Part shown: piece after piece, positions 1-64,000 of the stretch
How the letters are laid out: the number at the start of each line of letters is the position of its first letter
How positions within the stretch are numbered: the first letter of the stretch is position 1
NCBI RefSeq assembly: GCF_002741035.1
Contig: NZ_CP016808.1
Coordinates: 5,504,501 to 5,568,500, forward strand
Origin: Paenibacillus sp. BIHB 4019
Lineage (GTDB): Bacteria; Bacillota; Bacilli; Paenibacillales; Paenibacillaceae
Reading direction: 5' to 3'
DNA length: 64,000 nucleotides
Program-made: the position numbers and the translations under genes
Notes under the pieces: generated by a model
Databases searched by the model: none
What the model saw: only the letters and a program-made list of their open reading frames with translations
What the model was told of the DNA's origin: nothing

Positions 1-1
1 G

Positions 2-379
2 GGAACGATTGTGTACCTGGCGGCCATCGCGGCCATCGATCCGCAGCTGTACGAGGCATCGCGGATGGACGGTGCCAACCGTTTCCGCCAAATTTGGCAT
101 ATTACATTGCCGTCGATCCGCAGCGTTATTGTAATCCTGCTCATTTTGAAAATTGGCGATGTGCTGGAGCTAGGATTTGAGCATGTGTATTTGCTGCTTA
201 ACGCGATGAACCGGAATGTGGCGGAAATCTTTGATACGTATGTATATACAGCAGGGCTTAAACAGGGGCAGTTCAGCTATAGCACCGCGGTAGGCTTCTT
301 CAAATCCTTCGTCGGTTTGGTATTGGTAATGTCTGCGAACTGGCTGGCCAAAAAATTCGGCGAAGAGGGCGTATATTAG
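2..379 (+). CDS. LplB-type sugar ABC transporter permease, 5' truncated
   Basis: Inner-membrane permease subunit of a binding-protein-dependent carbohydrate importer (CUT1, LplB/YtcP-like). The reading frame is already open at base 2, so the N-terminal part lies outside the window. The visible part carries the EAA-type loop (Y-E-A-S-R-M-D-G-A near residues 17-25 of the visible stretch), which contacts the ATPase, followed by the typical last membrane helices and the end W-L-A-K-K-F-G-E-E-G-V-Y. It is followed after 47 bp by its partner permease. No ATPase gene is visible nearby, so a shared MsmX-like ATPase is likely (inference). Confidence 0.9.
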   Translation, partial: GTIVYLAAIAAIDPQLYEASRMDGANRFRQIWHITLPSIRSVIVILLILKIGDVLELGFEHVYLLLNAMNRNVAEIFDTYVYTAGLKQGQFSYSTAVGFFKSFVGLVLVMSANWLAKKFGEEGVY

Positions 380-426
380 GCTCCACGCTTGCCGCCGAAG
401 CAACATCTTGAGGAGGAAAGGCTATT

Positions 427-1308
427 ATGGTGCATGACAAAACGATTGGCGGCCGCCTATTTGATGGCGCTGTCTATGTAATATTATTTTTAGTTGCGTT
501 AGTGACGATTCTTCCTTTCCTGCATATTATTGCGGGATCGCTAACGACGGTCGATGAGCTGGCGCAAAAGCGATTCGTCCTGTTTCCAACGAAAATTAGT
601 TGGGATGCGTACACCTATATTTTCTCAACGAATACCATTTTTCGCAGTATGCTGGTTTCGATTGGAGTTACTGGTTTTGGTACGCTGTTCAGCATGATAC
701 TAACTTCATTGATGGCCTATGGCTTGTCAAGACGAGATCTGGTTGGTCGCAAGCAGCTGATGTTTATGATTGTGTTTACGATGCTGTTCAGCGGCGGGAT
801 GATTCCGACCTTCATCGTCGTGAAGTCGCTAGGCATGATTGACAGTTATGCGGCGCTAATTGTGCCAACGGCGATTAATGCGTTTAACCTGATAATTTTG
901 CGCAGCTTCTTTCAAAATTTGCCGGATGGTCTTGAGGAGTCGGCAAAAATTGATGGCTGCACGGATTGGGGCATTTTATTCCGCATCGTCATTCCGCTCT
1001 CCATGCCGGCAATTGCAACGATTTCCCTCTTTTATGCCGTAACGTATTGGAATACGTATTTGCCGGCGATTTTGTACATTGATAGTGCTGAAAAATGGCC
1101 AATTCAAGTATTGCTGCGGCAAATTGTTATTTTGGCAAGCGGCTTGACGGCGGATTCTTCGGGCTTCTCGGGAGATTTCGTTACGCCTCCAGATCAGACG
1201 ATCAAAATGGCCGTCATCGTGGTAGCGACCGTTCCGGTGCTGCTCGTGTATCCATTTTTGCAAAAGTATTTTGATAAAGGCGCTTTACTGGGCTCGGTGA
1301 AGGGGTAG
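427..1308 (+). CDS. LplC-type sugar ABC transporter permease
   Basis: Second membrane subunit (293 aa) of the same carbohydrate importer as the upstream gene. A strong GAGGAGG site lies just before the ATG. Six hydrophobic segments are visible, the first at about residues 14-36. The EAA loop is G-L-E-E-S-A-K-I-D-G-C near residues 170-180. The end Y-F-D-K-G-A-L-L-G-S-V-K-G is characteristic of LplC/YtcP proteins. Together with the upstream permease it should form a heterodimer for an oligosaccharide; the neighbouring GH105 gene suggests unsaturated rhamnogalacturonan oligomers (inference). Confidence 0.93.
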   Translation: MVHDKTIGGRLFDGAVYVILFLVALVTILPFLHIIAGSLTTVDELAQKRFVLFPTKISWDAYTYIFSTNTIFRSMLVSIGVTGFGTLFSMILTSLMAYGLSRRDLVGRKQLMFMIVFTMLFSGGMIPTFIVVKSLGMIDSYAALIVPTAINAFNLIILRSFFQNLPDGLEESAKIDGCTDWGILFRIVIPLSMPAIATISLFYAVTYWNTYLPAILYIDSAEKWPIQVLLRQIVILASGLTADSSGFSGDFVTPPDQTIKMAVIVVATVPVLLVYPFLQKYFDKGALLGSVKG

Positions 1309-1386
1309 TCTGCCTGCAGACACTTCCCTTCGGGGGTTCACAGTTTGTCCATCCTTGTATCCTATATGAAGAGAGGTTGAAGTCAA

Positions 1387-2532
1387 ATGAGTCTATCCAC
1401 TTTAGCTGAAACGATGCGTGTACGCGATGCGTTAGCGCTGGAATGGGGCGTTGCCGCCTGCGATTCCTTAATGGCGAGATTTCCCCAAGCGCATGACTTG
1501 CCTCCAGCAAACCGCTGGCATTACCATCAAGGTGTATTTTTGTATGGTATGCTCAAGGTATGGGAGCAAAATGGCGACGAGCGATATTTGCTTTATATTA
1601 AAAGCTACGCGGATGCCTTGATCGATCCATATGGGAATTTAGCTTTTGAGCGCGGCGAGCTGGATGCGATAATGGCAGGGCTGATTTTGTTTACGCTGGA
1701 CGAGCAGTTTGATGATCCACGGTATCGGCTGGCGGCAGATCGCCTGCTCGGACTGTTTGGAACGCTCAGTCAGACGTCGGAGGGAGGCTTCTGGCATAAG
1801 GATAAATATCCTTATCAAATGTGGCTGGATGGCCTCTATATGGGCGGCGTATTTGCAATGATTTATGGTGCGAAATATGACAAGCCGGAGCTACTGGATA
1901 TGGCGCTCAAGCAGGAGCGATTAATGAATCGGCATATGAAGGATGTACGGACAGGATTGCTGTATCATGCGTGGGATGAGACGCGAAGCATGCCATGGGC
2001 TAACCCGGTGACGGGATGCTCACCCGAGTTTTGGGGCCGGTCACTCGGCTGGTATGGAATGGCGCTTGTCGACTTTCTCGATGTACTGCCAGCTTCTCAT
2101 CAAAGCAGAGCTGTCATCGAGCTGGAGGTTGCAGCGCTTGTTGAAGCGCTCACCGAGTTCCAGGATGAAAAAAGCGGATTGTGGTATCAGATTGTCAATA
2201 AAGGCGAGCGTGAGGACAATTGGCTGGAAACCTCGTGCACAAGCCTCTTCTTATATACGATAGCGAAAGCGATCAAGCATGGCTGCATTCCGAGGGCTTA
2301 CTCAGAGATTGCAGCAAAAGGCTATGAAGGTCTGCTCCGCACGCTGCGTTCTGATGAGTCGGGGCTAATTGTAACGGGCATCTGCATCGGAACATCGGCG
2401 GGGGATTATGACAACTATGTAACACGGCCAACAAGCGAGAACGATTTGCACGGTGTAGGTGCTTTCGTACTCGCTTGTGTAGAATTGGATGGCGTACTTA
2501 GTTTGCAGCCTGCTCAAGCACAAAAGGAATAG
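1387..2532 (+). CDS. GH105 unsaturated rhamnogalacturonyl hydrolase
   Basis: 381-aa cytoplasmic glycoside hydrolase of the GH88/GH105 (YteR/YesR) family, which removes the unsaturated uronic acid from the non-reducing end of pectin-lyase products. An (alpha/alpha)6-barrel pattern is visible, with W-H-Y-H-Q-G-V near residue 40, M-W-L-D-G-L-Y-M-G (the conserved Asp region) near 143-151, S-L-G-W-Y-G-M-A near 220, and W-L-E-T-S-C-T-S near 280. No signal peptide is seen, as expected for an enzyme acting on imported oligomers. It directly follows the two permeases and probably shares their transcript. Confidence 0.9.
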   Translation: MSLSTLAETMRVRDALALEWGVAACDSLMARFPQAHDLPPANRWHYHQGVFLYGMLKVWEQNGDERYLLYIKSYADALIDPYGNLAFERGELDAIMAGLILFTLDEQFDDPRYRLAADRLLGLFGTLSQTSEGGFWHKDKYPYQMWLDGLYMGGVFAMIYGAKYDKPELLDMALKQERLMNRHMKDVRTGLLYHAWDETRSMPWANPVTGCSPEFWGRSLGWYGMALVDFLDVLPASHQSRAVIELEVAALVEALTEFQDEKSGLWYQIVNKGEREDNWLETSCTSLFLYTIAKAIKHGCIPRAYSEIAAKGYEGLLRTLRSDESGLIVTGICIGTSAGDYDNYVTRPTSENDLHGVGAFVLACVELDGVLSLQPAQAQKE

Positions 2533-2559
2533 GCACTTCGGCCGGGAAGCAGAGGGTAG

Positions 2560-4857
2560 TCACCCCGGCTGATGCAGCTCCCGGTATTTGCCGGGAGTTG
2601 TTCCTTCGAACTTGCGGAAGGAGCGAATGAAATTTTGCGGATTCGTATATCGCAGACGCTCGGAAATTTCCTTGACCGATATGTTCGTATCCTGAAGCAG
2701 GCCAAGCGCAATGCGATGGCGGTGTGCCGCCAAATATTCACTGAAGGAAGTACCTGTTTCCTTGCGGAATACGCTGCTCACATAGTTCGCATTGTAATGC
2801 ATGCTGGCCGCGATAGCTTCCAGTGTAAGCTCCTGGTCATACTGCTGATGAATTAAATGAATGATCTCTTCGGAAATATTTTTATACTGTGAATTGGTTC
2901 GCTCCTCAACGGATACGATAATCGGTTCCACAATGTTTTGAAGAAACCAGTTGCGAACTTCCTTCGGAGAGTGCGGCTGGAACAAATATTCAAACAAGGA
3001 AGAATGGTCGCCAAGCTCCATCTCGTGAATGCCGAGCGACTGGGACAGATGAATCAAATCAATTAACAGCCGGGCAGTCGTCAACTCAAAATCATGGGCG
3101 CTCAGCTGCTGCTTAAACACCGCTTCGAACAGCTCCGCCAGCGCTTCGTCACTTTTGGCCCGATCCCCAAGCTTAATAGCATCATTCAGTTCGGTCTGCA
3201 GCCGTACCGGATAAGAGGTGTTGAAGCTCAGCTTCTGCGGCAGATCCCGATAAAACATCGCCGACGAGTCGCCAAACCGCTTTAAATGCTTATAAGCCTC
3301 CATACTTTCCTCAAGGGCAGTACCCGCTGATTTCAGCTTGTCATGGTAACCGCTAAAGCCGAAGCTGACGGACAGATTCAGCACTTCTTTTACGGTGTGC
3401 GCAATTTGCTCCGCCAGTGGAACCAACTGGGCAAAAAAAGCATCCTGATTATGCTCACGGTTCAGCAGCAGTGTATTTTGCGACTGCTCGTAGACAATAG
3501 GCGTCAGCCTGTCGCTTGCATCAACCAATTCCTCCACAATATTATTCACGGCGAACAACAGCAAATCCGTATCGCCCTTCGAATAGCTTGTCCCTTCAAA
3601 AAAATCAATGCGCAGCGTCATTACAGCATAACCTTTAAAGGACGTAGGGAAAGCCAGCGTCTTAAGCCGTTCTTCAATGCTCCGGCTGCTGCTCTTTCCT
3701 TGGTAGAGCTCCATCATAAACAACGTGCGCAAGCTGTCAATCTGATTGTTCATCGTGCTTTCCAGCTCGCTTTTCTCGCGAATAACATGCCGGATTTGAT
3801 CCGCAATATAGACGAAGCCGTCGCGGCTTGGTTTATCATGCTTGGACGGAAATAGCTGGAAGACGCTCACGAACAGCTGCTCAATCGGCTTGTACAAGCG
3901 TTGGGAGCCGAACCACGTCACTAGCAGCGTTATGGCAAGCAGCGTTAGGCAAATAATTACAGTAAACCAGCCAATGGCACGGGATTGCTTCGACAACGCA
4001 TGGAGCGATGTAATAGAAGCATACGTCCAGCCATTATAATCAGACTTGCGGTAAGATACCGTATAGCCTGTCCCTTCGAGCTCCGTATCAAATTGGGCAA
4101 AGGCTGAGTCCGATTTCGCAATATCCTGATAAAGCGCGGCAAATAAGCCGTCTGGCGGCAGCAGTTCTTCATTTTGCCCAAACAGCAGCTCGCCTCTATC
4201 ATTAAATACGAGTACGGCCTCGCTATTTTTGTCAAAGGAAAGCAGCTCGTTCAAATAACAGGAAGGGATCGTCGATACCGCAAGCCCATTTTTGGTTGAA
4301 GCCGTCAGCGGCAGCTTCTTTACGAGGCTGATGCCGTATGTACAACGACTGGAAGATTGCCCTAGCAGCACGGTATTGCTGACAGGCTCCGTAATCCATT
4401 GCGAATCGAAAGGAAGCTCTTTATATTGAAGCAGCCTGTCTTTTTTGTCCAAATCACTTAGCCGGTACAAGCCGGAGTTGTCAATATACCAATTTTCAAG
4501 AGTGCTTAACAAAATGATATTTTCAATTCCTGTATCAAATGTCTGTAAATGGTTGACTTCTTGCTTGATTTGGTTAAATAATTGAAATTGTTCCACATTA
4601 AGCGGTTCCAAAATGGCAGACTTCAAAAAAGACGAATTGACGAAATATGTCATGGAATGGTCTACGGTGCGCATGACCTGTTCCACATTCATTTGCATCT
4701 GCTCCAGCTGTAACAGTTTGGATGCGTTTACATTCTGTTGAATGGTGTCGGAGGATTTCATGTAGGAGAATAGTCCAACAATAATGACTGGCAACGAACT
4801 GATTAGAAAGCCGAACAGCAAAATGCGCAAAAAATACCGATTAGGTGGGGCTGCCAT
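2560..4857 (-). CDS. Membrane-bound AraC-family regulator with extracellular sensor
   Basis: Large one-component regulator (about 765 aa). N-terminal helix at about residues 9-31, an extracytoplasmic sensor region to about 290, a second helix at about 295-318, a central linker, and a C-terminal AraC double helix-turn-helix (about 665-760, with Y-N-A-N-Y-V-S-S-V-F-R-K-E-T-G and N-F-I-R-S-F-R-K-F-E-G). This is the YesS/YtdP architecture found beside Lpl-type sugar transporters. I placed the start at the second ATG of a GGAGGAGATATGATG context; the adjacent ATG (4860) is possible, and an upstream in-frame start at 4887 has no better ribosome site. It probably senses the extracellular ligand and controls the flanking genes (inference). 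Confidence 0.92.
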   Translation of the reverse strand: MAAPPNRYFLRILLFGFLISSLPVIIVGLFSYMKSSDTIQQNVNASKLLQLEQMQMNVEQVMRTVDHSMTYFVNSSFLKSAILEPLNVEQFQLFNQIKQEVNHLQTFDTGIENIILLSTLENWYIDNSGLYRLSDLDKKDRLLQYKELPFDSQWITEPVSNTVLLGQSSSRCTYGISLVKKLPLTASTKNGLAVSTIPSCYLNELLSFDKNSEAVLVFNDRGELLFGQNEELLPPDGLFAALYQDIAKSDSAFAQFDTELEGTGYTVSYRKSDYNGWTYASITSLHALSKQSRAIGWFTVIICLTLLAITLLVTWFGSQRLYKPIEQLFVSVFQLFPSKHDKPSRDGFVYIADQIRHVIREKSELESTMNNQIDSLRTLFMMELYQGKSSSRSIEERLKTLAFPTSFKGYAVMTLRIDFFEGTSYSKGDTDLLLFAVNNIVEELVDASDRLTPIVYEQSQNTLLLNREHNQDAFFAQLVPLAEQIAHTVKEVLNLSVSFGFSGYHDKLKSAGTALEESMEAYKHLKRFGDSSAMFYRDLPQKLSFNTSYPVRLQTELNDAIKLGDRAKSDEALAELFEAVFKQQLSAHDFELTTARLLIDLIHLSQSLGIHEMELGDHSSLFEYLFQPHSPKEVRNWFLQNIVEPIIVSVEERTNSQYKNISEEIIHLIHQQYDQELTLEAIAASMHYNANYVSSVFRKETGTSFSEYLAAHRHRIALGLLQDTNISVKEISERLRYTNPQNFIRSFRKFEGTTPGKYRELHQPG

Positions 4858-4946
4858 CATATCTCCTCCAAAACTATTGCGAGCCACTCGCTATACGGCT
4901 TCGCAAACTATAATTACTAGGGTATTATACCAGAAAGTGGGTCAAG
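4858..4946. promoter_or_regulatory. Divergent promoter region between AraC regulator and SBP gene
   Basis: Only about 90 bp separate the divergent starts. It holds TATAAT (4906-4911) and TATTAT-type boxes that could serve as -10 elements on either strand. I see no clear -35 element, so promoter positions are tentative. The short distance suggests that the regulator and the lipoprotein gene are co-regulated. Confidence 0.4.
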
Positions 4947-6470
4947 TTGCCTATGAATTTTGTGAAGAGACAGATTCATCGCTGCGCGAAATCGGTTTTA
5001 ATAGCGTTAGCATGCGGAGCAGCTTTGCTTATGGCATCCTGCCAACAGCTCGATGAGAGCGGGAGCGCCCTGATCATGGAAGCGCCGCTTGCTTTAACCT
5101 GGACGGCCGTTCAGTACACAACGAGCCCCCCGTCTGATGTCGTGCTGGGCCATATTGAGGAGGCGACCAACACGAAGCTGTCCATTATATGGGTCCCAGA
5201 TGCGATGAAGGAGGACAAGCTGAACATTGCGCTCGCCTCAGATGCGTTGACAAAAATCGTCACGATTCAGGACATTCGCAATTCAGCTTTTTTGAGTGCG
5301 GTTCGTGCCGGGACTTTTTGGGAAATCGGCCCCTATTTATCGCAATTTCCAAATCTGAACGCGATGGACAAAACCATTTTGCAAAATACATCGATCGATA
5401 ACAAAATATATGGCATTTATCGAGAGAGGGATTTGTCCCGGCAAGGCATTATTTACCGCAAGGACTGGCTCGACCAGCTGCACCTGGAAACGCCGGCAGA
5501 TCTGGAAAGCCTATATAAAGTAATGGAGGCATTCACGAAAAATGATCCTGATGGCAATGGCATAAATGATACCTATGGCCTAACGGATCGCAACGATTTG
5601 AAGTTTGGCGCTTTTCAAACGCTGGCCTCATATTTTGGCGCGCCTAATGAGTGGGGCTGGAAGGGGGGAAGTTTGCAGCCTGCATTTATGTTCAGCGCAT
5701 ACAAGGATACGATGAAATTTATGCGGAAGCTGTATGAGGAAAAATTGATGAATGAACAGTTCGCGGTCACTAGCAAACAGCAGCAATGGGAGGAATTTAC
5801 GGAGGGGCGTGCGGGTGTTTACATCGGAAATATGGATGATGCCCGAAATTTATACAAAGCGCTCATTCAGCGCAACCCGAAAGCTGAGCTTGATTTGCTG
5901 AACCGGATCAACGGGCCTGACGGCAAGCCGCATGTGTGGTCGCAGGCGGGGCATAACGGCATATTCGTATTCCCAAAATCGCAGGTGAAAAGCGAGGCTG
6001 AGCTGCTGCGCATTCTTGCCTTTTTTAATCGGCTTGCAGATCCAGAGCTTATTTATATGCTGAATTATGGCGTTGAAGGCATTCACTACAAGCTGGAGAA
6101 TGGGGATATGGTGGAGCTGCTCTCCAATGAAAGCGAGCGATGGGAACAGGAGGTGCGGCCGCTTATTTCGCTGATGGGGGTAAGGGCGCTTGCGATTCGT
6201 CCCCAGGGTGATCCGCTTAGGGAAAAAAGCGACCGCTTGACAGAGGAAAATCGGAGCTTTCTCGTTATTAACCCTGCTGCCTCGCTTGATTCTCCTACTG
6301 CTAACGAACGTGGTGGCGAACTGAATATTATTATTCAAAACGCGACCAATTCCTTTATTCTCGGCTTGCTTGACGAGCAAGGCTTCAACAAGGAAGTACA
6401 GCGGTGGAAGCTGCTTGGCGGCGATCAGATTATTCAGGAGCTTAATGATGGATATGCAGGGAGATCGTAA
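4947..6470 (+). CDS. Extracellular solute-binding lipoprotein (LplA-like)
   Basis: About 507-aa sugar-binding lipoprotein. The N-terminus has Lys/Arg residues, a hydrophobic stretch and a lipobox L-M-A-S-C (Cys near residue 32). The body carries family 1 binding-protein features: D-P-D-G-N-G-I-N-D-T-Y-G-L, a calcium-like loop common in Paenibacillus LplA proteins, around residue 205. TTG 4947 has the better spacing from the weak GTGGG site; ATG 4953 is the alternative. It lies divergent to the AraC sensor and apart from the permeases at 2-1308, so it may deliver sugar to them or serve in sensing (inference). Confidence 0.88.
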   Translation: MPMNFVKRQIHRCAKSVLIALACGAALLMASCQQLDESGSALIMEAPLALTWTAVQYTTSPPSDVVLGHIEEATNTKLSIIWVPDAMKEDKLNIALASDALTKIVTIQDIRNSAFLSAVRAGTFWEIGPYLSQFPNLNAMDKTILQNTSIDNKIYGIYRERDLSRQGIIYRKDWLDQLHLETPADLESLYKVMEAFTKNDPDGNGINDTYGLTDRNDLKFGAFQTLASYFGAPNEWGWKGGSLQPAFMFSAYKDTMKFMRKLYEEKLMNEQFAVTSKQQQWEEFTEGRAGVYIGNMDDARNLYKALIQRNPKAELDLLNRINGPDGKPHVWSQAGHNGIFVFPKSQVKSEAELLRILAFFNRLADPELIYMLNYGVEGIHYKLENGDMVELLSNESERWEQEVRPLISLMGVRALAIRPQGDPLREKSDRLTEENRSFLVINPAASLDSPTANERGGELNIIIQNATNSFILGLLDEQGFNKEVQRWKLLGGDQIIQELNDGYAGRS

Positions 6471-6612
6471 TATTCGCTTAGTGAATAATGCTCAAATAGT
6501 CATTCATTTTTTTATGTTTGCATGTTATACTAGGCGATAAAACTTAGCATTTATTCAAAGGATTATAAATAAGCGTCCTTATAATGTTATCTGAATATAA
6601 GTATGGGAAAGC

Positions 6613-6661
6613 ATCCCGGCTGAAAGACGAACGCTATTCGTCTGTCCAGCCGGGATTTTTT
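6613..6661 (+). terminator. Rho-independent terminator after SBP gene
   Basis: Perfect 10-bp outer stem (6613-6622 with 6647-6656), an inner 7-bp stem (6625-6631 with 6637-6643), a 5-nt loop, then six T. It ends the transcript of the solute-binding gene about 140 bp downstream of its stop. Confidence 0.9.
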
Positions 6662-6687
6662 GCATTCATACGGAAAGGGTGGGATGA

Positions 6688-8328
6688 ATGGGGGGAAGCG
6701 GAGCGGAGGTTGGACTCCCGCTATGGGAGACGGGCTCAATAATAGCGGATCGCTATGCAATTATCTCAGTGCTTGGCAGGGGTGGAATGGGCATCGTATA
6801 TGCGGTGGAAGATCGAAAGCTGCAAGGCAAGCTGAGGGCCATTAAAATTACGCCTATATCTATAGAGGAAGATGCGGGCGGGAATCATTCGTTTACCGCA
6901 GAGGCGGCCATGCTGGTGCGGTTAAATCATCCGAATCTCCCTCATATTGTGGATGCATTTCCGATACATAGACAAGCTGTCTATGCAGTTGTGATGGACT
7001 TCATTCATGGAGAAACGCTTGCAGCACAGTTTCAAAAACGTCAGCGCCAAATACCGCTGTTAGAGGTGACCCAGCTTGGACTTCAGCTGTGTTCGGCCCT
7101 TAACTATCTGCACCGTCAAACGCCGCCAATGGTTCACCGGGATTTAAAACCGTCTAATATCATGATAGAGGATGGCGGCGGACATTTGCGCCTGATTGAT
7201 TTTGGCATTGCAAGGCAGGCGAAGGCAAATGGCAGCCAAGACACGGCAAAGCTTGGAACGCCGGGCTTTGCCGCTCCCGAACAGTACCAGGGCAGCGGCC
7301 GAAGCGATCCACGAACCGATGTATATGGGCTTGGCGCACTGCTCTATTATTTGGCGAGCGGGGGCGAGTACTATGAGCCCGTACCCGTTGTTCCACGCCT
7401 AGAGCCTCATTTCAAATGGAAGGGGCGATTGAAGACAGAGGGCTCTGCCATGCTGGCTCATGTGCTTAGCCGAATGCTCGCCTATCGGCTTGAGGAGCGC
7501 ACCGCAAATATGGAGCAAGTAGAGCGCGAACTGCTGGCTATCGTTCAACTGACGAGTGGTGATCATGTCCGTCTATCATCGGGCTTCCCAAGCAGGCAAG
7601 GTCACATTAGCGCGGAAAATGGAATAACGATTGGCGTATGCCCATTGTCACCCGGAGCGGGGGCAACCTTTGCAGCTATTACATTAGCCAAGCTGCTTGG
7701 TCAAGGGGGACTCAGCTGTCTCGCAGCTGAATTTCCAAGTAATCGGCCGGAATGGCATGCGCTCCTGCCCTCCCAATATGCGAGTGGAAGGCAGGCATTC
7801 CATCAATTTTGGACTTGGCAGGAAGGCGTTATTCAATGGCTTGCCCAAAAACCTGTCCAAATTGAGCAAGAAACGTTCGACTTTGAAAAATGGGAGCTTT
7901 ATTTGCATCAGCGGCATTATGATGTGAAAATTGTCGATGTTTCCAGCTTCAATGAGCCGGCAGCTGGCGAGTGGTTAACTCGGTGCCAGCTGGTCTGTAT
8001 AGTCGCCGATCCTTTTCCGGCAAAATGGCAGCAGCCTCAGCTGCGCTGCCTGCAAATGCTTCAGCAGAAGCTGAATGCTCAGGAAGGGCGTCTCGTATGG
8101 CTGGCAAATAAGGATAACCGCTTCGTGGAGCGGGAGCAATGGCTGTATTTATTGCCGAAACGGCCGCTAGCAGTGCTGCCTATGCTGCCAGCTGCTGAAT
8201 GGCTTAAAGTGCTTTGGAGCGGCAAATGGGTGACGGAGGACAAACGGCTTAGCAAGCCTGTAAAGCAGTCATTTGATCCGCTGCTTGTGTTAATTAGCCG
8301 AATGCTGTACAAGGGGAAAGGGAAATGA
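6688..8328 (+). CDS. Ser/Thr protein kinase with C-terminal degenerate MinD-like domain
   Basis: 546-aa Hanks-type kinase. Visible motifs are the glycine loop L-G-R-G-G-M-G (about 29-35), A-I-K (about 52-54), H150-R-D-L-K-P-S-N, the D-F-G magnesium loop (about 171-173), and G-T-P-G-F-A-A-P-E-Q in the activation segment. After about residue 300 comes a second domain starting G-V-C-P-L-S-P-G-A-G-A-T (S321-T327), which resembles the deviant Walker A of MinD/ParA proteins but lacks the usual lysines. It is followed by an alpha/beta pattern with V-K-I-V-D-V-S-S. There is no PASTA repeat or membrane helix, unlike PrkC. The start was chosen by the AAGGGTGGG site 5 bp upstream; the gene stands alone between a terminator and yfmM. 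Confidence 0.85.
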   Translation: MGGSGAEVGLPLWETGSIIADRYAIISVLGRGGMGIVYAVEDRKLQGKLRAIKITPISIEEDAGGNHSFTAEAAMLVRLNHPNLPHIVDAFPIHRQAVYAVVMDFIHGETLAAQFQKRQRQIPLLEVTQLGLQLCSALNYLHRQTPPMVHRDLKPSNIMIEDGGGHLRLIDFGIARQAKANGSQDTAKLGTPGFAAPEQYQGSGRSDPRTDVYGLGALLYYLASGGEYYEPVPVVPRLEPHFKWKGRLKTEGSAMLAHVLSRMLAYRLEERTANMEQVERELLAIVQLTSGDHVRLSSGFPSRQGHISAENGITIGVCPLSPGAGATFAAITLAKLLGQGGLSCLAAEFPSNRPEWHALLPSQYASGRQAFHQFWTWQEGVIQWLAQKPVQIEQETFDFEKWELYLHQRHYDVKIVDVSSFNEPAAGEWLTRCQLVCIVADPFPAKWQQPQLRCLQMLQQKLNAQEGRLVWLANKDNRFVEREQWLYLLPKRPLAVLPMLPAAEWLKVLWSGKWVTEDKRLSKPVKQSFDPLLVLISRMLYKGKGK

Positions 8329-8381
8329 GGATGCCGAAGATGCTAGATAGTACCCTTCAAGAGACAAAATCCGCATTGATT

Positions 8382-8592
8382 TTTACACAATAGCACAGCT
8401 CTTGTGGTACAATAGGTCGGGCATAAACATATATAAGCTTAAAAACGACAAGTATTGCGTACCGACACAAAGACCGAAAAGGCTAGGTGTTGCGGGCGTT
8501 TTCATACGATGAGGCTTTGTTTGCCATACTCCCGACACGGGAATGGAGCAAATCCTCGCGATAAACAAGTGCATGAATGGAGCTAAGTAGAA
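8382..8592 (+). promoter_or_regulatory. Leader region of the ABC-F gene
   Basis: A TACAAT box (8408-8413) with TTTACA 20 bp upstream gives a possible promoter, leaving a leader of about 175 nt before the start. The leader contains small complementary segments (CCCG-ACA-CGGG near 8532-8542; ACAAAG near 8467 against CTTTGT near 8515) and a 25-codon ORF from 8509 to 8586 beginning M-R-L-C. That ORF has no good ribosome site. ABC-F genes are often controlled by leader attenuation, but the evidence here is weak. Confidence 0.35.
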
Positions 8593-10149
8593 ATGAGTTT
8601 ATTAACAGTAGAGCAACTATCCCATACGTTTGGCGACCGCGTTTTGTTCAAAAACGTATCGTTCCGCCTGTTGGCTGGCGAGCATGTTGGCCTTGTAGGC
8701 GCTAACGGAACGGGAAAATCGACAATGATGAACATTTTGACCGGAAAGCTGCTGAAGGATGAAGGCAAAGTAGAATGGACACCACGCGTGCGCTATGGCT
8801 ATTTGGATCAGCACACGAAATTAACGCCAGGCAAGACGATTCGCGATGTGCTCAAGGATGCTTTTTTACCGATGCTGCTGCTGGAGCAGGAGCTGAATGA
8901 TATTGCGCTGCAAATGGGCGATGCCGATCCGGATACGCTGGAGCAGCTGCTCGAGCGAATGGGCGAAATTCAGGAAGAGCTGGAAATCGGCGATTTCTAT
9001 TTAATCGATGTCAAGGTTGATGAGATGGCGAATGGGCTAGGACTGAATGCGGTTGGGCTTGATCGCGACGTGACGGCTTTGAGCGGTGGACAGCGGACGA
9101 AAGTTTTGCTTGCCAAGCTGCTTCTAGAGAAGCCGACCGTCTTATTGCTCGATGAGCCTACGAACTATTTGGATGAAGAGCATATTAATTGGCTCACGAA
9201 CTATCTGAAGTCGTACCCTTATGCGTTTGTTCTGATTTCCCATGATACAGGCTTTATGAACCAAGTGGTAGATATCATTTACCATCTGGAGTTTGCCAAG
9301 CTGACGCGTTATTCTGCCAACTATGAGAAATTCCTTGAGATGGCAGATATGAACAAAGCCCAGCATATTGATGCCTACGAGAAGCAGAAGGATTTTATCA
9401 AGAAGCAGGAAGACTTTATTTCGCGAAATAAAGCGCGTGCTTCGACTTCTGGACGGGCGAAGAGCCGTGAGAAGCAGCTTGACCGGATCGATCGTATTGA
9501 CAAGCCGGAGGAAGCGGCTAAGCCGACCTTTGGTTTTAAAGAGGCCCGTACTAGCGGTAAAACGGTATTCGAGGCGGATGGTTTGTCCATTGGCTATAAT
9601 AAGCCGCTGCTGCCTAAGATGAACATGCTCATTGAGCGCGGTGACAAAATTGCCATCGTAGGCTGCAATGGTGTCGGCAAATCAACGCTGCTCAAAACGA
9701 TTCTCGGCGTTGTTCCGGCGCTTGACGGTAAAGTTTATCGTGGGGATTATTTGCATCCGGCCTATTTCGAACAGGAAGCCAAGGCGCCTACGATGACGCC
9801 GCTGGATGATGTATGGAATGAATTTTCGCATATGACGCAAAGTGAAGTTCGTGGAGCTCTTGCCCGTTGCGGCTTGAAAAATGAGCATATTACGCGGGCG
9901 CTCAACCAATTGAGCGGCGGCGAGCAGGCGAAGGTTCGCCTTTGCAAGCTGATGCTGCGCGAAAGCAACTGGATTTTGTTCGATGAGCCAACGAACCATT
10001 TGGATGTCATTGCAAAAGCCGAGTTGAAGCGCGCGCTTAGCGTATTCAAAGGCACCGTCGTTCTCGTATCCCACGAACCTGATTTTTACGAAGATTGGGT
10101 TACGAAAACTTGGGATGTCGAAAGCTGGTCCATGCAAACCCAACATTAA
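8593..10149 (+). CDS. yfmM: ABC-F family ATPase, YfmM-like
   Basis: 518-aa soluble tandem ATPase of the ABC-F family, which acts on the ribosome rather than in transport. First domain: Walker A G-A-N-G-T-G-K-S-T (about 36-44), signature L-S-G-G-Q-R-T-K (about 160), Walker B L-L-L-L-D-E-P-T-N-Y-L-D. The charged linker (about 255-315) is rich in Lys, Arg and Glu. Second domain: G-C-N-G-V-G-K-S-T, L-S-G-G-E-Q-A-K, L-F-D-E-P-T-N-H-L-D. No membrane segments are present. Length and the opening M-S-L-L-T-V match B. subtilis YfmM. A role in translation or antibiotic tolerance is inferred from the family, not shown here. Confidence 0.88.
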   Translation: MSLLTVEQLSHTFGDRVLFKNVSFRLLAGEHVGLVGANGTGKSTMMNILTGKLLKDEGKVEWTPRVRYGYLDQHTKLTPGKTIRDVLKDAFLPMLLLEQELNDIALQMGDADPDTLEQLLERMGEIQEELEIGDFYLIDVKVDEMANGLGLNAVGLDRDVTALSGGQRTKVLLAKLLLEKPTVLLLDEPTNYLDEEHINWLTNYLKSYPYAFVLISHDTGFMNQVVDIIYHLEFAKLTRYSANYEKFLEMADMNKAQHIDAYEKQKDFIKKQEDFISRNKARASTSGRAKSREKQLDRIDRIDKPEEAAKPTFGFKEARTSGKTVFEADGLSIGYNKPLLPKMNMLIERGDKIAIVGCNGVGKSTLLKTILGVVPALDGKVYRGDYLHPAYFEQEAKAPTMTPLDDVWNEFSHMTQSEVRGALARCGLKNEHITRALNQLSGGEQAKVRLCKLMLRESNWILFDEPTNHLDVIAKAELKRALSVFKGTVVLVSHEPDFYEDWVTKTWDVESWSMQTQH

Positions 10150-10164
10150 TCGGGTTGCAGCCTG

Positions 10165-10263
10165 AAATATACGAAAGTATATGATTTTGCCATACTTTCT
10201 CTCTATTTCTCGGACTGAAACGTGCCGCGCCGCCAGAGGGCGGCTTTCGGCCGTTTCGTCTTG
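10165..10263 (+). repeat. Dispersed repeat copy A (AT palindrome plus GC hairpin)
   Basis: First full copy of a repeat family in this window. A 45-bp AT-rich part runs from AAATATACGAAAGTATATG to CTATTTC and is followed by CGGACTGAAACG, a GCCGCC-AGAG-GGCGGC hairpin, GGCCGTTTC and CTTG. It sits just 3' of the ABC-F gene. Compare 34876, 57808 and 57908. Confidence 0.75.
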
Positions 10264-10286
10264 ATCGTAATCACGCTTGAAGAAAT

Positions 10287-10328
10287 CAAGCAAGCCGGAC
10301 TGCAAGCGGCAGTAGTCCGGCTTGCTTG
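10287..10328 (+). terminator. Terminator-like hairpin after ABC-F gene
   Basis: Perfect 15-bp stem (10287-10301 with 10314-10328) and a 12-nt loop. The following bases CATTTC form only a weak U tract. Position between ABC-F and the response regulator supports a terminator. Confidence 0.7.
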
Positions 10329-10409
10329 CATTTCAATTGAATATTCCTTTATGATGAGTACAAAACGGGTCCATGCAAGACTATTTGCTAAGGTAGGTGA
10401 ACGCTTAAG

Positions 10410-11108
10410 ATGAAAGAACGTGTCCTGGTAGTAGAAGATGAAGCAGGCATATCCCGCATTTTACAGCTTGAGCTTGAGCATGAAGGTTATACAGTGGGCA
10501 CGGCTTTGGACGGACGGACAGGCTATGAAATGGCTTCGTCAGGGGAGTGGGAGCTCGTGCTGCTTGATGTCATGCTGCCGGAGCTTAACGGTATTGAGGT
10601 GCTGCGCCGTCTGAGACAGGCGGGAAATGCAGTTCCAGTCATATTGCTTACAGCGAGAGATACCGTTCCCGATAAAGTAAGCGGCTTTGAGCATGGAGCT
10701 AACGATTATATTACGAAGCCGTTTGCGATGGAGGAGCTGCTGGCGCGTGTTCGTAATATTTTGCGCATATTCCAGCAAAATCCGCGCGAATCCGAAGGCT
10801 CGGATATGATTAAGGTAGGCGATTTGACGATTGAATTGCGTACGCGCAAAGTTTTCCGCAAAGATATTATAATCGAGCTGACGCCGCGAGAATTTGAATT
10901 GCTCGTTTATTTGGTTGAGAACAAAAATGAAGAGAAATCCCGAGAGGATATTCTCTCCGAGGTATGGGGATATGATTTTATCGGCGAGACGAATCTGGTC
11001 GATGTGTATATCCGTTACTTGCGGCAAAAGCTGGACAAGGGCTACCGCCACAAGCTTATCCATACCGTTCGGGGTGTTGGTTATATGGTCAAGGAGCCTG
11101 ACGCATGA
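10410..11108 (+). CDS. OmpR-family response regulator, ArlR-like
   Basis: 232-aa two-component regulator. The receiver domain has the acidic pair E9-D10, phospho-acceptor D53 in L-L-D-V-M-L-P and the K in Y-I-T-K-P-F (about 103). A winged-helix DNA-binding domain follows (about 133-230), with L-T-P-R-E-F-E-L-L and V-D-V-Y-I-R-Y-L-R-Q-K. It overlaps the sensor kinase gene by 4 bp (ATGA), so the two are translationally coupled. The target genes are not evident from the window. Confidence 0.93.
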   Translation: MKERVLVVEDEAGISRILQLELEHEGYTVGTALDGRTGYEMASSGEWELVLLDVMLPELNGIEVLRRLRQAGNAVPVILLTARDTVPDKVSGFEHGANDYITKPFAMEELLARVRNILRIFQQNPRESEGSDMIKVGDLTIELRTRKVFRKDIIIELTPREFELLVYLVENKNEEKSREDILSEVWGYDFIGETNLVDVYIRYLRQKLDKGYRHKLIHTVRGVGYMVKEPDA

Positions 11109-12460
11109 CGCTGCGTAAACGATTTACGCTTTTTACGATTTTCTGGCTCATTTTTATATTGATTTTGTTTAACATTTTCGTTTATTTTTATGTCATTAAA
11201 ATTACGACAGAAAGCGAAGAGCGCGTTATCGCGAACAAAGTCAATCTCATGCTGGAAAATCCGCAAATCCAAAGCGGCAAAGGGCTTAACAATTCGGATT
11301 TGCTTAGTGAATATTATAATGTGAATGAAATGATTCGCATTGTGCAGCCAGATAGCAAGGTCGTCAATATTACAGGCTCGGACCCTGTGCTGCTGGGGCT
11401 TCCAGCAGCTTTCGACAGCCAGCATGATACCGGAATGATTTCGAAGGGCGGCGAACGTATTTTGTATATGCGCGTTCCCCTATACGATGGGACCGAAATC
11501 GTTGGCATGCTGGAAATTAACAGAGTACTTAACGAGCTGGACAATTATTTGCAAATTTTAGTGGCCGCTCTCACGGTAACTAGTGCGGGCGCGATTTTGT
11601 TCGCGATATTCGGTACGTATTGGTTTACGTCCAGACTGACAGCGCCTATCCAGCAAATGGTCACGACGATGCGAGAAATCGACCGAAGCGGGAAGCTGCG
11701 GGTTATTGAGACGACCAGCCACGAGGAATCCGCGGAGCTGCAGCAGCTGATCCGAGCTTTCAATCAGATGATTGAGCGGCTCGATCGTACGTTCGAGAAG
11801 CAGAAGCAATTCGTGGCAGACGCATCCCATGAGCTCAAAACGCCGCTGACGGTCATTTCCAGCTATGCTAATATGCTTAAGCGTTGGGGACGCGACGATG
11901 CCGCAGTGCGAGATGAAGCAATTGAAGCCATTGACCGGGAAGCGAAGCGGATGCAAAATTTGACCAAGTCCATGCTTACGCTTGCTGAAGCCGAGCAAGA
12001 GGATTGGCTGAAGCAGGAGCAGTTCGATGTCGTTCAGGCTATCGATGAGCTGGCAGGCATGCTGCAGACGACGTTTCATCGTCCGATTCGGATTAAAACA
12101 AGCTCGAAAATCATCAGAATGTATGGCGATAAAGAAAAAATTAAACAACTGTTCGTCATTTTGCTCGACAATGCCATAAAGTATAGTAAGGATTCGATTG
12201 ATGTTTCGGTTAGCCAAGTGAAAACAATCGTCAAGATTGAAGTTAAGGATAGAGGCGTAGGCATTCCGGAGAGTGACCTGCCGCATTTGTTTGAACGTTT
12301 TTATCGGGTCGACGGAGCTAGAAGCCGTGCGACTGGCGGGGCTGGACTCGGTCTTTCCATTGCCAAACGAATTGTTGATTTGCATGATGGCAAGGTAGAT
12401 GTATTCAGCCAGCAGGATATTGGCACGACGATTACATTGCAATTTAAACAACGAAAGTAA
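11105..12460 (+). CDS. Sensor histidine kinase, ArlS-like
   Basis: 451-aa membrane kinase paired with the upstream regulator. Helix 1 at about residues 11-34, an extracytoplasmic loop of about 120 aa, helix 2 at about 153-175, a HAMP linker, then the H-box D-A-S-H242-E-L-K-T-P-L, N-box L-D-N-A-I-K-Y-S, G1 D-R-G-V-G-I-P, F-box and G2 G-A-G-L-G-L-S-I-A. The sequence after the H-box (N-M-L-K-R-W-G) resembles ArlS-type kinases. The signal sensed is unknown. Confidence 0.93.
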   Translation: MTLRKRFTLFTIFWLIFILILFNIFVYFYVIKITTESEERVIANKVNLMLENPQIQSGKGLNNSDLLSEYYNVNEMIRIVQPDSKVVNITGSDPVLLGLPAAFDSQHDTGMISKGGERILYMRVPLYDGTEIVGMLEINRVLNELDNYLQILVAALTVTSAGAILFAIFGTYWFTSRLTAPIQQMVTTMREIDRSGKLRVIETTSHEESAELQQLIRAFNQMIERLDRTFEKQKQFVADASHELKTPLTVISSYANMLKRWGRDDAAVRDEAIEAIDREAKRMQNLTKSMLTLAEAEQEDWLKQEQFDVVQAIDELAGMLQTTFHRPIRIKTSSKIIRMYGDKEKIKQLFVILLDNAIKYSKDSIDVSVSQVKTIVKIEVKDRGVGIPESDLPHLFERFYRVDGARSRATGGAGLGLSIAKRIVDLHDGKVDVFSQQDIGTTITLQFKQRK

Positions 12461-12477
12461 CGGTAGGAGGGTCGGTT

Positions 12478-13338
12478 TTGAAATATAGAGTAGCGGCCGT
12501 TCAATACAAATTGGCCGACATCAGCTCATTTGAGCAATTCGCCGAGCAGGTCGCGCATTATGTGCGCAATGCCTCAGAATACGGCACACAGTTTCTGTTA
12601 TTTCCTGAGTTTTTTACAACGCAGCTGTTGTCCATCAGCGACAGCAGCGGCACACCATTAGCTTTTGACAAACTCCCGAGTTTTACAGCTGCTTATGAAG
12701 AGCTGTTCACCAAGCTGGCGGCGGAATACAATATGCACATTGTGGCAGGAACCCATGTTGTAGAAGCGGAAGGCGGCAAGCTTCGCAATGTTGCGCATCT
12801 GTTTCATCCGGATGGTAAGATCGACCGTCAGTCGAAAATCCATTTGACGCCGACGGAAGTGAGCGACTGGGCGATGTCGCCAGGAGAAGGGCTGGAAGTG
12901 TTCCAAACCCCATATGGCACCATTGCCATGTTAACCTGCTATGATATTGAATTTCCGGAGATCGTGCGGATGGCGAGGGCAAAAGGGGCGGACGTCATTT
13001 TTTGCCCATCCTGTACGGATGATCGCCATGGCTTTTATCGCGTTCGGTATAGCGCTCATGCCCGGACGATAGAAAATCAAGTATATGTGGTGACGACTGG
13101 TACAGTGGGCTCGCTGCGGAAGGTCGATTTTATGCGGGCCAACTTTGGGCAGGCGGCGGTTTTGTCGCCAAACGATATCCCCTTTCCGCCGGGCGGCATT
13201 TTGGCAGAAGGAATCATTAATGATGATATGCTCGTTGTGGCTGATCTTGATTTGAAGCTGCTGGAAGATGTGCGTACCGCAGGCTCCGTAACGACATGGC
13301 GGGACCGTCGCACCGATCTTTATACCGATTGGTATTAA
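12478..13338 (+). CDS. Carbon-nitrogen hydrolase (nitrilase superfamily)
   Basis: 286-aa amidase-like enzyme with a TTG start behind TAGGAGGG. The Glu-Lys-Cys triad is visible: E in F-P-E-F-F (about 43), K in S-K-I-H-L-T-P (about 120), and C in L-T-C-Y-D-I-E-F-P-E (about 153). In many Bacilli this domain is joined to, or neighbours, a GNAT domain (YhcX type). Here the GNAT follows in the same frame, separated only by this gene's TAA and about 9 sense codons. The substrate is unknown. Confidence 0.9.
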   Translation: MKYRVAAVQYKLADISSFEQFAEQVAHYVRNASEYGTQFLLFPEFFTTQLLSISDSSGTPLAFDKLPSFTAAYEELFTKLAAEYNMHIVAGTHVVEAEGGKLRNVAHLFHPDGKIDRQSKIHLTPTEVSDWAMSPGEGLEVFQTPYGTIAMLTCYDIEFPEIVRMARAKGADVIFCPSCTDDRHGFYRVRYSAHARTIENQVYVVTTGTVGSLRKVDFMRANFGQAAVLSPNDIPFPPGGILAEGIINDDMLVVADLDLKLLEDVRTAGSVTTWRDRRTDLYTDWY

Positions 13339-13365
13339 AGCTTTCCCTGGCAGAAGGGATGTGGC

Positions 13366-14037
13366 ATTATTCGTAAGCAATTATATGTTTATCATGAGGG
13401 CATACCAGTAGAGGCAGTAATAAGACGATACACGGAGTTGGATTTTGAAGGGCTGATCGATGTGCAGCGCGAAAGCTTCCCGCCACCGTTTCCTGCGGAA
13501 TTATGGTGGAGCAAGGAGCAGCTTGCCGAGCACGTTTCCCGGTTTCCCGAAGGAGCGCTTTGCGCTGAAGTTGGTGGCAGGCTTATCGGCTCGATGACAG
13601 GCCTTATCGTTCATATGGACGATTACGGACATTCGCACAGCTGGGAAACGATTACGGATAACGGTTTTATTCGCAATCATAACCGCAGCGGCGATACGCT
13701 TTATGTGGTAGATATTTGTGTAATTCCAGAGTACCGAAAGTCGGGCATTGGAAAATGGCTAATGCAGACGATGTATGAGACGGTCGTGCATCTGCAGCTT
13801 GAAAGGCTGCTTGGCGGCGGGCGGATGCCCGGCTATTATCGCTATGCAGAAGAAATAACACCGGAAAGTTACGTTAGCGGGGTCGTAGCTGGAAAATACA
13901 GCGACCCTGTTCTTTCATTCCTGCTCCGCTGCGGCCGTACGCCGACAGGCATAGCGGCAAATTATTTGGAAGATGAGCAGTCCTGTGGCTATGCCGCACT
14001 GATGGAATGGCGCAATCCATTTTTTGCTGCCGATTAA
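13366..14037 (+). CDS. GNAT acetyltransferase with probable ATT start
   Basis: About 223-aa N-acetyltransferase of the type partnered with the nitrilase. Motifs include S-F-P-P-P-F-P near residue 35, L-Y-V-V-D-I-C-V-I-P-E-Y-R-K-S-G-I-G-K-W-L (acetyl-CoA site) and L-G-G-G-R-M-P-G-Y. The first canonical in-frame start is TTG 13438, which would remove the opening strand I-R-K-Q-L-Y-V-Y-H-E-G. Upstream in frame, ATT at 13366 sits 6 nt after GAAGGGA and is the only start that keeps that strand with a good ribosome site. ATG 13359 and GTG 13361 lie in other frames and soon stop. The non-standard start is inferred. Confidence 0.8.
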   Translation: MIRKQLYVYHEGIPVEAVIRRYTELDFEGLIDVQRESFPPPFPAELWWSKEQLAEHVSRFPEGALCAEVGGRLIGSMTGLIVHMDDYGHSHSWETITDNGFIRNHNRSGDTLYVVDICVIPEYRKSGIGKWLMQTMYETVVHLQLERLLGGGRMPGYYRYAEEITPESYVSGVVAGKYSDPVLSFLLRCGRTPTGIAANYLEDEQSCGYAALMEWRNPFFAAD

Positions 14038-14071
14038 ATAACAACCGATACATAAGGAGAGGGGATATTTT

Positions 14072-14746
14072 ATGCTGTACCATCGAATTGCCTCCATTGA
14101 TGACCCATATTTTGCTGAGCTGCATAAGCTGCTTCAAACGATTTTTCCACCGGAGGAAGTGCTGGCCTATGAGCTGTGGAGAGAACCGCTTGAGGATGCT
14201 GGCATCCATGTTTATGTTGCAGTAGAAGATGGCAAAGTAGTAGGCTCCACCGAATATCGTTATTATCCTGAGCTGCGCGTAGCGATGACTGACTTCACTA
14301 TTATCGGACAAGCGGGCAAGGGCATTGGCCGCTTCCTGCTGCGTGCTAGAGAAAAGGATTTGGCGCGTCTGGCTGAACAATCCGGTACAGAATCGATCGG
14401 CATGTTCGCGGAAATTTATAACCCTTATGAAACGGAGGAGCAGCATGCATTTGGCGGCGTAACGCCCATGAATCCATTTGTGCGCCGCGAAGTGTTGTCG
14501 CATATTGGGTATAACCGATTGGATTTCCCATATGTGCACCCTTCCTGGGATCATGAGGGTCAAGCGGTAACAGGACTTCAGCTCAGCTTCCTGCCTGCGG
14601 ATGAAAATATGGCATTTTTGCCGGCTTCGCTCATCGTAACTTTCCTTGAAGGTTATTATGAGGCGCTGCCTAACAAGCCGCAAGCTTGGCTGGATATGAT
14701 TAATCAGTTGCGACAGCAGGAGCAGGTCGCGCTTCTGCCGCTATAA
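14072..14746 (+). CDS. GNAT family N-acetyltransferase
   Basis: 224-aa acetyltransferase-like protein with a strong AAGGAGAGG site. The GNAT core is visible: V-A-V-E-D-G-K-V-V-G-S-T-E-Y, then F-T-I-I-G-Q-A-G-K-G-I-G-R-F-L-L (pyrophosphate-binding loop, about 70-85), followed by a longer alpha/beta part. Its stop overlaps the next start by one base, so it is in an operon with the PhnP-like hydrolase and probably with the preceding GNAT and nitrilase. The substrate is unknown. Confidence 0.85.
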   Translation: MLYHRIASIDDPYFAELHKLLQTIFPPEEVLAYELWREPLEDAGIHVYVAVEDGKVVGSTEYRYYPELRVAMTDFTIIGQAGKGIGRFLLRAREKDLARLAEQSGTESIGMFAEIYNPYETEEQHAFGGVTPMNPFVRREVLSHIGYNRLDFPYVHPSWDHEGQAVTGLQLSFLPADENMAFLPASLIVTFLEGYYEALPNKPQAWLDMINQLRQQEQVALLPL

Positions 14747-15543
14747 TGCGTATTACCTTTCGTGGAACAGGCGATTCGATGGGCGTTCCGCGTGTTTATT
14801 GCAGCTGCGCTGTATGTGAAGAGGCGAGAAGCACGGGCATTAATCGCCGTTTGCGTTCACTCGTACAGCTTGATGGATTGGGTGCAGAGGGTGCAGGTGG
14901 AGCTGATGATCCGGTTTGGATTGACTGTGGTCCTGATTGGGGAAGGCAAATGGAAGCGGCTGGACTCAGGTTCGTCAGACGAATTTTAATTACACATGCC
15001 CATTTTGACCATATTGGCGGTCTTGTGGAATGGGCAGACTGTTGCCGCTGGCTGAACGTCAAGGGCGAGGCTTTTGCAGCGGCTGAGGTGATTGGCGAAA
15101 TTAATGCGCGTTTTCCTTGGCTGCAGCGGCAAATCGATTTTCATCCCATAGACGGCGGTAATCTGCGAATGGGCAATTGGGATATAACGAGCTGGCGTAT
15201 CAATCATGGCAAAAATGGCTATGCGTATGCTTTTCGTTTTGATCATGCGGTCGAGAAACGATCCTGGGCTTATTGCTCAGACGCGATCGGGCTAACGGCC
15301 GAACAGCAGCAGCCGCTTTATGGTCTTAATCTGCTTGTGCTCGGAACAAGCTTTTATAAAGAGCCCTTCGCCTATGAAACCCGCTCTGTTTATGATGTAA
15401 CGGAAGCGCTTGAACTGCTTCAACTTTGGCAGCCGAATCAAACGGTATTTACCCATATGTCTCATGACATTGATCTGAATCGCGATTATGGGCTTCCAAC
15501 CTCTGTGCAATGTGCAAGGGCAGCACTAGAAGTGACGGTATAG
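14746..15543 (+). CDS. MBL-fold metallo-hydrolase, PhnP-like
   Basis: 265-aa metallo-beta-lactamase-fold enzyme. The opening R-I-T-F-R-G-T-G-D-S-M-G-V-P-R and a Cys cluster (C-S-C-A-V-C, about 18-23) match PhnP-type phosphodiesterases. The metal motif T-H-A-H-F-D-H-I-G is at about residues 83-91, with further ligands in C-S-D-A (about 178) and T-H-M-S-H-D near the end. The likely activity is hydrolysis of a cyclic or diester phosphate (family knowledge); the substrate cannot be read. It is the last gene before the 570-bp non-coding region. Confidence 0.87.
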   Translation: MRITFRGTGDSMGVPRVYCSCAVCEEARSTGINRRLRSLVQLDGLGAEGAGGADDPVWIDCGPDWGRQMEAAGLRFVRRILITHAHFDHIGGLVEWADCCRWLNVKGEAFAAAEVIGEINARFPWLQRQIDFHPIDGGNLRMGNWDITSWRINHGKNGYAYAFRFDHAVEKRSWAYCSDAIGLTAEQQQPLYGLNLLVLGTSFYKEPFAYETRSVYDVTEALELLQLWQPNQTVFTHMSHDIDLNRDYGLPTSVQCARAALEVTV

Positions 15544-15601
15544 CTAGGCCTAGACCAATGTATCAAATGCAGCATGAAGTTTCTTGCGAACGCCGATGGG
15601 G

Positions 15602-15631
15602 TTGACAAGGAACTTGTTTTTGAAGTAAATT
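15602..15631 (+). promoter_or_regulatory. Promoter of the structured leader RNA
   Basis: A perfect TTGACA (15602-15607), an 18-bp spacer and TAAATT (15626-15631). This predicts a transcription start near 15638, upstream of the leader peptide, hairpin and terminator. Confidence 0.6.
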
Positions 15632-15677
15632 GAAAATATATTTTGTTGGCTGGATGGTTCAGGAAGGGGTTTATTTT

Positions 15678-15704
15678 ATGTTGACAGGTGTTCTTAACTC
15701 ATAA
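15678..15704 (+). CDS. Eight-residue leader peptide
   Basis: The ORF reads M-L-T-G-V-L-N-S and stops at TAA. It has an excellent ribosome site, AGGAAGGGG (15661-15669), 8 nt before the ATG. Codons V-L-N-S are the left arm of the long hairpin at 15690-15822, so a ribosome paused here would open that helix. This is the arrangement seen in leader peptides of attenuated antibiotic-resistance genes. Function is inferred. Confidence 0.55.
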   Translation: MLTGVLNS

Positions 15705-15863
15705 ATTGGATAGATCAGATCGCGTTTGAAGGCGAATGGAGGCTTGCCGGCTGCTTTGTGCAGTTGAGGCAGGTTTCTATGAACGTATCTTCATCAGCGC
15801 TCTGATACCAAGAGTTAAGAACATGTGGACTCCGCCTGAATGCTATTCGGCAGCGGCCTGACC

Positions 15864-15889
15864 ACCGTGCTCTTGCAGCACGGTTTTTT
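15864..15889 (+). terminator. Terminator 1 of the leader region
   Basis: ACCGTGCT (15864-15871) pairs perfectly with AGCACGGT (15877-15884) around a 5-nt loop, followed by a run of six T. It would stop the leader transcript about 225 bp before the MutS2-like gene. Confidence 0.85.
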
Positions 15890-15904
15890 GCGTTATTCGC
15901 GCTA

Positions 15905-16016
15905 ATGACAACCGTATTTGTGTGGCGGTTACATTAGGCATGATTAATGCTCGGTTAGGTACAGCAGCCGTTTAAAGCAGGAATGGGACGCTCATGCGTT
16001 CTGTTCCTGTTTTTTT
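15905..16016 (+). terminator. Second hairpin and terminator 2 upstream of MutS2-like gene
   Basis: A hairpin of TAATG-x-AACCG with CGGTT-x-CATTA (about 15905-15946) is followed by a 14-bp stem (15978-15991 with 15996-16009, loop TCAT) and seven T. Two terminators in series before one gene suggest either a second small RNA or a double-gated leader. Confidence 0.75.
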
Positions 16017-16114
16017 GTTTTTATGCTTTGACAAGTGCGCCAAACGGTTAATTTCGAACCATTCACGCCAACGAAATGGGAAATACAACCGGTTTTAATG
16101 AGGAGCGATAGAAA

Positions 16115-18061
16115 ATGATGCACGAAGCTACGCTAAAGCGTTTGGAATATGACAAATTGAAGGAACAATTAATCGGCTATACGGTTTCTCCGGCAGGGAG
16201 AATATTAGCGGAACGCCATCTGCCCAGTATAGAAATGAGACAGATTCAGGCATGGCTGTCGGAGACAGAGGAAGCTTCCGCCTTGCTGGCAGCGGGGGCA
16301 AGCGTTCCCTTATCCGCAATGGAGGGTATTGATCCTTTTTTGGCACTGCTTGGCAAAGGACGCATTTATGTTGAGCAGGAGCTGGAGCAATTGCAGACAT
16401 GGCTCGCTTCTGTCTTGCAAATGCGCAGATATATGGCGAGCAAACGGGCGATAGCCCCGATCATTGCCAGCTATGCAGATTCCATGCATGATTGCCCGCA
16501 GCTGCGCGAAGAGCTGAGCCGTTGTATTCGCTACGGAAGCCTCACCGATCAGGCAAGCGCTTCGCTTGCGGAAATTAGGAGGCATCGCTACGCGGTCGAG
16601 GACAAAATCAGTCGTAAAATGGAAGCTTCGCTTTCCAAATACAAAGCAGCCTTGCAGGAGCCGATAGTGAGCAAGCGGAGCGGCCGGCTTGTTATCGCAG
16701 TAAAGCGCGAGCTGCGCAAGCAGGTACCGGGTACGGTGTGGGATGAATCGGCCAGTGGGCAAACCTTATTCGTAGAGCCGGTTGATGTAGCCGATTTGCA
16801 GGTCGAGCTGCGGCAGTGGGAGGCGGAGGAGGAACGCGAACGCACCGTTATTTTATCGGGTTTATCCGATCTGGCTGATGCGCACGAAGCTGAGCTAACA
16901 CTTAATTTAGAGGCGATGGCTTCCTTCGATTTCATTATGGCGCGCGGCAAGCTTTCGCGTTCCTACGATGGGAAACCGTTTCAAATAACCGGTGAACCTC
17001 TCATCTCTTTATCGCAGGCTCGTCATCCATTGCTTGGCCCGTCGGCAGTTCCACTGGATGTGGAGCTTGGTACGAGCTGGAGTCAGCTCATTATTACAGG
17101 GCCCAACACAGGCGGGAAAACAGCAACACTGAAAACAATCGGCCTGCTTGTACTGCTCGCTCAGTCAGGGCTGCTTGTTCCGGCAAAGGAAGGGAGCCGA
17201 TTCGGCATTTTCCGCACGATTATTGCTGATTTAGGGGATGGGCAAAGCTTGGAGCAATCTTTGAGCACCTTCTCCTCGCATATTCGGGTGCTCAGAGAAA
17301 TGCTGGAATCTGCCGAACCGCGCTCCTTGCTGCTGCTGGATGAGCTGGCGGCTGGCACCGATCCCGGAGAAGGCATAGCTCTATCTATTGCCGTGCTGGA
17401 GGAGCTTCACCAGAAGAGAGCTTTAACAGCGGCAACGACACATTTTAATGAGATTAAGCAATATGCTACCCGTACAAGGGGCTGCATGAACGCGCGGATG
17501 GCTTTTGATCCGCAGACGCTGCTTCCGCTGTATCAATTGATCATTGGGGAGGCAGGCGAAAGCCAAGCCTTCGCCATTGCCCGCCGTTACGGTTTGCCGG
17601 AACGGGTTATGCAGCGGGCGGAGCAGCTCGCAGTTAACCGCCAGCAGGTCATAATGTTAAACCCAGATGCTGCAGCTGTGCATATCGAAGATAGCAGCGA
17701 AGCTCATACCGAGGCTGATGTTAAAAATAGCAGCAAAAAACAAGAGGGCGCCGGCAAAAGCGCCTTGCAGCCCTTTCAAGCGGGCGATGCGGTATGGATT
17801 TATCCGCTCAAGCGCTTTGGAATCGTTTTTCGTCCGGCTGATGCCCGTGGAGAAGTCATTGTTCAGGTGCAGGGCCGCAAGCTGGCCTTTAACCGCAAGC
17901 GGCTCAAGCTGTCGATCAGCAGGGAGGAGCTGTATCCCGGGGAAGATTATGATATGAGCATCGTCTTCGATACTAAGGAGAACCGCAAGCTTCGCAAACA
18001 GCTGAGCCGCAAGCATGTGGAAGGGCTGGTCATCGAGATGGAGCCAGAGGCTTTTGAATAA
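16115..18061 (+). CDS. MutS2-like ATPase lacking the Smr domain
   Basis: 648-aa protein of the MutS2 family. It shows the N-terminal MutS2 region, a long helical clamp/lever region, then the ATPase: Walker A G329-P-N-T-G-G-K-T336, A-D-L-G-D-G-Q-S-L-E-Q-S-L-S-T-F-S, Walker B L-L-L-L-D-E-L-A-A-G-T-D-P, and T-T-H-F-N-E-I-K. After the ATPase there is a charged linker and a KOW-like piece, and the protein ends there. Canonical MutS2 is about 780 aa with a C-terminal Smr nuclease domain, absent here. B. subtilis MutS2 is known to act on collided ribosomes. The start is ATG 16115 or 16118 behind GAGGAG. A TTGACA at 16028 could give it its own weak promoter. Confidence 0.88.
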   Translation: MMHEATLKRLEYDKLKEQLIGYTVSPAGRILAERHLPSIEMRQIQAWLSETEEASALLAAGASVPLSAMEGIDPFLALLGKGRIYVEQELEQLQTWLASVLQMRRYMASKRAIAPIIASYADSMHDCPQLREELSRCIRYGSLTDQASASLAEIRRHRYAVEDKISRKMEASLSKYKAALQEPIVSKRSGRLVIAVKRELRKQVPGTVWDESASGQTLFVEPVDVADLQVELRQWEAEEERERTVILSGLSDLADAHEAELTLNLEAMASFDFIMARGKLSRSYDGKPFQITGEPLISLSQARHPLLGPSAVPLDVELGTSWSQLIITGPNTGGKTATLKTIGLLVLLAQSGLLVPAKEGSRFGIFRTIIADLGDGQSLEQSLSTFSSHIRVLREMLESAEPRSLLLLDELAAGTDPGEGIALSIAVLEELHQKRALTAATTHFNEIKQYATRTRGCMNARMAFDPQTLLPLYQLIIGEAGESQAFAIARRYGLPERVMQRAEQLAVNRQQVIMLNPDAAAVHIEDSSEAHTEADVKNSSKKQEGAGKSALQPFQAGDAVWIYPLKRFGIVFRPADARGEVIVQVQGRKLAFNRKRLKLSISREELYPGEDYDMSIVFDTKENRKLRKQLSRKHVEGLVIEMEPEAFE

Positions 18062-18094
18062 TGCTCGTGCTTTTAGTTCCTCATTGTTTAATGT

Positions 18095-18733
18095 TTAATC
18101 GCGGCTTTGAATAATGAGCAGCAGCCCCGTATCAATCGTAATGCTGCCTTCCGTCTCCGTCAGTATATTGCTAATGCCAAGGGATTGGCCAATTTGCAAG
18201 TTTGCTTTTTGCAGAGGATACTGAAAGCCAGTTAACGTAATGCCGGAAACAGCAGAAGACATGGGCAGCAAGGAAACATTCGCATACAGCCCTTTCTGTA
18301 TTATCCGTTTAGAGGAAGTAACAGTAATACAGTTATGTTGGTCGATAATACAGGCGGGGATACCCCGCTGTTCGGCGAGCACCAGCAGCTGCACATTCGA
18401 TAACGAATGGTCAAAGCGTGTGCCTAAAGCACCCAGTAAAATAATTTCATCTGGATTTTGCTCCAGTGCATAACGCAAAGCCATTTCTGTATCTGTATAG
18501 TCTTTATAAATCGGATCACAGGTGATGAGTTCCGTGCTGGCGGAACGTATTTGCTCCAGCTGCTCGCCAGTGACCGAATCAAAATCGCCGATTGCGAGCT
18601 GTGGGGAATATCCCTGCTCCACCAAAAATAATGCGCCGCGGTCTGCGCCAATGCGGAAGGCATCCTGCTGCAGATGAGGCAGTGCCCAAGTTCCAAGTTC
18701 GCCGCCTGAGCAAATGACTATTCGTTGTGGCAT
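18095..18733 (-). CDS. thiN: Thiamine diphosphokinase
   Basis: 212-aa enzyme that transfers pyrophosphate from ATP to thiamine to give thiamine diphosphate. Typical ThiN motifs are I-G-A-D-R-G-A (about 28-34), G-D-F-D-S-V (about 51-56), Y-K-D-Y-T-D-T-E-M-A (about 78-87), and G-A-L-G-T-R-F-D-H-S-L-S-N (about 98-110). A GAGGGAAG site precedes the ATG. It converges on the MutS2-like gene, with only 33 bp between the two stops. Confidence 0.93.
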   Translation of the reverse strand: MPQRIVICSGGELGTWALPHLQQDAFRIGADRGALFLVEQGYSPQLAIGDFDSVTGEQLEQIRSASTELITCDPIYKDYTDTEMALRYALEQNPDEIILLGALGTRFDHSLSNVQLLVLAEQRGIPACIIDQHNCITVTSSKRIIQKGLYANVSLLPMSSAVSGITLTGFQYPLQKANLQIGQSLGISNILTETEGSITIDTGLLLIIQSRD

Positions 18734-18770
18734 AATCGCTTCCCTCTTCCTTTATCACTTTTGTAGCTAT

Positions 18771-18804
18771 GCCGCCAAAGGACGGCGACAGCCGTTTCAC
18801 CTTG
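18771..18804 (+). repeat. Partial dispersed repeat copy C
   Basis: The hairpin half only: GCCGCC-AAAG-GACGGC followed by CAGCCGTTTCACCTTG, matching the 3' half of copy B (57880-57907). It lies between the divergent starts of thiN and the channel gene. Flanking TAGCTAT and ATATAGCTAC form a further inverted pair. Confidence 0.6.
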
Positions 18805-18947
18805 TAGCTTGTCGCTTTTGCTAGTATATAGCTACTTTGAGCAGGAACACCAGCGGCAGACGGAAATTCGGCAGAGATTTGGCGAAATATGTCGTTGCTT
18901 TACGAAAGCGGCGGGGCTAAAATGGGAAAGGACATACCGTATGATAG

Positions 18948-19625
18948 ATGACATCGGACGGGAGAACGGAAGCGGGGGCGTACACGTTGGATTTGGAGAT
19001 TTTTGGCGTATTCAGCATCATCGGCACCATTGCCTTTGCCGTCAGCGGCGCGGTTGTGGCAATGGAGGAGGAATACGACATACTTGGCGTTTTTGTGCTG
19101 GGCCTGGTTACGGCGTTTGGCGGAGGGGTCATAAGGAATTTGCTGATCGGCGTTCCGGTTACCTCGCTTTGGAGCCAGGGTAGCTTGCTGAAAATCGCGC
19201 TCATCGCGATGACGATTGCTTTTTTGCTGCCGGTTAAATGGATTTATACGTGGCGCAAAAGCGAAGCTTTTTTCGATGCGATTGGCTTATCAGCCTTTGC
19301 GATTCAGGGCGCGCTGTATGCGACGCAAATGAACCACCCGATTAGCGCGGTGATGGTAGCGGCTATGCTGACAGGCATCGGCGGAGGCATCATTCGCGAT
19401 GTGCTGGCAGGTCGCAAGCCGCTTGTGCTGCGGGATGAAATTTATGCCGTTTGGGCGATGATCGGCGGCCTGGTTATTGGCAAGGGCTGGTTTCATTCTA
19501 CACTCGATTTGCTGTTCCTGTTCGTGCTTATTATCGTGTTCAGGATGCTGTCGGTGTATTACAAATGGAAGCTGCCGCGACGCTCGCTGCGGGAGAAAAT
19601 TGTTCAGGAGAAAGGAGAGGCCTAA
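18948..19625 (+). CDS. TRIC-like (UPF0126) membrane channel protein
   Basis: 225-aa integral membrane protein with about seven helices. Two homologous halves are visible, each with a glycine-rich helix: F-G-G-G-V-I-R-N-L-L-I-G (about 62-73) and G-G-G-I-I-R-D-V-L-A-G (about 147-157). This is the prokaryotic TRIC (YicG/YvgT-type) pattern of trimeric cation channels. ATG 18948 gives a 13-residue hydrophilic lead; TTG 18987 behind a G-rich stretch is an alternative start. It is coupled to the phosphatase gene, which begins directly after its stop. Confidence 0.85.
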   Translation: MTSDGRTEAGAYTLDLEIFGVFSIIGTIAFAVSGAVVAMEEEYDILGVFVLGLVTAFGGGVIRNLLIGVPVTSLWSQGSLLKIALIAMTIAFLLPVKWIYTWRKSEAFFDAIGLSAFAIQGALYATQMNHPISAVMVAAMLTGIGGGIIRDVLAGRKPLVLRDEIYAVWAMIGGLVIGKGWFHSTLDLLFLFVLIIVFRMLSVYYKWKLPRRSLREKIVQEKGEA

Positions 19626-20093
19626 ATGAAGCAAAAAGTGTTGTTCGTTTGTCTCGGGAATATTTGCCGTTCGCCGATGGCGGAGGCTGTTTTTCGCAGC
19701 AAGGTGGAGCAGGCGGGGCTGTCAGAGCAAATTATTGTAGATTCGGCGGGTACGGGAGATTGGCATATCGGCCATCCGCCGCATGAGGGCACACGCAAAG
19801 AGCTTGACACGAATGGCATATCCTATACAGGGATGAAGGCTCGTCAGTTCACGCAGCAGGATGATGCGGATTTTGACTATATCGTCTGCATGGATACGAA
19901 AAACGAGCGTGATGTGCGTGGAATTCTCGGAACGCGTGCGGGGAATGCGGAAGTGCTGACCTTTATGAGCCTGCTGCCCGAGCGCGGCGTAGCGGATGTA
20001 CCAGATCCTTATTATACGGGACAATTCGATTATGTATTTGAATTGGTGGATGCAGGCTGCGAGCGGCTGCTGGATCATGTGAAGCTTAAGTAG
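19626..20093 (+). CDS. Low-molecular-weight protein-tyrosine phosphatase
   Basis: 155-aa cytoplasmic phosphatase. The P-loop C9-L-G-N-I-C-R15-S (CX5R) is at the N-terminus, and the general-acid motif D-P-Y-Y is near residue 120. Length and layout match B. subtilis YfkJ/YwlE; YwlE removes phosphate from arginine, so the target residue is not certain from sequence. It starts at the base after the TRIC-like gene's stop. Confidence 0.92.
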   Translation: MKQKVLFVCLGNICRSPMAEAVFRSKVEQAGLSEQIIVDSAGTGDWHIGHPPHEGTRKELDTNGISYTGMKARQFTQQDDADFDYIVCMDTKNERDVRGILGTRAGNAEVLTFMSLLPERGVADVPDPYYTGQFDYVFELVDAGCERLLDHVKLK

Positions 20094-20140
20094 CTCAGCT
20101 AAGCGAGCAAGCAATTAATTGGATGGCTCAAATAAACAAA

Positions 20141-20184
20141 CAAAGCCTTGGCTTCCTCCGTGGGCGGGGGAAATCAAGGCTTTG
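20141..20184. terminator. Bidirectional terminator
   Basis: A perfect 10-bp stem CAAAGCCTTG / CAAGGCTTTG between two convergent genes, with A-rich DNA on the left and T-rich DNA on the right. It serves the phosphatase and the esterase. Confidence 0.75.
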
Positions 20185-20212
20185 TCTCATTTGCTAGGCA
20201 AGGCTGCCCGGC

Positions 20213-20956
20213 TTATTGGCGCTCGATAAAATACATTAATGCTTCCGGCAGCTCTTTCTGCCAAAAGCCCCATTGATGTTGGCCTTCTTTTTCCGCATAA
20301 TAAAAGGGAGCTTGTCTTTCTTCGAGCAGCTTTTTGGCTTCACGGTTTAATTCGACAAAATTATACACGCCTCTATCTGTTGTTTCATATGCCGTTTCCT
20401 GCAGGCCGACAATCATGTACAGCTCCAGCCAGGAAAGGTCATTCTGTGCAGCCATAATCTCTAGCGAGCGCTCGAAGTAGGCGCCTGATAAGGAAAGTAC
20501 ACGGTTGAACAACTGCGGATAGGCCAGCGCAAGATGAAAGGAGATGGTGCCGCCAAGCGAATCGCCAGCAAGCACGCGATGCTCGGCCTCACGCCGGACC
20601 GGATATTTTGCTTCTATAAAGGGAAGCAGCTCCTCGCCGAAGAAGCGGACATAAGCCTCATGGCGGTCTCCGTCAGGAGCATATTCCGCTGTGCGAAATG
20701 TTTTATTCACATCGACGCCAACAATTATGAAGGGCTCTACGCCTTCATCCAAAATAATGCGGTTCGCCGTCGTTGCTATTCGGCCGAAGTTGAAAAAGTC
20801 TTCTCCGTCCTGGCAGTAGACGACGGGATAGCTCAACAGCTCATTGTAGCCGGGCGGCAAATAGACGCGAAGCGAGCGCTGGCCATCTTGCAAATAGTTG
20901 CTTGCAACCGTTTCCCTGAGGACGGTGCGTTTCAAATAACGTTCATCTGTCATCAT
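20213..20956 (-). CDS. Alpha/beta hydrolase, esterase-D/enterochelin-esterase type
   Basis: About 247-aa cytoplasmic esterase. The nucleophile elbow is G-D-S-L-G-G near residue 130; S-L-R-V-Y-L-P-P-G-Y and the final G-Q-H-Q-W-G-F-W (catalytic His) fit the esterase family related to enterochelin esterase and YbbA. The start is the first of two adjacent ATGs behind GGAGGAAG; an upstream start (21073) would add about 39 unlikely residues. No transport or siderophore gene is adjacent, so the substrate is open. Confidence 0.85.
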   Translation of the reverse strand: MMTDERYLKRTVLRETVASNYLQDGQRSLRVYLPPGYNELLSYPVVYCQDGEDFFNFGRIATTANRIILDEGVEPFIIVGVDVNKTFRTAEYAPDGDRHEAYVRFFGEELLPFIEAKYPVRREAEHRVLAGDSLGGTISFHLALAYPQLFNRVLSLSGAYFERSLEIMAAQNDLSWLELYMIVGLQETAYETTDRGVYNFVELNREAKKLLEERQAPFYYAEKEGQHQWGFWQKELPEALMYFIERQ

Positions 20957-22344
<1,388 letters not shown>

Positions 22345-22374
22345 TAGCCTTTAACGAAGGAGGAACTATAGATC

Positions 22375-23352
22375 ATGGCTCAAATGAATATGAAAGAAGC
22401 GATCCGTGACGCAATGCGCGTTGAACTTAAACGGGATCCAAATGTACTACTTTTTGGCGAGGATGTTGGTAAAGTCGGCGGCGTGTTCCGCGCGACTGAA
22501 GGCCTTCAAGCTGAATTTGGCGAAGACCGCGTATTTGATACGCCGCTTGCCGAGTCCGCTATCGGCGGTTTGGCAGTGGGTATGGGGATTCAAGGCTTCC
22601 GCCCAATTGCCGAAATTCAATTCGTAGGTTTCATCTATGAAGCGATGGACCAAATGTTCATTCAAGCGGCTCGTATGCGTTACCGTTCCGGCGGACGCTA
22701 CAACTCGCCAATCGTATTCCGTACGCCTTTCGGCGGCGGCGTGAAAGCAGCTGAGCTGCACACGGATTCCCTGGAAGGTCTTGCCGTACAGACACCAGGT
22801 ATCAAAGTTGTTATTCCATCCAATCCTTATGATGCTAAAGGTCTTCTTATTTCCGCTATTCGCGATAATGACCCTGTATTTTTCATGGAGCATTTGAACC
22901 TTTACCATGCTTTCCGTACAGAAGTGCCAGAAGGCGAATATACGGTTGAAATCGGCAAAGCCAATGTCGTTCGTGAAGGCAGCGACGTTACAATCATTGC
23001 TTACGGCTTGATGGTTCACACGGCTGTTAAAGCAGCTGACGAGCTTGAGAAAAAAGGAATCAAGGCTGAGGTTATCGACCTTCGTTCCCTTGTGCCTCTC
23101 GATATCGATACTATTGTAGCTTCGATCCAAAAAACGAACCGTGCAATTGTCGTTCAAGAAGCGCAAAAAACTTCCGGCGTTGCCGCTGAAGTAATCGCTC
23201 AAATTAATGAAAAAGCAATTCTGCACCTGGAAGCTCCAGTGCTTCGGGTTGCAGGTCCGGATACCGTTTATCCGTTTGCGCAAGTTGAGGATGCATGGCT
23301 TCCAACGGTAGCCCGCATTTCTGCAGCTGTCCAAAAAGTACTTGATTTCTAA
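22375..23352 (+). CDS. pdhB: Pyruvate dehydrogenase E1 beta subunit
   Basis: 325-aa transketolase-like partner of PdhA. Visible are L-L-F-G-E-D-V-G (about 25-32), D-T-P-L-A-E-S-A-I (about 58), the E-I-Q-F region, and the C-terminal domain with [10 protein letters not shown]. An AAGGAGG site 30 bp after pdhA's stop gives tight coupling. Together the two subunits form the alpha2beta2 E1 enzyme. Confidence 0.95.
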
Positions 23353-23367
23353 AGGAGGATATACGCG

Positions 23368-24690
23368 GTGGCTAAATTCGAATATCGTTTCCCTGAGCTT
23401 GGCGAAGGCTTGCACGAAGGCGAAATTATTAAAGTGCACATTAAAGCCGGCGACAAAGTAACAGATGATGACATTATTATGGAAGTGCAAAACGACAAGG
23501 CAATTGTTGAAGTGCCTTGTCCGGTTAACGGCACAGTGCTTGAGGTTTTAGTTAAAGACGGCCAAGTTTGCCACGTAGGCGAAGTAGTCGCTTTGATCGA
23601 TGCGGAAGGCGAAGTGCCTGAGCAAGCAGCTCCGGCAGCTGAAGAGCCTAAGAAGGAAGAGGCGGCTCCGGCCCCAGCTCCAGAAGCGGCTAAAGAAGCT
23701 CCAGCAGCAGAAACAGCTAAAGAAGCTCCTAAAGCTACAAATGCTTCTGTACTTGCTACACCAAGCGTTCGCAAGTTCGCTCGCGAGCAAAATGTTGATT
23801 TGACGCAAGTAAGCGGCACTGGCAAAAACGGCCGTATTACGCGTGAAGATGTTACTGGCTTTGACGGTTCTGCTTCTGCAGCATCCGATCAAGCGGCGGC
23901 TCCGGCTGAGCAGCAAGACAACGCAGCTGCAGCTGCAAAAGGTGCTGGCGAAGCGAAAGCAGCTCCGGTTGCTGCTGGTACGCCTTACCGTCCGGAAGAG
24001 CGCTTGCCATTCAAAGGCATTCGCAAAATTATTGCGGGCGCTATGTCCAAATCCGTTTATACAGCTCCGCATGTAACGATCATGGATGAAGTGGACGTTA
24101 CTGAGCTTGTGGCACTTCGTGCAAAATACAAGCCTTATGCAGAGAAAAAAGGCGCTAAGCTTACGTACTTGCCATTCATCGTGAAGGCGCTCGTAGCTGC
24201 TGCCCGTGAATTCCCAATTATGAATGCGACGCTTGACGAAGCTAATCAAGAAATCGTTTTGCGCAAATATTACAACATCGGTATCGCAACAGATACAGAC
24301 AACGGCTTGATCGTTCCTGTTATTGAAGATGCGGATCGCAAAAACATTTGGAAAGTGGCTGATTCGATTCGTGATCTGGCAGTTCGTGGACGCGACGGCA
24401 AGCTTTCGGCTAACGAGCTGAAAGGCAGCACGATTACCATTTCCAATATTGGTTCGGCAGGCGGCATGTTCTTTACACCGGTTATCAACTTCCCTGAAGT
24501 TGCGATTCTGGGTACTGGACGTATTTCCGAAAAAGCAATTGTACGCAATGGCGAGATCGTAGCTGCTCCTGTGATGGCTCTGTCACTGAGCTTCGACCAC
24601 CGTCTGATCGATGGCGCAACCGCTCAAAACTTTATGAACTACATTAAACAGCTGCTGGGCAACCCAGAACTGTTCATTATGGAGGTATAA
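23368..24690 (+). CDS. pdhC: Dihydrolipoamide acetyltransferase (PDH E2)
   Basis: 440-aa core subunit with a GTG start behind AAGGAGG. One lipoyl domain (1-80) has the lipoylated lysine K44 in Q-N-D-K-A. A long Ala/Pro/Glu/Lys-rich linker follows, then the E1/E3-binding domain (about 128-165, P-S-V-R-K-F-A-R-E), a second flexible Ala-rich linker, and the catalytic domain (about 215-440) ending with [10 protein letters not shown], which holds the active-site His. There is a single lipoyl domain, as in other Bacilli. Confidence 0.95.
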
Positions 24691-24693
24691 ACG

Positions 24694-26109
24694 ATGGTTG
24701 TTGGAGATGCTTCATTAGATATCGATACTTTAGTCATTGGTGCAGGTCCTGGTGGTTACGTAGCGGCAATCCGCGCTGCGCAATTGGGACAAAGCGTGCT
24801 TTGTGTAGATAAGGAATATGTAGGCGGCGTTTGCTTGAACGTGGGTTGTATCCCGTCCAAAGCCCTGATTTCCGCTTCCCATCAGTATGAGTCCATCAGC
24901 CACGCAGACGCTTTCGGTATTACAGCTAGCGATGTGAAGGTTGACTGGAGTAAAGTACAGGAGTTCAAAAGCGGCATTGTCAAAAAATTGACAGGCGGCG
25001 TCGGGTCCTTGCTTAAAGCGAACAAAGTACAGTTTTTCAGTGGTGAAGTAATGTTCATCAATGAGAACGAAGCGCGTGTATTCAACGATCAAGAAGCTCC
25101 GCGCTACCGTTTCAAAAACTGTATTATTGCTACAGGCTCCCGTCCAATTGAGCTGAAAGCATTCCCGTATGGCAAGCGTATTATCTCCTCTACAGGAGCT
25201 TTGTCGCTGCCTGAGCTGCCGAAAAGCGTTATCGTAATCGGTGGCGGCTATATTGGTATTGAGCTTGGTCAAATGTTCTCGAAATTCGGCACGAAAGTAA
25301 CGGTAATCGAGGGCGGAGACAGCATCCTGCCAGGCTTTGACAAAGACATGTCTTCTCTTGTCGTTAAGAAGCTTAAAGGCACAAAAGTGGATATCGTAAC
25401 AGGAGCTCTTGCACAAAGTGCTGAGCAAACGGATAACGATGTAACACTGACTTACAAAGTTGGCGACAAAGAAGAGAAAGTAACGGCGGACTACTTGCTG
25501 GTTACTGTTGGCCGTCGCCCTAACACAGATGGCGATCTTGGCCTTGAGCTAGCTAACATTACAGTTGGCGAGCGCGGTCTGATTGAAGTTGACGATCAAT
25601 GCCGTACTAGCAACAAAAACGTCTATGCAATTGGCGATATTATTGCTGGTCCTGCACTTGCTCACAAAGCAATGTATGAAGGACGCGTTGCGGCAGAGGC
25701 GATTTCCGGCCTGCCTAGCATGATTGATTATAAATGCGTTCCTGCTGTCTGCTTCTCCGATCCAGAATGCGCAAGCGTTGGCTATACGGAGAAGGATGCA
25801 AAAGACAAAGGGCACAATGTTAAAGTGGGCAAATTCCCATTTGCTATCAACGGACGCGCGATGTCGCTTAATGCGGCTGAAGGCTTTGTGAAGCTCGTTG
25901 CGGATGCAGACAGCGGTCTTGTACTCGGCGCACATATCGTTGGTATGGAAGCTTCCAATATGATTGCTGAGCTTGGTCTTGCAATCGAAATGGGTGCTAC
26001 GCTTGAGGATATCGCTCTTACTATCCATGCGCATCCAACGCTGGGTGAGATCGTGCTTGACGCTGCAGAAGTAGCGCTTGGCCACCCGATCCACACGGTT
26101 CTTAAGTAA
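24694..26109 (+). CDS. pdhD: Dihydrolipoamide dehydrogenase (PDH E3)
   Basis: 471-aa FAD disulfide oxidoreductase. FAD motif G-A-G-P-G-G-Y (about 16-22), redox-active pair C47-L-N-V-G-C52, NAD-binding G-G-G-Y-I-G-I-E (about 183), A-I-G-D-I (about 313) and the C-terminal H-A-H-P-T-L-G-E catalytic His-Glu. Its ribosome site lies within the end of pdhC. It reoxidises the lipoyl group of E2 and makes NADH. Confidence 0.95.
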   Translation: MVVGDASLDIDTLVIGAGPGGYVAAIRAAQLGQSVLCVDKEYVGGVCLNVGCIPSKALISASHQYESISHADAFGITASDVKVDWSKVQEFKSGIVKKLTGGVGSLLKANKVQFFSGEVMFINENEARVFNDQEAPRYRFKNCIIATGSRPIELKAFPYGKRIISSTGALSLPELPKSVIVIGGGYIGIELGQMFSKFGTKVTVIEGGDSILPGFDKDMSSLVVKKLKGTKVDIVTGALAQSAEQTDNDVTLTYKVGDKEEKVTADYLLVTVGRRPNTDGDLGLELANITVGERGLIEVDDQCRTSNKNVYAIGDIIAGPALAHKAMYEGRVAAEAISGLPSMIDYKCVPAVCFSDPECASVGYTEKDAKDKGHNVKVGKFPFAINGRAMSLNAAEGFVKLVADADSGLVLGAHIVGMEASNMIAELGLAIEMGATLEDIALTIHAHPTLGEIVLDAAEVALGHPIHTVLK

Positions 26110-26138
26110 TTGATTGTTATGATTTACTAAATACAGTC

Positions 26139-26200
26139 GCCGCATTTGCGGCGGCTATTGAAGAGGTCCCGCGGCTGTTGAAGCCTGCGGGCCTTTTTTT
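26139..26200 (+). terminator. Terminator of the pdh operon
   Basis: A small GCCGC-ATTT-GCGGC hairpin (26139-26152) precedes a stronger stem (26165-26172 with 26187-26193, GC-rich) followed by seven T. Confidence 0.85.
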
Positions 26201-26276
26201 ATAAAAAATTAATAATTATGTGCTTTGGTGAGAATTTATACGGAATCAGCAGAGGCAACTATTTTAAATGATTGAC

Positions 26277-26290
26277 TATAATGATATAAT
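26277..26290 (+). promoter_or_regulatory. -10 region of the thyA promoter
   Basis: Two overlapping TATAAT-like boxes (26277-26282 and 26285-26290) about 40 bp before the thyA start. No convincing -35 is seen at 16-18 bp from either. Confidence 0.45.
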
Positions 26291-26326
26291 ACAAATCTAT
26301 ATGTCCAAAATAGGAGTTGTAAGGGA

Positions 26327-27292
26327 ATGAGTGTCCATACTAGTGAGAACGAATACTTGCAGCTGCTGCGCAGCGTTCTGGAACGCGGCACGGTCAAGGA
26401 GGATCGTACCGGAACGGGCACGGTTTCCACGTTTGGCTACCAGATGCGTTTCGACTTAAACGAAGGCTTTCCGCTCATTACGACGAAGCATGTACCGTTT
26501 AAGCTGGTTGTCAGCGAGCTGTTATGGTTTATTAAGGGCGATACGAATATTCGCTACCTGCTCCAGCACAACAATAATATATGGAATGAATGGGCCTTTA
26601 AGAAGTGGATAGAGAGCTCTGATTATACAGGTCCAGACATGACGGGCTTTGGCCTGCGTTCGCAAAGCGATGAAGCTTTTAATGTGCTTTATTTGGAGCA
26701 AATGGAGCTGTTCAAGCAGCAAATTTTGCAGGATGACGCTTTTGCAGAAAAGTATGGCGAGCTTGGCAATGTATATGGAAAGCAATGGCGCGACTGGAAA
26801 ACCTCGCAAGGCGAATCCATTGATCAATTGAAGGATGTTATTCATACGATTAAGACGAATCCTGATTCCCGCAGAATGATTGTTTCCGCATGGAATCCAG
26901 AGGACGTTCCTAGAAATATGGCTCTACCGCCTTGTCATACGATGTTTCAATTTTACGTATCAGAAGGCAAGCTTTCTTGCCAGCTGTACCAGCGCAGTGG
27001 AGATATATTTCTCGGAATTCCTTTTAATATTGCCAGCTATGCCTTGCTTACGCTGCTTATTGCCCACGAATGCGGCTTGCAGCCTGGCGAATTTGTGCAC
27101 ACGCTTGGGGACGCGCATATTTATTCCAATCATATGGAGCAGATTAAGACGCAGCTTGCCCGAGAACCTCGCGCACTTCCGCAAGTACGGATTAATCCAG
27201 AGGTGAGCTCTTTATTTGATGTAGAAGTGGATGATATTGTACTGGAAAACTACCAGCCTCATCCTGCAATCAAAGCGCCTGTAGCCGTATAG
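26327..27292 (+). CDS. thyA: Thymidylate synthase
   Basis: 321-aa enzyme that methylates dUMP to dTMP using methylene-tetrahydrofolate. The catalytic Cys is C203 in [23 protein letters not shown] and the final [10 protein letters not shown] are also present. It is longer than the 264-aa E. coli enzyme because of an insert of about 50 residues around 90-140, as in the Lactobacillus casei type. It is paired with dihydrofolate reductase 16 bp downstream. Confidence 0.96.
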
Positions 27293-27308
27293 AAGGGATG
27301 GACAAACG

Positions 27309-27800
27309 ATGTCGATTACATTAATAGCAGCGATGGACCGCAACAGAACGATTGGAATCGGCAATAAGCTGCCGTGGCGGCTTCCTGCAGAGATGGCGCT
27401 GTTCACGAAGCACACGCTTGGCAAAACCGTTTTAATGGGCCGTAAGACGTTTGAATCGCTGCCTAAGCCGCTGAAGGACCGCCATAACGTCGTTTTAACT
27501 AGGCAGTCTGATTTTGCCTCAGAGGGCTGTGAGACCGTTCATTCGATCGAGGAGGCTTTGTCGCGTTTCGGCGAGGAAGAGCTTATGGTTATTGGCGGAA
27601 CGGAAATTTATACGCAGTTTCTGCCGATTGCAGACAAGCTTTACCTGACAGCTGTAGATGTGGAAGTAGCGGGTGGAGACGCTTTTTTTCCTATGTTCAA
27701 TGAAGCGGATTGGGAGCTAGTGGAAGCTATTCCTTATCGCAAGGATGAACGCAATTTGCATGATTTTACATGGCAAACTTTTAAACATATAAAACGTTGA
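27309..27800 (+). CDS. folA: Dihydrofolate reductase
   Basis: 163-aa enzyme that regenerates tetrahydrofolate after the ThyA reaction. Visible are A-A-M-D-R-N-R-T-I-G (N-terminal), L-P-W-R-L-P-A-E (substrate site), G-R-K-T-F-E-S-L-P (NADPH site) and V-I-G-G-T-E-I-Y near residue 97. It forms a two-gene operon with thyA. Confidence 0.95.
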   Translation: MSITLIAAMDRNRTIGIGNKLPWRLPAEMALFTKHTLGKTVLMGRKTFESLPKPLKDRHNVVLTRQSDFASEGCETVHSIEEALSRFGEEELMVIGGTEIYTQFLPIADKLYLTAVDVEVAGGDAFFPMFNEADWELVEAIPYRKDERNLHDFTWQTFKHIKR

Positions 27801-27991
27801 ATCGGTTTTTCGCGCGGGTACAAAGGACAAATATAACATCTTAAGCTCATTTTTTTGTGCTCTCCTGCATAGAACGTACGAACATTATGTTATAAAGTGC
27901 AAATGATTGTACGGATAATCCATTAACGATGGCAGGGTAAGAGTGTTAGGATTTTGTAAAATGCCTCGCGAAAAATTGAAAATGTTTGTTA

Positions 27992-28020
27992 TTGAATAAT
28001 TGCTGAGTTCCCGATATAGT
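27992..28020 (+). promoter_or_regulatory. gltD promoter
   Basis: TTGAAT (27992-27997), a 17-bp spacer and TATAGT (28015-28020), about 58 bp before the gltD start. The 277-bp gap upstream is otherwise AT-rich with a short palindrome AACAT-T-ATGTT near 27882-27892. Confidence 0.5.
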
Positions 28021-28077
28021 TTGTTTAGAGAAGCCTTACAACGGTTGACGGGAATAACGGATGGAGGAAAAGCGATC

Positions 28078-29565
28078 ATGTCTACACCTACTGGTTTTAT
28101 GGAATATCAACGAGAACTCCCAGCCGATCGCGATCCGATTGAGCGGATTAAAGATTGGGAAGAATTTCATAAGCATTTGTCCGATGAACAGCTTCGTACG
28201 CAAGGTGCGCGCTGCATGGACTGTGGAACGCCTTACTGTCATTCTGGAATGGAGCTTGCTGGCTCAACGTCGGGTTGTCCGATTAACAACCTCATTCCAG
28301 AGTGGAACAATTTGATTTACCGCGGTTTATGGCGTGAGGCGCTGGATCGTTTGCACAAAACGAACAATTTCCCAGAATTTACAGGGCGGATTTGCCCGGC
28401 TCCATGTGAAGGCTCCTGTACGGTTGGTTTGATTGGTGATGCGGTTACGATTAAGACGATCGAGCAAGCGATTATTGACCGCGGCTTTGATGAAGGCTGG
28501 GTTGTTCCACAGCCTCCGAAGATGCGCACAGGCAAACGTGTAGCGGTTGTCGGTTCAGGCCCAGCGGGCCTTGCTTGCGCAGCGCAGCTTAACAAAGCGG
28601 GACATCTTGTAACGGTGTACGAGCGTGCGGACCGCATCGGCGGACTTCTCACTTATGGTATTCCTACAGTCAAGCTTGACAAGAAGGTTGTTCAGCGTCG
28701 TGTAGACTTGATGGCGGAGGAAGGCATAGACTTCGTTGTTAACACAGAGATCGGTAAAGATGTATCGGCTGATGAGCTGCAAGGCCAGTTCGATGCAATC
28801 GTATTGTGCGGCGGCGCTACGAAAGCGCGCCCGGTAGATATTGAAGGACATGAGCTTGAAGGCGTTCATATGGCGATGGATTATTTGAACGGCACGATTA
28901 AGAGCTATCTGGATTCCAATCTGGAAGATGGCAACTACATTTCTGCGAAAGACAAAAATGTCATTGTTATCGGCGGTGGCGACACGGGGACGGACTGCGT
29001 GGCAACAGCACTTCGTCATGGCTGTAAATCGGTTACGCAATTCGGTACGCACGCTAAGGCTCCACTAGTACGCGATAGCATTAATAACCCTTGGCCGCAG
29101 TTCCCGAACGTCTACACGCTGGATTATGCACATGAAGAAGCAAAAGCGCTGTTTGGTGAAGACCCACGTGCTTTCTCCGTACTGACGAAGAAATTTGTTG
29201 GTGAGAATGGCAAGCTTACAGAGCTTCACACGGTACAGATTGAGCGTACAGTTGATCCGGAAACGGGACGCAGAATTTATACAGAAATCGAAGGCTCCGA
29301 GCAAGTATGGCCGGCTGATCTCGTGTTTATCGCGGTTGGTTTTGAAGGCCCGGAAAACACGCTGATTGATGCTTTTGGCCTAGAGCAGGACCGTCGCACA
29401 AATGTGAAGGCGCCTTATGGCAAATATACGACGAATGCTGAGAAAATATTCGCAGCTGGCGATATGCGTCGTGGTCAAAGCTTGGTTGTTTGGGCGATTA
29501 ACGAAGGTCGCGAAGCGGCTCGTGAAGTGGATAAGTTCCTGATGGGATCTTCCTTGCTTCCCTAA
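28078..29565 (+). CDS. gltD: Glutamate synthase small subunit
   Basis: 495-aa FAD/NADPH- and iron-sulfur-containing subunit that feeds electrons to the glutamate synthase large subunit. The N-terminal Cys cluster C-M-D-C-G-T-P-Y-C-H and C-P-A-P-C-E-G-S-C bind 4Fe-4S clusters. FAD motif G-S-G-P-A-G-L-A near residue 153, NADPH motif G-G-G-D-T-G-T-D near 298, and A-A-G-D-M-R-R-G at the C-terminus. The start was chosen at ATG 28078 behind GGAGG; an in-frame start at 28000 adds 26 residues without a ribosome site. No gltB lies next to it in this window. Confidence 0.94.
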   Translation: MSTPTGFMEYQRELPADRDPIERIKDWEEFHKHLSDEQLRTQGARCMDCGTPYCHSGMELAGSTSGCPINNLIPEWNNLIYRGLWREALDRLHKTNNFPEFTGRICPAPCEGSCTVGLIGDAVTIKTIEQAIIDRGFDEGWVVPQPPKMRTGKRVAVVGSGPAGLACAAQLNKAGHLVTVYERADRIGGLLTYGIPTVKLDKKVVQRRVDLMAEEGIDFVVNTEIGKDVSADELQGQFDAIVLCGGATKARPVDIEGHELEGVHMAMDYLNGTIKSYLDSNLEDGNYISAKDKNVIVIGGGDTGTDCVATALRHGCKSVTQFGTHAKAPLVRDSINNPWPQFPNVYTLDYAHEEAKALFGEDPRAFSVLTKKFVGENGKLTELHTVQIERTVDPETGRRIYTEIEGSEQVWPADLVFIAVGFEGPENTLIDAFGLEQDRRTNVKAPYGKYTTNAEKIFAAGDMRRGQSLVVWAINEGREAAREVDKFLMGSSLLP

Positions 29566-29600
29566 ATTAATGGTATGATGAATTGAATAGCAGCTTATGA

Positions 29601-29622
29601 GAAGCGCCTTCGGGCGCTTTTC
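29601..29622 (+). terminator. Terminator of gltD
   Basis: A GAAGCGCC / GGCGCTTTTC stem capped by a stable TTCG tetraloop, followed by TTCTT. Short but typical. Confidence 0.7.
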
Positions 29623-29649
29623 TTGTCGATAGGAGGGAAATTAAGCACT

Positions 29650-29970
29650 ATGATTAAATATGGGCTGGATACGGTAACGGAGCTGAAGTTTGAGAAAATC
29701 GTGGCGAGCATGGAGCGTCGCAATGATCAATGGGTGGATATTGAGCTGTTGTTTGAGCTGTCGGAGGCAACGCCCGCGCCTGATGATCTTATTGATTTTA
29801 GCGGACTGGTCATTTGTACACCGGAGGGCAGCATTGCCCAAATTGTGCCGCAGGACGAAGACTGTGACTGTGAATATCAATTTACTGCATATGAGAAGGA
29901 GCAAATTACGGCTTTTATTTTGCAGGAGCAAAATCAGCTGAGAATTAGTCAGCTTCCCTCCCCAATATAA
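29650..29970 (+). CDS. Small conserved-looking hypothetical protein
   Basis: 106-aa acidic cytoplasmic protein beginning M-I-K-Y-G-L-D. There is no membrane segment or motif I recognise; the C-terminal half carries D-E-D-C-D-C-E-Y. An AGGAGGG site lies 11 nt upstream, a little far, but no other in-frame start exists between it and the ATG. It precedes the membrane protein at 30021 by 50 bp and may be co-transcribed with it and topB. Confidence 0.65.
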   Translation: MIKYGLDTVTELKFEKIVASMERRNDQWVDIELLFELSEATPAPDDLIDFSGLVICTPEGSIAQIVPQDEDCDCEYQFTAYEKEQITAFILQEQNQLRISQLPSPI

Positions 29971-30020
29971 GGAAAGTTGTGGTAAAATCAGTGTGAGATG
30001 ACGTAAAGGAGCGATTCGTC

Positions 30021-31220
30021 ATGCATGCTGAAGAAGCTTATGTGTTATCCCCGGCAGATGTCAGCAATATTCGAAAATATGTCCAGCATAAATATGGAGC
30101 GCTGCCGCAGGAGAAGAAAACCGAAATGATTGCCGATGCGGTGAACCGCATTATACATAAGCAGCTTCCGTCGTTTGACGAGTCGATTAAGCGCCAGGTG
30201 ACGGCGCAGCTTATTCGCACTGCGGTGCTGGAACAGAAGCGCCCTGTACGTGCAGATGATATTTTTGCAGCCTGCTTGCTGCTGGACGAGCGTGATCAGG
30301 AGATTGAGCAGCCGATGCACGCGTGGGTGGAGAAGCAGCTGCAAAGCGTTGTCGAGATCGAGCGCTATCGGCTGGCGATGGACAAGCTGCGCAGTTCTGC
30401 CGAGCGAATGGAGACGAGCGCAGATTCTTTGCCAAATGCTAGTTTGTCGGTGAACGAGAGCTGGCTTCTGTTGAAAAATGAGCTGCAGCCAGCCGGCGAT
30501 GGGCAGCTGGCCAAAGAGCCTTTTGCAGCTGGGGCGGCTGGCTCCTCAGGCTTGGCGGATGTCATACCACTGCCATTGCCGCTCGCAGTGCCTCAGAACG
30601 CGCCAGTTCCTCGCAAACGGCGCAATCATGCCATTGTGTATGGATTGCTCAGCTTGCTGCTTGTGAGCGTCTCGCTGCTGTATGGAGAGTCTCTGACGCG
30701 TACGTTAAGAGGGGCACAGCCTGAGCCGATTCTTCTTGCTCCCATTGAACCAGTGAAGATCATTGAGCTGGATGGCTTGCCGCAAGAGCTGCGGTATGTA
30801 GAAATTGATAAGAAGAGGCTGACGCAGTATTTGAAAGGCAAATCGTCGATACTTGCCAGGCAGCCTTATTTAGATGCGATTATTGCCCAAGCAAAATCAT
30901 TTGATATCCATCCGCTCCTGCTATTTGCTATAACTGGGCAGGAGCAGGCTTTTGTACCAACCACGAACAAGCAAGCGAAGGAAATTGCGAATAATCCTTT
31001 CAATGTATTTCATAGCTGGAAAGAATATAATACGACGATTAGCGATTCCGCTGAAATTGCGTCGCGAACGATTGTGAATTTAAGCAAGGGGCGACCTGAA
31101 GGCATGGACCCATTCACTTGGATTAACCGTAAATATGCGGAAGACCCTAACTGGTCGAATGGTGTACGGTCGATTTTTGCTTCCATGAAGCAATATGTGG
31201 AAACAACAAGCAAGAAGTAA
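30021..31220 (+). CDS. Membrane protein with extracellular lysozyme-like domain
   Basis: 399-aa protein. The N-terminal 170 residues are cytoplasmic and helical (L-S-P-A-D-V-S-N-I-R-K-Y), then a Pro-rich stretch, a positively charged P-R-K-R-R-N and a single membrane helix at about 203-221. The C-terminal part (about 270-395) resembles glucosaminidase/lysozyme-like domains: D-I-H-P-L-L-L-F-A-I-T-G-Q-E-Q, then N-P-F-N-V-F-H-S-W. It may act on peptidoglycan or sense it, with a cytoplasmic reporter domain (inference). It sits 9 bp before topB. Confidence 0.65.
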   Translation: MHAEEAYVLSPADVSNIRKYVQHKYGALPQEKKTEMIADAVNRIIHKQLPSFDESIKRQVTAQLIRTAVLEQKRPVRADDIFAACLLLDERDQEIEQPMHAWVEKQLQSVVEIERYRLAMDKLRSSAERMETSADSLPNASLSVNESWLLLKNELQPAGDGQLAKEPFAAGAAGSSGLADVIPLPLPLAVPQNAPVPRKRRNHAIVYGLLSLLLVSVSLLYGESLTRTLRGAQPEPILLAPIEPVKIIELDGLPQELRYVEIDKKRLTQYLKGKSSILARQPYLDAIIAQAKSFDIHPLLLFAITGQEQAFVPTTNKQAKEIANNPFNVFHSWKEYNTTISDSAEIASRTIVNLSKGRPEGMDPFTWINRKYAEDPNWSNGVRSIFASMKQYVETTSKK

Positions 31221-31229
31221 AGAGGCGAT

Positions 31230-33569
31230 TTGTTGAAGACATTAATTATTGCGGAGAAACCGGATATGGGCAGGACGATTGCTGCCGTGCTTGAACCAAA
31301 GGCAGCTAATCGCCGGACGTATTTGGAAGGCGACCGCTATATTATTACATGGGCGATTGGGCATTTGGTGTCACTCGCCGAGCCTGACCAATACGATGCA
31401 CGCTACAAACGGTGGAATGATCAGGACTTGCCGATCATTCCGCAGGTGTTCAAGCTGTGGCCGAATCCGCGGACGAAGGATCAGCTTAAGACGATTGGCG
31501 AGCTTGCGAAGCGCTGTGGCAGACTTGTTAACGCATGCGATGCCGGGCGCGAAGGCCAGCTTATTTTTCACCTCATCAGGCAATATTTGAAGCTGGCGCA
31601 GCCTACAGACCGGTTATGGATTTCGGACTTGACGGCGGAGACGATTCGCCGCGGTTTTGATACGCTGCGCAGTGATGATGAATACGAACCGCTGACGAAA
31701 GCAGCCCGTGCCCGCAGTGAGGCGGATTGGCTGATCGGCATGAATGCTTCGCGCGCTTTTACGATTCGCCATAAAGCCTTGCTTTCTGTCGGTCGTGTGC
31801 AAACGCCAGTTTTGGCGCTGCTATATGATCGCCATAAGGAAATTACGGCTTTTCAGTCGGAAACTTATTTTGTCGTTAAAGCGGCATTTGACCAGTCTGG
31901 ATTTGGGTATTCCGGCATTTGGCAGGGGGAGCGTCTAACCGATAAAGCGAAGGCGGAGGCATTGGCAGCGAAAACAGCAAATAAGCCAGCAAAGGTGGAA
32001 GATTACCAGGTAGCGGAAAGCAAGGAATATCCATTCAGGCTTTATGACCTGACGCTATTGCAGCGCGAAGCGAATGGCAAGCACGGCTATTCGGCTAAGA
32101 AGACGCTGGATATTGCCCAAGCGCTCTACGAGAAGCATAAGGTGATTACGTACCCGCGGACGAACTCCAACTATGTAACGGAGGAGAACATTCCAGTCAT
32201 GGGCAATGTATTAACGATGCTTCAAGGCACTAGCGGCTATGGCGAGCTTGCGAAAGGAGCGGACCGCTCTCGCGTTCACAAAGGGAACAAAGCGGTTTGC
32301 AATCCGTCCAAAGTCGAGGATCACCATGCCATCATGCCTACACCGAAGCGTGCTTCTGGCCTCAGTCAGGAGGAGCAAAACGTTTATGACATGATTGTCA
32401 GACGTTTTCTGTCGCACTATTACCCGCCCGCCGTATATAAAAACCACACGGTGCTAACGGTCGTCGAAGGCGAAACCTTCCGCACGAAAGCGAAGGAACA
32501 GCTGGAGCCCGGCTGGAAAGTGGTACTGCCACAGCAGGATTCCACTTCTGCCAAGCCTGCTAAGCGCGGCAAAGCCAAGGATGACAAGGAAGCCGATGAC
32601 GAGGAAATGGTAACCGATCAGCCCTTTAAGCTCGACCCGAATGGGCCGGTTCATTGCAGCAGCGTTGAGGCGATGGAAAAAATGACGCAGCCGCCCAAGT
32701 CCTTCACAGAGGGAACGCTGCTCAAAGCGATGGAAGGCGCAGGGAAGTCGATGGAGGATGATGAGCTGCGGGAAGCGATGAAGGATACCGGTCTTGGCAC
32801 GCCGGCGACACGGGCAGCGACGATCGAGCGGCTGAAGCATGTCGGCTATATCCAGCTAGCAGGAAAGAAGCTGGATATTACGTCGAAAGGACTCGCTGCG
32901 ATTGAGCTCATCCGCAATGCCGGTGTGGAGCTGCTCGCTTCGCCCGAAATGACGGGACGCTGGGAGCAGCGTCTGCACCAAATTTCTAAAGGCGAAGCTT
33001 CGGATGATCGTTTTATTGCGCAAGTTAAGCAATTTGCAGCTGTCATCGTCGATAAGGTTCGCCAGCAGCGTCCTGCCGCACCTGGAACGTTCGAGGACAC
33101 TTCTGGGAAAGGGAAGAAGGCAGCAGGCTCGACGAAAAGCGGCAGCCGTACAAGCAGCTCACGCTCGTCAGAAGCGAAAGCAGGGGCGAAGTCGCCTGCC
33201 GGAGCGAGCAAGAGCAGAAGCTCCATACGGTCAGCTGAGGGTAGCGAAGCAGTAAAGCCGCCCAAGCAAGCAGCCGCGTCTGCGGCTCCAAGAGGGCCGC
33301 TCGCTGCCTGCCCGAGGCAGGGCTGCAACGGCAGTGTGATTGAAGGCAAGCGCGGTTACGGCTGCAGCAGCTTTCGCGAGGGATGTTCTTTTGTGATTTG
33401 GAAGGAACAGCAGGGGAAGAAGATTACGCTCCCGATGCTCCATTCGCTGCTGGAGAAAGGGGCAACGAGCCAGCTCGCCTTTAAGCAGTCCGATGGAAGC
33501 AGCATGAAGGGCAGGCTTGTATTGACCGACCGTGACAAAGGGACGCTAACGATTCGGCCTGCCGACTAG
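31230..33569 (+). CDS. topB: DNA topoisomerase III
   Basis: 779-aa type IA topoisomerase. TOPRIM domain I-I-A-E-K-P-D-M-G (N-terminus) with D-A-G-R-E-G-Q-L near residue 102; active-site Tyr in I-T-Y308-P-R-T-N-S; L-G-T-P-A-T-R-A-A-T-I-E near 520. The tail is Ala/Ser/Lys-rich and low in complexity (about 618-690), then a four-Cys zinc ribbon C-P-R-Q-G-C...C-S-S-F-R-E-G-C. B. subtilis TopB is about 727 aa, so the tail is extended. It starts at one of two adjacent TTG codons (31230 or 31233). Confidence 0.93.
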   Translation: MLKTLIIAEKPDMGRTIAAVLEPKAANRRTYLEGDRYIITWAIGHLVSLAEPDQYDARYKRWNDQDLPIIPQVFKLWPNPRTKDQLKTIGELAKRCGRLVNACDAGREGQLIFHLIRQYLKLAQPTDRLWISDLTAETIRRGFDTLRSDDEYEPLTKAARARSEADWLIGMNASRAFTIRHKALLSVGRVQTPVLALLYDRHKEITAFQSETYFVVKAAFDQSGFGYSGIWQGERLTDKAKAEALAAKTANKPAKVEDYQVAESKEYPFRLYDLTLLQREANGKHGYSAKKTLDIAQALYEKHKVITYPRTNSNYVTEENIPVMGNVLTMLQGTSGYGELAKGADRSRVHKGNKAVCNPSKVEDHHAIMPTPKRASGLSQEEQNVYDMIVRRFLSHYYPPAVYKNHTVLTVVEGETFRTKAKEQLEPGWKVVLPQQDSTSAKPAKRGKAKDDKEADDEEMVTDQPFKLDPNGPVHCSSVEAMEKMTQPPKSFTEGTLLKAMEGAGKSMEDDELREAMKDTGLGTPATRAATIERLKHVGYIQLAGKKLDITSKGLAAIELIRNAGVELLASPEMTGRWEQRLHQISKGEASDDRFIAQVKQFAAVIVDKVRQQRPAAPGTFEDTSGKGKKAAGSTKSGSRTSSSRSSEAKAGAKSPAGASKSRSSIRSAEGSEAVKPPKQAAASAAPRGPLAACPRQGCNGSVIEGKRGYGCSSFREGCSFVIWKEQQGKKITLPMLHSLLEKGATSQLAFKQSDGSSMKGRLVLTDRDKGTLTIRPAD

Positions 33570-33636
33570 TTAGCAGGCCGTTATAACCTGCTTGAGGTTG
33601 TTCAATGTGAATAAGCGCTAACGAAAATCGCAACAA

Positions 33637-33680
33637 AATAAGCCGCCAAACCAACGAGTATGCTGGTTTGGCGGCTTATT
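33637..33680. terminator. Bidirectional terminator
   Basis: A perfect 17-bp stem (33637-33653 with 33664-33680) with a 10-nt loop and A/T-rich ends, between the convergent topB and HAD genes. Confidence 0.88.
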
Positions 33681-33705
33681 CTAGTTAAATATTGTGTTTG
33701 TTCAG

Positions 33706-34440
33706 CTAGCGGTTGATATAACCGTAGATGGCTTCCGGTACTTCCACTAAATCATTCAAAGTGAAAAAGGCACCTTTAGGCTGGACTTCAATATTGACAA
33801 CATTATATTGCCATTCGGTATCCTTGCGCATATGAATGGCATGGATGCCTGCAGTCAAGGCGGGAACAACATCCGTGCGAATAGAATTGCCGATCATCCA
33901 TGTGCGTGCGCGATCCAGCGAAGTTTCGGCTAAAATGTCCTCCAGCGCTTCATTCGTTTTGTGTTGGCGAATATAGATTCGGTTATTAAAATATTTGCTT
34001 AAATTTAATTGATTAATTTTGCGGGATTGAATAAGTTGTTCGCCCCCAGTGTACAAATGCAGCTCGTGGCCTTGATTAGCTAAAGAATACAGCGTCTCCT
34101 CCATATTCGGATAAGGCTCTGTATCATGCTCATACACGCTGAGCCCAAGCTTCCAGAGAAAATCTTGTTCTAAAGCGGAGCGCTTCCTTCCGGTTACATC
34201 GGAGAAATAAACATAACTGTCAACGAAAGATTGAGGAAAATGCTCGCTCTTAAAACCAAGCACGGCAATTCCGGCAATGTCGATCTCTGTTTGTTTATCT
34301 CTTACAGCGTCCGCAGTTACTTCTTCATATCCGGCAAACCAGGTGGTCATTGCATCAACAAACTGACTAATGACCAAATAGAAATATTTATTACAATGAA
34401 TTAATGTATCGTCGAGGTCAAACATAATGTGCTGCTTCAT
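33706..34440 (-). CDS. HAD-family hydrolase
   Basis: About 244-aa phosphatase-like protein. Motif I F-D-L-D-D-T-L-I is at the N-terminus (Asp nucleophile near residue 7), motif II T-G-G near 135, and the C-terminal M-I-G-N-S-I-R-T-D (motif IV) near 187. It resembles haloacid-dehalogenase phosphatases with a helical cap. ATG 34440 was chosen; GTG 34449 is too close to its AAGGAG site. The substrate is unknown. Confidence 0.88.
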   Translation of the reverse strand: MKQHIMFDLDDTLIHCNKYFYLVISQFVDAMTTWFAGYEEVTADAVRDKQTEIDIAGIAVLGFKSEHFPQSFVDSYVYFSDVTGRKRSALEQDFLWKLGLSVYEHDTEPYPNMEETLYSLANQGHELHLYTGGEQLIQSRKINQLNLSKYFNNRIYIRQHKTNEALEDILAETSLDRARTWMIGNSIRTDVVPALTAGIHAIHMRKDTEWQYNVVNIEVQPKGAFFTLNDLVEVPEAIYGYINR

Positions 34441-34593
34441 AGAAAGCACGGCTCCTTTAGCGCAAAATAGACTGTGTATGAAATCAATCTACAGTATCAG
34501 GAGCCTTACGTCAACGCAGCAAACCCGTTTCGGCAACACTGAATTAGGAAAATTAAGGATGAAAATTAGATTAGCTGGTTATTTTCAGTATAA

Positions 34594-34818
34594 TCATGCA
34601 TATTTAAGCTGCGACACCAGCAGCGTTGTCTTGATAAAGGCAATGCGGCGGCGGATATAGAAATCCAGGCTGTCGCCCCGCAAGTCGTTCGGAGAGATCA
34701 CCTCCTCAGAGCTGTTATCAATAATCGTCAACTCTCCGTTTGAATAAAATTTAAAAGTCAAATCTCGACGTGGCCAACTTTTCTCAACGAAACGAAAATT
34801 TTCACAAGTGCTCTTCAT
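34594..34818 (-). CDS. Small hypothetical protein
   Basis: 74-aa protein with a charged, mixed alpha/beta-looking sequence (F-K-F-Y-S-N-G-E-L-T-I-I-D-N) and no membrane segment. An AGGGAGG site about 10 nt before the ATG supports translation. It lies upstream of the HAD gene on the same strand. Not recognised. Confidence 0.55.
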   Translation of the reverse strand: MKSTCENFRFVEKSWPRRDLTFKFYSNGELTIIDNSSEEVISPNDLRGDSLDFYIRRRIAFIKTTLLVSQLKYA

Positions 34819-34875
34819 GGTGATCCTGCCTCCCTTATTGGATGTTTAATAAATAGTCAATCAGAACCTTTGTTC

Positions 34876-34974
34876 AAATATAAGGATTTATAAGTTGTTC
34901 ACATATAAACTCTTATATTTCATCGCGAAACGGTACCTTTGCCACCAGAGGAAGGCTTCAGCCGTTTTCGCTTG
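34876..34974 (+). repeat. Dispersed repeat copy D
   Basis: AT-rich part of 46 bp (AAATATAAGGATTTATAAG ... CTTATATTTC) followed by a diverged hairpin, GCGAAACGG ... CAGCCGTTTTCGCTTG. It has the same order and spacing as copies at 57808 and 57908. It sits in the 380-bp gap between the small hypothetical gene and the PhnC-like gene. Confidence 0.7.
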
Positions 34975-35049
34975 CTGTTTTTATTATACCAAACATTTGT
35001 TCGTGTGGAAACTGTTTTTTGTTTCCCGTAAACTAGATTTATATAAAAG

Positions 35050-35163
35050 AGCATTTTGCATAAGTCCCCTGAGCGACTTTCAATGTGCAATATTTAGAGC
35101 AAGCGGTTTTATCGCTCTAAATATTGCATCCGGGAGCGACCGAATCGAATTATACAAAATGCT
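35050..35163 (+). repeat. Long nested palindrome (114 bp)
   Basis: Outer arms AGCATTTTGCATAA (35050-35063) and TTATACAAAATGCT (35150-35163) match at 13 of 14 positions. The inner arms 35086-35100 and 35114-35128 are a perfect 15-bp inverted repeat. There is no T tract, so it is not a terminator. It may be a miniature transposable element or a leader structure of the downstream ABC gene. Confidence 0.65.
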
Positions 35164-35198
35164 GAAAATATGATGCGTGAAACAAAGGGGCGCGGAAA

Positions 35199-35924
35199 AT
35201 GATAAGAATTTCGAATTTGACGAAGGTTATTCCAGGCGGGCCGAAAGTGCTCGACGATATACATTTGGATGTGGAGGATGGCGAGTTTATCGCGATTAAG
35301 GGAGCGAGCGGAAGCGGGAAATCGATGCTGCTTAAATGCTTGGCGCTGCAGGAAAAATGGACGCGGGGAAGCTACAAGCTGAATGGAACGGATGTTTTGA
35401 AGCAAGGGCTGACCGGCAGATTTAAAGTTCGCCGCGAGGTGGCTTATCTAGAAGAGAAGCCTGTACTGTATCCAAGCAAGACGGGGCTCAAAAATGTGAT
35501 TATCGGATCGGTGACCCAAACCCCCGCTTGGCGGCGATGGACCGGCATGGTGCGCAGCGACGATTATATGGGCGCTATGGATACGATAGAGAAGCTGGGA
35601 CTTATCGATAAAGCACATCTGAAGGCGGAGAAGATGAGCGGGGGAGAGCGCCAGCGTATCGCTGTTGCCCGCGCGCTCGTGCACGGCGCAAAAATCATTT
35701 TGGCGGACGAGCCGGTATCCGGACTTGACCCGCATACGGCCGACCAGGTGCTCGCCGATTTAAAACGGCTTTGCACGGAGCAGCGCGTTACGGTTATTGC
35801 CGTGCTGCATCAAGGCGATTATGCCGAACGGTTTGCGGACCGCATTATTGGTCTCAATAATGGCAAGCTTGTTTTAGACATTAGAGGCAGGCGCTTAACC
35901 GAACGGGAGAAAATGCAGCTATGA
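35199..35924 (+). CDS. PhnC-like ABC transporter ATPase without partner permease
   Basis: 241-aa ATPase. Walker A G-A-S-G-S-G-K-S-M (about 34-42), Q-loop area Y-L-E-E-K-P, signature M-S-G-G-E-R-Q-R-I-A (about 145-154), Walker B I-I-L-A-D-E-P-V-S-G-L-D, and H-loop L-H-Q-G. The A-R-A-L-V-H-G-A-K-I-I-L-A-D-E-P stretch is typical of phosphonate-type (PhnC) ATPases. No permease or binding protein is adjacent; the next genes are a GNAT (4-bp overlap), a DUF3298 protein and a receiver domain. The transport role is therefore uncertain. Confidence 0.85.
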   Translation: MIRISNLTKVIPGGPKVLDDIHLDVEDGEFIAIKGASGSGKSMLLKCLALQEKWTRGSYKLNGTDVLKQGLTGRFKVRREVAYLEEKPVLYPSKTGLKNVIIGSVTQTPAWRRWTGMVRSDDYMGAMDTIEKLGLIDKAHLKAEKMSGGERQRIAVARALVHGAKIILADEPVSGLDPHTADQVLADLKRLCTEQRVTVIAVLHQGDYAERFADRIIGLNNGKLVLDIRGRRLTEREKMQL

Positions 35925-36436
35925 ACGAAGTGAAGCTGAGATTGATTCAGCAGCATGAGCTATCACAGGCGCTGGAGCTTGAGCAGCGCTGCTACTCTTC
36001 TGGGGCCGCGGCGACGGAGGCGGGATTCCAGTACCGTTTTCAGGAGTATCCTTCGTATTTCTGGTCTGCTTGGTCGGAGGATGGCGAGTTGCTTGGCATC
36101 GCCAATGGAATTCGGACGGAGCAGGAAAGCTGCGGTGACGAGATGAAAGGAAGTCATCCAGGCGAATACGCGGGAGACAACTTTTGCATACTGACTATTG
36201 CGGTAGATCCGGCATTCAGGCGCAGGGGAATTGCTGCAAAACTGCTGGACAAGCTGATCCAAGCATGCGAAAATGAGAGGCTGAAAGCGATTATTTTAAT
36301 GTGCGAGCCGCATTTGATTTCTTTTTATGAACAGGCGAAATTTACATACGTAGGCAAGGCTTCTTCCACACATGGAGGAATTGAGTGGCATGAGATGAGG
36401 CGTAATCTGCATACAATGGAGCATTCTAGCGAATAG
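35921..36436 (+). CDS. GNAT family N-acetyltransferase
   Basis: 171-aa acetyltransferase. Acetyl-CoA site V-D-P-A-F-R-R-R-G-I-A-A-K-L-L (about 90-104) and the later I-S-F-Y-E-Q-A-K-F-T-Y-V-G strand-helix pattern. It resembles arylalkylamine-type (AANAT) members. It overlaps the ATPase gene by ATGA and is thus translationally coupled. Substrate unknown. Confidence 0.88.
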   Translation: MNEVKLRLIQQHELSQALELEQRCYSSGAAATEAGFQYRFQEYPSYFWSAWSEDGELLGIANGIRTEQESCGDEMKGSHPGEYAGDNFCILTIAVDPAFRRRGIAAKLLDKLIQACENERLKAIILMCEPHLISFYEQAKFTYVGKASSTHGGIEWHEMRRNLHTMEHSSE

Positions 36437-36452
36437 GCAGGTGTAGCCCGAT

Positions 36453-37064
36453 ATGGCGTTTCAATCTCCTGTAATCGTTCAGTCTGTCCGCAGTACGTTT
36501 CCAAAGGCCGAGCTGTGGCTGCCTCATATTAGCGGGGGATCCAATGAGGCAGCAGATAGTCAAATCAATGGGATCATTCACTCAGCAGCGCAGCATCTCG
36601 TAGCTGAGCAAGGCACGCTTGAAGACCCGCATGCGGAGATGCAAGGATATTTTGAGCTCAAAAACAACCAGAAGGATGTGCTCAGCCTGTCTTTGTTGAA
36701 CTACGCCTATACGGGTGGAGCGCATGGACTGACACTGCAGCAGTCGCTTACCTTCAAGCTGACTACGGGACGTTCTTACGCGCTTGCTGAGCTGTTTAAG
36801 CCTGGAAGCAATTATATCGTCAAGCTGTCCGCGCTGGTCAACGCTCAAATCAGGTCGCGAGATATTAGCACGCTGTCGCCGTTCAAAGCGATAAGGCCGG
36901 ATCAGGACTTTTATGTGGCGGACCGGACGCTGGTGCTTTATTTTGCCCTGTATGAGCTGACGCCTTATGCATTTGGTTTTCCGTATTTCCCCATCTCCGT
37001 CTATGACATTGAGGATATGATTAATGAAAATGGCCCGCTCGGACCAATGGTCGTCAATTATTGA
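36453..37064 (+). CDS. DUF4163/DUF3298 domain protein
   Basis: 203-aa protein with Y-F-E-L-K-N-N, L-N-Y-A-Y-T-G-G-A-H-G near residues 86-96 (the hallmark of DUF3298) and F-Y-V-A-D-R-T-L-V-L-Y-F near 150. Such domains usually sit outside the membrane, for example in the RsiV anti-sigma factor that binds lysozyme. Here there is no signal peptide or membrane helix, so it looks cytoplasmic. It begins 16 bp after the GNAT gene. Confidence 0.8.
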   Translation: MAFQSPVIVQSVRSTFPKAELWLPHISGGSNEAADSQINGIIHSAAQHLVAEQGTLEDPHAEMQGYFELKNNQKDVLSLSLLNYAYTGGAHGLTLQQSLTFKLTTGRSYALAELFKPGSNYIVKLSALVNAQIRSRDISTLSPFKAIRPDQDFYVADRTLVLYFALYELTPYAFGFPYFPISVYDIEDMINENGPLGPMVVNY

Positions 37065-37097
37065 TATGTGCAACTTTGCAGCAGGAGAGAAGACAGC

Positions 37098-37691
37098 ATG
37101 ATTTATATCATTTTATTATGCGCTGTATTTGTCACGACGATCGCTTTCGTTGTTTATTTGCAGTATGTGAAAAAGGACAAGGGGCCGCGCTTTTCGGCGC
37201 CCCCAATTCGGCGACAATCTTCAAGCATGCAGCTCAGCCCAATGAAAAAAAACGTTCCCGGCAAGCTGGAGGACGGTCGCAGCAAACAGGCGCCTCAAGC
37301 TTTGGCGGGCAGCGCGGATGCAGCAAAGCTAGCTGAGGGGAAGAAGCTGCTTATTGTTGACGACCAGCCGCTCATTCGGCTCATGCTGGCAGAGCTGTTT
37401 CAGAAGGCGGGATTTACCGTCTATGAAGCTGCAGATGGGCTGAACGCGCTTGAGCAATTCGAGCGATATGGAGCGGACTGCATTTTGCTGGATTTTATGC
37501 TGCCTGATATGGACGGATTGGACGTGCTGTGCGCGATTCGCAAAAGCGATGCGAATGTTAAAGTATTGCTCATTACCGCGTACGGGGAGCCTGAAAAAAT
37601 AGAGGCAGCGGCTGAGCTGGGCATTACCGAGTGGATAGAAAAACCGTTTGACACCGACCAATTGCTGAATCGGGTACTCGCACTAGTTTAG
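37098..37691 (+). CDS. Membrane-tethered stand-alone receiver domain
   Basis: 197-aa protein. Residues 3-21 form a single membrane helix (I-Y-I-I-L-L-C-A-V-F-V-T-T), then a basic, Pro/Ser-rich linker to about 78, then a Spo0F-like receiver: I-V-D-D-Q-P, phospho-acceptor D132 in L-L-D-F-M-L-P-D-M-D-G, T in L-L-I-T-A-Y, K in I-E-K-P-F. There is no output domain. The start at ATG 37098 follows CAGGAGAG; an earlier in-frame start (37068) lacks a site. A receiver fixed to the membrane without an effector is unusual. Confidence 0.85.
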   Translation: MIYIILLCAVFVTTIAFVVYLQYVKKDKGPRFSAPPIRRQSSSMQLSPMKKNVPGKLEDGRSKQAPQALAGSADAAKLAEGKKLLIVDDQPLIRLMLAELFQKAGFTVYEAADGLNALEQFERYGADCILLDFMLPDMDGLDVLCAIRKSDANVKVLLITAYGEPEKIEAAAELGITEWIEKPFDTDQLLNRVLALV

Positions 37692-37821
37692 CTAGTTTAG
37701 TGTGCCTGCTTCTGCCCTATAGTTAATGTCATAAAATATTAATGTCATGATGTATTTCGTTTGTTTGCTGGCATGAGCCCTTTCACCCTCACATATACTG
37801 CTTAATGATGGGGGTGGTGGA

Positions 37822-39456
37822 ATGATTGCGCTCGTAATCGGGCTGGCTTTATTTTTCGCTGTATGTGCTGCTGCATTAGCCGGAGCTGTCAAAGCGCAGC
37901 AAAGTATCAAATCGTCGAGCCATCAGAGCATGACGGCTTATGCCACCTATATTCAAATGCAGCAGGATAAGCATGATTTAAATTTGTTTGGCCTTGCCCA
38001 GCAGCTCAGACGCAAATTTGGAGCGGCAGCTTCATTTGGGCTTTCCTTCAACACGATGGGGCTGTGTGCAGCAGCTTTGTTGTTTCTGGCGCCTGCCCTG
38101 CAGCAGGGCGGGCCAATTGTCGTCGGTATAGGCATTCCGCTTGCCGCGTTGTTTGCCTTGATGGTAAGTGCATCGCTGGCCGAATTGTCCTCTGCTATTC
38201 CGACCGCCGGGGGCGTCTATCATTGGTCCTCGGCATTAGGAGGACGTGTATGGGGCTGGCATGCGGGCTGGTTTCACATGGCTGGCTATATGGGGTTACT
38301 GCTGCTGACCAATCTGCTGTGTGCCTCCTTGCTGGATGGAATGCTTGCAGGCTGGCTCGGTTACACGCCTTCAATATGGTCGAAAGCAATCATTGCCTTG
38401 GCAATGGTGGTTACGCAAGCAGCTTTGCACAGTCGTGGTGTCCGTCTGCTGGCTGTTCTGCTGCGAAGCGGACTTTGGCTGCAGCTTATCGCTGCAATCG
38501 CTGCAATCGGCATTTTAATGGCGCTGTATTGGCCGGGCGCATTTGCACCTGAGCTGTTATTCACGCTTCCTGCCCGCAGTGGGGAGGGGAAAGGGCAATC
38601 CGCCTTAGGGATGATAGCGGGCTTTCTGCTGCTGCAAAAGCTGTTTCTCGGCATGGACAGCGCTGCCCAAGGTGCCGAGGAGACGTCCGATCCCCGCATT
38701 CGCGTGCCATGGGCGATCTATTTGTCGACAGCTTACACGTTTATTATCGGCTTTGTGCTGCTGGCTGTGCTGACGCTTGTGTGGCCTGGCTTCTCAAATG
38801 GAGGCATACCGGCTGGCGGGAGCGAGTGGTTTGCAGGCAGTTTGCTGGAAGCTATCAGCCGTTCACCGCTGGTGACCCTGTTCCTAGTCGTGCTTCTCTA
38901 CTCAAGCAGCAGCAGCGTGCTGATCGCTTGCTCCCGATTATTGTACAGCCTGACGCGCGATAAGGCGCTGCCTTTCAGCAAGCAGCTGGCAGGCGTTCAC
39001 CCTGCAACTCAATCTCCCAGGAAATGCGTCTGGCTAGCAGCCGCTTTGTTTTTCATAATCCTGGGAGCCTCTTGCGTGCTCTTTCCAGAGCGCCTGCTCA
39101 CAGCTGCTGTCCCTAGCTTCACGCTAATTTGCCTTTACACGGCGTATGCAATCCCGATTGCGTTAGCGCTGCGCGCAGGGAAGAAGCACAAGCTGCTCAT
39201 GGATGCGCCTTGGCATCTCGGAAGGTGGAGCCGCACGGTGAATATGACAGCACTGCTCTGGCTGCTGCTTAGTGTTGCGCTGGCGGCCAGCGTGCTTGGC
39301 CAGGAAGGTATTCTGGGTGCAGGTGCGGTGCTGCTTGTATCCGCAGTGCTGGATTTTCGATACCGGAGACGTCATCTGGAGACGCTGCAAAGCCGCCTGA
39401 ATAAACCTCACGGGGAAATTATTAGAATTGAGCGAAAATTCAAGCTGACGGAATGA
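37822..39456 (+). CDS. APC-family amino acid permease with extra N-terminal helix
   Basis: 544-aa transporter of the amino acid-polyamine-organocation superfamily. The core starts at about residue 52 with D-L-N-L-F-G-L-A-Q-Q-L-R-R, a typical APC opening, followed by about 12 helices; P-T-A-G-G-V-Y-H-W-S lies in the first signature loop (about 130). Before the core is a further 50 residues with a membrane helix (M-I-A-L-V-I-G-L-A-L-F-F) and a polar linker, resembling a separate single-span small protein fused in frame. The substrate is not readable. Confidence 0.88.
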   Translation: MIALVIGLALFFAVCAAALAGAVKAQQSIKSSSHQSMTAYATYIQMQQDKHDLNLFGLAQQLRRKFGAAASFGLSFNTMGLCAAALLFLAPALQQGGPIVVGIGIPLAALFALMVSASLAELSSAIPTAGGVYHWSSALGGRVWGWHAGWFHMAGYMGLLLLTNLLCASLLDGMLAGWLGYTPSIWSKAIIALAMVVTQAALHSRGVRLLAVLLRSGLWLQLIAAIAAIGILMALYWPGAFAPELLFTLPARSGEGKGQSALGMIAGFLLLQKLFLGMDSAAQGAEETSDPRIRVPWAIYLSTAYTFIIGFVLLAVLTLVWPGFSNGGIPAGGSEWFAGSLLEAISRSPLVTLFLVVLLYSSSSSVLIACSRLLYSLTRDKALPFSKQLAGVHPATQSPRKCVWLAAALFFIILGASCVLFPERLLTAAVPSFTLICLYTAYAIPIALALRAGKKHKLLMDAPWHLGRWSRTVNMTALLWLLLSVALAASVLGQEGILGAGAVLLVSAVLDFRYRRRHLETLQSRLNKPHGEIIRIERKFKLTE

Positions 39457-39833
39457 GGGGGAAATGCGGGAAATAGAAAGGTGGAAATGAGCCGTCTATT
39501 TCCCGGGGAAGCGCACAATCCAACATGTTTAAAATGATTTCGACAGCAGGCTAACGATTGCCTAATAAAGCTGAAAACATAGGATATCCTTTCCAGCTAC
39601 AACAGATGGAGGGAGCAAAATCAGGGGAAACTAGATATGGCAAAATGAAGGGGCAACAACGCGAAAAGCCCGGATTAAGCTGATACAAAATGTGTCGAAG
39701 CTTGCCTGTAAAAGGACGGTTCAGTTACAGGGAAATAGCGAATGTCTGCGGCTGATTTCCGCTTTTTTGCCAACTTCTGCTCCCAGCAAGTATAATAAAG
39801 GCAGCAACTGGTAGCTGGAGGAGGACAAAACTA
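39457..39833 (+). promoter_or_regulatory. Intergenic region with hairpin and promoter
   Basis: 377 bp without a gene. An 11-bp inverted repeat, CGGGAAATAGA (39467-39477) with 39495-39505, lies just after the permease stop and lacks a T tract; it may stabilise or end the transcript. A promoter TTGCCA (39767-39772), 18 bp, TATAAT (39791-39796) serves the next gene. The middle holds nothing else I recognise. Confidence 0.6.
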
Positions 39834-40856
39834 TTGAGTCAGCATGATTTTTCAACGTTTTTAGACCAATATGAGCTTGGCGCACGATGGGAAATAGCTG
39901 CCGGAGACAGCGGCATGAACAATACAACGCGGATCGTGCAGGCGGGAAATAACCGCTACGTGCTGCGCATTTACAACAATCATCAAAATAAGTCGACGGT
40001 TTTGCTGGAGCATGAGGTGTTATTTGGGCTGCTGGAGCAAGACGCGCGCCTTTTTGACGTTCCGATGCCTGTAGCCAATCGCGCAGGGCAGACCGTAACG
40101 GAGGCGCCAGGCGGCAAGCTGGCTACGCTATGCCATTTCATTGAAGGCAAGCGGCCTTCGGTCGAAAATATTTCCCACATTAAGGGGCTCGGCATCGCTA
40201 CGGCTGCTTTATGCAAGGGATTAAGCGCCATTAAGCCTCATGGCGAGCCTATTTATGATCCGTATTATAAGCTGGAGCAATCTTATGAAGCCATAGGCAT
40301 TCCAGCTATGCGGGAAATTGCTAATGAAGCTGGGCTGCTGCCGGAATTTGAGGAGCAGATAGCTTGCTTGCAGCAGGAGCGAGAGCGTTTACAAAGCGAG
40401 TTGAAAAACATAGCCGAGCTTCCCCGCCAATGGATTCATGGCGATTTGAATTTCAGCAATTCCGTTGCACGTGGGGATGCTGTAGTCGGATTGCTGGATT
40501 TTGAATTTTGCACAGTCGATGTAAGGGCGATGGAGCTCGCTGTCGTTATCGTGGATTTGATTGATGGGGCCGATGATGGGCGGCTGGAGCGAATCGCCTT
40601 GTTTTGTGAAGGCTTTGGGTCGGAATTACGGCTGACGGAGGTAGAAGCAAATGCGATAACACTGCTGCTTAAACTGCGGATGCTTGATGTGACGCTGCAT
40701 TTTATGACGCGCTGGCGGGAGCAGCTTGACGAAGCGGCGGTATTGCAGAAAATTGTGATCCAAGCGGCAAAAATCGTGAACTGGACAGGCAGCAATGAGC
40801 CGCGTTTGAAAGCGCTATTTCTTAAGCATCTTGCCGATGTTGAACAACCATTGTAG
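39834..40856 (+). CDS. Aminoglycoside-phosphotransferase-fold kinase
   Basis: 340-aa small-molecule kinase (APH / homoserine-kinase-II-like). N-terminal nucleotide region Y-V-L-R-I-Y-N-N, then catalytic W-I-H-G-D-L-N-F-S-N (about 201-210) and the metal-binding L-L-D-F-E-F (about 222). The TTG start lies 8 nt after GGAGGAGG. The neighbour is a YdjC deacetylase; a role with an amino sugar or alcohol is possible but not shown. Confidence 0.86.
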   Translation: MSQHDFSTFLDQYELGARWEIAAGDSGMNNTTRIVQAGNNRYVLRIYNNHQNKSTVLLEHEVLFGLLEQDARLFDVPMPVANRAGQTVTEAPGGKLATLCHFIEGKRPSVENISHIKGLGIATAALCKGLSAIKPHGEPIYDPYYKLEQSYEAIGIPAMREIANEAGLLPEFEEQIACLQQERERLQSELKNIAELPRQWIHGDLNFSNSVARGDAVVGLLDFEFCTVDVRAMELAVVIVDLIDGADDGRLERIALFCEGFGSELRLTEVEANAITLLLKLRMLDVTLHFMTRWREQLDEAAVLQKIVIQAAKIVNWTGSNEPRLKALFLKHLADVEQPL

Positions 40857-40890
40857 TCATTGACCACTATAAATTGGAGGAGTTGGGCTC

Positions 40891-41814
40891 ATGAGTGTTG
40901 CAGCAGCATTAGGATACAGCAGCGATGAAAGACTGCTCATTGTTAATGCAGATGATTATGGCTTATGTGGTTCAGTCAATAAAGCGGTGGAGCAACTGCT
41001 GGAAGAACGCGCAGTAAGCTCGGCAACAATTATGATGCCGTGCCGCACAGCGCGGGAAGCGGCGAAGTGGTGCGCGCTGCATCAGGAGCATGATGTAGGC
41101 ATTCATTTCACTTTTACAAGCGAGTGGGACAATTATCGCTGGGGCCCCGTGAGCAAGCCGGAGGATGTTCCTTCCTTGCTCGTAGAGGGCGGATATTTCC
41201 CGAAAGACAGCCGAACATTCGAGCTGCAGGCCGACTCCGAGCAGGTAGAGCGAGAAATGGTTGCCCAAATAGAGCTTGCCCTGCAATTAGGGATGAAGCC
41301 GAGCCATGCCGACAATCATATGGGCAGCTTGTACGGGCTTGCGACAGGAAAGCATTTTTTACCTATTGTATTCGACGTATGCGCCAAATATGGCTTGCCT
41401 TTTCGCTTACCGCGCCATTTGCTTGGTGATCGCGCGCAAACAGCCTCTCCAGAGCTCGCTGAGCAGGCGAAGCAGCTCGGAATGCTGGCGGATTCCAAAG
41501 GCGTCATCATATTGGATTACCTAGTCGGTTTGCCATTTCAGCTGCAGGCTGGGGAAACGTATTCGTCGTTCAAAGAGGCGATGAAACAGCAGCTGCGCAG
41601 CTTGCCGCCGGGTTTGACAGAGCTTATTATTCATCCGTCGCTCGTAACCGATGAGCTGCTATCCTTCCATGGCCAGCCTGAGAAGCGCGGGCTCGAGTTC
41701 CAGCTGTTCCGCGATCGCGAGATTGTGCAGACGCTGCAAGCCGAGGGCATCAGGCTCGTTCGCTGGTCGCAGCTGCAGCGTGTGCAGCGCGAGCGATGTG
41801 GCTGGAGTCAATAA
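40891..41814 (+). CDS. ChbG/YdjC-family carbohydrate deacetylase
   Basis: 307-aa enzyme that removes acetyl groups from N-acetylated sugars. The metal-binding motif N-A-D-D-Y-G-L is at residues about 18-24, G-I-H-F-T-F near 70, and H-A-D-N-H-M-G near 137. GGAGGAG precedes the ATG. It may work with the preceding kinase on amino sugars (inference). Confidence 0.9.
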   Translation: MSVAAALGYSSDERLLIVNADDYGLCGSVNKAVEQLLEERAVSSATIMMPCRTAREAAKWCALHQEHDVGIHFTFTSEWDNYRWGPVSKPEDVPSLLVEGGYFPKDSRTFELQADSEQVEREMVAQIELALQLGMKPSHADNHMGSLYGLATGKHFLPIVFDVCAKYGLPFRLPRHLLGDRAQTASPELAEQAKQLGMLADSKGVIILDYLVGLPFQLQAGETYSSFKEAMKQQLRSLPPGLTELIIHPSLVTDELLSFHGQPEKRGLEFQLFRDREIVQTLQAEGIRLVRWSQLQRVQRERCGWSQ

Positions 41815-41852
41815 TACATCCTATTTATAGTGAGAAAAAAGGAGCTGCTAGC

Positions 41853-42812
41853 ATGTCTTACCAATCCATTGCTGCATTATCTGAACAGCTGAGAAGCAAT
41901 ATTGGCCGCGTCATCGTAGGGAAAGAGCATATAGCCGATCTATTGTTTATCGCATTAATTACCGGCGGTCATGTGCTGCTGGAGGATGTACCCGGGACGG
42001 GAAAAACACTGCTTGCCAAATCGCTGGCGAAGTCGCTCAGCCTGACTTTCCGGCGTGTGCAATTTACGCCGGATTTAATGCCGTCCGATTTGACGGGCAT
42101 CCATTTTTACAATCAGAAGCAGGGGGATTTTGAGTTCAGGTCCGGCCCTTTGTTTACGAATATGCTGCTGGCTGACGAAATTAACCGTGCAACGCCACGT
42201 ACCCAATCCAGCCTGCTTGAATGTATGGAGGAGCGGCAAATAAGCCTCGAGGGCGAGACGATGCCGCTTTCGCGGCCGTTCATGGTTATGGCGACGCAAA
42301 ATCCCGTCGAGCATCAAGGAACGTTTCCGCTGCCTGAAGCGCAGCTGGACCGTTTTTTGTTCAAGGTTAAAATGGGCTACCCCACAACGGATGAGGCGCT
42401 GCAAATTTTGAAGCGCTTTAAAGAGGGCGACCCGCTGGAGCAGCTTGCACCGATTGCTGGAGCAGACGAAATTGCTGAAGCCCAGAAGCTATACTCCTCC
42501 GTACGCGTATCGGATGATGTGCTGCTTTATATGCTGAAGCTAGTAGAGCAGACGCGGAGCAGGGAAGAAGTGCAGACGGGGGTAAGCCCTCGCGGCAGCC
42601 AGGCGCTGCTGAAAGCCTCGCAGGTGCAGGCGATTTTGCGGGGAAGAGATTTTGTAACGCCGGATGATGTTAAAGCGATGGCGCAGCCCGTGCTGGCCCA
42701 TCGTCTCGCGCTTCGTGGACTGCAGCGTACACAAGGCAGCGCAGAGAAAATTATCGAAGACATTATTAGGCGAACCGAGGTTCCTGCCGAGGCAGGGCTT
42801 CTCGCTAAATAG
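41853..42812 (+). CDS. MoxR-family AAA+ ATPase
   Basis: About 319-aa chaperone-like ATPase. Walker A D-V-P-G-T-G-K-T (about 43-50), Walker B L-L-A-D-E-I-N-R-A, sensor A-T-Q-N-P-V-E-H-Q-G-T and P-E-A-Q-L-D-R-F. An in-frame start at 41796 would overlap the previous gene; ATG 41853 behind AAAGGAG is preferred. It heads a MoxR-DUF58-DUF4129 operon. Confidence 0.93.
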   Translation: MSYQSIAALSEQLRSNIGRVIVGKEHIADLLFIALITGGHVLLEDVPGTGKTLLAKSLAKSLSLTFRRVQFTPDLMPSDLTGIHFYNQKQGDFEFRSGPLFTNMLLADEINRATPRTQSSLLECMEERQISLEGETMPLSRPFMVMATQNPVEHQGTFPLPEAQLDRFLFKVKMGYPTTDEALQILKRFKEGDPLEQLAPIAGADEIAEAQKLYSSVRVSDDVLLYMLKLVEQTRSREEVQTGVSPRGSQALLKASQVQAILRGRDFVTPDDVKAMAQPVLAHRLALRGLQRTQGSAEKIIEDIIRRTEVPAEAGLLAK

Positions 42813-42828
42813 GGCTAGTAAATAGTCG

Positions 42829-43938
42829 ATGCTCGTCGTTTCTTTTATTATCGCTGCAATCATTATAGTTATGCTTCAAGCTAATGTATTTCGCAGGTTT
42901 GCCTTGCGGAACATTAGCTATTCCAGGCGCTTTAGTCAAAAAACCTGCTTTAGTGGGGATCGTATGGAACTAGTGGAGCAACTGTCAAATGGCAAATGGC
43001 TGCCTGTTCCTTGGCTGCGTGTCGAATCCCAATTGTCTTCCCAGCTCATCTTTCGCTCGCAGGATAATCTTGCGGTGAGCAGCGGGGAGCATTACCAGAA
43101 TCATAAAAGCTTCTTCAGCCTTATGCCTTATACGAAAATTACTCGCACGCATTCGTTCGTCAGCGCCAGGCGCGGGGTATACAAGCTTCGCTCGGTTGCT
43201 CTGACCGGCGGTGATTTGCTTGGCATTCATCATGATATGAAGCAAATGATGATAGAAGGCGAGTTGCTTGTATATCCGCTCCCCGCACAGGTGAAGGTGG
43301 ACGAGCTGCCCTCTCATAGCTGGCAGGGCGAGACGTCCGTGCGGCGCTGGATTGTGGAAGATCCTTTCGTTGTCGTAGGCGCAAGAGATTATCGTCCTAG
43401 CGATTCCTTCAAGGCGGTCAATTGGAAAGCGACTGCTCGGGCAGGCAAGCTGCAGGTTCATCAATATGATTATACAGCTGACCGGAAGCTGATGATTTAT
43501 TTGAATGTCGAAGATCATGAGGGCATGTGGCGCACGATTACGGATGAAGCATTAATCGAACGGGGCATTGAATGGGCAGCAGGAGCAGCGGAGGCCGTCA
43601 CGGCCAGCGGCATGGAAGTCGGCTTCGCTGCCAATATGCCGCTGCAAGGCGAGCTTGAAAGTGCCATGCTGCTGCCCCGCAGCGGACATGACCAGTGGAT
43701 GGCGATATTGGAGCTGCTCGCCAAGCTGTCGCTGACCCGGACGGAGCTGTTCAGCGATTTGCTGCAAAGGGAGAGCGAGCGTGGTGTAAGCGGCTGCGAT
43801 GTGCTCATTATTTCCGCTTATTGGAATGAAACGCTGGAGCTTGCCGCTCAGCAGCTGCGTTTCGGCGGCAACTCCGTCTCGATTTGGCTGTTGGAAGGGC
43901 TAGCTAGCGACCAGCAGCAGGCAGGTGGAGCATTATGA
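42829..43938 (+). CDS. DUF58 domain protein
   Basis: 369-aa protein with an N-terminal membrane helix (residues 1-18) and the DUF58 core: R-D-Y-R-P-S-D-S-F-K-A-V-N-W-K-A-T-A-R near 186-204, then Q-Y-D-Y-T. Such proteins, with a von Willebrand-like fold, are partners of MoxR ATPases. It overlaps the next gene by ATGA. Confidence 0.9.
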   Translation: MLVVSFIIAAIIIVMLQANVFRRFALRNISYSRRFSQKTCFSGDRMELVEQLSNGKWLPVPWLRVESQLSSQLIFRSQDNLAVSSGEHYQNHKSFFSLMPYTKITRTHSFVSARRGVYKLRSVALTGGDLLGIHHDMKQMMIEGELLVYPLPAQVKVDELPSHSWQGETSVRRWIVEDPFVVVGARDYRPSDSFKAVNWKATARAGKLQVHQYDYTADRKLMIYLNVEDHEGMWRTITDEALIERGIEWAAGAAEAVTASGMEVGFAANMPLQGELESAMLLPRSGHDQWMAILELLAKLSLTRTELFSDLLQRESERGVSGCDVLIISAYWNETLELAAQQLRFGGNSVSIWLLEGLASDQQQAGGAL

Positions 43939-45320
43939 ACAAGTCGCCTATTGGAAAAATCGCAGGCATAGCTGTAGGGAAAGGCTTGCTGGAGCTGCTG
44001 TTTTTTCTGCCTTTCGTTTTGCCTTTCGGTGCTTATGCGCTCTCAGGCAGCCTCCTTATCGTATGGATGATCAGTTTGCCATTATGTTATGGCGCTGGTT
44101 CGCTGCTTCTTGCCATTTCAGAGAAGCTGATTAATAGCAATCGGGCAACCAGATTATGCCTTGCCTTGCTGATTGGCAGTTTGCTTTCTGATGGTTTGCT
44201 TGCCGTATGCGGGGTAATTGCAACGGCATCAGGGACAAGCTGGGAAGTTTGGTGGCCAGCGCTTGCTATTTTCGGCAGCATAGCTGCTTACCGCGGAATG
44301 AATGAACGGCTGCACAGCTGGCCGATTGTGTTTACTGGCAGCACGATGATGATAGGCATTTTCGGCTATTTAGCACTGCAATTGGCTAAATTTTGGCTCA
44401 TACCGCTTCAGCAATACTCAATATGGATGACAGCGGGCGGAATCATAGCGTTGATTGTTTATTTTTTCATGGTGAATGAGCGGCTGATGCAGCGCGAGAC
44501 TGATCAGACAGGGCAGCATCGCCCAATCTCAGCCTCTGTAGAAGCCTTCAAACGTCAAAATAGATGGATGCTTGCTCTGCTGCTGCTTCCTATCATTGCA
44601 ATTGGCTTCATCAGGCAAATTACGCAGGGCATCGAATGGGCCGTGCGTTCTCTCGTTCAACTGCTTCTGTCATTAATGACGGGACGTGAGGCGGAGCCGC
44701 CCGCTTCACCGCCGCCAGAAGCATCGCAACCGCCCGCTTTTCCGCCTGTGGAGCAAAAGGATCCTTCCCCTTGGCTCGTCTGGGTAGAGAACGTATTGAA
44801 GGTTGTCATAATAATAATCGTTATTGCTGCGATAGCATTAGCTGTTTATTGGCTGCTGCGTGTCGTGTATCGCCTCTCTAAGAAATTTCTTGCCAAGCTG
44901 GCAGAGCGATCCGCTGAAAGGCTGGGAGGGGAACAGGGGTACACGGATGAGGTTGAAAGTTTAATGACCTTAAACAAATGGCAGGATGGCTGGCGCCTGC
45001 GCAGAAAGCGCAATAATGCCGAGCAGGCTGTTAAATGGGAGGAGCTTACGGGAACGAGGGAGCGAATCCGCTATTTGTACAGCCGCTGGGTAAAGCGTAG
45101 CATAAGCAAAGGTTATGTGTATCAGCCTCATTTGACGCCTAGGGAAACGGCAGAGGAGCTCGTCAAATGGCAGGTGGCCGCAAAGGACATGGACAGCTAC
45201 AGCGAAATAGAAAGGCAGCAGCTGATTAAGCTGTATGAGGAGGCGCGCTACAAGGAGGAGGAGCCGCAGGAGGAAGCGGTGAATGCCTTGTATTCACAGC
45301 AGCAGAAACGCGGCAAATAG
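43935..45320 (+). CDS. DUF4129 membrane protein
   Basis: 461-aa protein. About six helices lie in the first 170 residues, another near 205-225, a Pro-rich extracytoplasmic linker (P-P-A-S-P-P-P-E) and a further helix at about 289-312, then a cytoplasmic C-terminal domain with R-Y-L-Y-S-R-W and T-P-R-E-T-A-E-E-L, the DUF4129 signature. In related operons DUF4129 is attached to a transglutaminase core (YebA/TgpA); the Cys-His-Asp core is absent here. Confidence 0.82.
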   Translation: MNKSPIGKIAGIAVGKGLLELLFFLPFVLPFGAYALSGSLLIVWMISLPLCYGAGSLLLAISEKLINSNRATRLCLALLIGSLLSDGLLAVCGVIATASGTSWEVWWPALAIFGSIAAYRGMNERLHSWPIVFTGSTMMIGIFGYLALQLAKFWLIPLQQYSIWMTAGGIIALIVYFFMVNERLMQRETDQTGQHRPISASVEAFKRQNRWMLALLLLPIIAIGFIRQITQGIEWAVRSLVQLLLSLMTGREAEPPASPPPEASQPPAFPPVEQKDPSPWLVWVENVLKVVIIIIVIAAIALAVYWLLRVVYRLSKKFLAKLAERSAERLGGEQGYTDEVESLMTLNKWQDGWRLRRKRNNAEQAVKWEELTGTRERIRYLYSRWVKRSISKGYVYQPHLTPRETAEELVKWQVAAKDMDSYSEIERQQLIKLYEEARYKEEEPQEEAVNALYSQQQKRGK

Positions 45321-45326
45321 TTTGAG

Positions 45327-45361
45327 AAGCCGAGCTGGAAAGTTCCCAGCTTGGCTTTTTT
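45327..45361 (+). terminator. Terminator of the MoxR operon
   Basis: A 12-bp stem with one G-T pair (45327-45338 with 45346-45357) followed by seven T. Confidence 0.88.
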
Positions 45362-45362
45362 T

Positions 45363-45407
45363 AATATAAGAAAGCATAAGTTTTTGGCATATTGTGTTTT
45401 TTATTTC
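45363..45407 (+). repeat. Partial dispersed repeat copy F (AT-rich half)
   Basis: AATATAAGAAAGCATAAG ... TTATTTCC, 45 bp, matching the AT-rich half of copy B (57808) in order and length, without the GC hairpin. It lies right after a terminator and before the convergent SDR gene. Confidence 0.5.
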
Positions 45408-45434
45408 CCTACGTTTATCGCTCTATCCTTAATT

Positions 45435-46109
45435 TTAAAGTTTGGTCGGATCAATCCCCTCAGGGAATGTTTTTTCAAAACGATTCTTTCTTTCGTATAA
45501 ATCATACCAAGCTTCTGCAATGAGATCCGGATCTCCCGCTGTGTCCGGCTGAATAAAGGTTCCGATGGAGAGATGTCCAACAAATATGCCTTTGTCTTTT
45601 AATTCATTGTGCAGGTTTGCCGCATAATTGCGAAGACCCGACATGACGATTCCGACATTTCCAATAAAGGGCAATGGGAACATGGCAGATAAGCCTGTTG
45701 TAAATAAAATCGCACCTGAACTATTATGGATCATGTCGGGCAGTACTTCGTTGGCGGCCACAATGGCGGGCAGCAAATGGCTATTGACTTGTTCTAAGAC
45801 GTCTGCGGGCGTTGTTTCCAACACATGTCTAAATATATCCGGTCCTGCATAAGGGCTAAATTCGAGCACATCAATATGACCAAAATCTTGTTTAGCAGCT
45901 TGTAAAGCTTGCTTGAGAGAGGCCAAATCTGTGACATCCGCGACATAAGACCTCGCTTCAATATTTAACTTGCTTAGTTCATTGACAATAATGGCCAATT
46001 TCTCAGCGTTGCGTGCAATAGCAGCTACCTTAAAGCCTTGCTCCCCAAACTTTTTCGCAAGTGACAATCCTAATCCGGGTCCTGCACCAATTATTGCAAT
46101 AGTTTTCAT
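45435..46109 (-). CDS. SDR-family oxidoreductase
   Basis: 224-aa short-chain dehydrogenase. Cofactor motif G-A-G-P-G-L-G (about 7-13), A-R-N-A-E-K-L (suggesting NADPH), Y-V-A-D-V-T-D near 60, and G-A-I-L-F-T-T-G-L-S-A near 135. The usual Y-x-x-x-K catalytic pair is not obvious, so it may be an atypical member. It is divergent from a TetR regulator that probably controls it. Confidence 0.82.
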   Translation of the reverse strand: MKTIAIIGAGPGLGLSLAKKFGEQGFKVAAIARNAEKLAIIVNELSKLNIEARSYVADVTDLASLKQALQAAKQDFGHIDVLEFSPYAGPDIFRHVLETTPADVLEQVNSHLLPAIVAANEVLPDMIHNSSGAILFTTGLSAMFPLPFIGNVGIVMSGLRNYAANLHNELKDKGIFVGHLSIGTFIQPDTAGDPDLIAEAWYDLYERKNRFEKTFPEGIDPTKL

Positions 46110-46264
46110 TTGCTATTCTCCCCATCCTTGACAGTTAATTTTAAAAGCGCCCAAACACGATGTCGCTTTTGCATCGGCATACATGCTATATTAAACGAAC
46201 ATGCGTTGCTTTAATAAAAATACAACCAATATCCAAACAGAACAACCAACAATAGGGTAGGGAA

Positions 46265-46280
46265 TGTTGCTATAGCAACA
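46265..46280. promoter_or_regulatory. Palindromic operator candidate for TetR
   Basis: TGTTGCTATAGCAACA is a perfect 16-bp palindrome in the 242-bp divergent SDR-TetR gap, about 70 bp before the regulator's start. Its size and place fit a TetR-family operator. Confidence 0.5.
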
Positions 46281-46351
46281 ACATCGAAAAATGGTCAGGT
46301 TAGTACTGGCTTTAAGATTCACTTAAAAACCTGATAGGAGGAGTGAACGAA

Positions 46352-46954
46352 GTGGGGACAAAAGTAAAGAATATACGAATGACGCAAACCAGGCAGTCTT
46401 TGATTAATGCTTTTATAAATTTAGTGAATGAAAAGGATTTTGAAAAAATTACAATTGCTGATTTAACAAAAGGAGCTCAAGTGAACCGTGCTACTTTCTA
46501 CGCGCATTTCAATGATAAGTACGAATTATTGGACTACATTGTTGATGAATCCGCATCGGCTGTCGTTGAAAAACGCACCTCAGGAGTCGTGAAATTTGAT
46601 GAAGAAAGCCTACGCCAGCTCGTACTCGCTGTATGCGACTATCATCAGCAGCCGAATATTCAATGCCGCCGCAGTTATTTAAGTTTAATCCCACAATTGA
46701 AAGAAAAAATGTTAATCGAGTTAAATAAATATTTATCCAATTGTTTAGCTGCCAAATATACGGACGTAGAGAAGAGCTTATATGTACCGATTTCTGCAAG
46801 CATCATCCTTGAGGCTGGCTACTTATGGGCTTCTGGAAATGTATCATTTGATAAAGAGACAATAGCCAATAAAGTTTCATTATTAATATGGGGAGGATAT
46901 CATTTTTCCGAGAAAGTAGTTCAGGATATAAGGATGGCGGGGGAAGATACTTGA
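46352..46954 (+). CDS. TetR/AcrR-family regulator
   Basis: About 200-aa repressor-like protein. The N-terminal helix-turn-helix I-T-I-A-D-L-T-K-G-A-Q-V-N-R-A-T-F-Y-A-H-F is at residues about 33-55, with a ligand domain behind that is of the DhaS-like type. GTG 46352 is 9 nt after AGGAGGAG; GTG 46343 overlaps the site. The likely target is the divergent SDR gene. Confidence 0.9.
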   Translation: MGTKVKNIRMTQTRQSLINAFINLVNEKDFEKITIADLTKGAQVNRATFYAHFNDKYELLDYIVDESASAVVEKRTSGVVKFDEESLRQLVLAVCDYHQQPNIQCRRSYLSLIPQLKEKMLIELNKYLSNCLAAKYTDVEKSLYVPISASIILEAGYLWASGNVSFDKETIANKVSLLIWGGYHFSEKVVQDIRMAGEDT

Positions 46955-47205
46955 ACATTTAAAATAATTTAAGCTTGAATTAAAGACTCATTTTGTCTAT
47001 AATAGTCTTTGCAGCTCAATAATAGATATTAAGTGTCTGTAATAGTTATTTTTGAAAAGCATACAATGAGTTAAAAATGAACGAAAACGGTACCGTTCGT
47101 TTCTACATTTTTATAATCTCATCGCAACAGAAAACGATATTAAAGATCAAGAATATTTTTTTATTTTTCAATTAAAGGCATTAAAACTCTCGGAAGGTGG
47201 TTAAT
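46955..47205 (+). promoter_or_regulatory. Gap with TATAAT box and palindrome AACGGTACCGTT
   Basis: 250 AT-rich bases. TATAAT near 46998 and a perfect 12-bp palindrome at 47086-47097 with CG-rich flanks upstream of the flavoprotein gene suggest a regulated promoter. No -35 stands out. Confidence 0.4.
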
Positions 47206-48120
47206 ATGAAACAATTGATGGATGTGGCGATTATTGGTGGAGGGCCGGCAGGACTTAGTGCGGCACTTGTATTAGGCAGAGCGAGGAAAAGTGTCATCGT
47301 TATTGATGAAGAGCGCCCGCGCAATCGGGTGACGAAGGAGTCGCATGGCTTCTTGACGAGAGATGGTATTAAGCCAAGCGAGTTCCGCCAAATCGCGCGC
47401 CAGCAGATTAGTGTCTACCCAACTGTTCTTTTTGAAAACGACACAGCCATAGAGGTAACGGGAACCGATGGGGAATTTATCATTACGACTGCCAAAGGAT
47501 TAACCTTCGGGGCCAAAAAGCTGCTTTTTGCCGTAGGGATGAAGGATCTTCCACTTGATATGGAAGGATTAACGGACGTTTATGGAAAAAGCGCATTTGT
47601 GTGCCCGTATTGTGATGGCTGGGAAATGAGGGATAGAAAGCTTGTCATAATAACCAATGGTGACCGTGCGCTACACTTCGCCAAAACGATAGCAGGGTGG
47701 ACAAGCCAATATGCGATTTGCACCGATGGCCCTGACGAAATGACCGATGAGCAGCGTGAGGAATTAAAACGGCATGATATACCCGTATTTGCCTCGAAAA
47801 TTCAGCGGATTGAAGCAGAAAATGGCAACGTTCAGCAAGTCGTACTGGAGGACGGCTCAATCATCGCTTGCGAAGGCATTTTCTTCGTGCCGAAATTGGC
47901 GATTGGATCGAATCTTCCTCAGGCTTTGGGCTGTGAAATGACAGAAGCAGGGGCTGTTATTGTCGATGATTTTGGCAAGACGAATGTGCCGGGCGTTTAT
48001 AGTGCCGGAGATGCTGCTTCGCAAAAATATCAAGTCGTTGCGGCGGCTTCAATGGGATCAATGGCAGCTGTAAGCATCAATAGTGAATTATTGGGGGAAG
48101 CATGGAGCGCGCGGGGATAA
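47206..48120 (+). CDS. Thioredoxin-reductase-like flavoprotein
   Basis: 304-aa FAD oxidoreductase. FAD motif G-G-G-P-A-G-L-S (about 11-18), redox C-P-Y-C-D-G-W-E (about 133-140), and the C-terminal S-A-G-D-A-A. The C-x-x-C motif is C-P-Y-C rather than the C-A-T/V-C of thioredoxin reductase, so its partner may differ. ATG 47206 is preferred (GGAAGGTGG upstream) over GTG 47197. Confidence 0.87.
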   Translation: MKQLMDVAIIGGGPAGLSAALVLGRARKSVIVIDEERPRNRVTKESHGFLTRDGIKPSEFRQIARQQISVYPTVLFENDTAIEVTGTDGEFIITTAKGLTFGAKKLLFAVGMKDLPLDMEGLTDVYGKSAFVCPYCDGWEMRDRKLVIITNGDRALHFAKTIAGWTSQYAICTDGPDEMTDEQREELKRHDIPVFASKIQRIEAENGNVQQVVLEDGSIIACEGIFFVPKLAIGSNLPQALGCEMTEAGAVIVDDFGKTNVPGVYSAGDAASQKYQVVAAASMGSMAAVSINSELLGEAWSARG

Positions 48121-48143
48121 CCGTTTCATGACTGAGTAATAGA

Positions 48144-48209
48144 AGAGGCTGCTCATGCTCGGAGGTTTAGCGCATCACAATGCGCTCTCTCTTGCCATGG
48201 GCAGCCTCT
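48144..48209. terminator. Bidirectional terminator, cruciform-like
   Basis: A 14-bp outer stem with one wobble pair (48144-48157 with 48196-48209) holds an inner hairpin AGCGCAT-CACA-ATGCGCT. It lies between two convergent flavoprotein genes. Confidence 0.75.
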
Positions 48210-48230
48210 AACGGTTACGGTGCTTGCATT

Positions 48231-49217
48231 TTATTTGTCTGCTGTGGTGTTTTGGGCGATATGCGCGGCAATTTTTCTACCGTGGAAGCGTCCGCTTTCA
48301 ATGAAAATTTCATTCGCTTCATGTCGTGAAGCAACTACACCAGCGAGAAACAAGTTCGGCACATTCGTCTCCATCGTAGCTTCGTCGAAAAATGGATACC
48401 CTTCCTCAGCCATCACGACTCCCGTATCCGTCAGGAAATCCCGATCCGGATGAAAGCCTGTCAGCGCAAGCACAAAATCATTCGCAATCGTATGCTTGCC
48501 CTCTGGATCTTCAAGCGTGACGCTGCGGTCATCGATGCTCGTAACGCGAGAGCGGAAGCGCATGGCAATTTGTCCCTTGGCGACTTTGCTTTCAAAGCCA
48601 GGCTTCACCCAAGGCTTTATACTTGAAGAATAGTGCTCACCCCGATAAATGACGGTCACCTTCGCCCCGATGCGTTCGAGCTCAAGCGCTGCATCTATAG
48701 CGGAATTGCTGCCCCCAATAATTGCAACCTCCATGCCGGTATACGGATGGGCCTCGCGGAAAAAATGCGTCACCTTCTCCAGCTCTTCCCCAGGTATGCC
48801 CAAATAATTTGGATGGTCAAAATAACCAGTGGCAATAATAACATAGCGGCTGGAATAGGTCAGCGGTTCGCCAAAGCGATTCGTGCTGGAGAGCGTAAAG
48901 CGGCCATTTTCACGAACGACGCGCGTTACCGTCTCATAGGGATTAATCCGCAGCTCATGCCGCAGCGCCGCTGTGCGATAATAATTCATCGCTTCAAGCC
49001 GCGAAGGCTTGTCATTCGGCGTCGTGAAAGGAATGCCGCCAATTTCAAGCAGCTCCGGCGTGCTGAAAAAATGCATATAGGTCGGATACTGCGAAATCGA
49101 ATGGACCAGATGGCTTTTCTCTATAATAAGGGGGCGGATTCCGATGCGCTGCAGCTCAATGGCCGCGGCAAGGCCGCATGGACCAGCGCCAATAATGATA
49201 GCTTCTTCTCTAATCAT
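48231..49217 (-). CDS. ypdA: YpdA-type bacillithiol disulfide reductase
   Basis: 328-aa flavoprotein. FAD motif G-A-G-P-C-G-L-A (about 10-17) with the Cys typical of YpdA; NADPH motif G-G-S-N-S-A-I-D (about 165); S-I-S-Q-Y-P-T-Y-M-H-F-F-S-T near 41-54. YpdA reduces bacillithiol disulfide with NADPH, which implies that the host uses bacillithiol. GGAGGT precedes the ATG. Confidence 0.9.
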   Translation of the reverse strand: MIREEAIIIGAGPCGLAAAIELQRIGIRPLIIEKSHLVHSISQYPTYMHFFSTPELLEIGGIPFTTPNDKPSRLEAMNYYRTAALRHELRINPYETVTRVVRENGRFTLSSTNRFGEPLTYSSRYVIIATGYFDHPNYLGIPGEELEKVTHFFREAHPYTGMEVAIIGGSNSAIDAALELERIGAKVTVIYRGEHYSSSIKPWVKPGFESKVAKGQIAMRFRSRVTSIDDRSVTLEDPEGKHTIANDFVLALTGFHPDRDFLTDTGVVMAEEGYPFFDEATMETNVPNLFLAGVVASRHEANEIFIESGRFHGRKIAAHIAQNTTADK

Positions 49218-49295
49218 GTATGTACCTCCGATAATGATTTCCCAACTATTGTACTGCGACGTGTGGAATTAATGCAAATTTGGCGAATGGCTATC

Positions 49296-49323
49296 TTGTA
49301 CACCAGTTGGATTATTGTATAAT
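49296..49323 (+). promoter_or_regulatory. Promoter of the 49360 gene
   Basis: TTGTAC (49296-49301), 16-bp spacer, perfect TATAAT (49318-49323), about 37 bp before the start codon. Confidence 0.6.
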
Positions 49324-49359
49324 AATGTGGAAACGTTGTTTTATAGAAGGAGGTCAAAC

Positions 49360-49893
49360 ATGCCGCGACGGTTTGTAATAGAAGCAGTAATGGTGGCTAC
49401 TTATGGTCACCTTCTCGTTCCAAGCAGCGCTATTGATTATGTTGTTCCTTATTCATCCATTTTGGAGCTATATGATATGAGAGACGGATCAGATCCTGTT
49501 ATGGAAGATCCAGATGATGATGCTCATGTCAAAAATAAAATCGGCGAGCTGATTGCTTTTTTTGAAGATCCGCTCAATCGTAAAAAAATCGAACGCACGA
49601 TGCAGGTGCCATGGCGGGAAAGCTCGCCGCTGCTGCTGAACGAGCGAATACAGTTTACAATTGTACATGCTGTGGACAGTGCACAATACGGCGAAGCATT
49701 CGATCCGATCGAAACGGAGCTGCTGCTGACCGCATTGAAATTTAATTTGCCGCTGCTGTCCGACCAGTTTGAGTTTCAGGATAAATTGATTCAAGCCGAG
49801 ATTCCTGTGCAAATTTACGACATTGAGGATTTTGAGTTTGCGGTGGAAGAGGGCATTTCCGCTACAGATATGGAGTTGTCCAAAGATTTTTGA
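49360..49893 (+). CDS. Conserved-looking protein of unknown function
   Basis: 177-aa acidic cytoplasmic protein beginning M-P-R-R-F-V-I-E-A-V-M-V-A-T-Y-G. No signal peptide; V-P-Y-S-S-I-L-E-L-Y near 31 and P-I-E-T-E-L-L-L-T-A-L near 115 look like an ordered alpha/beta fold. A strong GAAGGAGG site and a good promoter support it. I cannot name a function. Confidence 0.75.
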   Translation: MPRRFVIEAVMVATYGHLLVPSSAIDYVVPYSSILELYDMRDGSDPVMEDPDDDAHVKNKIGELIAFFEDPLNRKKIERTMQVPWRESSPLLLNERIQFTIVHAVDSAQYGEAFDPIETELLLTALKFNLPLLSDQFEFQDKLIQAEIPVQIYDIEDFEFAVEEGISATDMELSKDF

Positions 49894-49917
49894 GCGAATG
49901 AATAGAACAATACGAAA

Positions 49918-49961
49918 AGCCTTCTTGCATAAGCAGAACGCCAGCTGCAGCCAAGAAGGCT
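49918..49961. terminator. Bidirectional terminator
   Basis: AGCCTTCTTG (49918-49927) pairs perfectly with CAAGAAGGCT (49952-49961), between convergent genes. Confidence 0.7.
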
Positions 49962-50028
49962 ATTTGACTTTAATTAGTTTGCATTTGCTGGTTGAATTTA
50001 CTGCTGGGCTTCGCCAAATTTCCGTAAA

Positions 50029-51102
50029 TTATTCCCGATCAATCGCTTCCGCCATCGTCTTATCGGTCAAATGGGCGTAAATTTGCGTCGTCTCCGGCGA
50101 TGCATGCCCAAGCTGCTCTTGTGTTTTGTATAGGTCATTGCGCAAATAATAGTCAGTTGCGAACGAATGGCGCAGCTTATGTACGGATAAGTAGGGCTTG
50201 CCGAACCGCTTCGCATATTTCATCACCATCGCCTGCACGGCCCGTTTCGTCATGCGCGAGCCTTCTTTTTTACCATTCGCAATGGCAAGGAACAGCGCTT
50301 TTTCACGCTTTGGCGCTTTATAATGTGTGTCGCGCATTTGCAGGTATACTTGAAGGTCATCCACCGCTTCTTGGCGAAAATAGACCGGGGTTTTAAACGA
50401 ATCGTCGTTTTTACCTTTGCGGTAAACATGCGCGAGCTTTTTTTTCATATCAATGTCATCGACGTTGAGATTAATGAGCTCGGATACGCGCAGGCCGGAA
50501 TGCAAAATAAAGCTGATAATGCACGTATCCCGTATTTTGTTCAGCTCATAGGAATACAGCGCCTGCTTGTTGCCGGCAAGATCGCTTTCGTAGCCGCTGG
50601 CAATATACGCAAGAAACTCCCCAATCTCCTCCTCCTGCAGCAGCTTGCCTTCGAGCTTCGCCGCCGTATCCTTAGGCTTGCTTGTACGCTTAATAGCGAC
50701 CTTTGCCATGACATTGCGCTTCAACAGCGGATAAAACTGCTCATCCTCAGCGATTTGGCTCAAATAATGAAACAGCGAGCGCAGGGAGGACAGCTTGCGG
50801 GTAATCGTCGTTTTACGATTATTATGGCTCGGATGGGTAGCGAGAAACATGCGGAAGCTGTCAATGCTGTCCATATGCAGCTGCTCCAGCTCGCTTAACT
50901 GAACATCCTTTATGACCGCCGCCTCAGAAAGCCCTTCCGTCACGAGCCAATTCAAAAAAAGCTCGTAATCCCTTACATACTCAAGCAGCGACGAAGGAGA
51001 GAGGTCGGGCAGCTTATAATTAATAAATTTCTCAATATACCAAGGCATAGATGGAACCCGTTTGTCCAGCTCCTGCCGATCCTTCACTTTAATAATGTTC
51101 AA
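50029..51102 (-). CDS. xerS: Tyrosine recombinase XerS
   Basis: 357-aa site-specific recombinase that resolves chromosome dimers. The N-terminal SAM-like core-binding domain starts with M-P-W-Y-I-E-K-F, typical of XerS. Catalytic residues: R in H-S-G-L-R-V-S-E-L, H-K-L-R-H-S-F-A-T (H-x-x-R), L-G-H, and nucleophile Y342 in Q-I-Y-A-H. It starts with TTG after AGAGGTGAA. It is the single-recombinase type known from streptococci. Confidence 0.92.
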   Translation of the reverse strand: MNIIKVKDRQELDKRVPSMPWYIEKFINYKLPDLSPSSLLEYVRDYELFLNWLVTEGLSEAAVIKDVQLSELEQLHMDSIDSFRMFLATHPSHNNRKTTITRKLSSLRSLFHYLSQIAEDEQFYPLLKRNVMAKVAIKRTSKPKDTAAKLEGKLLQEEEIGEFLAYIASGYESDLAGNKQALYSYELNKIRDTCIISFILHSGLRVSELINLNVDDIDMKKKLAHVYRKGKNDDSFKTPVYFRQEAVDDLQVYLQMRDTHYKAPKREKALFLAIANGKKEGSRMTKRAVQAMVMKYAKRFGKPYLSVHKLRHSFATDYYLRNDLYKTQEQLGHASPETTQIYAHLTDKTMAEAIDRE

Positions 51103-51352
51103 CTTATTTCACCTCTGCCCATCATCTGACCCTCATTATATCAGTTCCTTGGAGAAAACTCCCGTATACCGCGCTGGCCCACAGCATATGTTTGTCTGCT
51201 TGTTGATGCATTAGTAAATTCATGTAATTATGCGATTAAGGTTACTTTCGTTTAAATATTATGCTAAACTCATACGAGTGCTGAATTAAATAAAAAATAT
51301 TTTTGAAAAATAATTTTTTGTACTTGTTTTACAGAGGAGGATTATTAGAAAT

Positions 51353-52015
51353 ATGAAAAATAATCGAATATTTCGCAATTGCTTAGCATATATATTTGCG
51401 ATTTTTTTGGTCGTCAGCTTGCCGCTTCAAATCGCTGGAGCCGCGGCTCCAGCTACACTTAGCTATGGCAGCAAAGGGGAAGATGTTCCCGACGTTCAGT
51501 ATCGATTAAAGATTTTAGGGTATTTTATGAATGCAGAGGTAACGGACTTCTACGGTAAAATGACGGAAGATGCCGTGAAACGCTTTCAAAAAGATTACGG
51601 CCTCCAAGCCGACGGCATTGCGGGCAAGCAAACCTGGAAGACGCTGAAAAAAGTAACCGTCAGCGAGCATGAGCTGAATTTGCTGGCTCGCATTATATTT
51701 GCCGAATCGCGCGGTGAGCCGTTCAAAGGGCAGGTCGCTGTAGGAGCTGTAGTAATGAATCGGTTGGCTTCCTCGCAGTTCCCTGATACGCTTAAAGGCG
51801 TCATCGAGCAGCCAGGCGCATTTACAGCGGTTGACGATGGACAGTATAAACTGCAGCCAGATTCCACTGCTTACAAGGCCGCTGTCGAGGCTATTGCCGG
51901 AAATGATCCGTCGAATGGCGCACTGTATTATTTTAACCCGAAGACTGCAACGTCATCCTGGATTTGGACGAGGGAACAGCTCATACAGATTGGCAATCAT
52001 ATTTTCGCTATATAA
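51353..52015 (+). CDS. SleB-like cell-wall hydrolase with PG-binding domain
   Basis: 220-aa exported protein. Signal peptide 1-31 (ends A-G-A-A-A), peptidoglycan-binding domain (about 37-98, G-S-K-G-E-D-V-P-D-V-Q-Y-R-L), then Hydrolase_2/SleB catalytic domain (about 105-220) with A-R-I-I-F-A-E-S-R-G-E-P (catalytic Glu) and G-A-L-Y-Y-F-N-P-K-T-A. It resembles the spore cortex-lytic transglycosylases SleB/CwlJ, used in germination or wall turnover. Confidence 0.92.
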   Translation: MKNNRIFRNCLAYIFAIFLVVSLPLQIAGAAAPATLSYGSKGEDVPDVQYRLKILGYFMNAEVTDFYGKMTEDAVKRFQKDYGLQADGIAGKQTWKTLKKVTVSEHELNLLARIIFAESRGEPFKGQVAVGAVVMNRLASSQFPDTLKGVIEQPGAFTAVDDGQYKLQPDSTAYKAAVEAIAGNDPSNGALYYFNPKTATSSWIWTREQLIQIGNHIFAI

Positions 52016-52042
52016 AAGCTTCATCTCCAGCACGCTGCTGCA

Positions 52043-52088
52043 AAAACTCGCCAGCTTCCCAAACATGGGAGGCAGGGCGAGTTTTTTT
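52043..52088 (+). terminator. Terminator of the SleB-like gene
   Basis: A stem AAAACTCGCC / GGCGAGTTTT with inner CTTCCCA-AACA-TGGGAGG, followed by a T run. Confidence 0.88.
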
Positions 52089-52146
52089 GTAGGCTTCACT
52101 TTGTCGAATTGGTATAATATTCATAATGATAGAAAGGGGCATCATT

Positions 52147-52890
52147 ATGAAACGTAATAAGAAATGGCGAAATATAGTCATTGGCGGACTAGCTTTGCTC
52201 TTGCTGCTGGGTGTTTTAGAATATAAAGGGATCATTTGGCATAATTCCATATTTGCGAAAGCCTATGAGGTGAAAGGGCTGGATGTCTCGCATTATCAAG
52301 GCAAAATAAACTGGAAGCAAATAAAAGCGGCGGGGAAATATGAATTTATGTTTGTGAAAGCGACAGAAGGCAAGGATTATACCGATGAGTGGTTCCAAGC
52401 AAATTGGCAAGGAGCGAGGGAGCAGCGCTTTTTGACGGGAGCATATCATTTTTTCACAACGAAAAGTACGGGGGAGGAGCAGACGGCCCATTTTATAAAA
52501 ACAGTTCCGAATGAGCAGGATAGCCTGCCGCCCGTCATCGATCTGGAAATCAGCCTGGACCATGAACAAGCGGGCGTACATAAGGAACTGAAGGCGCTGG
52601 CGGACGGCATGGAGGCGCATTATGGCAAAAAGCCTATTTTGTATGTGACGTATGATACTTATCATACTTATGTAGAAGATGTATCTGCTTTTGCTCCCTA
52701 TGAAATATGGATTCGCGATATTGTTAAGCATCCGAAGCTTGGAGAGCGAGGCTGGCAGTTCTGGCAATATCATAACAGGGGACATGTGGCAGGGATTGAC
52801 ATGTACGTCGATATCAATGTGTTTAAAGGAAGCCGTGCTGCTTTTTTGACGCAGTTTTCGGACGCTCCTTCCATGCTTTTGGCGGACTAA
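52147..52890 (+). CDS. Membrane-anchored GH25 lysozyme
   Basis: 247-aa muramidase. A basic N-terminus and one helix (about 10-30) act as an anchor or uncleaved signal. The GH25 domain begins K-G-L-D-V-S-H-Y-Q-G (about 43-52, catalytic Asp), with V-I-D-L-E-I-S near 132 (catalytic Glu) and W-Q-F-W-Q-Y near 208. It hydrolyses the MurNAc-GlcNAc bond. ATG 52147 is preferred over an upstream start at 52126. Confidence 0.9.
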   Translation: MKRNKKWRNIVIGGLALLLLLGVLEYKGIIWHNSIFAKAYEVKGLDVSHYQGKINWKQIKAAGKYEFMFVKATEGKDYTDEWFQANWQGAREQRFLTGAYHFFTTKSTGEEQTAHFIKTVPNEQDSLPPVIDLEISLDHEQAGVHKELKALADGMEAHYGKKPILYVTYDTYHTYVEDVSAFAPYEIWIRDIVKHPKLGERGWQFWQYHNRGHVAGIDMYVDINVFKGSRAAFLTQFSDAPSMLLAD

Positions 52891-53062
52891 GGTTCCGCTA
52901 TTCTGGTTTTTGATCCGATTTCAGTCTGTACGCGGACAGGAAAGCCGTTATTGCAATGATTCTCCCGTCAAAATGGCGACGGACGGCGCAATAGCGGCTC
53001 CTGAGTCCGCCTATTAGCCATAACCCGTGATTATGTTAAAATAGCGGCTGCTGTGTCCACCA
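52890..53062. repeat. Short AATAGCGG-type repeats
   Basis: Two direct 23-bp copies of a AATAGCGGCT-S-CTG-W-GTCC-R-CC pattern start at 52990 and 53040, exactly 50 bp apart. Inverted, diverged copies lie near 52932-52953 and 52890-52902. They fill the gap after the lysozyme gene. Beyond them, to 53220, I see only a possible coding remnant on the minus strand. Confidence 0.6.
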
Positions 53063-53220
53063 AGTCTATCTTTGTGCAGATAGTCAGCGCTGAAACGAAG
53101 CGCACGAAGCTGCCATTCGGTCCGCAAATTTACATTCATGAGTGGTGACCTTGCTGGTAGCAGAGTCAAGAGGTGTGATACTAAATTCATCTGAATCTGG
53201 TTCTCGCCATATTAATTTTG

Positions 53221-53649
53221 TTAGGGTTCCAAGGTTGCAGCTGCAAAAAAGGCGGCTGACAGCAGCAGGCAAAGCGGCGTAAACAAATACAGGTCGAACT
53301 TGGCAAAGCGGGTTATGCGGACTTTGCGGAAAAGGCCGACATAGCTGAAATCGCCAATCGTCCGCAGCATAAAGGCGGCTGCACATGCCCAGCAGCACCA
53401 CTGGATGAAAGCCGCGCCTAAGAAAACGGGGAGCAGCCTTCCTTGCATGAGCAAGAGCATCGCCGCGCAAAACAGCAGGCAGGCTACGATCGACGTACCT
53501 GCTGCTCCCGGCACAAATAGGGTTTGCTGCGACCCCGCCTTCGTAGGCAATGCAGCGCTGGCGCCCCATTTGCCGCCAAAAGCCCAATAAACATGAATAC
53601 CGCCTAGCAGCAGCAAAATGAACCCGCAAAAGGAAAGCCACAGCATCAT
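53221..53649 (-). CDS. DUF3995 membrane protein
   Basis: 142-aa protein with four helices, beginning M-M-L-W-L-S-F-C-G-F-I-L-L-L-L-G-G-I-H-V-Y-W. The G-x-H-x-x-W-A-F-G-G pattern in helix 1 marks DUF3995. It overlaps the TetR gene stop by 4 bp (ATGA) and is probably its repression target. Function unknown. Confidence 0.85.
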   Translation of the reverse strand: MMLWLSFCGFILLLLGGIHVYWAFGGKWGASAALPTKAGSQQTLFVPGAAGTSIVACLLFCAAMLLLMQGRLLPVFLGAAFIQWCCWACAAAFMLRTIGDFSYVGLFRKVRITRFAKFDLYLFTPLCLLLSAAFFAAATLEP

Positions 53650-54251
53650 GCGAATTCACCTCTCATTTTCAAGCCTTCCCAAATCACTTCAAAACGGCGC
53701 TCAAAGCCTGCCTGCATTTGCCATGCCTCCTCAACTGACGCTGCCCATGCTAATAGGGCGTGAAAATACAAGCCTGCGAGCACGGCTGCGACGTCTGCAC
53801 TAGCGAGATAGCTTGGCAATTGCTTTTGCCGCTGTGCCTCATTCAGAAGGCCATCCAGCAGCTTCTCAAATTTATTAATGACATTAAATTCTTCCTGCAT
53901 AAGCAGGGGAGAGCGCAGTATTTCCGTTATGGTGAGCTTCGCGAGCCCAGCGTTTACGGCATATTTTTGAAACAAGTCGCGAAATAACGTTAGCAGCTTT
54001 TCTTTTATGCCATTAATTAATGCGTATCGCTCAAGGTTTTCTCCCGTCACTTCCAGCTGCATCTGGCCCAAATCAAGGAGGATGGCTTCCTTGCGTGGAA
54101 AATAGTTATAAAACGTTCCTTTGGCAACGCCGCAGCTTTGCGTAATCTCATCAATGGTGACATTTGCAAAGCCTTTTTCCCGAAATAACTGCACGGCATG
54201 CCTAAAAATACGTTCTTTAAGCTCCTGCTTCCGCTGTTGTCTCAGCACCAT
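53646..54251 (-). CDS. TetR/AcrR-family regulator
   Basis: 201-aa repressor-like protein with helix-turn-helix V-T-I-D-E-I-T-Q-S-C-G-V-A-K-G-T-F-Y-N-Y-F at about 26-46. It is the first gene of a two-gene unit with the DUF3995 protein. Two tandem operator-like palindromes lie directly upstream, pointing to autoregulation. Confidence 0.92.
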   Translation of the reverse strand: MVLRQQRKQELKERIFRHAVQLFREKGFANVTIDEITQSCGVAKGTFYNYFPRKEAILLDLGQMQLEVTGENLERYALINGIKEKLLTLFRDLFQKYAVNAGLAKLTITEILRSPLLMQEEFNVINKFEKLLDGLLNEAQRQKQLPSYLASADVAAVLAGLYFHALLAWAASVEEAWQMQAGFERRFEVIWEGLKMRGEFA

Positions 54252-54276
54252 GTAAGCACACCACTTTCACTATTAA

Positions 54277-54305
54277 TGACTACAGTCAATAAATGACCAC
54301 AGTCA
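54277..54305. promoter_or_regulatory. Tandem TetR operator candidates
   Basis: TGACTACAGTCA (54277-54288) and TGACCACAGTCA (54294-54305), each an inverted repeat TGAC-N4-GTCA, 17 bp centre to centre, 26 bp upstream of the TetR start. Confidence 0.7.
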
Positions 54306-54455
54306 TTATTTTAATGTGAGCCCCATTATTTTGCAAGTTTTTGGCAAGCGCTAGAAAAAGTCCACCATTATAAATATATTCGAATTTTAAAATGTAACCG
54401 CATTCAATATGATAGAGCTGTACAAAGAGATTGCAATAACAAAGGGAGGCTTTAT

Positions 54456-55901
54456 ATGATCGCACGATTCAAAGGAAGATCAGCATTCACAGCATTGCTA
54501 TTATCGCTAACACTCGTTGTGGCAGGATGCAGCGGAGCAGGCAACGGGGGAAACACGCCAGCAAGTGAAGGAGCCAGCAGCCAGCAGCCTGCGGAATCGC
54601 CGAAAGGCGAGGCGACAGCGACGCCAGAGGAGAAAGAGCCTGTAACGCTCAAGTTTACGTTTTGGGGAAGCCCGCAGGAGAAATCGGCGATGGAGCAGGC
54701 GACCAAAACCTTTACGGAAAAATACCCGTGGATTAAAGTCAACGCCATTCACATTCCGGAAGCTGACTATGATGCGAAAATTACGGCGATGGTTGCAGGC
54801 AACGATTCCCCGGATCTCGGTTATATGCACGGAGAGCTTGCTGACCCTTGGCAAAAGGAAGGGAAATTCGTCAATCTGTTTGAATTGCTCGATAACGACG
54901 GAGAGCTAAAGCGCGAGGATTTTCTCGACTATATTTGGTTCAAATCTTCCGAGGATTTTGCTTACGGCATTAGCACAGCGGGCGAGACGTTCGGTTTATT
55001 TTACAACAAGGATTTGTTCGATCAGGCGAATGCCGCGTATCCGCCATCGAAGCCGGATGAAGCTTGGACTTGGGATGAGTTTGTCGACGTTGCCAAAAAG
55101 CTGACGATTGACAAAAACGGCAAAAACGCCTCGGAAGCGGATTTTGATCCGAAAAACATCCGCCAATACGGCGTTTCCTTTGAAACCTGGCATGGCCCTG
55201 TACATGCAACGGTCATTAACAATGAAGGCGAATGGATTACAAAGGATGGCAAATTCGGCTTTAGCCAGCCGGAGGCGACGGAAGCGATTCAGCGCCTAGC
55301 GGACTTAATTAATGTGCACCATGTTGCGCCATCTCCGGTACAAATGAAGTCGATTCCTTCGCAGGCGGTTGCGCTGCAATCGAAGCTGGTTGCAATGTCG
55401 ATGCATGGACAGTGGATCAATCTCGATCTCGGGGCGGCTGGCGTAAACTACGATATTGGCGTCCTGCCAAAAATGAAGCGCAGCGTGCCAATGGGCATTA
55501 GCGGGGCATCGGTCATTTACCAATCGACGAAGCATTTGGAGGAAGCGTGGCTGCTGACGAAATTCCTGGAAAATCCGGAAGGCTCGATTGACCTCTACAA
55601 GGGCGGCCTCTGGATGCCAACAATGACGAAATGGTACACCGATCCAGAGCTTGTGGCGAAATGGGCAGAAAATAACCCGGCGCATCCAGCGGGCTTCAAG
55701 GATGCGATGATGAACAATCTGTTGAATAATGGCGTTCCGACCGGCTCTTATTATATTAAAAATTTCTCGAAGGTGAATGCCATTACCTTCTCCGGCATGG
55801 ATGAAGTATGGCTAGGCCGCAAAACAGCGGCAGAAGCGATGAAGGAAGTCGAAGCGAAGGTGCAGCCGGAAATCCAGGGCCGCTATGATGTGAGCGAATA
55901 A
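54456..55901 (+). CDS. Sugar ABC transporter solute-binding lipoprotein
   Basis: 481-aa family 1 binding protein. Signal with lipobox L-V-V-A-G-C (Cys near residue 24), then a low-complexity Ser/Glu/Ala linker, then T-L-K-F-T-F-W-G-S-P-Q-E-K. The sugar-binding fold is visible through L-F-Y-N-K-D-L-F-D and W-T-W-D-E-F-V-D-V-A-K-K-L. A GGGAGG site precedes the ATG. It starts an importer operon with two permeases. Confidence 0.93.
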   Translation: MIARFKGRSAFTALLLSLTLVVAGCSGAGNGGNTPASEGASSQQPAESPKGEATATPEEKEPVTLKFTFWGSPQEKSAMEQATKTFTEKYPWIKVNAIHIPEADYDAKITAMVAGNDSPDLGYMHGELADPWQKEGKFVNLFELLDNDGELKREDFLDYIWFKSSEDFAYGISTAGETFGLFYNKDLFDQANAAYPPSKPDEAWTWDEFVDVAKKLTIDKNGKNASEADFDPKNIRQYGVSFETWHGPVHATVINNEGEWITKDGKFGFSQPEATEAIQRLADLINVHHVAPSPVQMKSIPSQAVALQSKLVAMSMHGQWINLDLGAAGVNYDIGVLPKMKRSVPMGISGASVIYQSTKHLEEAWLLTKFLENPEGSIDLYKGGLWMPTMTKWYTDPELVAKWAENNPAHPAGFKDAMMNNLLNNGVPTGSYYIKNFSKVNAITFSGMDEVWLGRKTAAEAMKEVEAKVQPEIQGRYDVSE

Positions 55902-55930
55902 ACGATAAAACGAGTTTGGAGAGAGCTGTT

Positions 55931-56884
55931 ATGAAACCACTGGCAAGCGTTCATGAGCGTGAATTAAAGGCGGAGCGCGGAGCTGGGCAAAAACGGAAAT
56001 TCGGAGAGCTGGGCTTCGGCCTGCTCTTCGCTTCTCCAGTGCTGCTGGGCTACGTCATTTTCGTCATTGTGCCGATTGCGGCAACCTTCTATTTGGGCTT
56101 TACTTCCTACAGCGTCGGCACTGTGCCGAAATGGATCGGCTTTGACAATTATGCCAGCTTGTTCAGCGGGGCAGATCCCTTTTTCTACCCAGCCGTGAAA
56201 GCAACGGTTTATTATGTTGGACTGAGCGTGCCGCTGGGCATTATTTTATCGTTTTTTTTAGCGATACTGCTGAATCAGCAGGTTGCGGGCAAAAGCTTTT
56301 TTCGCGGCGTCTTTTATTTGCCCGTTATAATTCCGCTTGCAGCGTCCTCGATGGTTTGGATGTGGCTGCTGCAGCCGGATTTTGGGATCGTCAATTATGC
56401 GCTGGATGCGCTGCATTTGCCAACGTCCAGATGGCTCGGCGATACGACCTCCGTTGTGCCGACCCTTATTTTGTTCAGCTTCTGGACGCTGGGCAATACG
56501 ATCGTTATTTTTCTAGCAGGCTTGCAGGGCATTCCTGCCCATCTGTATGAGGCCATTGAGCTCGACGGAGGCAATCGGCTGCATAAGCTGATTTATATTA
56601 CGATTCCGATGAGCTCGTCGATCATTTTTTTCAATACAGTCATTGCGTTCATTAATGGGTTTCAGACGTTTGTGCAGCCAGCCGTTATGACGCAGGGCGG
56701 GCCTAACAATGCGAGCTTGCTCTATGTGCTGTATTTGTTCAATGAAGGCTTCAAGTCTTCCCGAATGGGCAGCGCCAGTGCGATTTCCGTCTTGCTGTTT
56801 CTCGTCATTATGCTGTTCACCGCAGCGATTTTCTACTTCTCCAAGTCTTTGGTCTATTATGAGGGCAAGGAGGAACGCAGATGA
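55931..56884 (+). CDS. Sugar ABC transporter permease (MalF/UgpA type)
   Basis: 317-aa membrane subunit with six helices. EAA loop I-P-A-H-L-Y-E-A-I-E-L-D-G-G-N near 199-213. The start was chosen at ATG 55931 after GGAGAG; an upstream TTG (55916) is possible. The stop overlaps the next gene's start (ATGA). Confidence 0.93.
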   Translation: MKPLASVHERELKAERGAGQKRKFGELGFGLLFASPVLLGYVIFVIVPIAATFYLGFTSYSVGTVPKWIGFDNYASLFSGADPFFYPAVKATVYYVGLSVPLGIILSFFLAILLNQQVAGKSFFRGVFYLPVIIPLAASSMVWMWLLQPDFGIVNYALDALHLPTSRWLGDTTSVVPTLILFSFWTLGNTIVIFLAGLQGIPAHLYEAIELDGGNRLHKLIYITIPMSSSIIFFNTVIAFINGFQTFVQPAVMTQGGPNNASLLYVLYLFNEGFKSSRMGSASAISVLLFLVIMLFTAAIFYFSKSLVYYEGKEERR

Positions 56885-57714
56885 AAAAGCACTCATTGGG
56901 CAATCGAATCGTTATTTACGCGCTGCTTATAGCAGGCAGCCTGTTTTTCCTGTTTCCGATTTTTTGGATGCTGCGCACCTCGCTCATTAATATGGGCGAT
57001 CTGTATCAAATGCCGCCGAAGCTGCTGCCGGACGATTTAAGCTGGGAAAATTTCGAGCAGGCGCTTGGCGCTTATCCGTTTGGGCGATTTTTTCTTAATA
57101 GTACCATCATTACAGCATCGGCGATGCTGGGCGTGCTATTTTCCAGCTCGGTCTGTGCCTACAGCTTCTCGCGCATTCACTGGAAGGGCCGCGACAAAGT
57201 GTTTGGGTTTATATTAACGGGGTTAATGATTCCGTTTTTCGTCGTCATGATTCCGCAATATGTGTTCTGGAATGCGCTGCATTTGACCGATACGTTCGTA
57301 CCGCTCATTGCACCTGCGTGGTTTGGAGGCGGCATATTCAACATTTTTCTGCTGCGCCAGTTTTTCTTGGGTATTCCGACGGAGCTGGATGAAGCTGCTA
57401 AGGTGGACGGAGCCGGACATTTCCGCATCTACCTGCAAATCATTTTGCCGATTGGCAAGCAGGCGATGATTGTGGTTGGTTTGCTTACATTTTTGGCCAA
57501 CTGGAACGATTATTTAGGACCGCTGGCTTTCATTACCTCAGAGAGCAATTACACGCTCATGCAGGGGCTGACGCTGTTCCAAGGCTCCTATTCGGCGCAG
57601 TGGCATCTGATGATGGCGGCAACTTCCGTTATTGTTATTCCTTCGCTGATCGTCTTTCTCGTAGCGCAGCGGCATTTTATTGAAGGCATTGCCATGACGG
57701 GCATAAAGGGGTAG
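56881..57714 (+). CDS. Sugar ABC transporter permease (MalG/UgpE type)
   Basis: 277-aa membrane subunit with six helices; EAA loop I-P-T-E-L-D-E-A-A-K-V-D-G-A-G near 166-180; the end is I-E-G-I-A-M-T-G-I-K-G, as in MalG-type proteins. It completes the importer; no ATPase gene follows, so a shared ATPase is likely (inference). Confidence 0.94.
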   Translation: MKKHSLGNRIVIYALLIAGSLFFLFPIFWMLRTSLINMGDLYQMPPKLLPDDLSWENFEQALGAYPFGRFFLNSTIITASAMLGVLFSSSVCAYSFSRIHWKGRDKVFGFILTGLMIPFFVVMIPQYVFWNALHLTDTFVPLIAPAWFGGGIFNIFLLRQFFLGIPTELDEAAKVDGAGHFRIYLQIILPIGKQAMIVVGLLTFLANWNDYLGPLAFITSESNYTLMQGLTLFQGSYSAQWHLMMAATSVIVIPSLIVFLVAQRHFIEGIAMTGIKG

Positions 57715-57760
57715 CAGGGGAAGAAGGACGTAGGAAAAAGAAGAGGTTCATGAAAAATAA

Positions 57761-57802
57761 AAAGGGAAGGCGCCTGCTTGTTCAAGCAGGCGCCTTCCCT
57801 TT
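57761..57802. terminator. Very strong terminator of the sugar importer operon
   Basis: A 20-bp perfect inverted repeat (57761-57780 with 57783-57802) separated by two T, ending in TTT, A-rich on the left. It can work on both strands between convergent operons. Confidence 0.85.
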
Positions 57803-57807
57803 GCTGC

Positions 57808-57907
57808 AAATATAAGAAAGTATAAGTTTCCCTCTTATACTCCGCTTATATTTCCCGGACTGAAACGCGCCGCGCCGCCAAATGGCGGCGATAGCCGTTT
57901 CACCTTG
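57808..57907 (+). repeat. Dispersed repeat copy B
   Basis: Best-preserved copy. A 47-bp AT-rich palindromic part (AAATATAAGAAAGTATAAG ... CTTATATTTC), then CGGACTGAAACGCG, the hairpin GCCGCC-AAAT-GGCGGC, and AGCCGTTTCACCTTG. It is directly followed in tandem by copy E. Confidence 0.8.
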
Positions 57908-58008
57908 AAATATAAGAATTTATAAGTTTTACACGTATAAATGGGCTTATATTTCTCCGACAAAGCTCTTCGGTCGTCCCAGAAGGACGACGAAGTCGTT
58001 TTTGCTTG
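57908..58008 (+). repeat. Dispersed repeat copy E (tandem with B)
   Basis: 48-bp AT-rich part with the same ends as copy B, then TCCGACAAAGC, a diverged hairpin CGTCC-AGAA-GGACG, and AGTCGTTTTTGCTTG. It ends 6 bp before the stop codon of the convergent GntR gene. The hairpin bases changed on both sides, so pairing is kept. Confidence 0.75.
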
Positions 58009-58014
58009 GTGCAT

Positions 58015-58743
58015 TTAGCCGCTGGCCAGCTTGCCAAGCAGCACGGACTCCACCTTGGAAATATGCGCCTCCATAAGCAGGGATGCGTCTGCTGGCTGCT
58101 GTGCAGCAATGGCGGCATAGATGGCCTGATGCTCATCCAGCAAACGCTCCGCTGTTGCTCTCTCTGCATAAAACCACAAAGCCCGCGTATCCTTCATGCT
58201 TTCGTGCAGCTTGGCGGACAAGGATTCCATCATCTCCAGCAGCACGGGGTTATGGGTCGCCTTCGCAAGCTCCTGATGGAAACGGATATCGGCCTGTTCG
58301 CTGAAGGCTTCGTCGCCAAGGCGTTCATGCATGCTCTGCAAAATGGAGGCCAGCGCTTCAAGATCGGCTTCGGTCCGATTGCGGGCAGCCAGTGCAGCGC
58401 AGCCCGTTTCCAGCACCTTGCGCACCTCCAAAATATGGCGCAGCGTCTCCGCACGGTCCATCCACGCTTCTTCATAGAGAAAGCTTGGAGCCGATAGGGA
58501 AGCAGGCTCTGGAGGAGCTGTGACAAACGTGCCGCTGCCTTGGCGAATGTTCAGCCTGCCCATGGCCCGCAGCGCGCTTAATGCCTCGCGGATTGTAGAC
58601 TGCCCAACGCCATAGGAGGCGGCAAGGTCGGCAACAGAGGAGAGGCGATCGCCTGGGGCGAGCGAGCCGTCGTCCATTTTTCGTTTAATATCGTTCATGA
58701 CCCACTCATAGCTTTTGAGCGGCCGGTTTGGGCTAATGTCCAT
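58015..58743 (-). CDS. GntR/FadR-family regulator
   Basis: About 242-aa regulator. N-terminal winged helix (about 10-75, V-A-D-L-A-A-S-Y-G-V-G-Q-S-T-I-R-E-A-L), and C-terminal FCD ligand domain (about 95-230) with E-V-R-K-V-L-E and H-Q-E-L-A-K-A-T-H. Divergent from the glcD-glcF genes, so likely their lactate/glycolate-responsive regulator (LldR/YsfB-like). ATG 58743 follows GAAGGGAG. Confidence 0.9.
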   Translation of the reverse strand: MDISPNRPLKSYEWVMNDIKRKMDDGSLAPGDRLSSVADLAASYGVGQSTIREALSALRAMGRLNIRQGSGTFVTAPPEPASLSAPSFLYEEAWMDRAETLRHILEVRKVLETGCAALAARNRTEADLEALASILQSMHERLGDEAFSEQADIRFHQELAKATHNPVLLEMMESLSAKLHESMKDTRALWFYAERATAERLLDEHQAIYAAIAAQQPADASLLMEAHISKVESVLLGKLASG

Positions 58744-58811
58744 AATAACTCCCTTCAAACAACGAACTGCCGTGCTTAAAAATAGCGCTTTCGCTTTTGT
58801 CTATTTTATTG

Positions 58812-58844
58812 TATACTTTTTTTAATTTAAAGTCATCAGATGAC
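58812..58844 (+). promoter_or_regulatory. glcD promoter -10 and FadR-type operator
   Basis: TATACT (58812-58817) is followed by the perfect palindrome GTCATC-A-GATGAC (58832-58844), 58 bp before the glcD start. The -35 is weak. A repressor bound here would cover the transcription start. Confidence 0.6.
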
Positions 58845-58901
58845 CTGATTAATTAATTGGTTAAGGGATGGAAGCTTTAATTTATGGAAGGGGACATCAA
58901 T

Positions 58902-60317
58902 ATGCTTCAGCAAACGATCCGACAACAACTGCTTGCTATAGTGGGAAGCGATTTTTATAAAGATGATCCGCAGTCGCTTGTCACCCATTCTTATGATGGG
59001 ACTCCGATGCTTCAAGCGCTGCCTGACGGCGTTATCTATCCCGCGAATACGGAGCAGGTGAGCGCAATTATGAAAGTGCTGAATACGCATCGCATTCCCG
59101 TTATTGGCCGAGGCTCGGGCACGAACTTATGCGGCGGTACGGTTCCTGTAGAGGGTGGCATCGTGATGGTCATGCACCGAATGAATCGCATTTTGGAGGT
59201 TGATCTTGAAAATTTGGTAGCCGTCGTGCAGCCGGGGATGATTACGAAAGCTTTTATCGCCCATGTGGAGTCGCTCGGCTTATTTTATCCGCCCGATCCG
59301 AGCAGCATGGCGATTTCGACGATTGGCGGCAATATCGCCGAATGCTCCGGCGGGCTGCGCGGGCTGAAATACGGCACAACCAAAGATTACGTCCTTGGCC
59401 TTGAGGCTGTGCTGGCAAGCGGCGAAATTATTCGTACCGGCGGCAAGCTGATGAAGGATGTAGCCGGATACGATTTGACCAAGCTGCTCGTCGGCTCGGA
59501 AGGGACGCTTGCGATTATTACCGAAGCGACGCTGAAGCTTGTGCCGCCGCCGAAGTTCAAGAAGACGATGCTTGCGATGTACAAGGATTTGTATGGCGCG
59601 GCGCGAACCGTTTCCAAAATTATTGAAAACCGCATCATTCCTTCAACGCTCGAATTTCTCGATAATGCGACGGTGCGGGTGGTCGACGACTTTGCCAAGC
59701 TTGGCTTGCCGCTTGATATGGAGGCGATTCTGCTCATTGAGCAGGATGGAGAACCTGAAATGGTAGAGCGGGATATTGCCCGGATTGAAGAAATTTGCCG
59801 TAGCGAGCAGGCGCATAGCGTCAGCGTCGCTGAAAGTGCGGAGGAAGCGCTCAAGCTGCTGACGGCACGTCGTAGTGCTTTTACCGCATTGGCACGATTA
59901 AGGCCAACGACGATTCTTGAGGATGCGACGGTGCCGCGCTCCAAAATTGCCGAAATGGTGCTGGAAATTAACCGGATTGCCCAAAAGCATCAGGTGACCA
60001 TTTGTACCTTTGGCCACGCGGGCGATGGCAATCTGCATCCTACGGCAACGACTGATGCGCGGGATCAGGAGGAAATTCACCGCGTTGAGGCGGCATTTGA
60101 GGAAATTTTCGAGGCAGCCATCCGGCTTGGAGGGACAATTACAGGCGAGCATGGCGTCGGCCTTGTAAAATCCCCTTATCTCGAATGGAAGGTCGGTCCC
60201 GCCGGCATCGAAGTGATGAAGGCTGTTAAACAGGCATTCGACCCGCATCAGCTGCTCAATCCCGGCAAAATATTTGCCAAACAGTCACGCAAGAGGGTGG
60301 TGCTTCAGCATGGTTAA
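58902..60317 (+). CDS. glcD: FAD-linked glycolate/lactate oxidase subunit
   Basis: 471-aa flavoprotein of the GlcD family, oxidising glycolate or D-lactate. PCMH FAD domain: G-R-G-S-G-T-N-L-C-G-G (about 72-82), P-D-P-S-S (about 134), G-G-N-I-A-E-C-S-G-G-L-R-G-L-K-Y-G (about 146-162), and C-terminal G-H-A-G-D-G-N-L-H-P and G-E-H-G-V-G. GGAAGGGG precedes ATG 58902. It is coupled to the iron-sulfur subunit by an 8-bp overlap; no glcE is present, as in B. subtilis ysfCD. Confidence 0.93.
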   Translation: MLQQTIRQQLLAIVGSDFYKDDPQSLVTHSYDGTPMLQALPDGVIYPANTEQVSAIMKVLNTHRIPVIGRGSGTNLCGGTVPVEGGIVMVMHRMNRILEVDLENLVAVVQPGMITKAFIAHVESLGLFYPPDPSSMAISTIGGNIAECSGGLRGLKYGTTKDYVLGLEAVLASGEIIRTGGKLMKDVAGYDLTKLLVGSEGTLAIITEATLKLVPPPKFKKTMLAMYKDLYGAARTVSKIIENRIIPSTLEFLDNATVRVVDDFAKLGLPLDMEAILLIEQDGEPEMVERDIARIEEICRSEQAHSVSVAESAEEALKLLTARRSAFTALARLRPTTILEDATVPRSKIAEMVLEINRIAQKHQVTICTFGHAGDGNLHPTATTDARDQEEIHRVEAAFEEIFEAAIRLGGTITGEHGVGLVKSPYLEWKVGPAGIEVMKAVKQAFDPHQLLNPGKIFAKQSRKRVVLQHG

Positions 60318-61686
60318 AACGGAACCAGCATGCAGTACGCCGCGCTCCCCGCAGCTTCAGCTTGCGGGAAAGCTCAAGCTGCGGCTCGATGAGGATCAAT
60401 TGACGAATTGCATGCGGTGCGGCTTCTGTCTGCCTGCTTGCCCAACGTTTCGTGAAACGGGCATTGAAGCGGAATCGCCGCGCGGCCGCATCGCATTGAT
60501 GAAAGCGGTTACCGATGGTTTAATGCTGCCCGACCAGTCCTTTGAGGAGCAGATGAGCCATTGTCTCGGCTGCCGTGCCTGCGAGCCTGCTTGTCCGGCA
60601 GATGTGAAATATGGCCAGCTCATTGAGCAGACGAGGGAGGCGATTGAAGAGCATACCGATAGCCACCGGTGGTGGGTGAAGCCGTTGCGGCAGGTGGTGT
60701 TCAAGCAGCTTTTCCCTCATCAGAAGCGAGTGCGTCTGCTCGGCGGTGCGATGCAGTTGTATCAGCAATCCGGGCTTCGCAAGCTGGCGCGCAGCTCTGG
60801 CGTTATGAAGCTGCTGCCGGCGCATTTGGGCGAGATGGAGAAGGTGCTGCCGGATGCCTCAAGCAAAGGCATCGTCCAGAAAATCGGCAGCCATCATCCG
60901 GCCAAAGGGATGAAAATTGCTACAGTAGGCATGTTCCGCGGCTGCCTCATGGATATGCTGTTCACGGAAACGAACATCAAGACGGTGGAGCTGCTGACGG
61001 AAGCTGGCTTTGAGGTCATCATACCGGATACGCAGGCTTGCTGCGGAGCGCTTCACGCACATAGCGGGGAGACGGAGGATGCCCGGTTACTAGCGAGGAG
61101 GAACATTGCCGCTTTTCAGGCTGCTGGTGTGGATTATATCGTATCCAACGCGGGCGGCTGCGGGGCTATCTTAACGGAATACGATCATTTGCTGCATGAG
61201 GATGAGCAGTGGCGGGAAGGTGCGGTGTGGCTGGCGAAGCGTGTGGTGGATATTAGCGATTTGCTAATCCGCTCCGGCAAGCTTGCTGCCGCCCAGGCGA
61301 AGGAACAGCCGATTCGGATTACGTATCAGGATTCCTGCCATTTGCGCAATGTGATGCGTTCTGCTGATGCCCCGCGGAAGCTGCTGCGAGAAGTAAGCGG
61401 TGCTGAGTATGTGGAAATGTTCGAAGCTGACCGCTGCTGCGGTTCGGCGGGCACCTACAATATTGTTCAGCCGGAATTGGCAGCCGGGCTGCTGGAACAC
61501 AAAATGGAGCACGCCAATGCGACAAAGGCCCATTATTTGCTCACAAGCAATCCTGGCTGCCTGCTCCAAATGAAGCTCGGCGTGGCCAAGCATGGGGATG
61601 GCCAAATGCAGGTGCAGCATATCGTTGATTTTCTGCATGAGCGTTTGGTTCATAACAGTCCAGAGACAGGACAGGAGCAACCATAA
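60310..61686 (+). CDS. glcF: Iron-sulfur subunit of glycolate/lactate oxidase
   Basis: 458-aa protein with two ferredoxin clusters, C-M-R-C-G-F-C-L-P-A-C-P (about 34-45) and C-L-G-C-R-A-C-E-P-A-C-P (about 84-95), then two CCG-type cysteine domains (C-C-G-A-L-H-A-H-S-G near 243 and C-C-G-S-A-G-T-Y near 378). It passes electrons from GlcD to the quinone pool. ATG 60310 lies inside the end of glcD behind GAGGGTGG. Confidence 0.92.
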   Translation: MVKTEPACSTPRSPQLQLAGKLKLRLDEDQLTNCMRCGFCLPACPTFRETGIEAESPRGRIALMKAVTDGLMLPDQSFEEQMSHCLGCRACEPACPADVKYGQLIEQTREAIEEHTDSHRWWVKPLRQVVFKQLFPHQKRVRLLGGAMQLYQQSGLRKLARSSGVMKLLPAHLGEMEKVLPDASSKGIVQKIGSHHPAKGMKIATVGMFRGCLMDMLFTETNIKTVELLTEAGFEVIIPDTQACCGALHAHSGETEDARLLARRNIAAFQAAGVDYIVSNAGGCGAILTEYDHLLHEDEQWREGAVWLAKRVVDISDLLIRSGKLAAAQAKEQPIRITYQDSCHLRNVMRSADAPRKLLREVSGAEYVEMFEADRCCGSAGTYNIVQPELAAGLLEHKMEHANATKAHYLLTSNPGCLLQMKLGVAKHGDGQMQVQHIVDFLHERLVHNSPETGQEQP

Positions 61687-61772
61687 GAATGAAGCATGAG
61701 AAGCAAACAGAAGGAAACGTGTGAAGCGATAAAACGTGTAAATCGATAAAAATTGCGGGAGGCTGAAATTTA

Positions 61773-64000
61773 ATGGCATTAACCATTGAAGATTGCAAAA
61801 CGGAATATATGACGAATCCGCTCGGTATTGAAGCGGCTAAGCCGCGCTTGTTCTGGAAGCTGTGCTCGGAGGAGCGCTCCGTCCGCCAAACGGCGTATCA
61901 AGTGCTTGTCGCTTCTTCCGAAGAACGGCTGGCCGCAAATGATGGCGATCGCTGGGATAGTGGAAAAACACAATCGAGCGAGTCGATTCAGGTGGAATAT
62001 GGCGGCAGCCCGCTTGAGGCGGAAGCCGAATGCTTCTGGAAGGTGCGCGTGTGGGACAATTATGGGCGCGTATCGGCATGGAGCGAGCCAGCCTACTGGA
62101 CGGCAGGCTTGCTGCACCGGGCAGCGTACCGGGGAAAATGGATTGGCCGCAAGCATGATGAGGGGGCAGCAGGCAGACAGCCATCGCCGCATCTGCGCAA
62201 GCCATTCGCCTTGGGCGGCAAGGTGCGACGCGCAACGGCTTATGCGACCGCGCTCGGCTTGTTCGAGCTGTATGTTAATGGGCAGCGGGTGGGGGATTAT
62301 TTTGCCCCCGGCTTTACCGATTACAATGTCCGCTCGCAGGTGCAGGCTTACGATATTACGCCGCTGCTGCAAGAAGGCGATAACGCCTTTGGCGTCATTA
62401 TTGGAGAGGGCTGGTATGCAGGCACGGTCGGTTTTCTAGGTGAAAAGGTTTATGGGGAACGTCCGTTTTTTATGATGCAGGTTAATGTGGAGTATGAAGA
62501 CGGCACAGAGCAGAGCATCGCAACCGATCATACGTGGAAGGTGGGCAAAGGTCCTATTTTATATTCCGATTTTATTATGGGCGAAGCTTATGATGCACGG
62601 CTTGAAATGGCGGGCTGGTCGGAAGCGGGCTTTGATGACAGCCTGTGGGAGGAGCCGGATGTCCGTCCTGGCTATAACGGGATGCTGGTGGCGTCTAACG
62701 AACCGCCGATTAAAGTAATGAAGACGATTAGTCCGGTTCGGATGGAGCGGACAGCGAGCGGCAGCTATATTTTTGATATGGGGCAAAATATGGTCGGCTG
62801 GACGGAGCTTCGCGTTAGCGGAGAGAGCGGCACAACGGTCACGATCAGCCATGCGGAAATGCTCAGTCCTGATGGCTCGCTGTATTTGGAAAATTTGCGC
62901 GTTGCTGTTCAGCAGGAGCATTATACGCTTAAAGGCGAAGGGCTGGAATGCTATGAGCCGCATTTTACATTCCATGGCTTTCGTTATGTGGAGCTGATTG
63001 GTTTTCCCGGAGAAGCCACTCTGGATACGATTGTAGGCAAGGTCGTTTACTCAGACACCCCGGAGACCGGACATTTAGAAACGTCGAATGCGATGGTTAA
63101 TCAGCTGTTTTCCAACATTACGTGGGGGCAGCGCGGCAACTTTTTGTCGGTACCGACCGATTGCCCTCAGCGCGATGAGCGGCTTGGCTGGACGGGGGAT
63201 GCGCAAATATTTGCGCGTACAGCCTCGTACAATATGGACGTGGCAAGGTTTTTCAATAAATTTATGTGGGATATGATTGATTGCCAGCAGCCGTCGGGCG
63301 CTTTCACCGATGTGGCGCCGGATGCAGGCTGGATTCGCTATAAAAACTGGAGCACGCGCCTGAACTGGTATGCGCCGGATAACGCAGGCTGGGGCGATGC
63401 GGGCGTCATTATCCCTTGGACGCTGTATTTAATGTATGGGGATGTGCGCATTTTGGAAACGCATTATGAGGCGATGAGCAGATGGGTCGATTATTTGCAC
63501 GCAACGACCGATGAGCTTGTAAGGCCGAACTATGCCAACTATGGCGACTGGCTGTCCATTGATGCGGATACGCCAAACGAGGTGCTGGCAACTGCTTATT
63601 TTGCCTACAGCACGAAGGTGCTTGGATTGATTGCCGGCGTGCTGGGCAAGGAGGACGATGTTCACCGGCTGGAGCAGCTGTTTCAGGGCATTGCCGCAGC
63701 ATTCCGCCGTGCTTTTGTAACGGAGGAGGGCTGTATCCATGGGGAGACGCAGACGGTATATGTGCTTGCGCTGCAATTTGGCCTGCTGACGGAGGAGCTG
63801 CGGTTAAAGGCAGTAGACCATCTCACAGCGGATATTGCCAGCCGCGGCAACCGCTTGACGACAGGCTTCCTTGGCGTTGGTTATTTGCTGCCCGCGCTGT
63901 CGGATAACGGCCGCCTTGACGTAGCCTACCAATTGCTGACGCAGGAAGCTTTTCCATCGTGGATGTACTCCATCAAGCATGGAGCGACGACCATTTGGGA
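61773..64000 (+). CDS. GH78 alpha-L-rhamnosidase, 3' truncated
   Basis: The reading frame stays open from ATG 61773 to the window end (742 codons visible; the family is usually 850-1000 aa). Opening T-N-P-L-G-I-E-A-A-K-P-R-L-F-W-K and F-W-K-V-R-V-W-D-N are the N-terminal beta-domain; F-T-D-Y-N-V-R follows. The catalytic barrel has T-D-C-P-Q-R-D-E-R-L-G-W-T-G-D-A-Q (near 465-480, acidic cluster) and ends with S-I-K-H-G-A-T-T-I-W-E. No signal peptide, so it acts on imported oligosaccharides. GGGAGG is 10 nt upstream. Confidence 0.93.
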   Translation, partial: MALTIEDCKTEYMTNPLGIEAAKPRLFWKLCSEERSVRQTAYQVLVASSEERLAANDGDRWDSGKTQSSESIQVEYGGSPLEAEAECFWKVRVWDNYGRVSAWSEPAYWTAGLLHRAAYRGKWIGRKHDEGAAGRQPSPHLRKPFALGGKVRRATAYATALGLFELYVNGQRVGDYFAPGFTDYNVRSQVQAYDITPLLQEGDNAFGVIIGEGWYAGTVGFLGEKVYGERPFFMMQVNVEYEDGTEQSIATDHTWKVGKGPILYSDFIMGEAYDARLEMAGWSEAGFDDSLWEEPDVRPGYNGMLVASNEPPIKVMKTISPVRMERTASGSYIFDMGQNMVGWTELRVSGESGTTVTISHAEMLSPDGSLYLENLRVAVQQEHYTLKGEGLECYEPHFTFHGFRYVELIGFPGEATLDTIVGKVVYSDTPETGHLETSNAMVNQLFSNITWGQRGNFLSVPTDCPQRDERLGWTGDAQIFARTASYNMDVARFFNKFMWDMIDCQQPSGAFTDVAPDAGWIRYKNWSTRLNWYAPDNAGWGDAGVIIPWTLYLMYGDVRILETHYEAMSRWVDYLHATTDELVRPNYANYGDWLSIDADTPNEVLATAYFAYSTKVLGLIAGVLGKEDDVHRLEQLFQGIAAAFRRAFVTEEGCIHGETQTVYVLALQFGLLTEELRLKAVDHLTADIASRGNRLTTGFLGVGYLLPALSDNGRLDVAYQLLTQEAFPSWMYSIKHGATTIW

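Follow-up and report, generated by a model that had tools for sequence, protein, structure and literature searches.

What controls a gene that sits behind a promoter, an eight-codon open reading frame (ORF), an 11-bp helix with two inner pairings, and two terminators? The question is raised by a MutS2-like ATPase gene in the window, the 64,000-nucleotide stretch of Paenibacillus sp. BIHB 4019 that was analysed (assembly GCF_002741035.1, contig NZ_CP016808.1, positions 5,504,501 to 5,568,500). Attenuation in a leader is a familiar means of controlling individual resistance genes. All of these elements, which had been predicted originally, were confirmed on the sequence. The features of the locus are as follows.

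15602-15631, forward strand: sigma-A-type promoter, TTGACA-18-TAAATT (sequence scan; aligned leaders)
15644-15663/15835-15855, forward strand: outer stem of the predicted OFF fold (folding)
15664-15669, forward strand: Shine-Dalgarno-like AAGGGG of the leader ORF (direct reading)
15666-15671/15828-15833, forward strand: Shine-Dalgarno-sequestering stem of the predicted OFF fold (folding; aligned leaders)
15678-15704, forward strand: leader ORF, MLTGVLNS and stop, ATG-TTG-ACA-GGT-GTT-CTT-AAC-TCA-TAA (direct reading)
15690-15700, forward strand: region 1, the last ORF codons and 5' arm of the putative anti-antiterminator helix, GTTCTTAACTC
15706-15709/15808-15811 and 15714-15723/15797-15806, forward strand: inner pairings of the leader helix (folding)
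15812-15822, forward strand: 3' arm of the putative anti-antiterminator helix, the exact reverse complement of GTTCTTAACTC and the start of region 2
15817-15830, forward strand: region 2, left strand of the putative antiterminator (AAGA, CAUG, UGG, C), from coevolution and placed by eye
15860-15874, forward strand: region 3, right strand of the putative antiterminator, from coevolution and placed by eye
15864-15889, forward strand: terminator 1, stem 15864-15884, ACCGTGCT-CTTGC-AGCACGGT then a T-run (scan)
15974-16020, forward strand: terminator 2, stem approximately 15974-16013, and U-tail (scan)
16115-18061, forward strand: MutS2-like ATPase without an Smr domain, 648 amino acids (ORF and profile search)

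The leader is conserved. Folding of 15638-15895 gave an energy of -108.5 kcal/mol, versus -75.7 +/- 4.8 for 200 shuffles (z -6.82), and the ORF, its helix and the MutS2-like gene recur together in 48/51 genomes of the same genus; because the fold beats its shuffles and the ORF and helix recur in this way, the leader is not a product of chance. The promoter motif taken alone is at chance level (five sites per 4 kb versus 4.4 expected), and most of the 48 aligned same-genus leaders have a TTGACA-like element at the corresponding position. An ORF with its Shine-Dalgarno sequence was present in 48/48 of these leaders, and one arm of the predicted anti-antiterminator is made of ORF sequence. The ORF has eight codons in 47 and seven in one, and all six positions of AAGGGG are invariant or at least 90% conserved. 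The 5' strand of the outermost OFF stem falls in variable alignment columns 1-10. Searches with a strict sequence pattern, made before covariance modelling, found 22/394 family genomes, all within the genus (22/51). Covariance models found the RNA in 352/394 family genomes (E 0.01), in 79/398 class genomes, 45 of these outside the family (E 0.001), and in 14/398 phylum genomes, 6 of these outside the class (E 0.001). Both wider searches, over class and phylum, were run with tighter filters at the cost of weak matches, and some of the genomes sampled there belong to the window's own family. Rfam models (T-box, riboswitch and others) gave no match in the window at the gathering score, and one chance-level match (E 9.7) in 15590-16120.

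Comparison of the leaders indicates that the RNA has two folds predicted to be mutually exclusive, an OFF fold in which region 1 pairs with region 2 and an ON fold in which region 2 pairs with region 3. Region 2 comprises the leader helix's 3' arm and some 8 nucleotides more, and its partner is the left arm of terminator 1, region 3 overlapping both that arm and the loop. Across the 48 same-genus leaders the OFF structure paired in 92.4% of cells, versus at most 45.3% when slid, and its Shine-Dalgarno-side stem likewise in 92.4%. Both-side changes were seen in 73 cells versus 27.3 shuffled (0/500 shuffles as high); the number of further pair types, one of five covariation measures, was not above shuffles (33 versus 34.1 shuffled, 450/500). 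The ON pairing was paired in 90.3% of cells versus at most 52.5% when slid, with a covariation score matched by 1/500 shuffles. Per-species duplex energies for region 2:3 in the same 48 leaders did not beat their shuffles (z about -1.2 to 1.5), and coevolution was tested because these energies gave no signal. In a swap test of 175 leaders both pairings coevolve, region 1:2 (93 distinct) with z -15.2 and 0/20000 and region 2:3 (133 distinct) with z -8.3 and 0/20000, and controls gave z 0.2 and -0.1. The 175 come from 204 parsed leaders, 29/204 having been dropped where the terminator or helix was not cleanly found; 6/210 had been dropped before parsing for want of a T-run. Restricted to the genus, where sequences hardly vary, the region 2:3 swap test was null (z 0.2). 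The original prediction of a conserved leader-ORF attenuator before a MutS2-like ATPase holds, as does its expectation for the covariance search in relatives, with the ORF conserved and the helix kept through compensatory changes. Its proposed antiterminator does not: the Shine-Dalgarno-region pairing 15655-15663/15857-15864 is present in the window but not conserved (163/375 cells paired, 131/343 outside the window's four-genome clade, best slid version 40.2%), and was rejected as the switch. Region 2 would instead pair with the left arm of the terminator.

We consider it likely that the two folds serve ribosome-mediated transcription attenuation of the MutS2-like gene. In unstressed cells a ribosome would cross the tiny ORF quickly and depart, region 1 would then pair with region 2, and region 3, left free, would allow terminator 1 to form and transcription to end upstream of the gene. 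A ribosome delayed on the ORF or at its start would cover region 1, so that region 2 could pair with region 3, terminator 1 would be blocked and the ATPase would be produced. In this scheme sensing would fall to the ribosome, inhibitors that act on initiation or early elongation would trigger the switch, and the output would be ribosome splitting; a block of the ribosomes, by antibiotics for instance, is probably what makes the leader turn the enzyme on. Modelled support for read-through on ribosome stalling is mixed. When the ORF end and Shine-Dalgarno region were masked in nascent-RNA folding, at least four region 2:3 pairs formed in 132/162 leaders versus 11/162 when free, and a single ribosome footprint at the ORF end gave the switch in 77/162. 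The window copy appears unfavourable unless the Shine-Dalgarno region is masked: a footprint at the ORF end gave 0.001 region 2:3 pairs and no switch, masking that region too gave 11.6, and a ribosome at codon 1 gave 1.1 pairs only. The modelled switch was easiest with a ribosome at codons 1-4, and its outcome varies with the assumed extent of ribosome coverage. When the full-length leader was folded at equilibrium and region 1 was masked, the probability of terminator 1 fell by more than 0.1 in only 2/48 leaders (G007 and G017).

The last ORF codons sit within the helix, which would suit an explanation in which the ORF is incidental, conserved only through its helix, while a protein or another RNA acts on the two folds. 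The encoded peptide contains Val-Leu-Asn in 155/175 leaders, and the replacement of leucine by His or Phe in parts of the genus (VHN in 7/175, VFN in 6/175) would agree with that explanation. The Shine-Dalgarno sequence, start codon, stop and ORF length (mostly seven or eight codons) are, however, all conserved, and the Leu and Asn codons vary (CTT AAC, CTG AAT, CTG AAC, CTC AAC), with compensating changes in the 3' arm. We regard an incidental ORF as improbable.

Terminator 2 was found automatically in 172/175 leaders. No antiterminator for it emerged, as the upstream 70 nucleotides, region 1 and region 2 all scored at or worse than swapped sequences against its arms. The gene start follows the T-run of terminator 2 by 29-45 nucleotides in 42/48 same-genus leaders, which therefore leave no room for another promoter, and by at most 60 nucleotides in 101/123 further loci. 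A promoter of the gene's own near 16028, which the original prediction had entertained, has no TTGACA counterpart in that gap of the three closest relatives (G002, G047 and G048). These distances bear on whether the unit is a stand-alone small RNA that ends at terminator 1, the gene having another promoter. The unit does have its own promoter and terminator, and one leader copy (L137) has no evident gene directly downstream. Against such an RNA stand the missing promoter space, the recurrent linkage to a gene and the coevolution of an antiterminator, a part that a free small RNA can do without, and we give this explanation very little credence.

The target of the proposed attenuation belongs, by sequence, to a clade of MutS2 paralogues predicted to lack the Smr domain. 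The window protein matched TIGR01069 with 578 bits over residues 4-510, and MutS_V at residues 325-506. Its translation contains GPNTGGKT and DELAAGTD, which we take to be the Walker motifs of the MutS domain V ATPase. A match to the MSSS SH3 domain at 556-596 was weak (E 0.0078, under the curated cut-off), and 8/28 leader-linked proteins had an MSSS match at E up to 0.1. None of these 28 had an Smr domain at E 0.1, and the ordinary MutS2 of the same genome has one. In a 46-row tree, for which 10/58 proteins were lost to a motif filter and 2 duplicates removed and which still contains some genes twice, the leader-linked proteins formed a clade apart from ordinary MutS2. The MutS2 of Bacillus subtilis splits stalled ribosomes, its KOW domain binding uS10, and deletion of mutS2 causes sensitivity to ribosome inhibitors, according to the available text of PMC10897456. 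That protein shares a homologous ATPase core with the leader-linked proteins; unlike them it carries an Smr domain, no leader is mentioned in that text, and ordinary MutS2 forms a separate clade. We think it probable that the leader-linked ATPase acts as an inducible factor for splitting or rescuing ribosomes, standing to MutS2 as HflXr does to HflX.

Other genes were also found behind the leader. Among the matches listed, MutS2-like genes followed it in 102/135 classified loci and genes of the BpsA-like branched-polyamine synthase family (PF01861), the second commonest, in 28/135. These are loci and not independent genomes because the locus sets overlap in genomes, and the tally includes a sample of 80 loci, chance pattern hits among them. 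APH-like, GNAT, ABC-F and ABC-exporter genes were found as well; the leader-linked ABC-F scored 426.3 against an NCBIfam cut-off of 380 for ribosomal-protection-like ABC-F. Two Brevibacillus panacihumi records (L195 and L235) carry a MutS2-like and a BpsA-like gene on the same strand after one leader. Searched against plasmids, the L195 leader matched once, over part of its length (44 bases) and again upstream of a MutS-annotated gene; searched against phages, it had no match. The frequency of the synthases and their sharing of a leader with MutS2-like genes would fit the same switch answering another signal, with the Val-Leu-Asn ORF (7-8 residues) as a sensor of metabolite-dependent arrest or termination, for example by polyamines, and so would the persistence of the tripeptide through differing leucine codons. 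Most targets are nevertheless not polyamine genes, APH-like, GNAT, ABC-F and ABC-exporter genes also follow the leader, and the codons at which the modelled switch is easiest precede the reading of Val-Leu-Asn. A metabolite signal seems unlikely, if less so than the two explanations above. The best reading remains that the leader serves ribosome-mediated attenuation of a translation-stress regulon. We lean slightly toward its fullest form, in which one ancient leader family would define a Bacillota-wide ribosome-distress regulon with the Val-Leu-Asn ORF as common sensor, a MutS2 paralogue lacking Smr as the core effector that splits ribosomes blocked by drugs, and branched-polyamine synthases, an ABC-F protein, modifying enzymes and an exporter as further members.

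No description of the leader or of the Smr-less paralogue was found in the literature searched, which covered titles and the starts of abstracts and had most subscription journals outside its scope. MutS2, leader peptide and attenuation came together in one paper only, a Pseudomonas review (PMC13159725), and 'mutS' was absent from the main text of the papers on attenuators and RNA discovery that were checked. As described in the available part of PMC6310831, the hflXr (lmo0762)/rli80 attenuator of Listeria is induced by lincomycin and protects against lincomycin and erythromycin. It resembles the window leader in combining a ribosome-splitting-factor paralogue with a small-ORF leader, an anti-antiterminator, an antiterminator and a terminator, and differs in that its target is of the HflX and not the MutS2 family, its ORF has 14 amino acids with an RLR motif, and one terminator is described. 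This RLR-type macrolide arrest motif is absent from the window ORF, MLTGVLNS. In the vmlR leader of B. subtilis, to go by the accessible sections of PMC9226507, the upstream ORF also lies within the anti-antiterminator and stalling releases the antiterminator; when its MIN ORF is changed to MDN or MDK it works at least as well, and with MRK less well. The vmlR leader is unlike the present one in its three-codon ORF, its ABC-F target, a Shine-Dalgarno-sequestering hairpin for translation attenuation, and being a different RNA. The leaders of cplR and related ABC-F genes differ too, with the ORF consensuses MR[I/M], MK[L/Q] and MAGN, an emphasis on translational attenuation for cplR, and no Val-Leu-Asn ORF in the part of PMC10201436 available.

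If the proposed reading is true, a single RNA family spans many Bacillota families and its main partner is an ATPase paralogous to one that splits ribosomes. The reading predicts that a MutS2-based factor for resistance or rescue can be induced, which would make it the MutS2 counterpart of HflXr. The genes after the leader would then be a guide to further translation-stress genes, in Paenibacillus and Brevibacillus the leader would provide natural reporters of compounds that target the ribosome, and branched polyamines may be linked to ribosome stress through it.

The promoter, 8-codon open reading frame (ORF), helix, two terminators and MutS2-like gene of the original prediction were all found where it had placed them, both on reading and on scanning the sequence. 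The leader RNA (15638-15895) has a predicted folding energy of -108.5 kcal/mol, 6.8 standard deviations lower than shuffled sequences, and two competing pairings are considered here. The end of the ORF (region 1) pairs with the 3' arm of a long hairpin (region 2) in the OFF fold; region 2 can instead pair with region 3, which covers terminator 1's left arm and its loop.

15685-15700 with 15812-15827, long hairpin, ORF-end stem (predicted fold)
15706-15709 with 15808-15811, long hairpin, inner stem (predicted fold)
15714-15723 with 15797-15806, long hairpin, next inner stem, from which pairing continues inward (predicted fold)
15666-15671 with 15828-15833, long hairpin, outward stem (predicted fold)
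15644-15663 with 15835-15855, long hairpin, outermost stem (predicted fold)
15817-15830 with 15860-15874, region 2:3 pairing

No Rfam family was matched by the leader, which occurs once in the genome (one full match and two at chance level). Two GNAT-family acetyltransferase genes stand side by side at 13438-14743, upstream of a gene for a metallo-beta-lactamase-fold hydrolase (14746-15543) that ends ahead of the leader promoter.

A BLAST search with the leader DNA gave matches in 47 of the 51 genomes of the genus, in G039 by a 32-base match only, and a covariance model of the leader RNA (R1) matched 48 of the 51. The three genomes lacking an R1 match (G015, G016 and G039) have top MutS2-type matches of less than 40% identity. 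In all 48 R1-positive genomes the ORF is present, with 8 codons in 47 and 7 in G005, and a MutS2-like gene lies downstream of the leader. The distance from the T-run of terminator 2 to the start codon is 29-45 nt in 42 of these 48 leaders (exceptions G000, G002, G006, G026, G047 and G048), a gap in which a separate promoter for the MutS2-like gene is hardly possible, so that the gene would depend on read-through from the leader promoter.

Both folds were examined in an alignment of the 48 same-genus leaders. For the OFF structure, 92.4% of cells were paired, sliding by 1-3 columns left no more than 45.3% paired, and 73 cells were changed on both sides versus 27.3 in shuffles. Covariation exceeded shuffles on four of five measures; further pair types in these 48 leaders did not (33 versus 34.1). 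Typical compensations in the ORF-encoded helix are U-A to C-G (18 leaders) and U-A to A-U (8 leaders). In many species region 2 reads AAGAACAUG..GAUU and pairs with AAUC..CGUGCUCUU in region 3; 90.3% of the region 2:3 cells were paired versus at most 52.5% when slid, and the covariation score was equalled by one of 500 shuffles. The proposed leader-peptide attenuator upstream of a MutS2-like gene is upheld as genuine and widespread, with a different switch: the pairing originally put forward, 15655-15663 with 15857-15864, is unconserved beyond the small clade of the window (131 of 343 cells), and region 2:3 takes its place.

The native partner segment of each leader was also compared with partners drawn from other leaders, across 175 leaders. 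Native pairing was reached by none of 20000 permutations for region 1:2 (z -15.2, 93 distinct pairs) or region 2:3 (z -8.3, 133 distinct pairs); these z values are guides rather than probabilities, because the permutations ignore relatedness. Controls pairing region 3 with region 1 or with the 14 nt after region 2 gave z values of 0.2 and -0.1. Clustering near-identical leaders left z values of -6.3 (12 left) and -6.4 (91 left) for regions 1:2 and 2:3, and coarser clusters -5.0 (9 left) and -5.7 (77 left). Within the genus alone, where the sequences are nearly fixed, the region 2:3 test was null (z 0.2). By eye, the antiterminator sequence varies by clade, for example ACGGAU/AUCCGU, GAUU/AAUC and CAUAGC/GCUAUG.

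An automatic search located a second strong terminator in 172 of the 175 leaders; in one or more of them the hit was terminator 1 again. It typically lies about 67 nt past the first (15974-16020 in the window; also L115, L121, L206 and other leaders), and its arms often resemble GGCAGAGAATG/CATTCTCTGCC. No pairing partner for it was found among the upstream 70 nt, region 1 and region 2.

Folding of the nascent RNA up to the terminator loop was modeled for 162 leaders, with at least four region 2:3 pairs as the criterion. This was predicted for 11 of 162 as free RNA, for 77 with a single ribosome footprint over the ORF end, and for 132 with the ORF end and Shine-Dalgarno region covered. When the ribosome was placed codon by codon, early positions were most effective: of the 99 leaders with seven codons, 81 were predicted to switch with the ribosome at codon 1 and 57 with it at the last codon, and for the 57 leaders with eight codons the numbers were 50 and 10. 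The model thus points to inhibitors of initiation or of the first peptide bonds as the trigger, as for vmlR. The window leader, whose outer stem has 19 bp, is among the 20 of 156 predicted to form fewer than four pairs at every codon (1.1 at codon 1), and it switched in the model only when the region upstream of the ORF was also covered (0.001 versus 11.6 pairs). A run with a shorter 5' end was more favorable (pairs gained in 128 of 162; window, 0.09 to 5.8); the longer-5'-end run was preferred for conclusions. In the equilibrium fold of the whole leader, only 2 of 48 showed a drop in terminator 1 probability exceeding 0.1 when region 1 was masked.

Val-Leu-Asn occurs in the ORF of 155 of the 175 leaders, usually followed directly by the stop codon or by one Ser first; the others carry VHN (7), VFN (6), VLS (5) or VLR (1), and one was unparsed. 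Because its codons build the helix, selection on the helix alone could explain this conservation. A few leaders with CTG-AAT, CTG-AAC or CTC-AAC have both helix arms altered and the amino acids unchanged, and these suggest selection on both peptide and helix. Beyond the class, the ORF appears looser by eye (e.g., MSASVQI, MIKGVLK).

The window protein matched the MutS2 model TIGR01069 with 578 bits over residues 4-510 only, and its best matches among solved structures are the MutS2-named chains 8qpp and 7qv3. Among 28 leader-linked MutS2-like proteins, none matched the Smr domain at E 0.1, and at this same threshold eight matched the MutS2-associated SH3 (KOW) domain, including the window protein (556-596). 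The ordinary MutS2 of the same genome has both domains. All 18 genomes examined had one full-length ordinary-MutS2 match and one short match without the C-terminal part, and a single branch with 100/100 support separated the two forms in a 46-row tree. By these comparisons, the gene that the leader would control is a MutS2 paralogue lacking Smr.

Other genes also lie behind the leader. Among the matches listed, 175 loci lay beyond the genus set, counted as loci rather than independent genomes. The first recognized gene classified 135 of them, comprising 102 MutS2-like, 28 BpsA-like and 5 APH-like; the other 40 were mostly truncated loci or chance pattern matches. Two Brevibacillus panacihumi records among these matches have one leader followed by a MutS2-like and then a BpsA-like gene. 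BpsA-like genes stand behind the leader in Paenibacillus and Brevibacillus (L123, L126, L206, L218 and others), and the L123 protein contains a BpsA_C domain; reports of the BpsA enzyme are mainly from thermophiles (PMC12979288). One leader copy (L137, in G034) has no evident target directly downstream, and the congeneric G033 has an APH-like kinase gene at the corresponding place. At L331 the start of the following gene resembles, by eye, a GNAT acetyltransferase. Several of these further targets look like translation-stress genes.

With E-values that are rough for both models, R1 at E 0.01 matched 352 of 394 family genomes (17 of 19 genera), and a broader model made from 54 leaders (R2), applied at E 0.001, matched 79 of 398 genomes in a class sample (24 of 146 genera), 45 of them from outside the family, and 14 of 398 in a phylum sample, six from outside the class. 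Read by eye, each of the six shows a short ORF with a complementary arm downstream of it, as well as a terminator. The next gene matches the MutS2 model at three (L355, L357 and L361) and is MutS2-like by reading of the sequence alone at L359; at the remaining two of the six, also in distant Bacillota, the leader precedes a ribosomal-protection-like ABC-F gene (L360:1440-3189) and an ABC exporter gene (L362:1440-3183). No MutS2-like, ABC-F or ABC exporter gene was seen behind a weak class match (L338, E 3.4e-4), which may be a chance match. A pattern scan of named genomes placed the leader with a MutS2-like gene in Brevibacillus, Fictibacillus terranigra and Bacillus suaedaesalsae, and with a GNAT gene in a Clostridiaceae MAG, among the matches listed. 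The Paenibacillus plasmid pHD01 (L363, NZ_CP013204.1) carries a 44-base match to the leader start together with a MutS-annotated gene.

One report (PMC10897456) describes Bacillus subtilis MutS2 as splitting ribosomes that have stalled. Its ribosome binding is poor when Smr is absent, yet Smr and KOW mutants show only very modest erythromycin sensitivity, whereas an ATPase mutant is sensitive. A small-ORF attenuator is described for the Listeria splitting-factor paralogue HflXr (PMC6310831), and very short upstream ORFs for the ABC-F genes vmlR (PMC9226507) and cplR (PMC10201436). The anatomy of the leader, as read from its sequence, resembles that of these attenuators, from which it is set apart by its RNA, its ORF motif and its main target. 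No description of such a leader with an Smr-less MutS2 target was found in the literature searched. Judged by its conservation and covariation, the leader is a genuine and widespread attenuator; it probably controls several further genes besides the Smr-less paralogue of MutS2.
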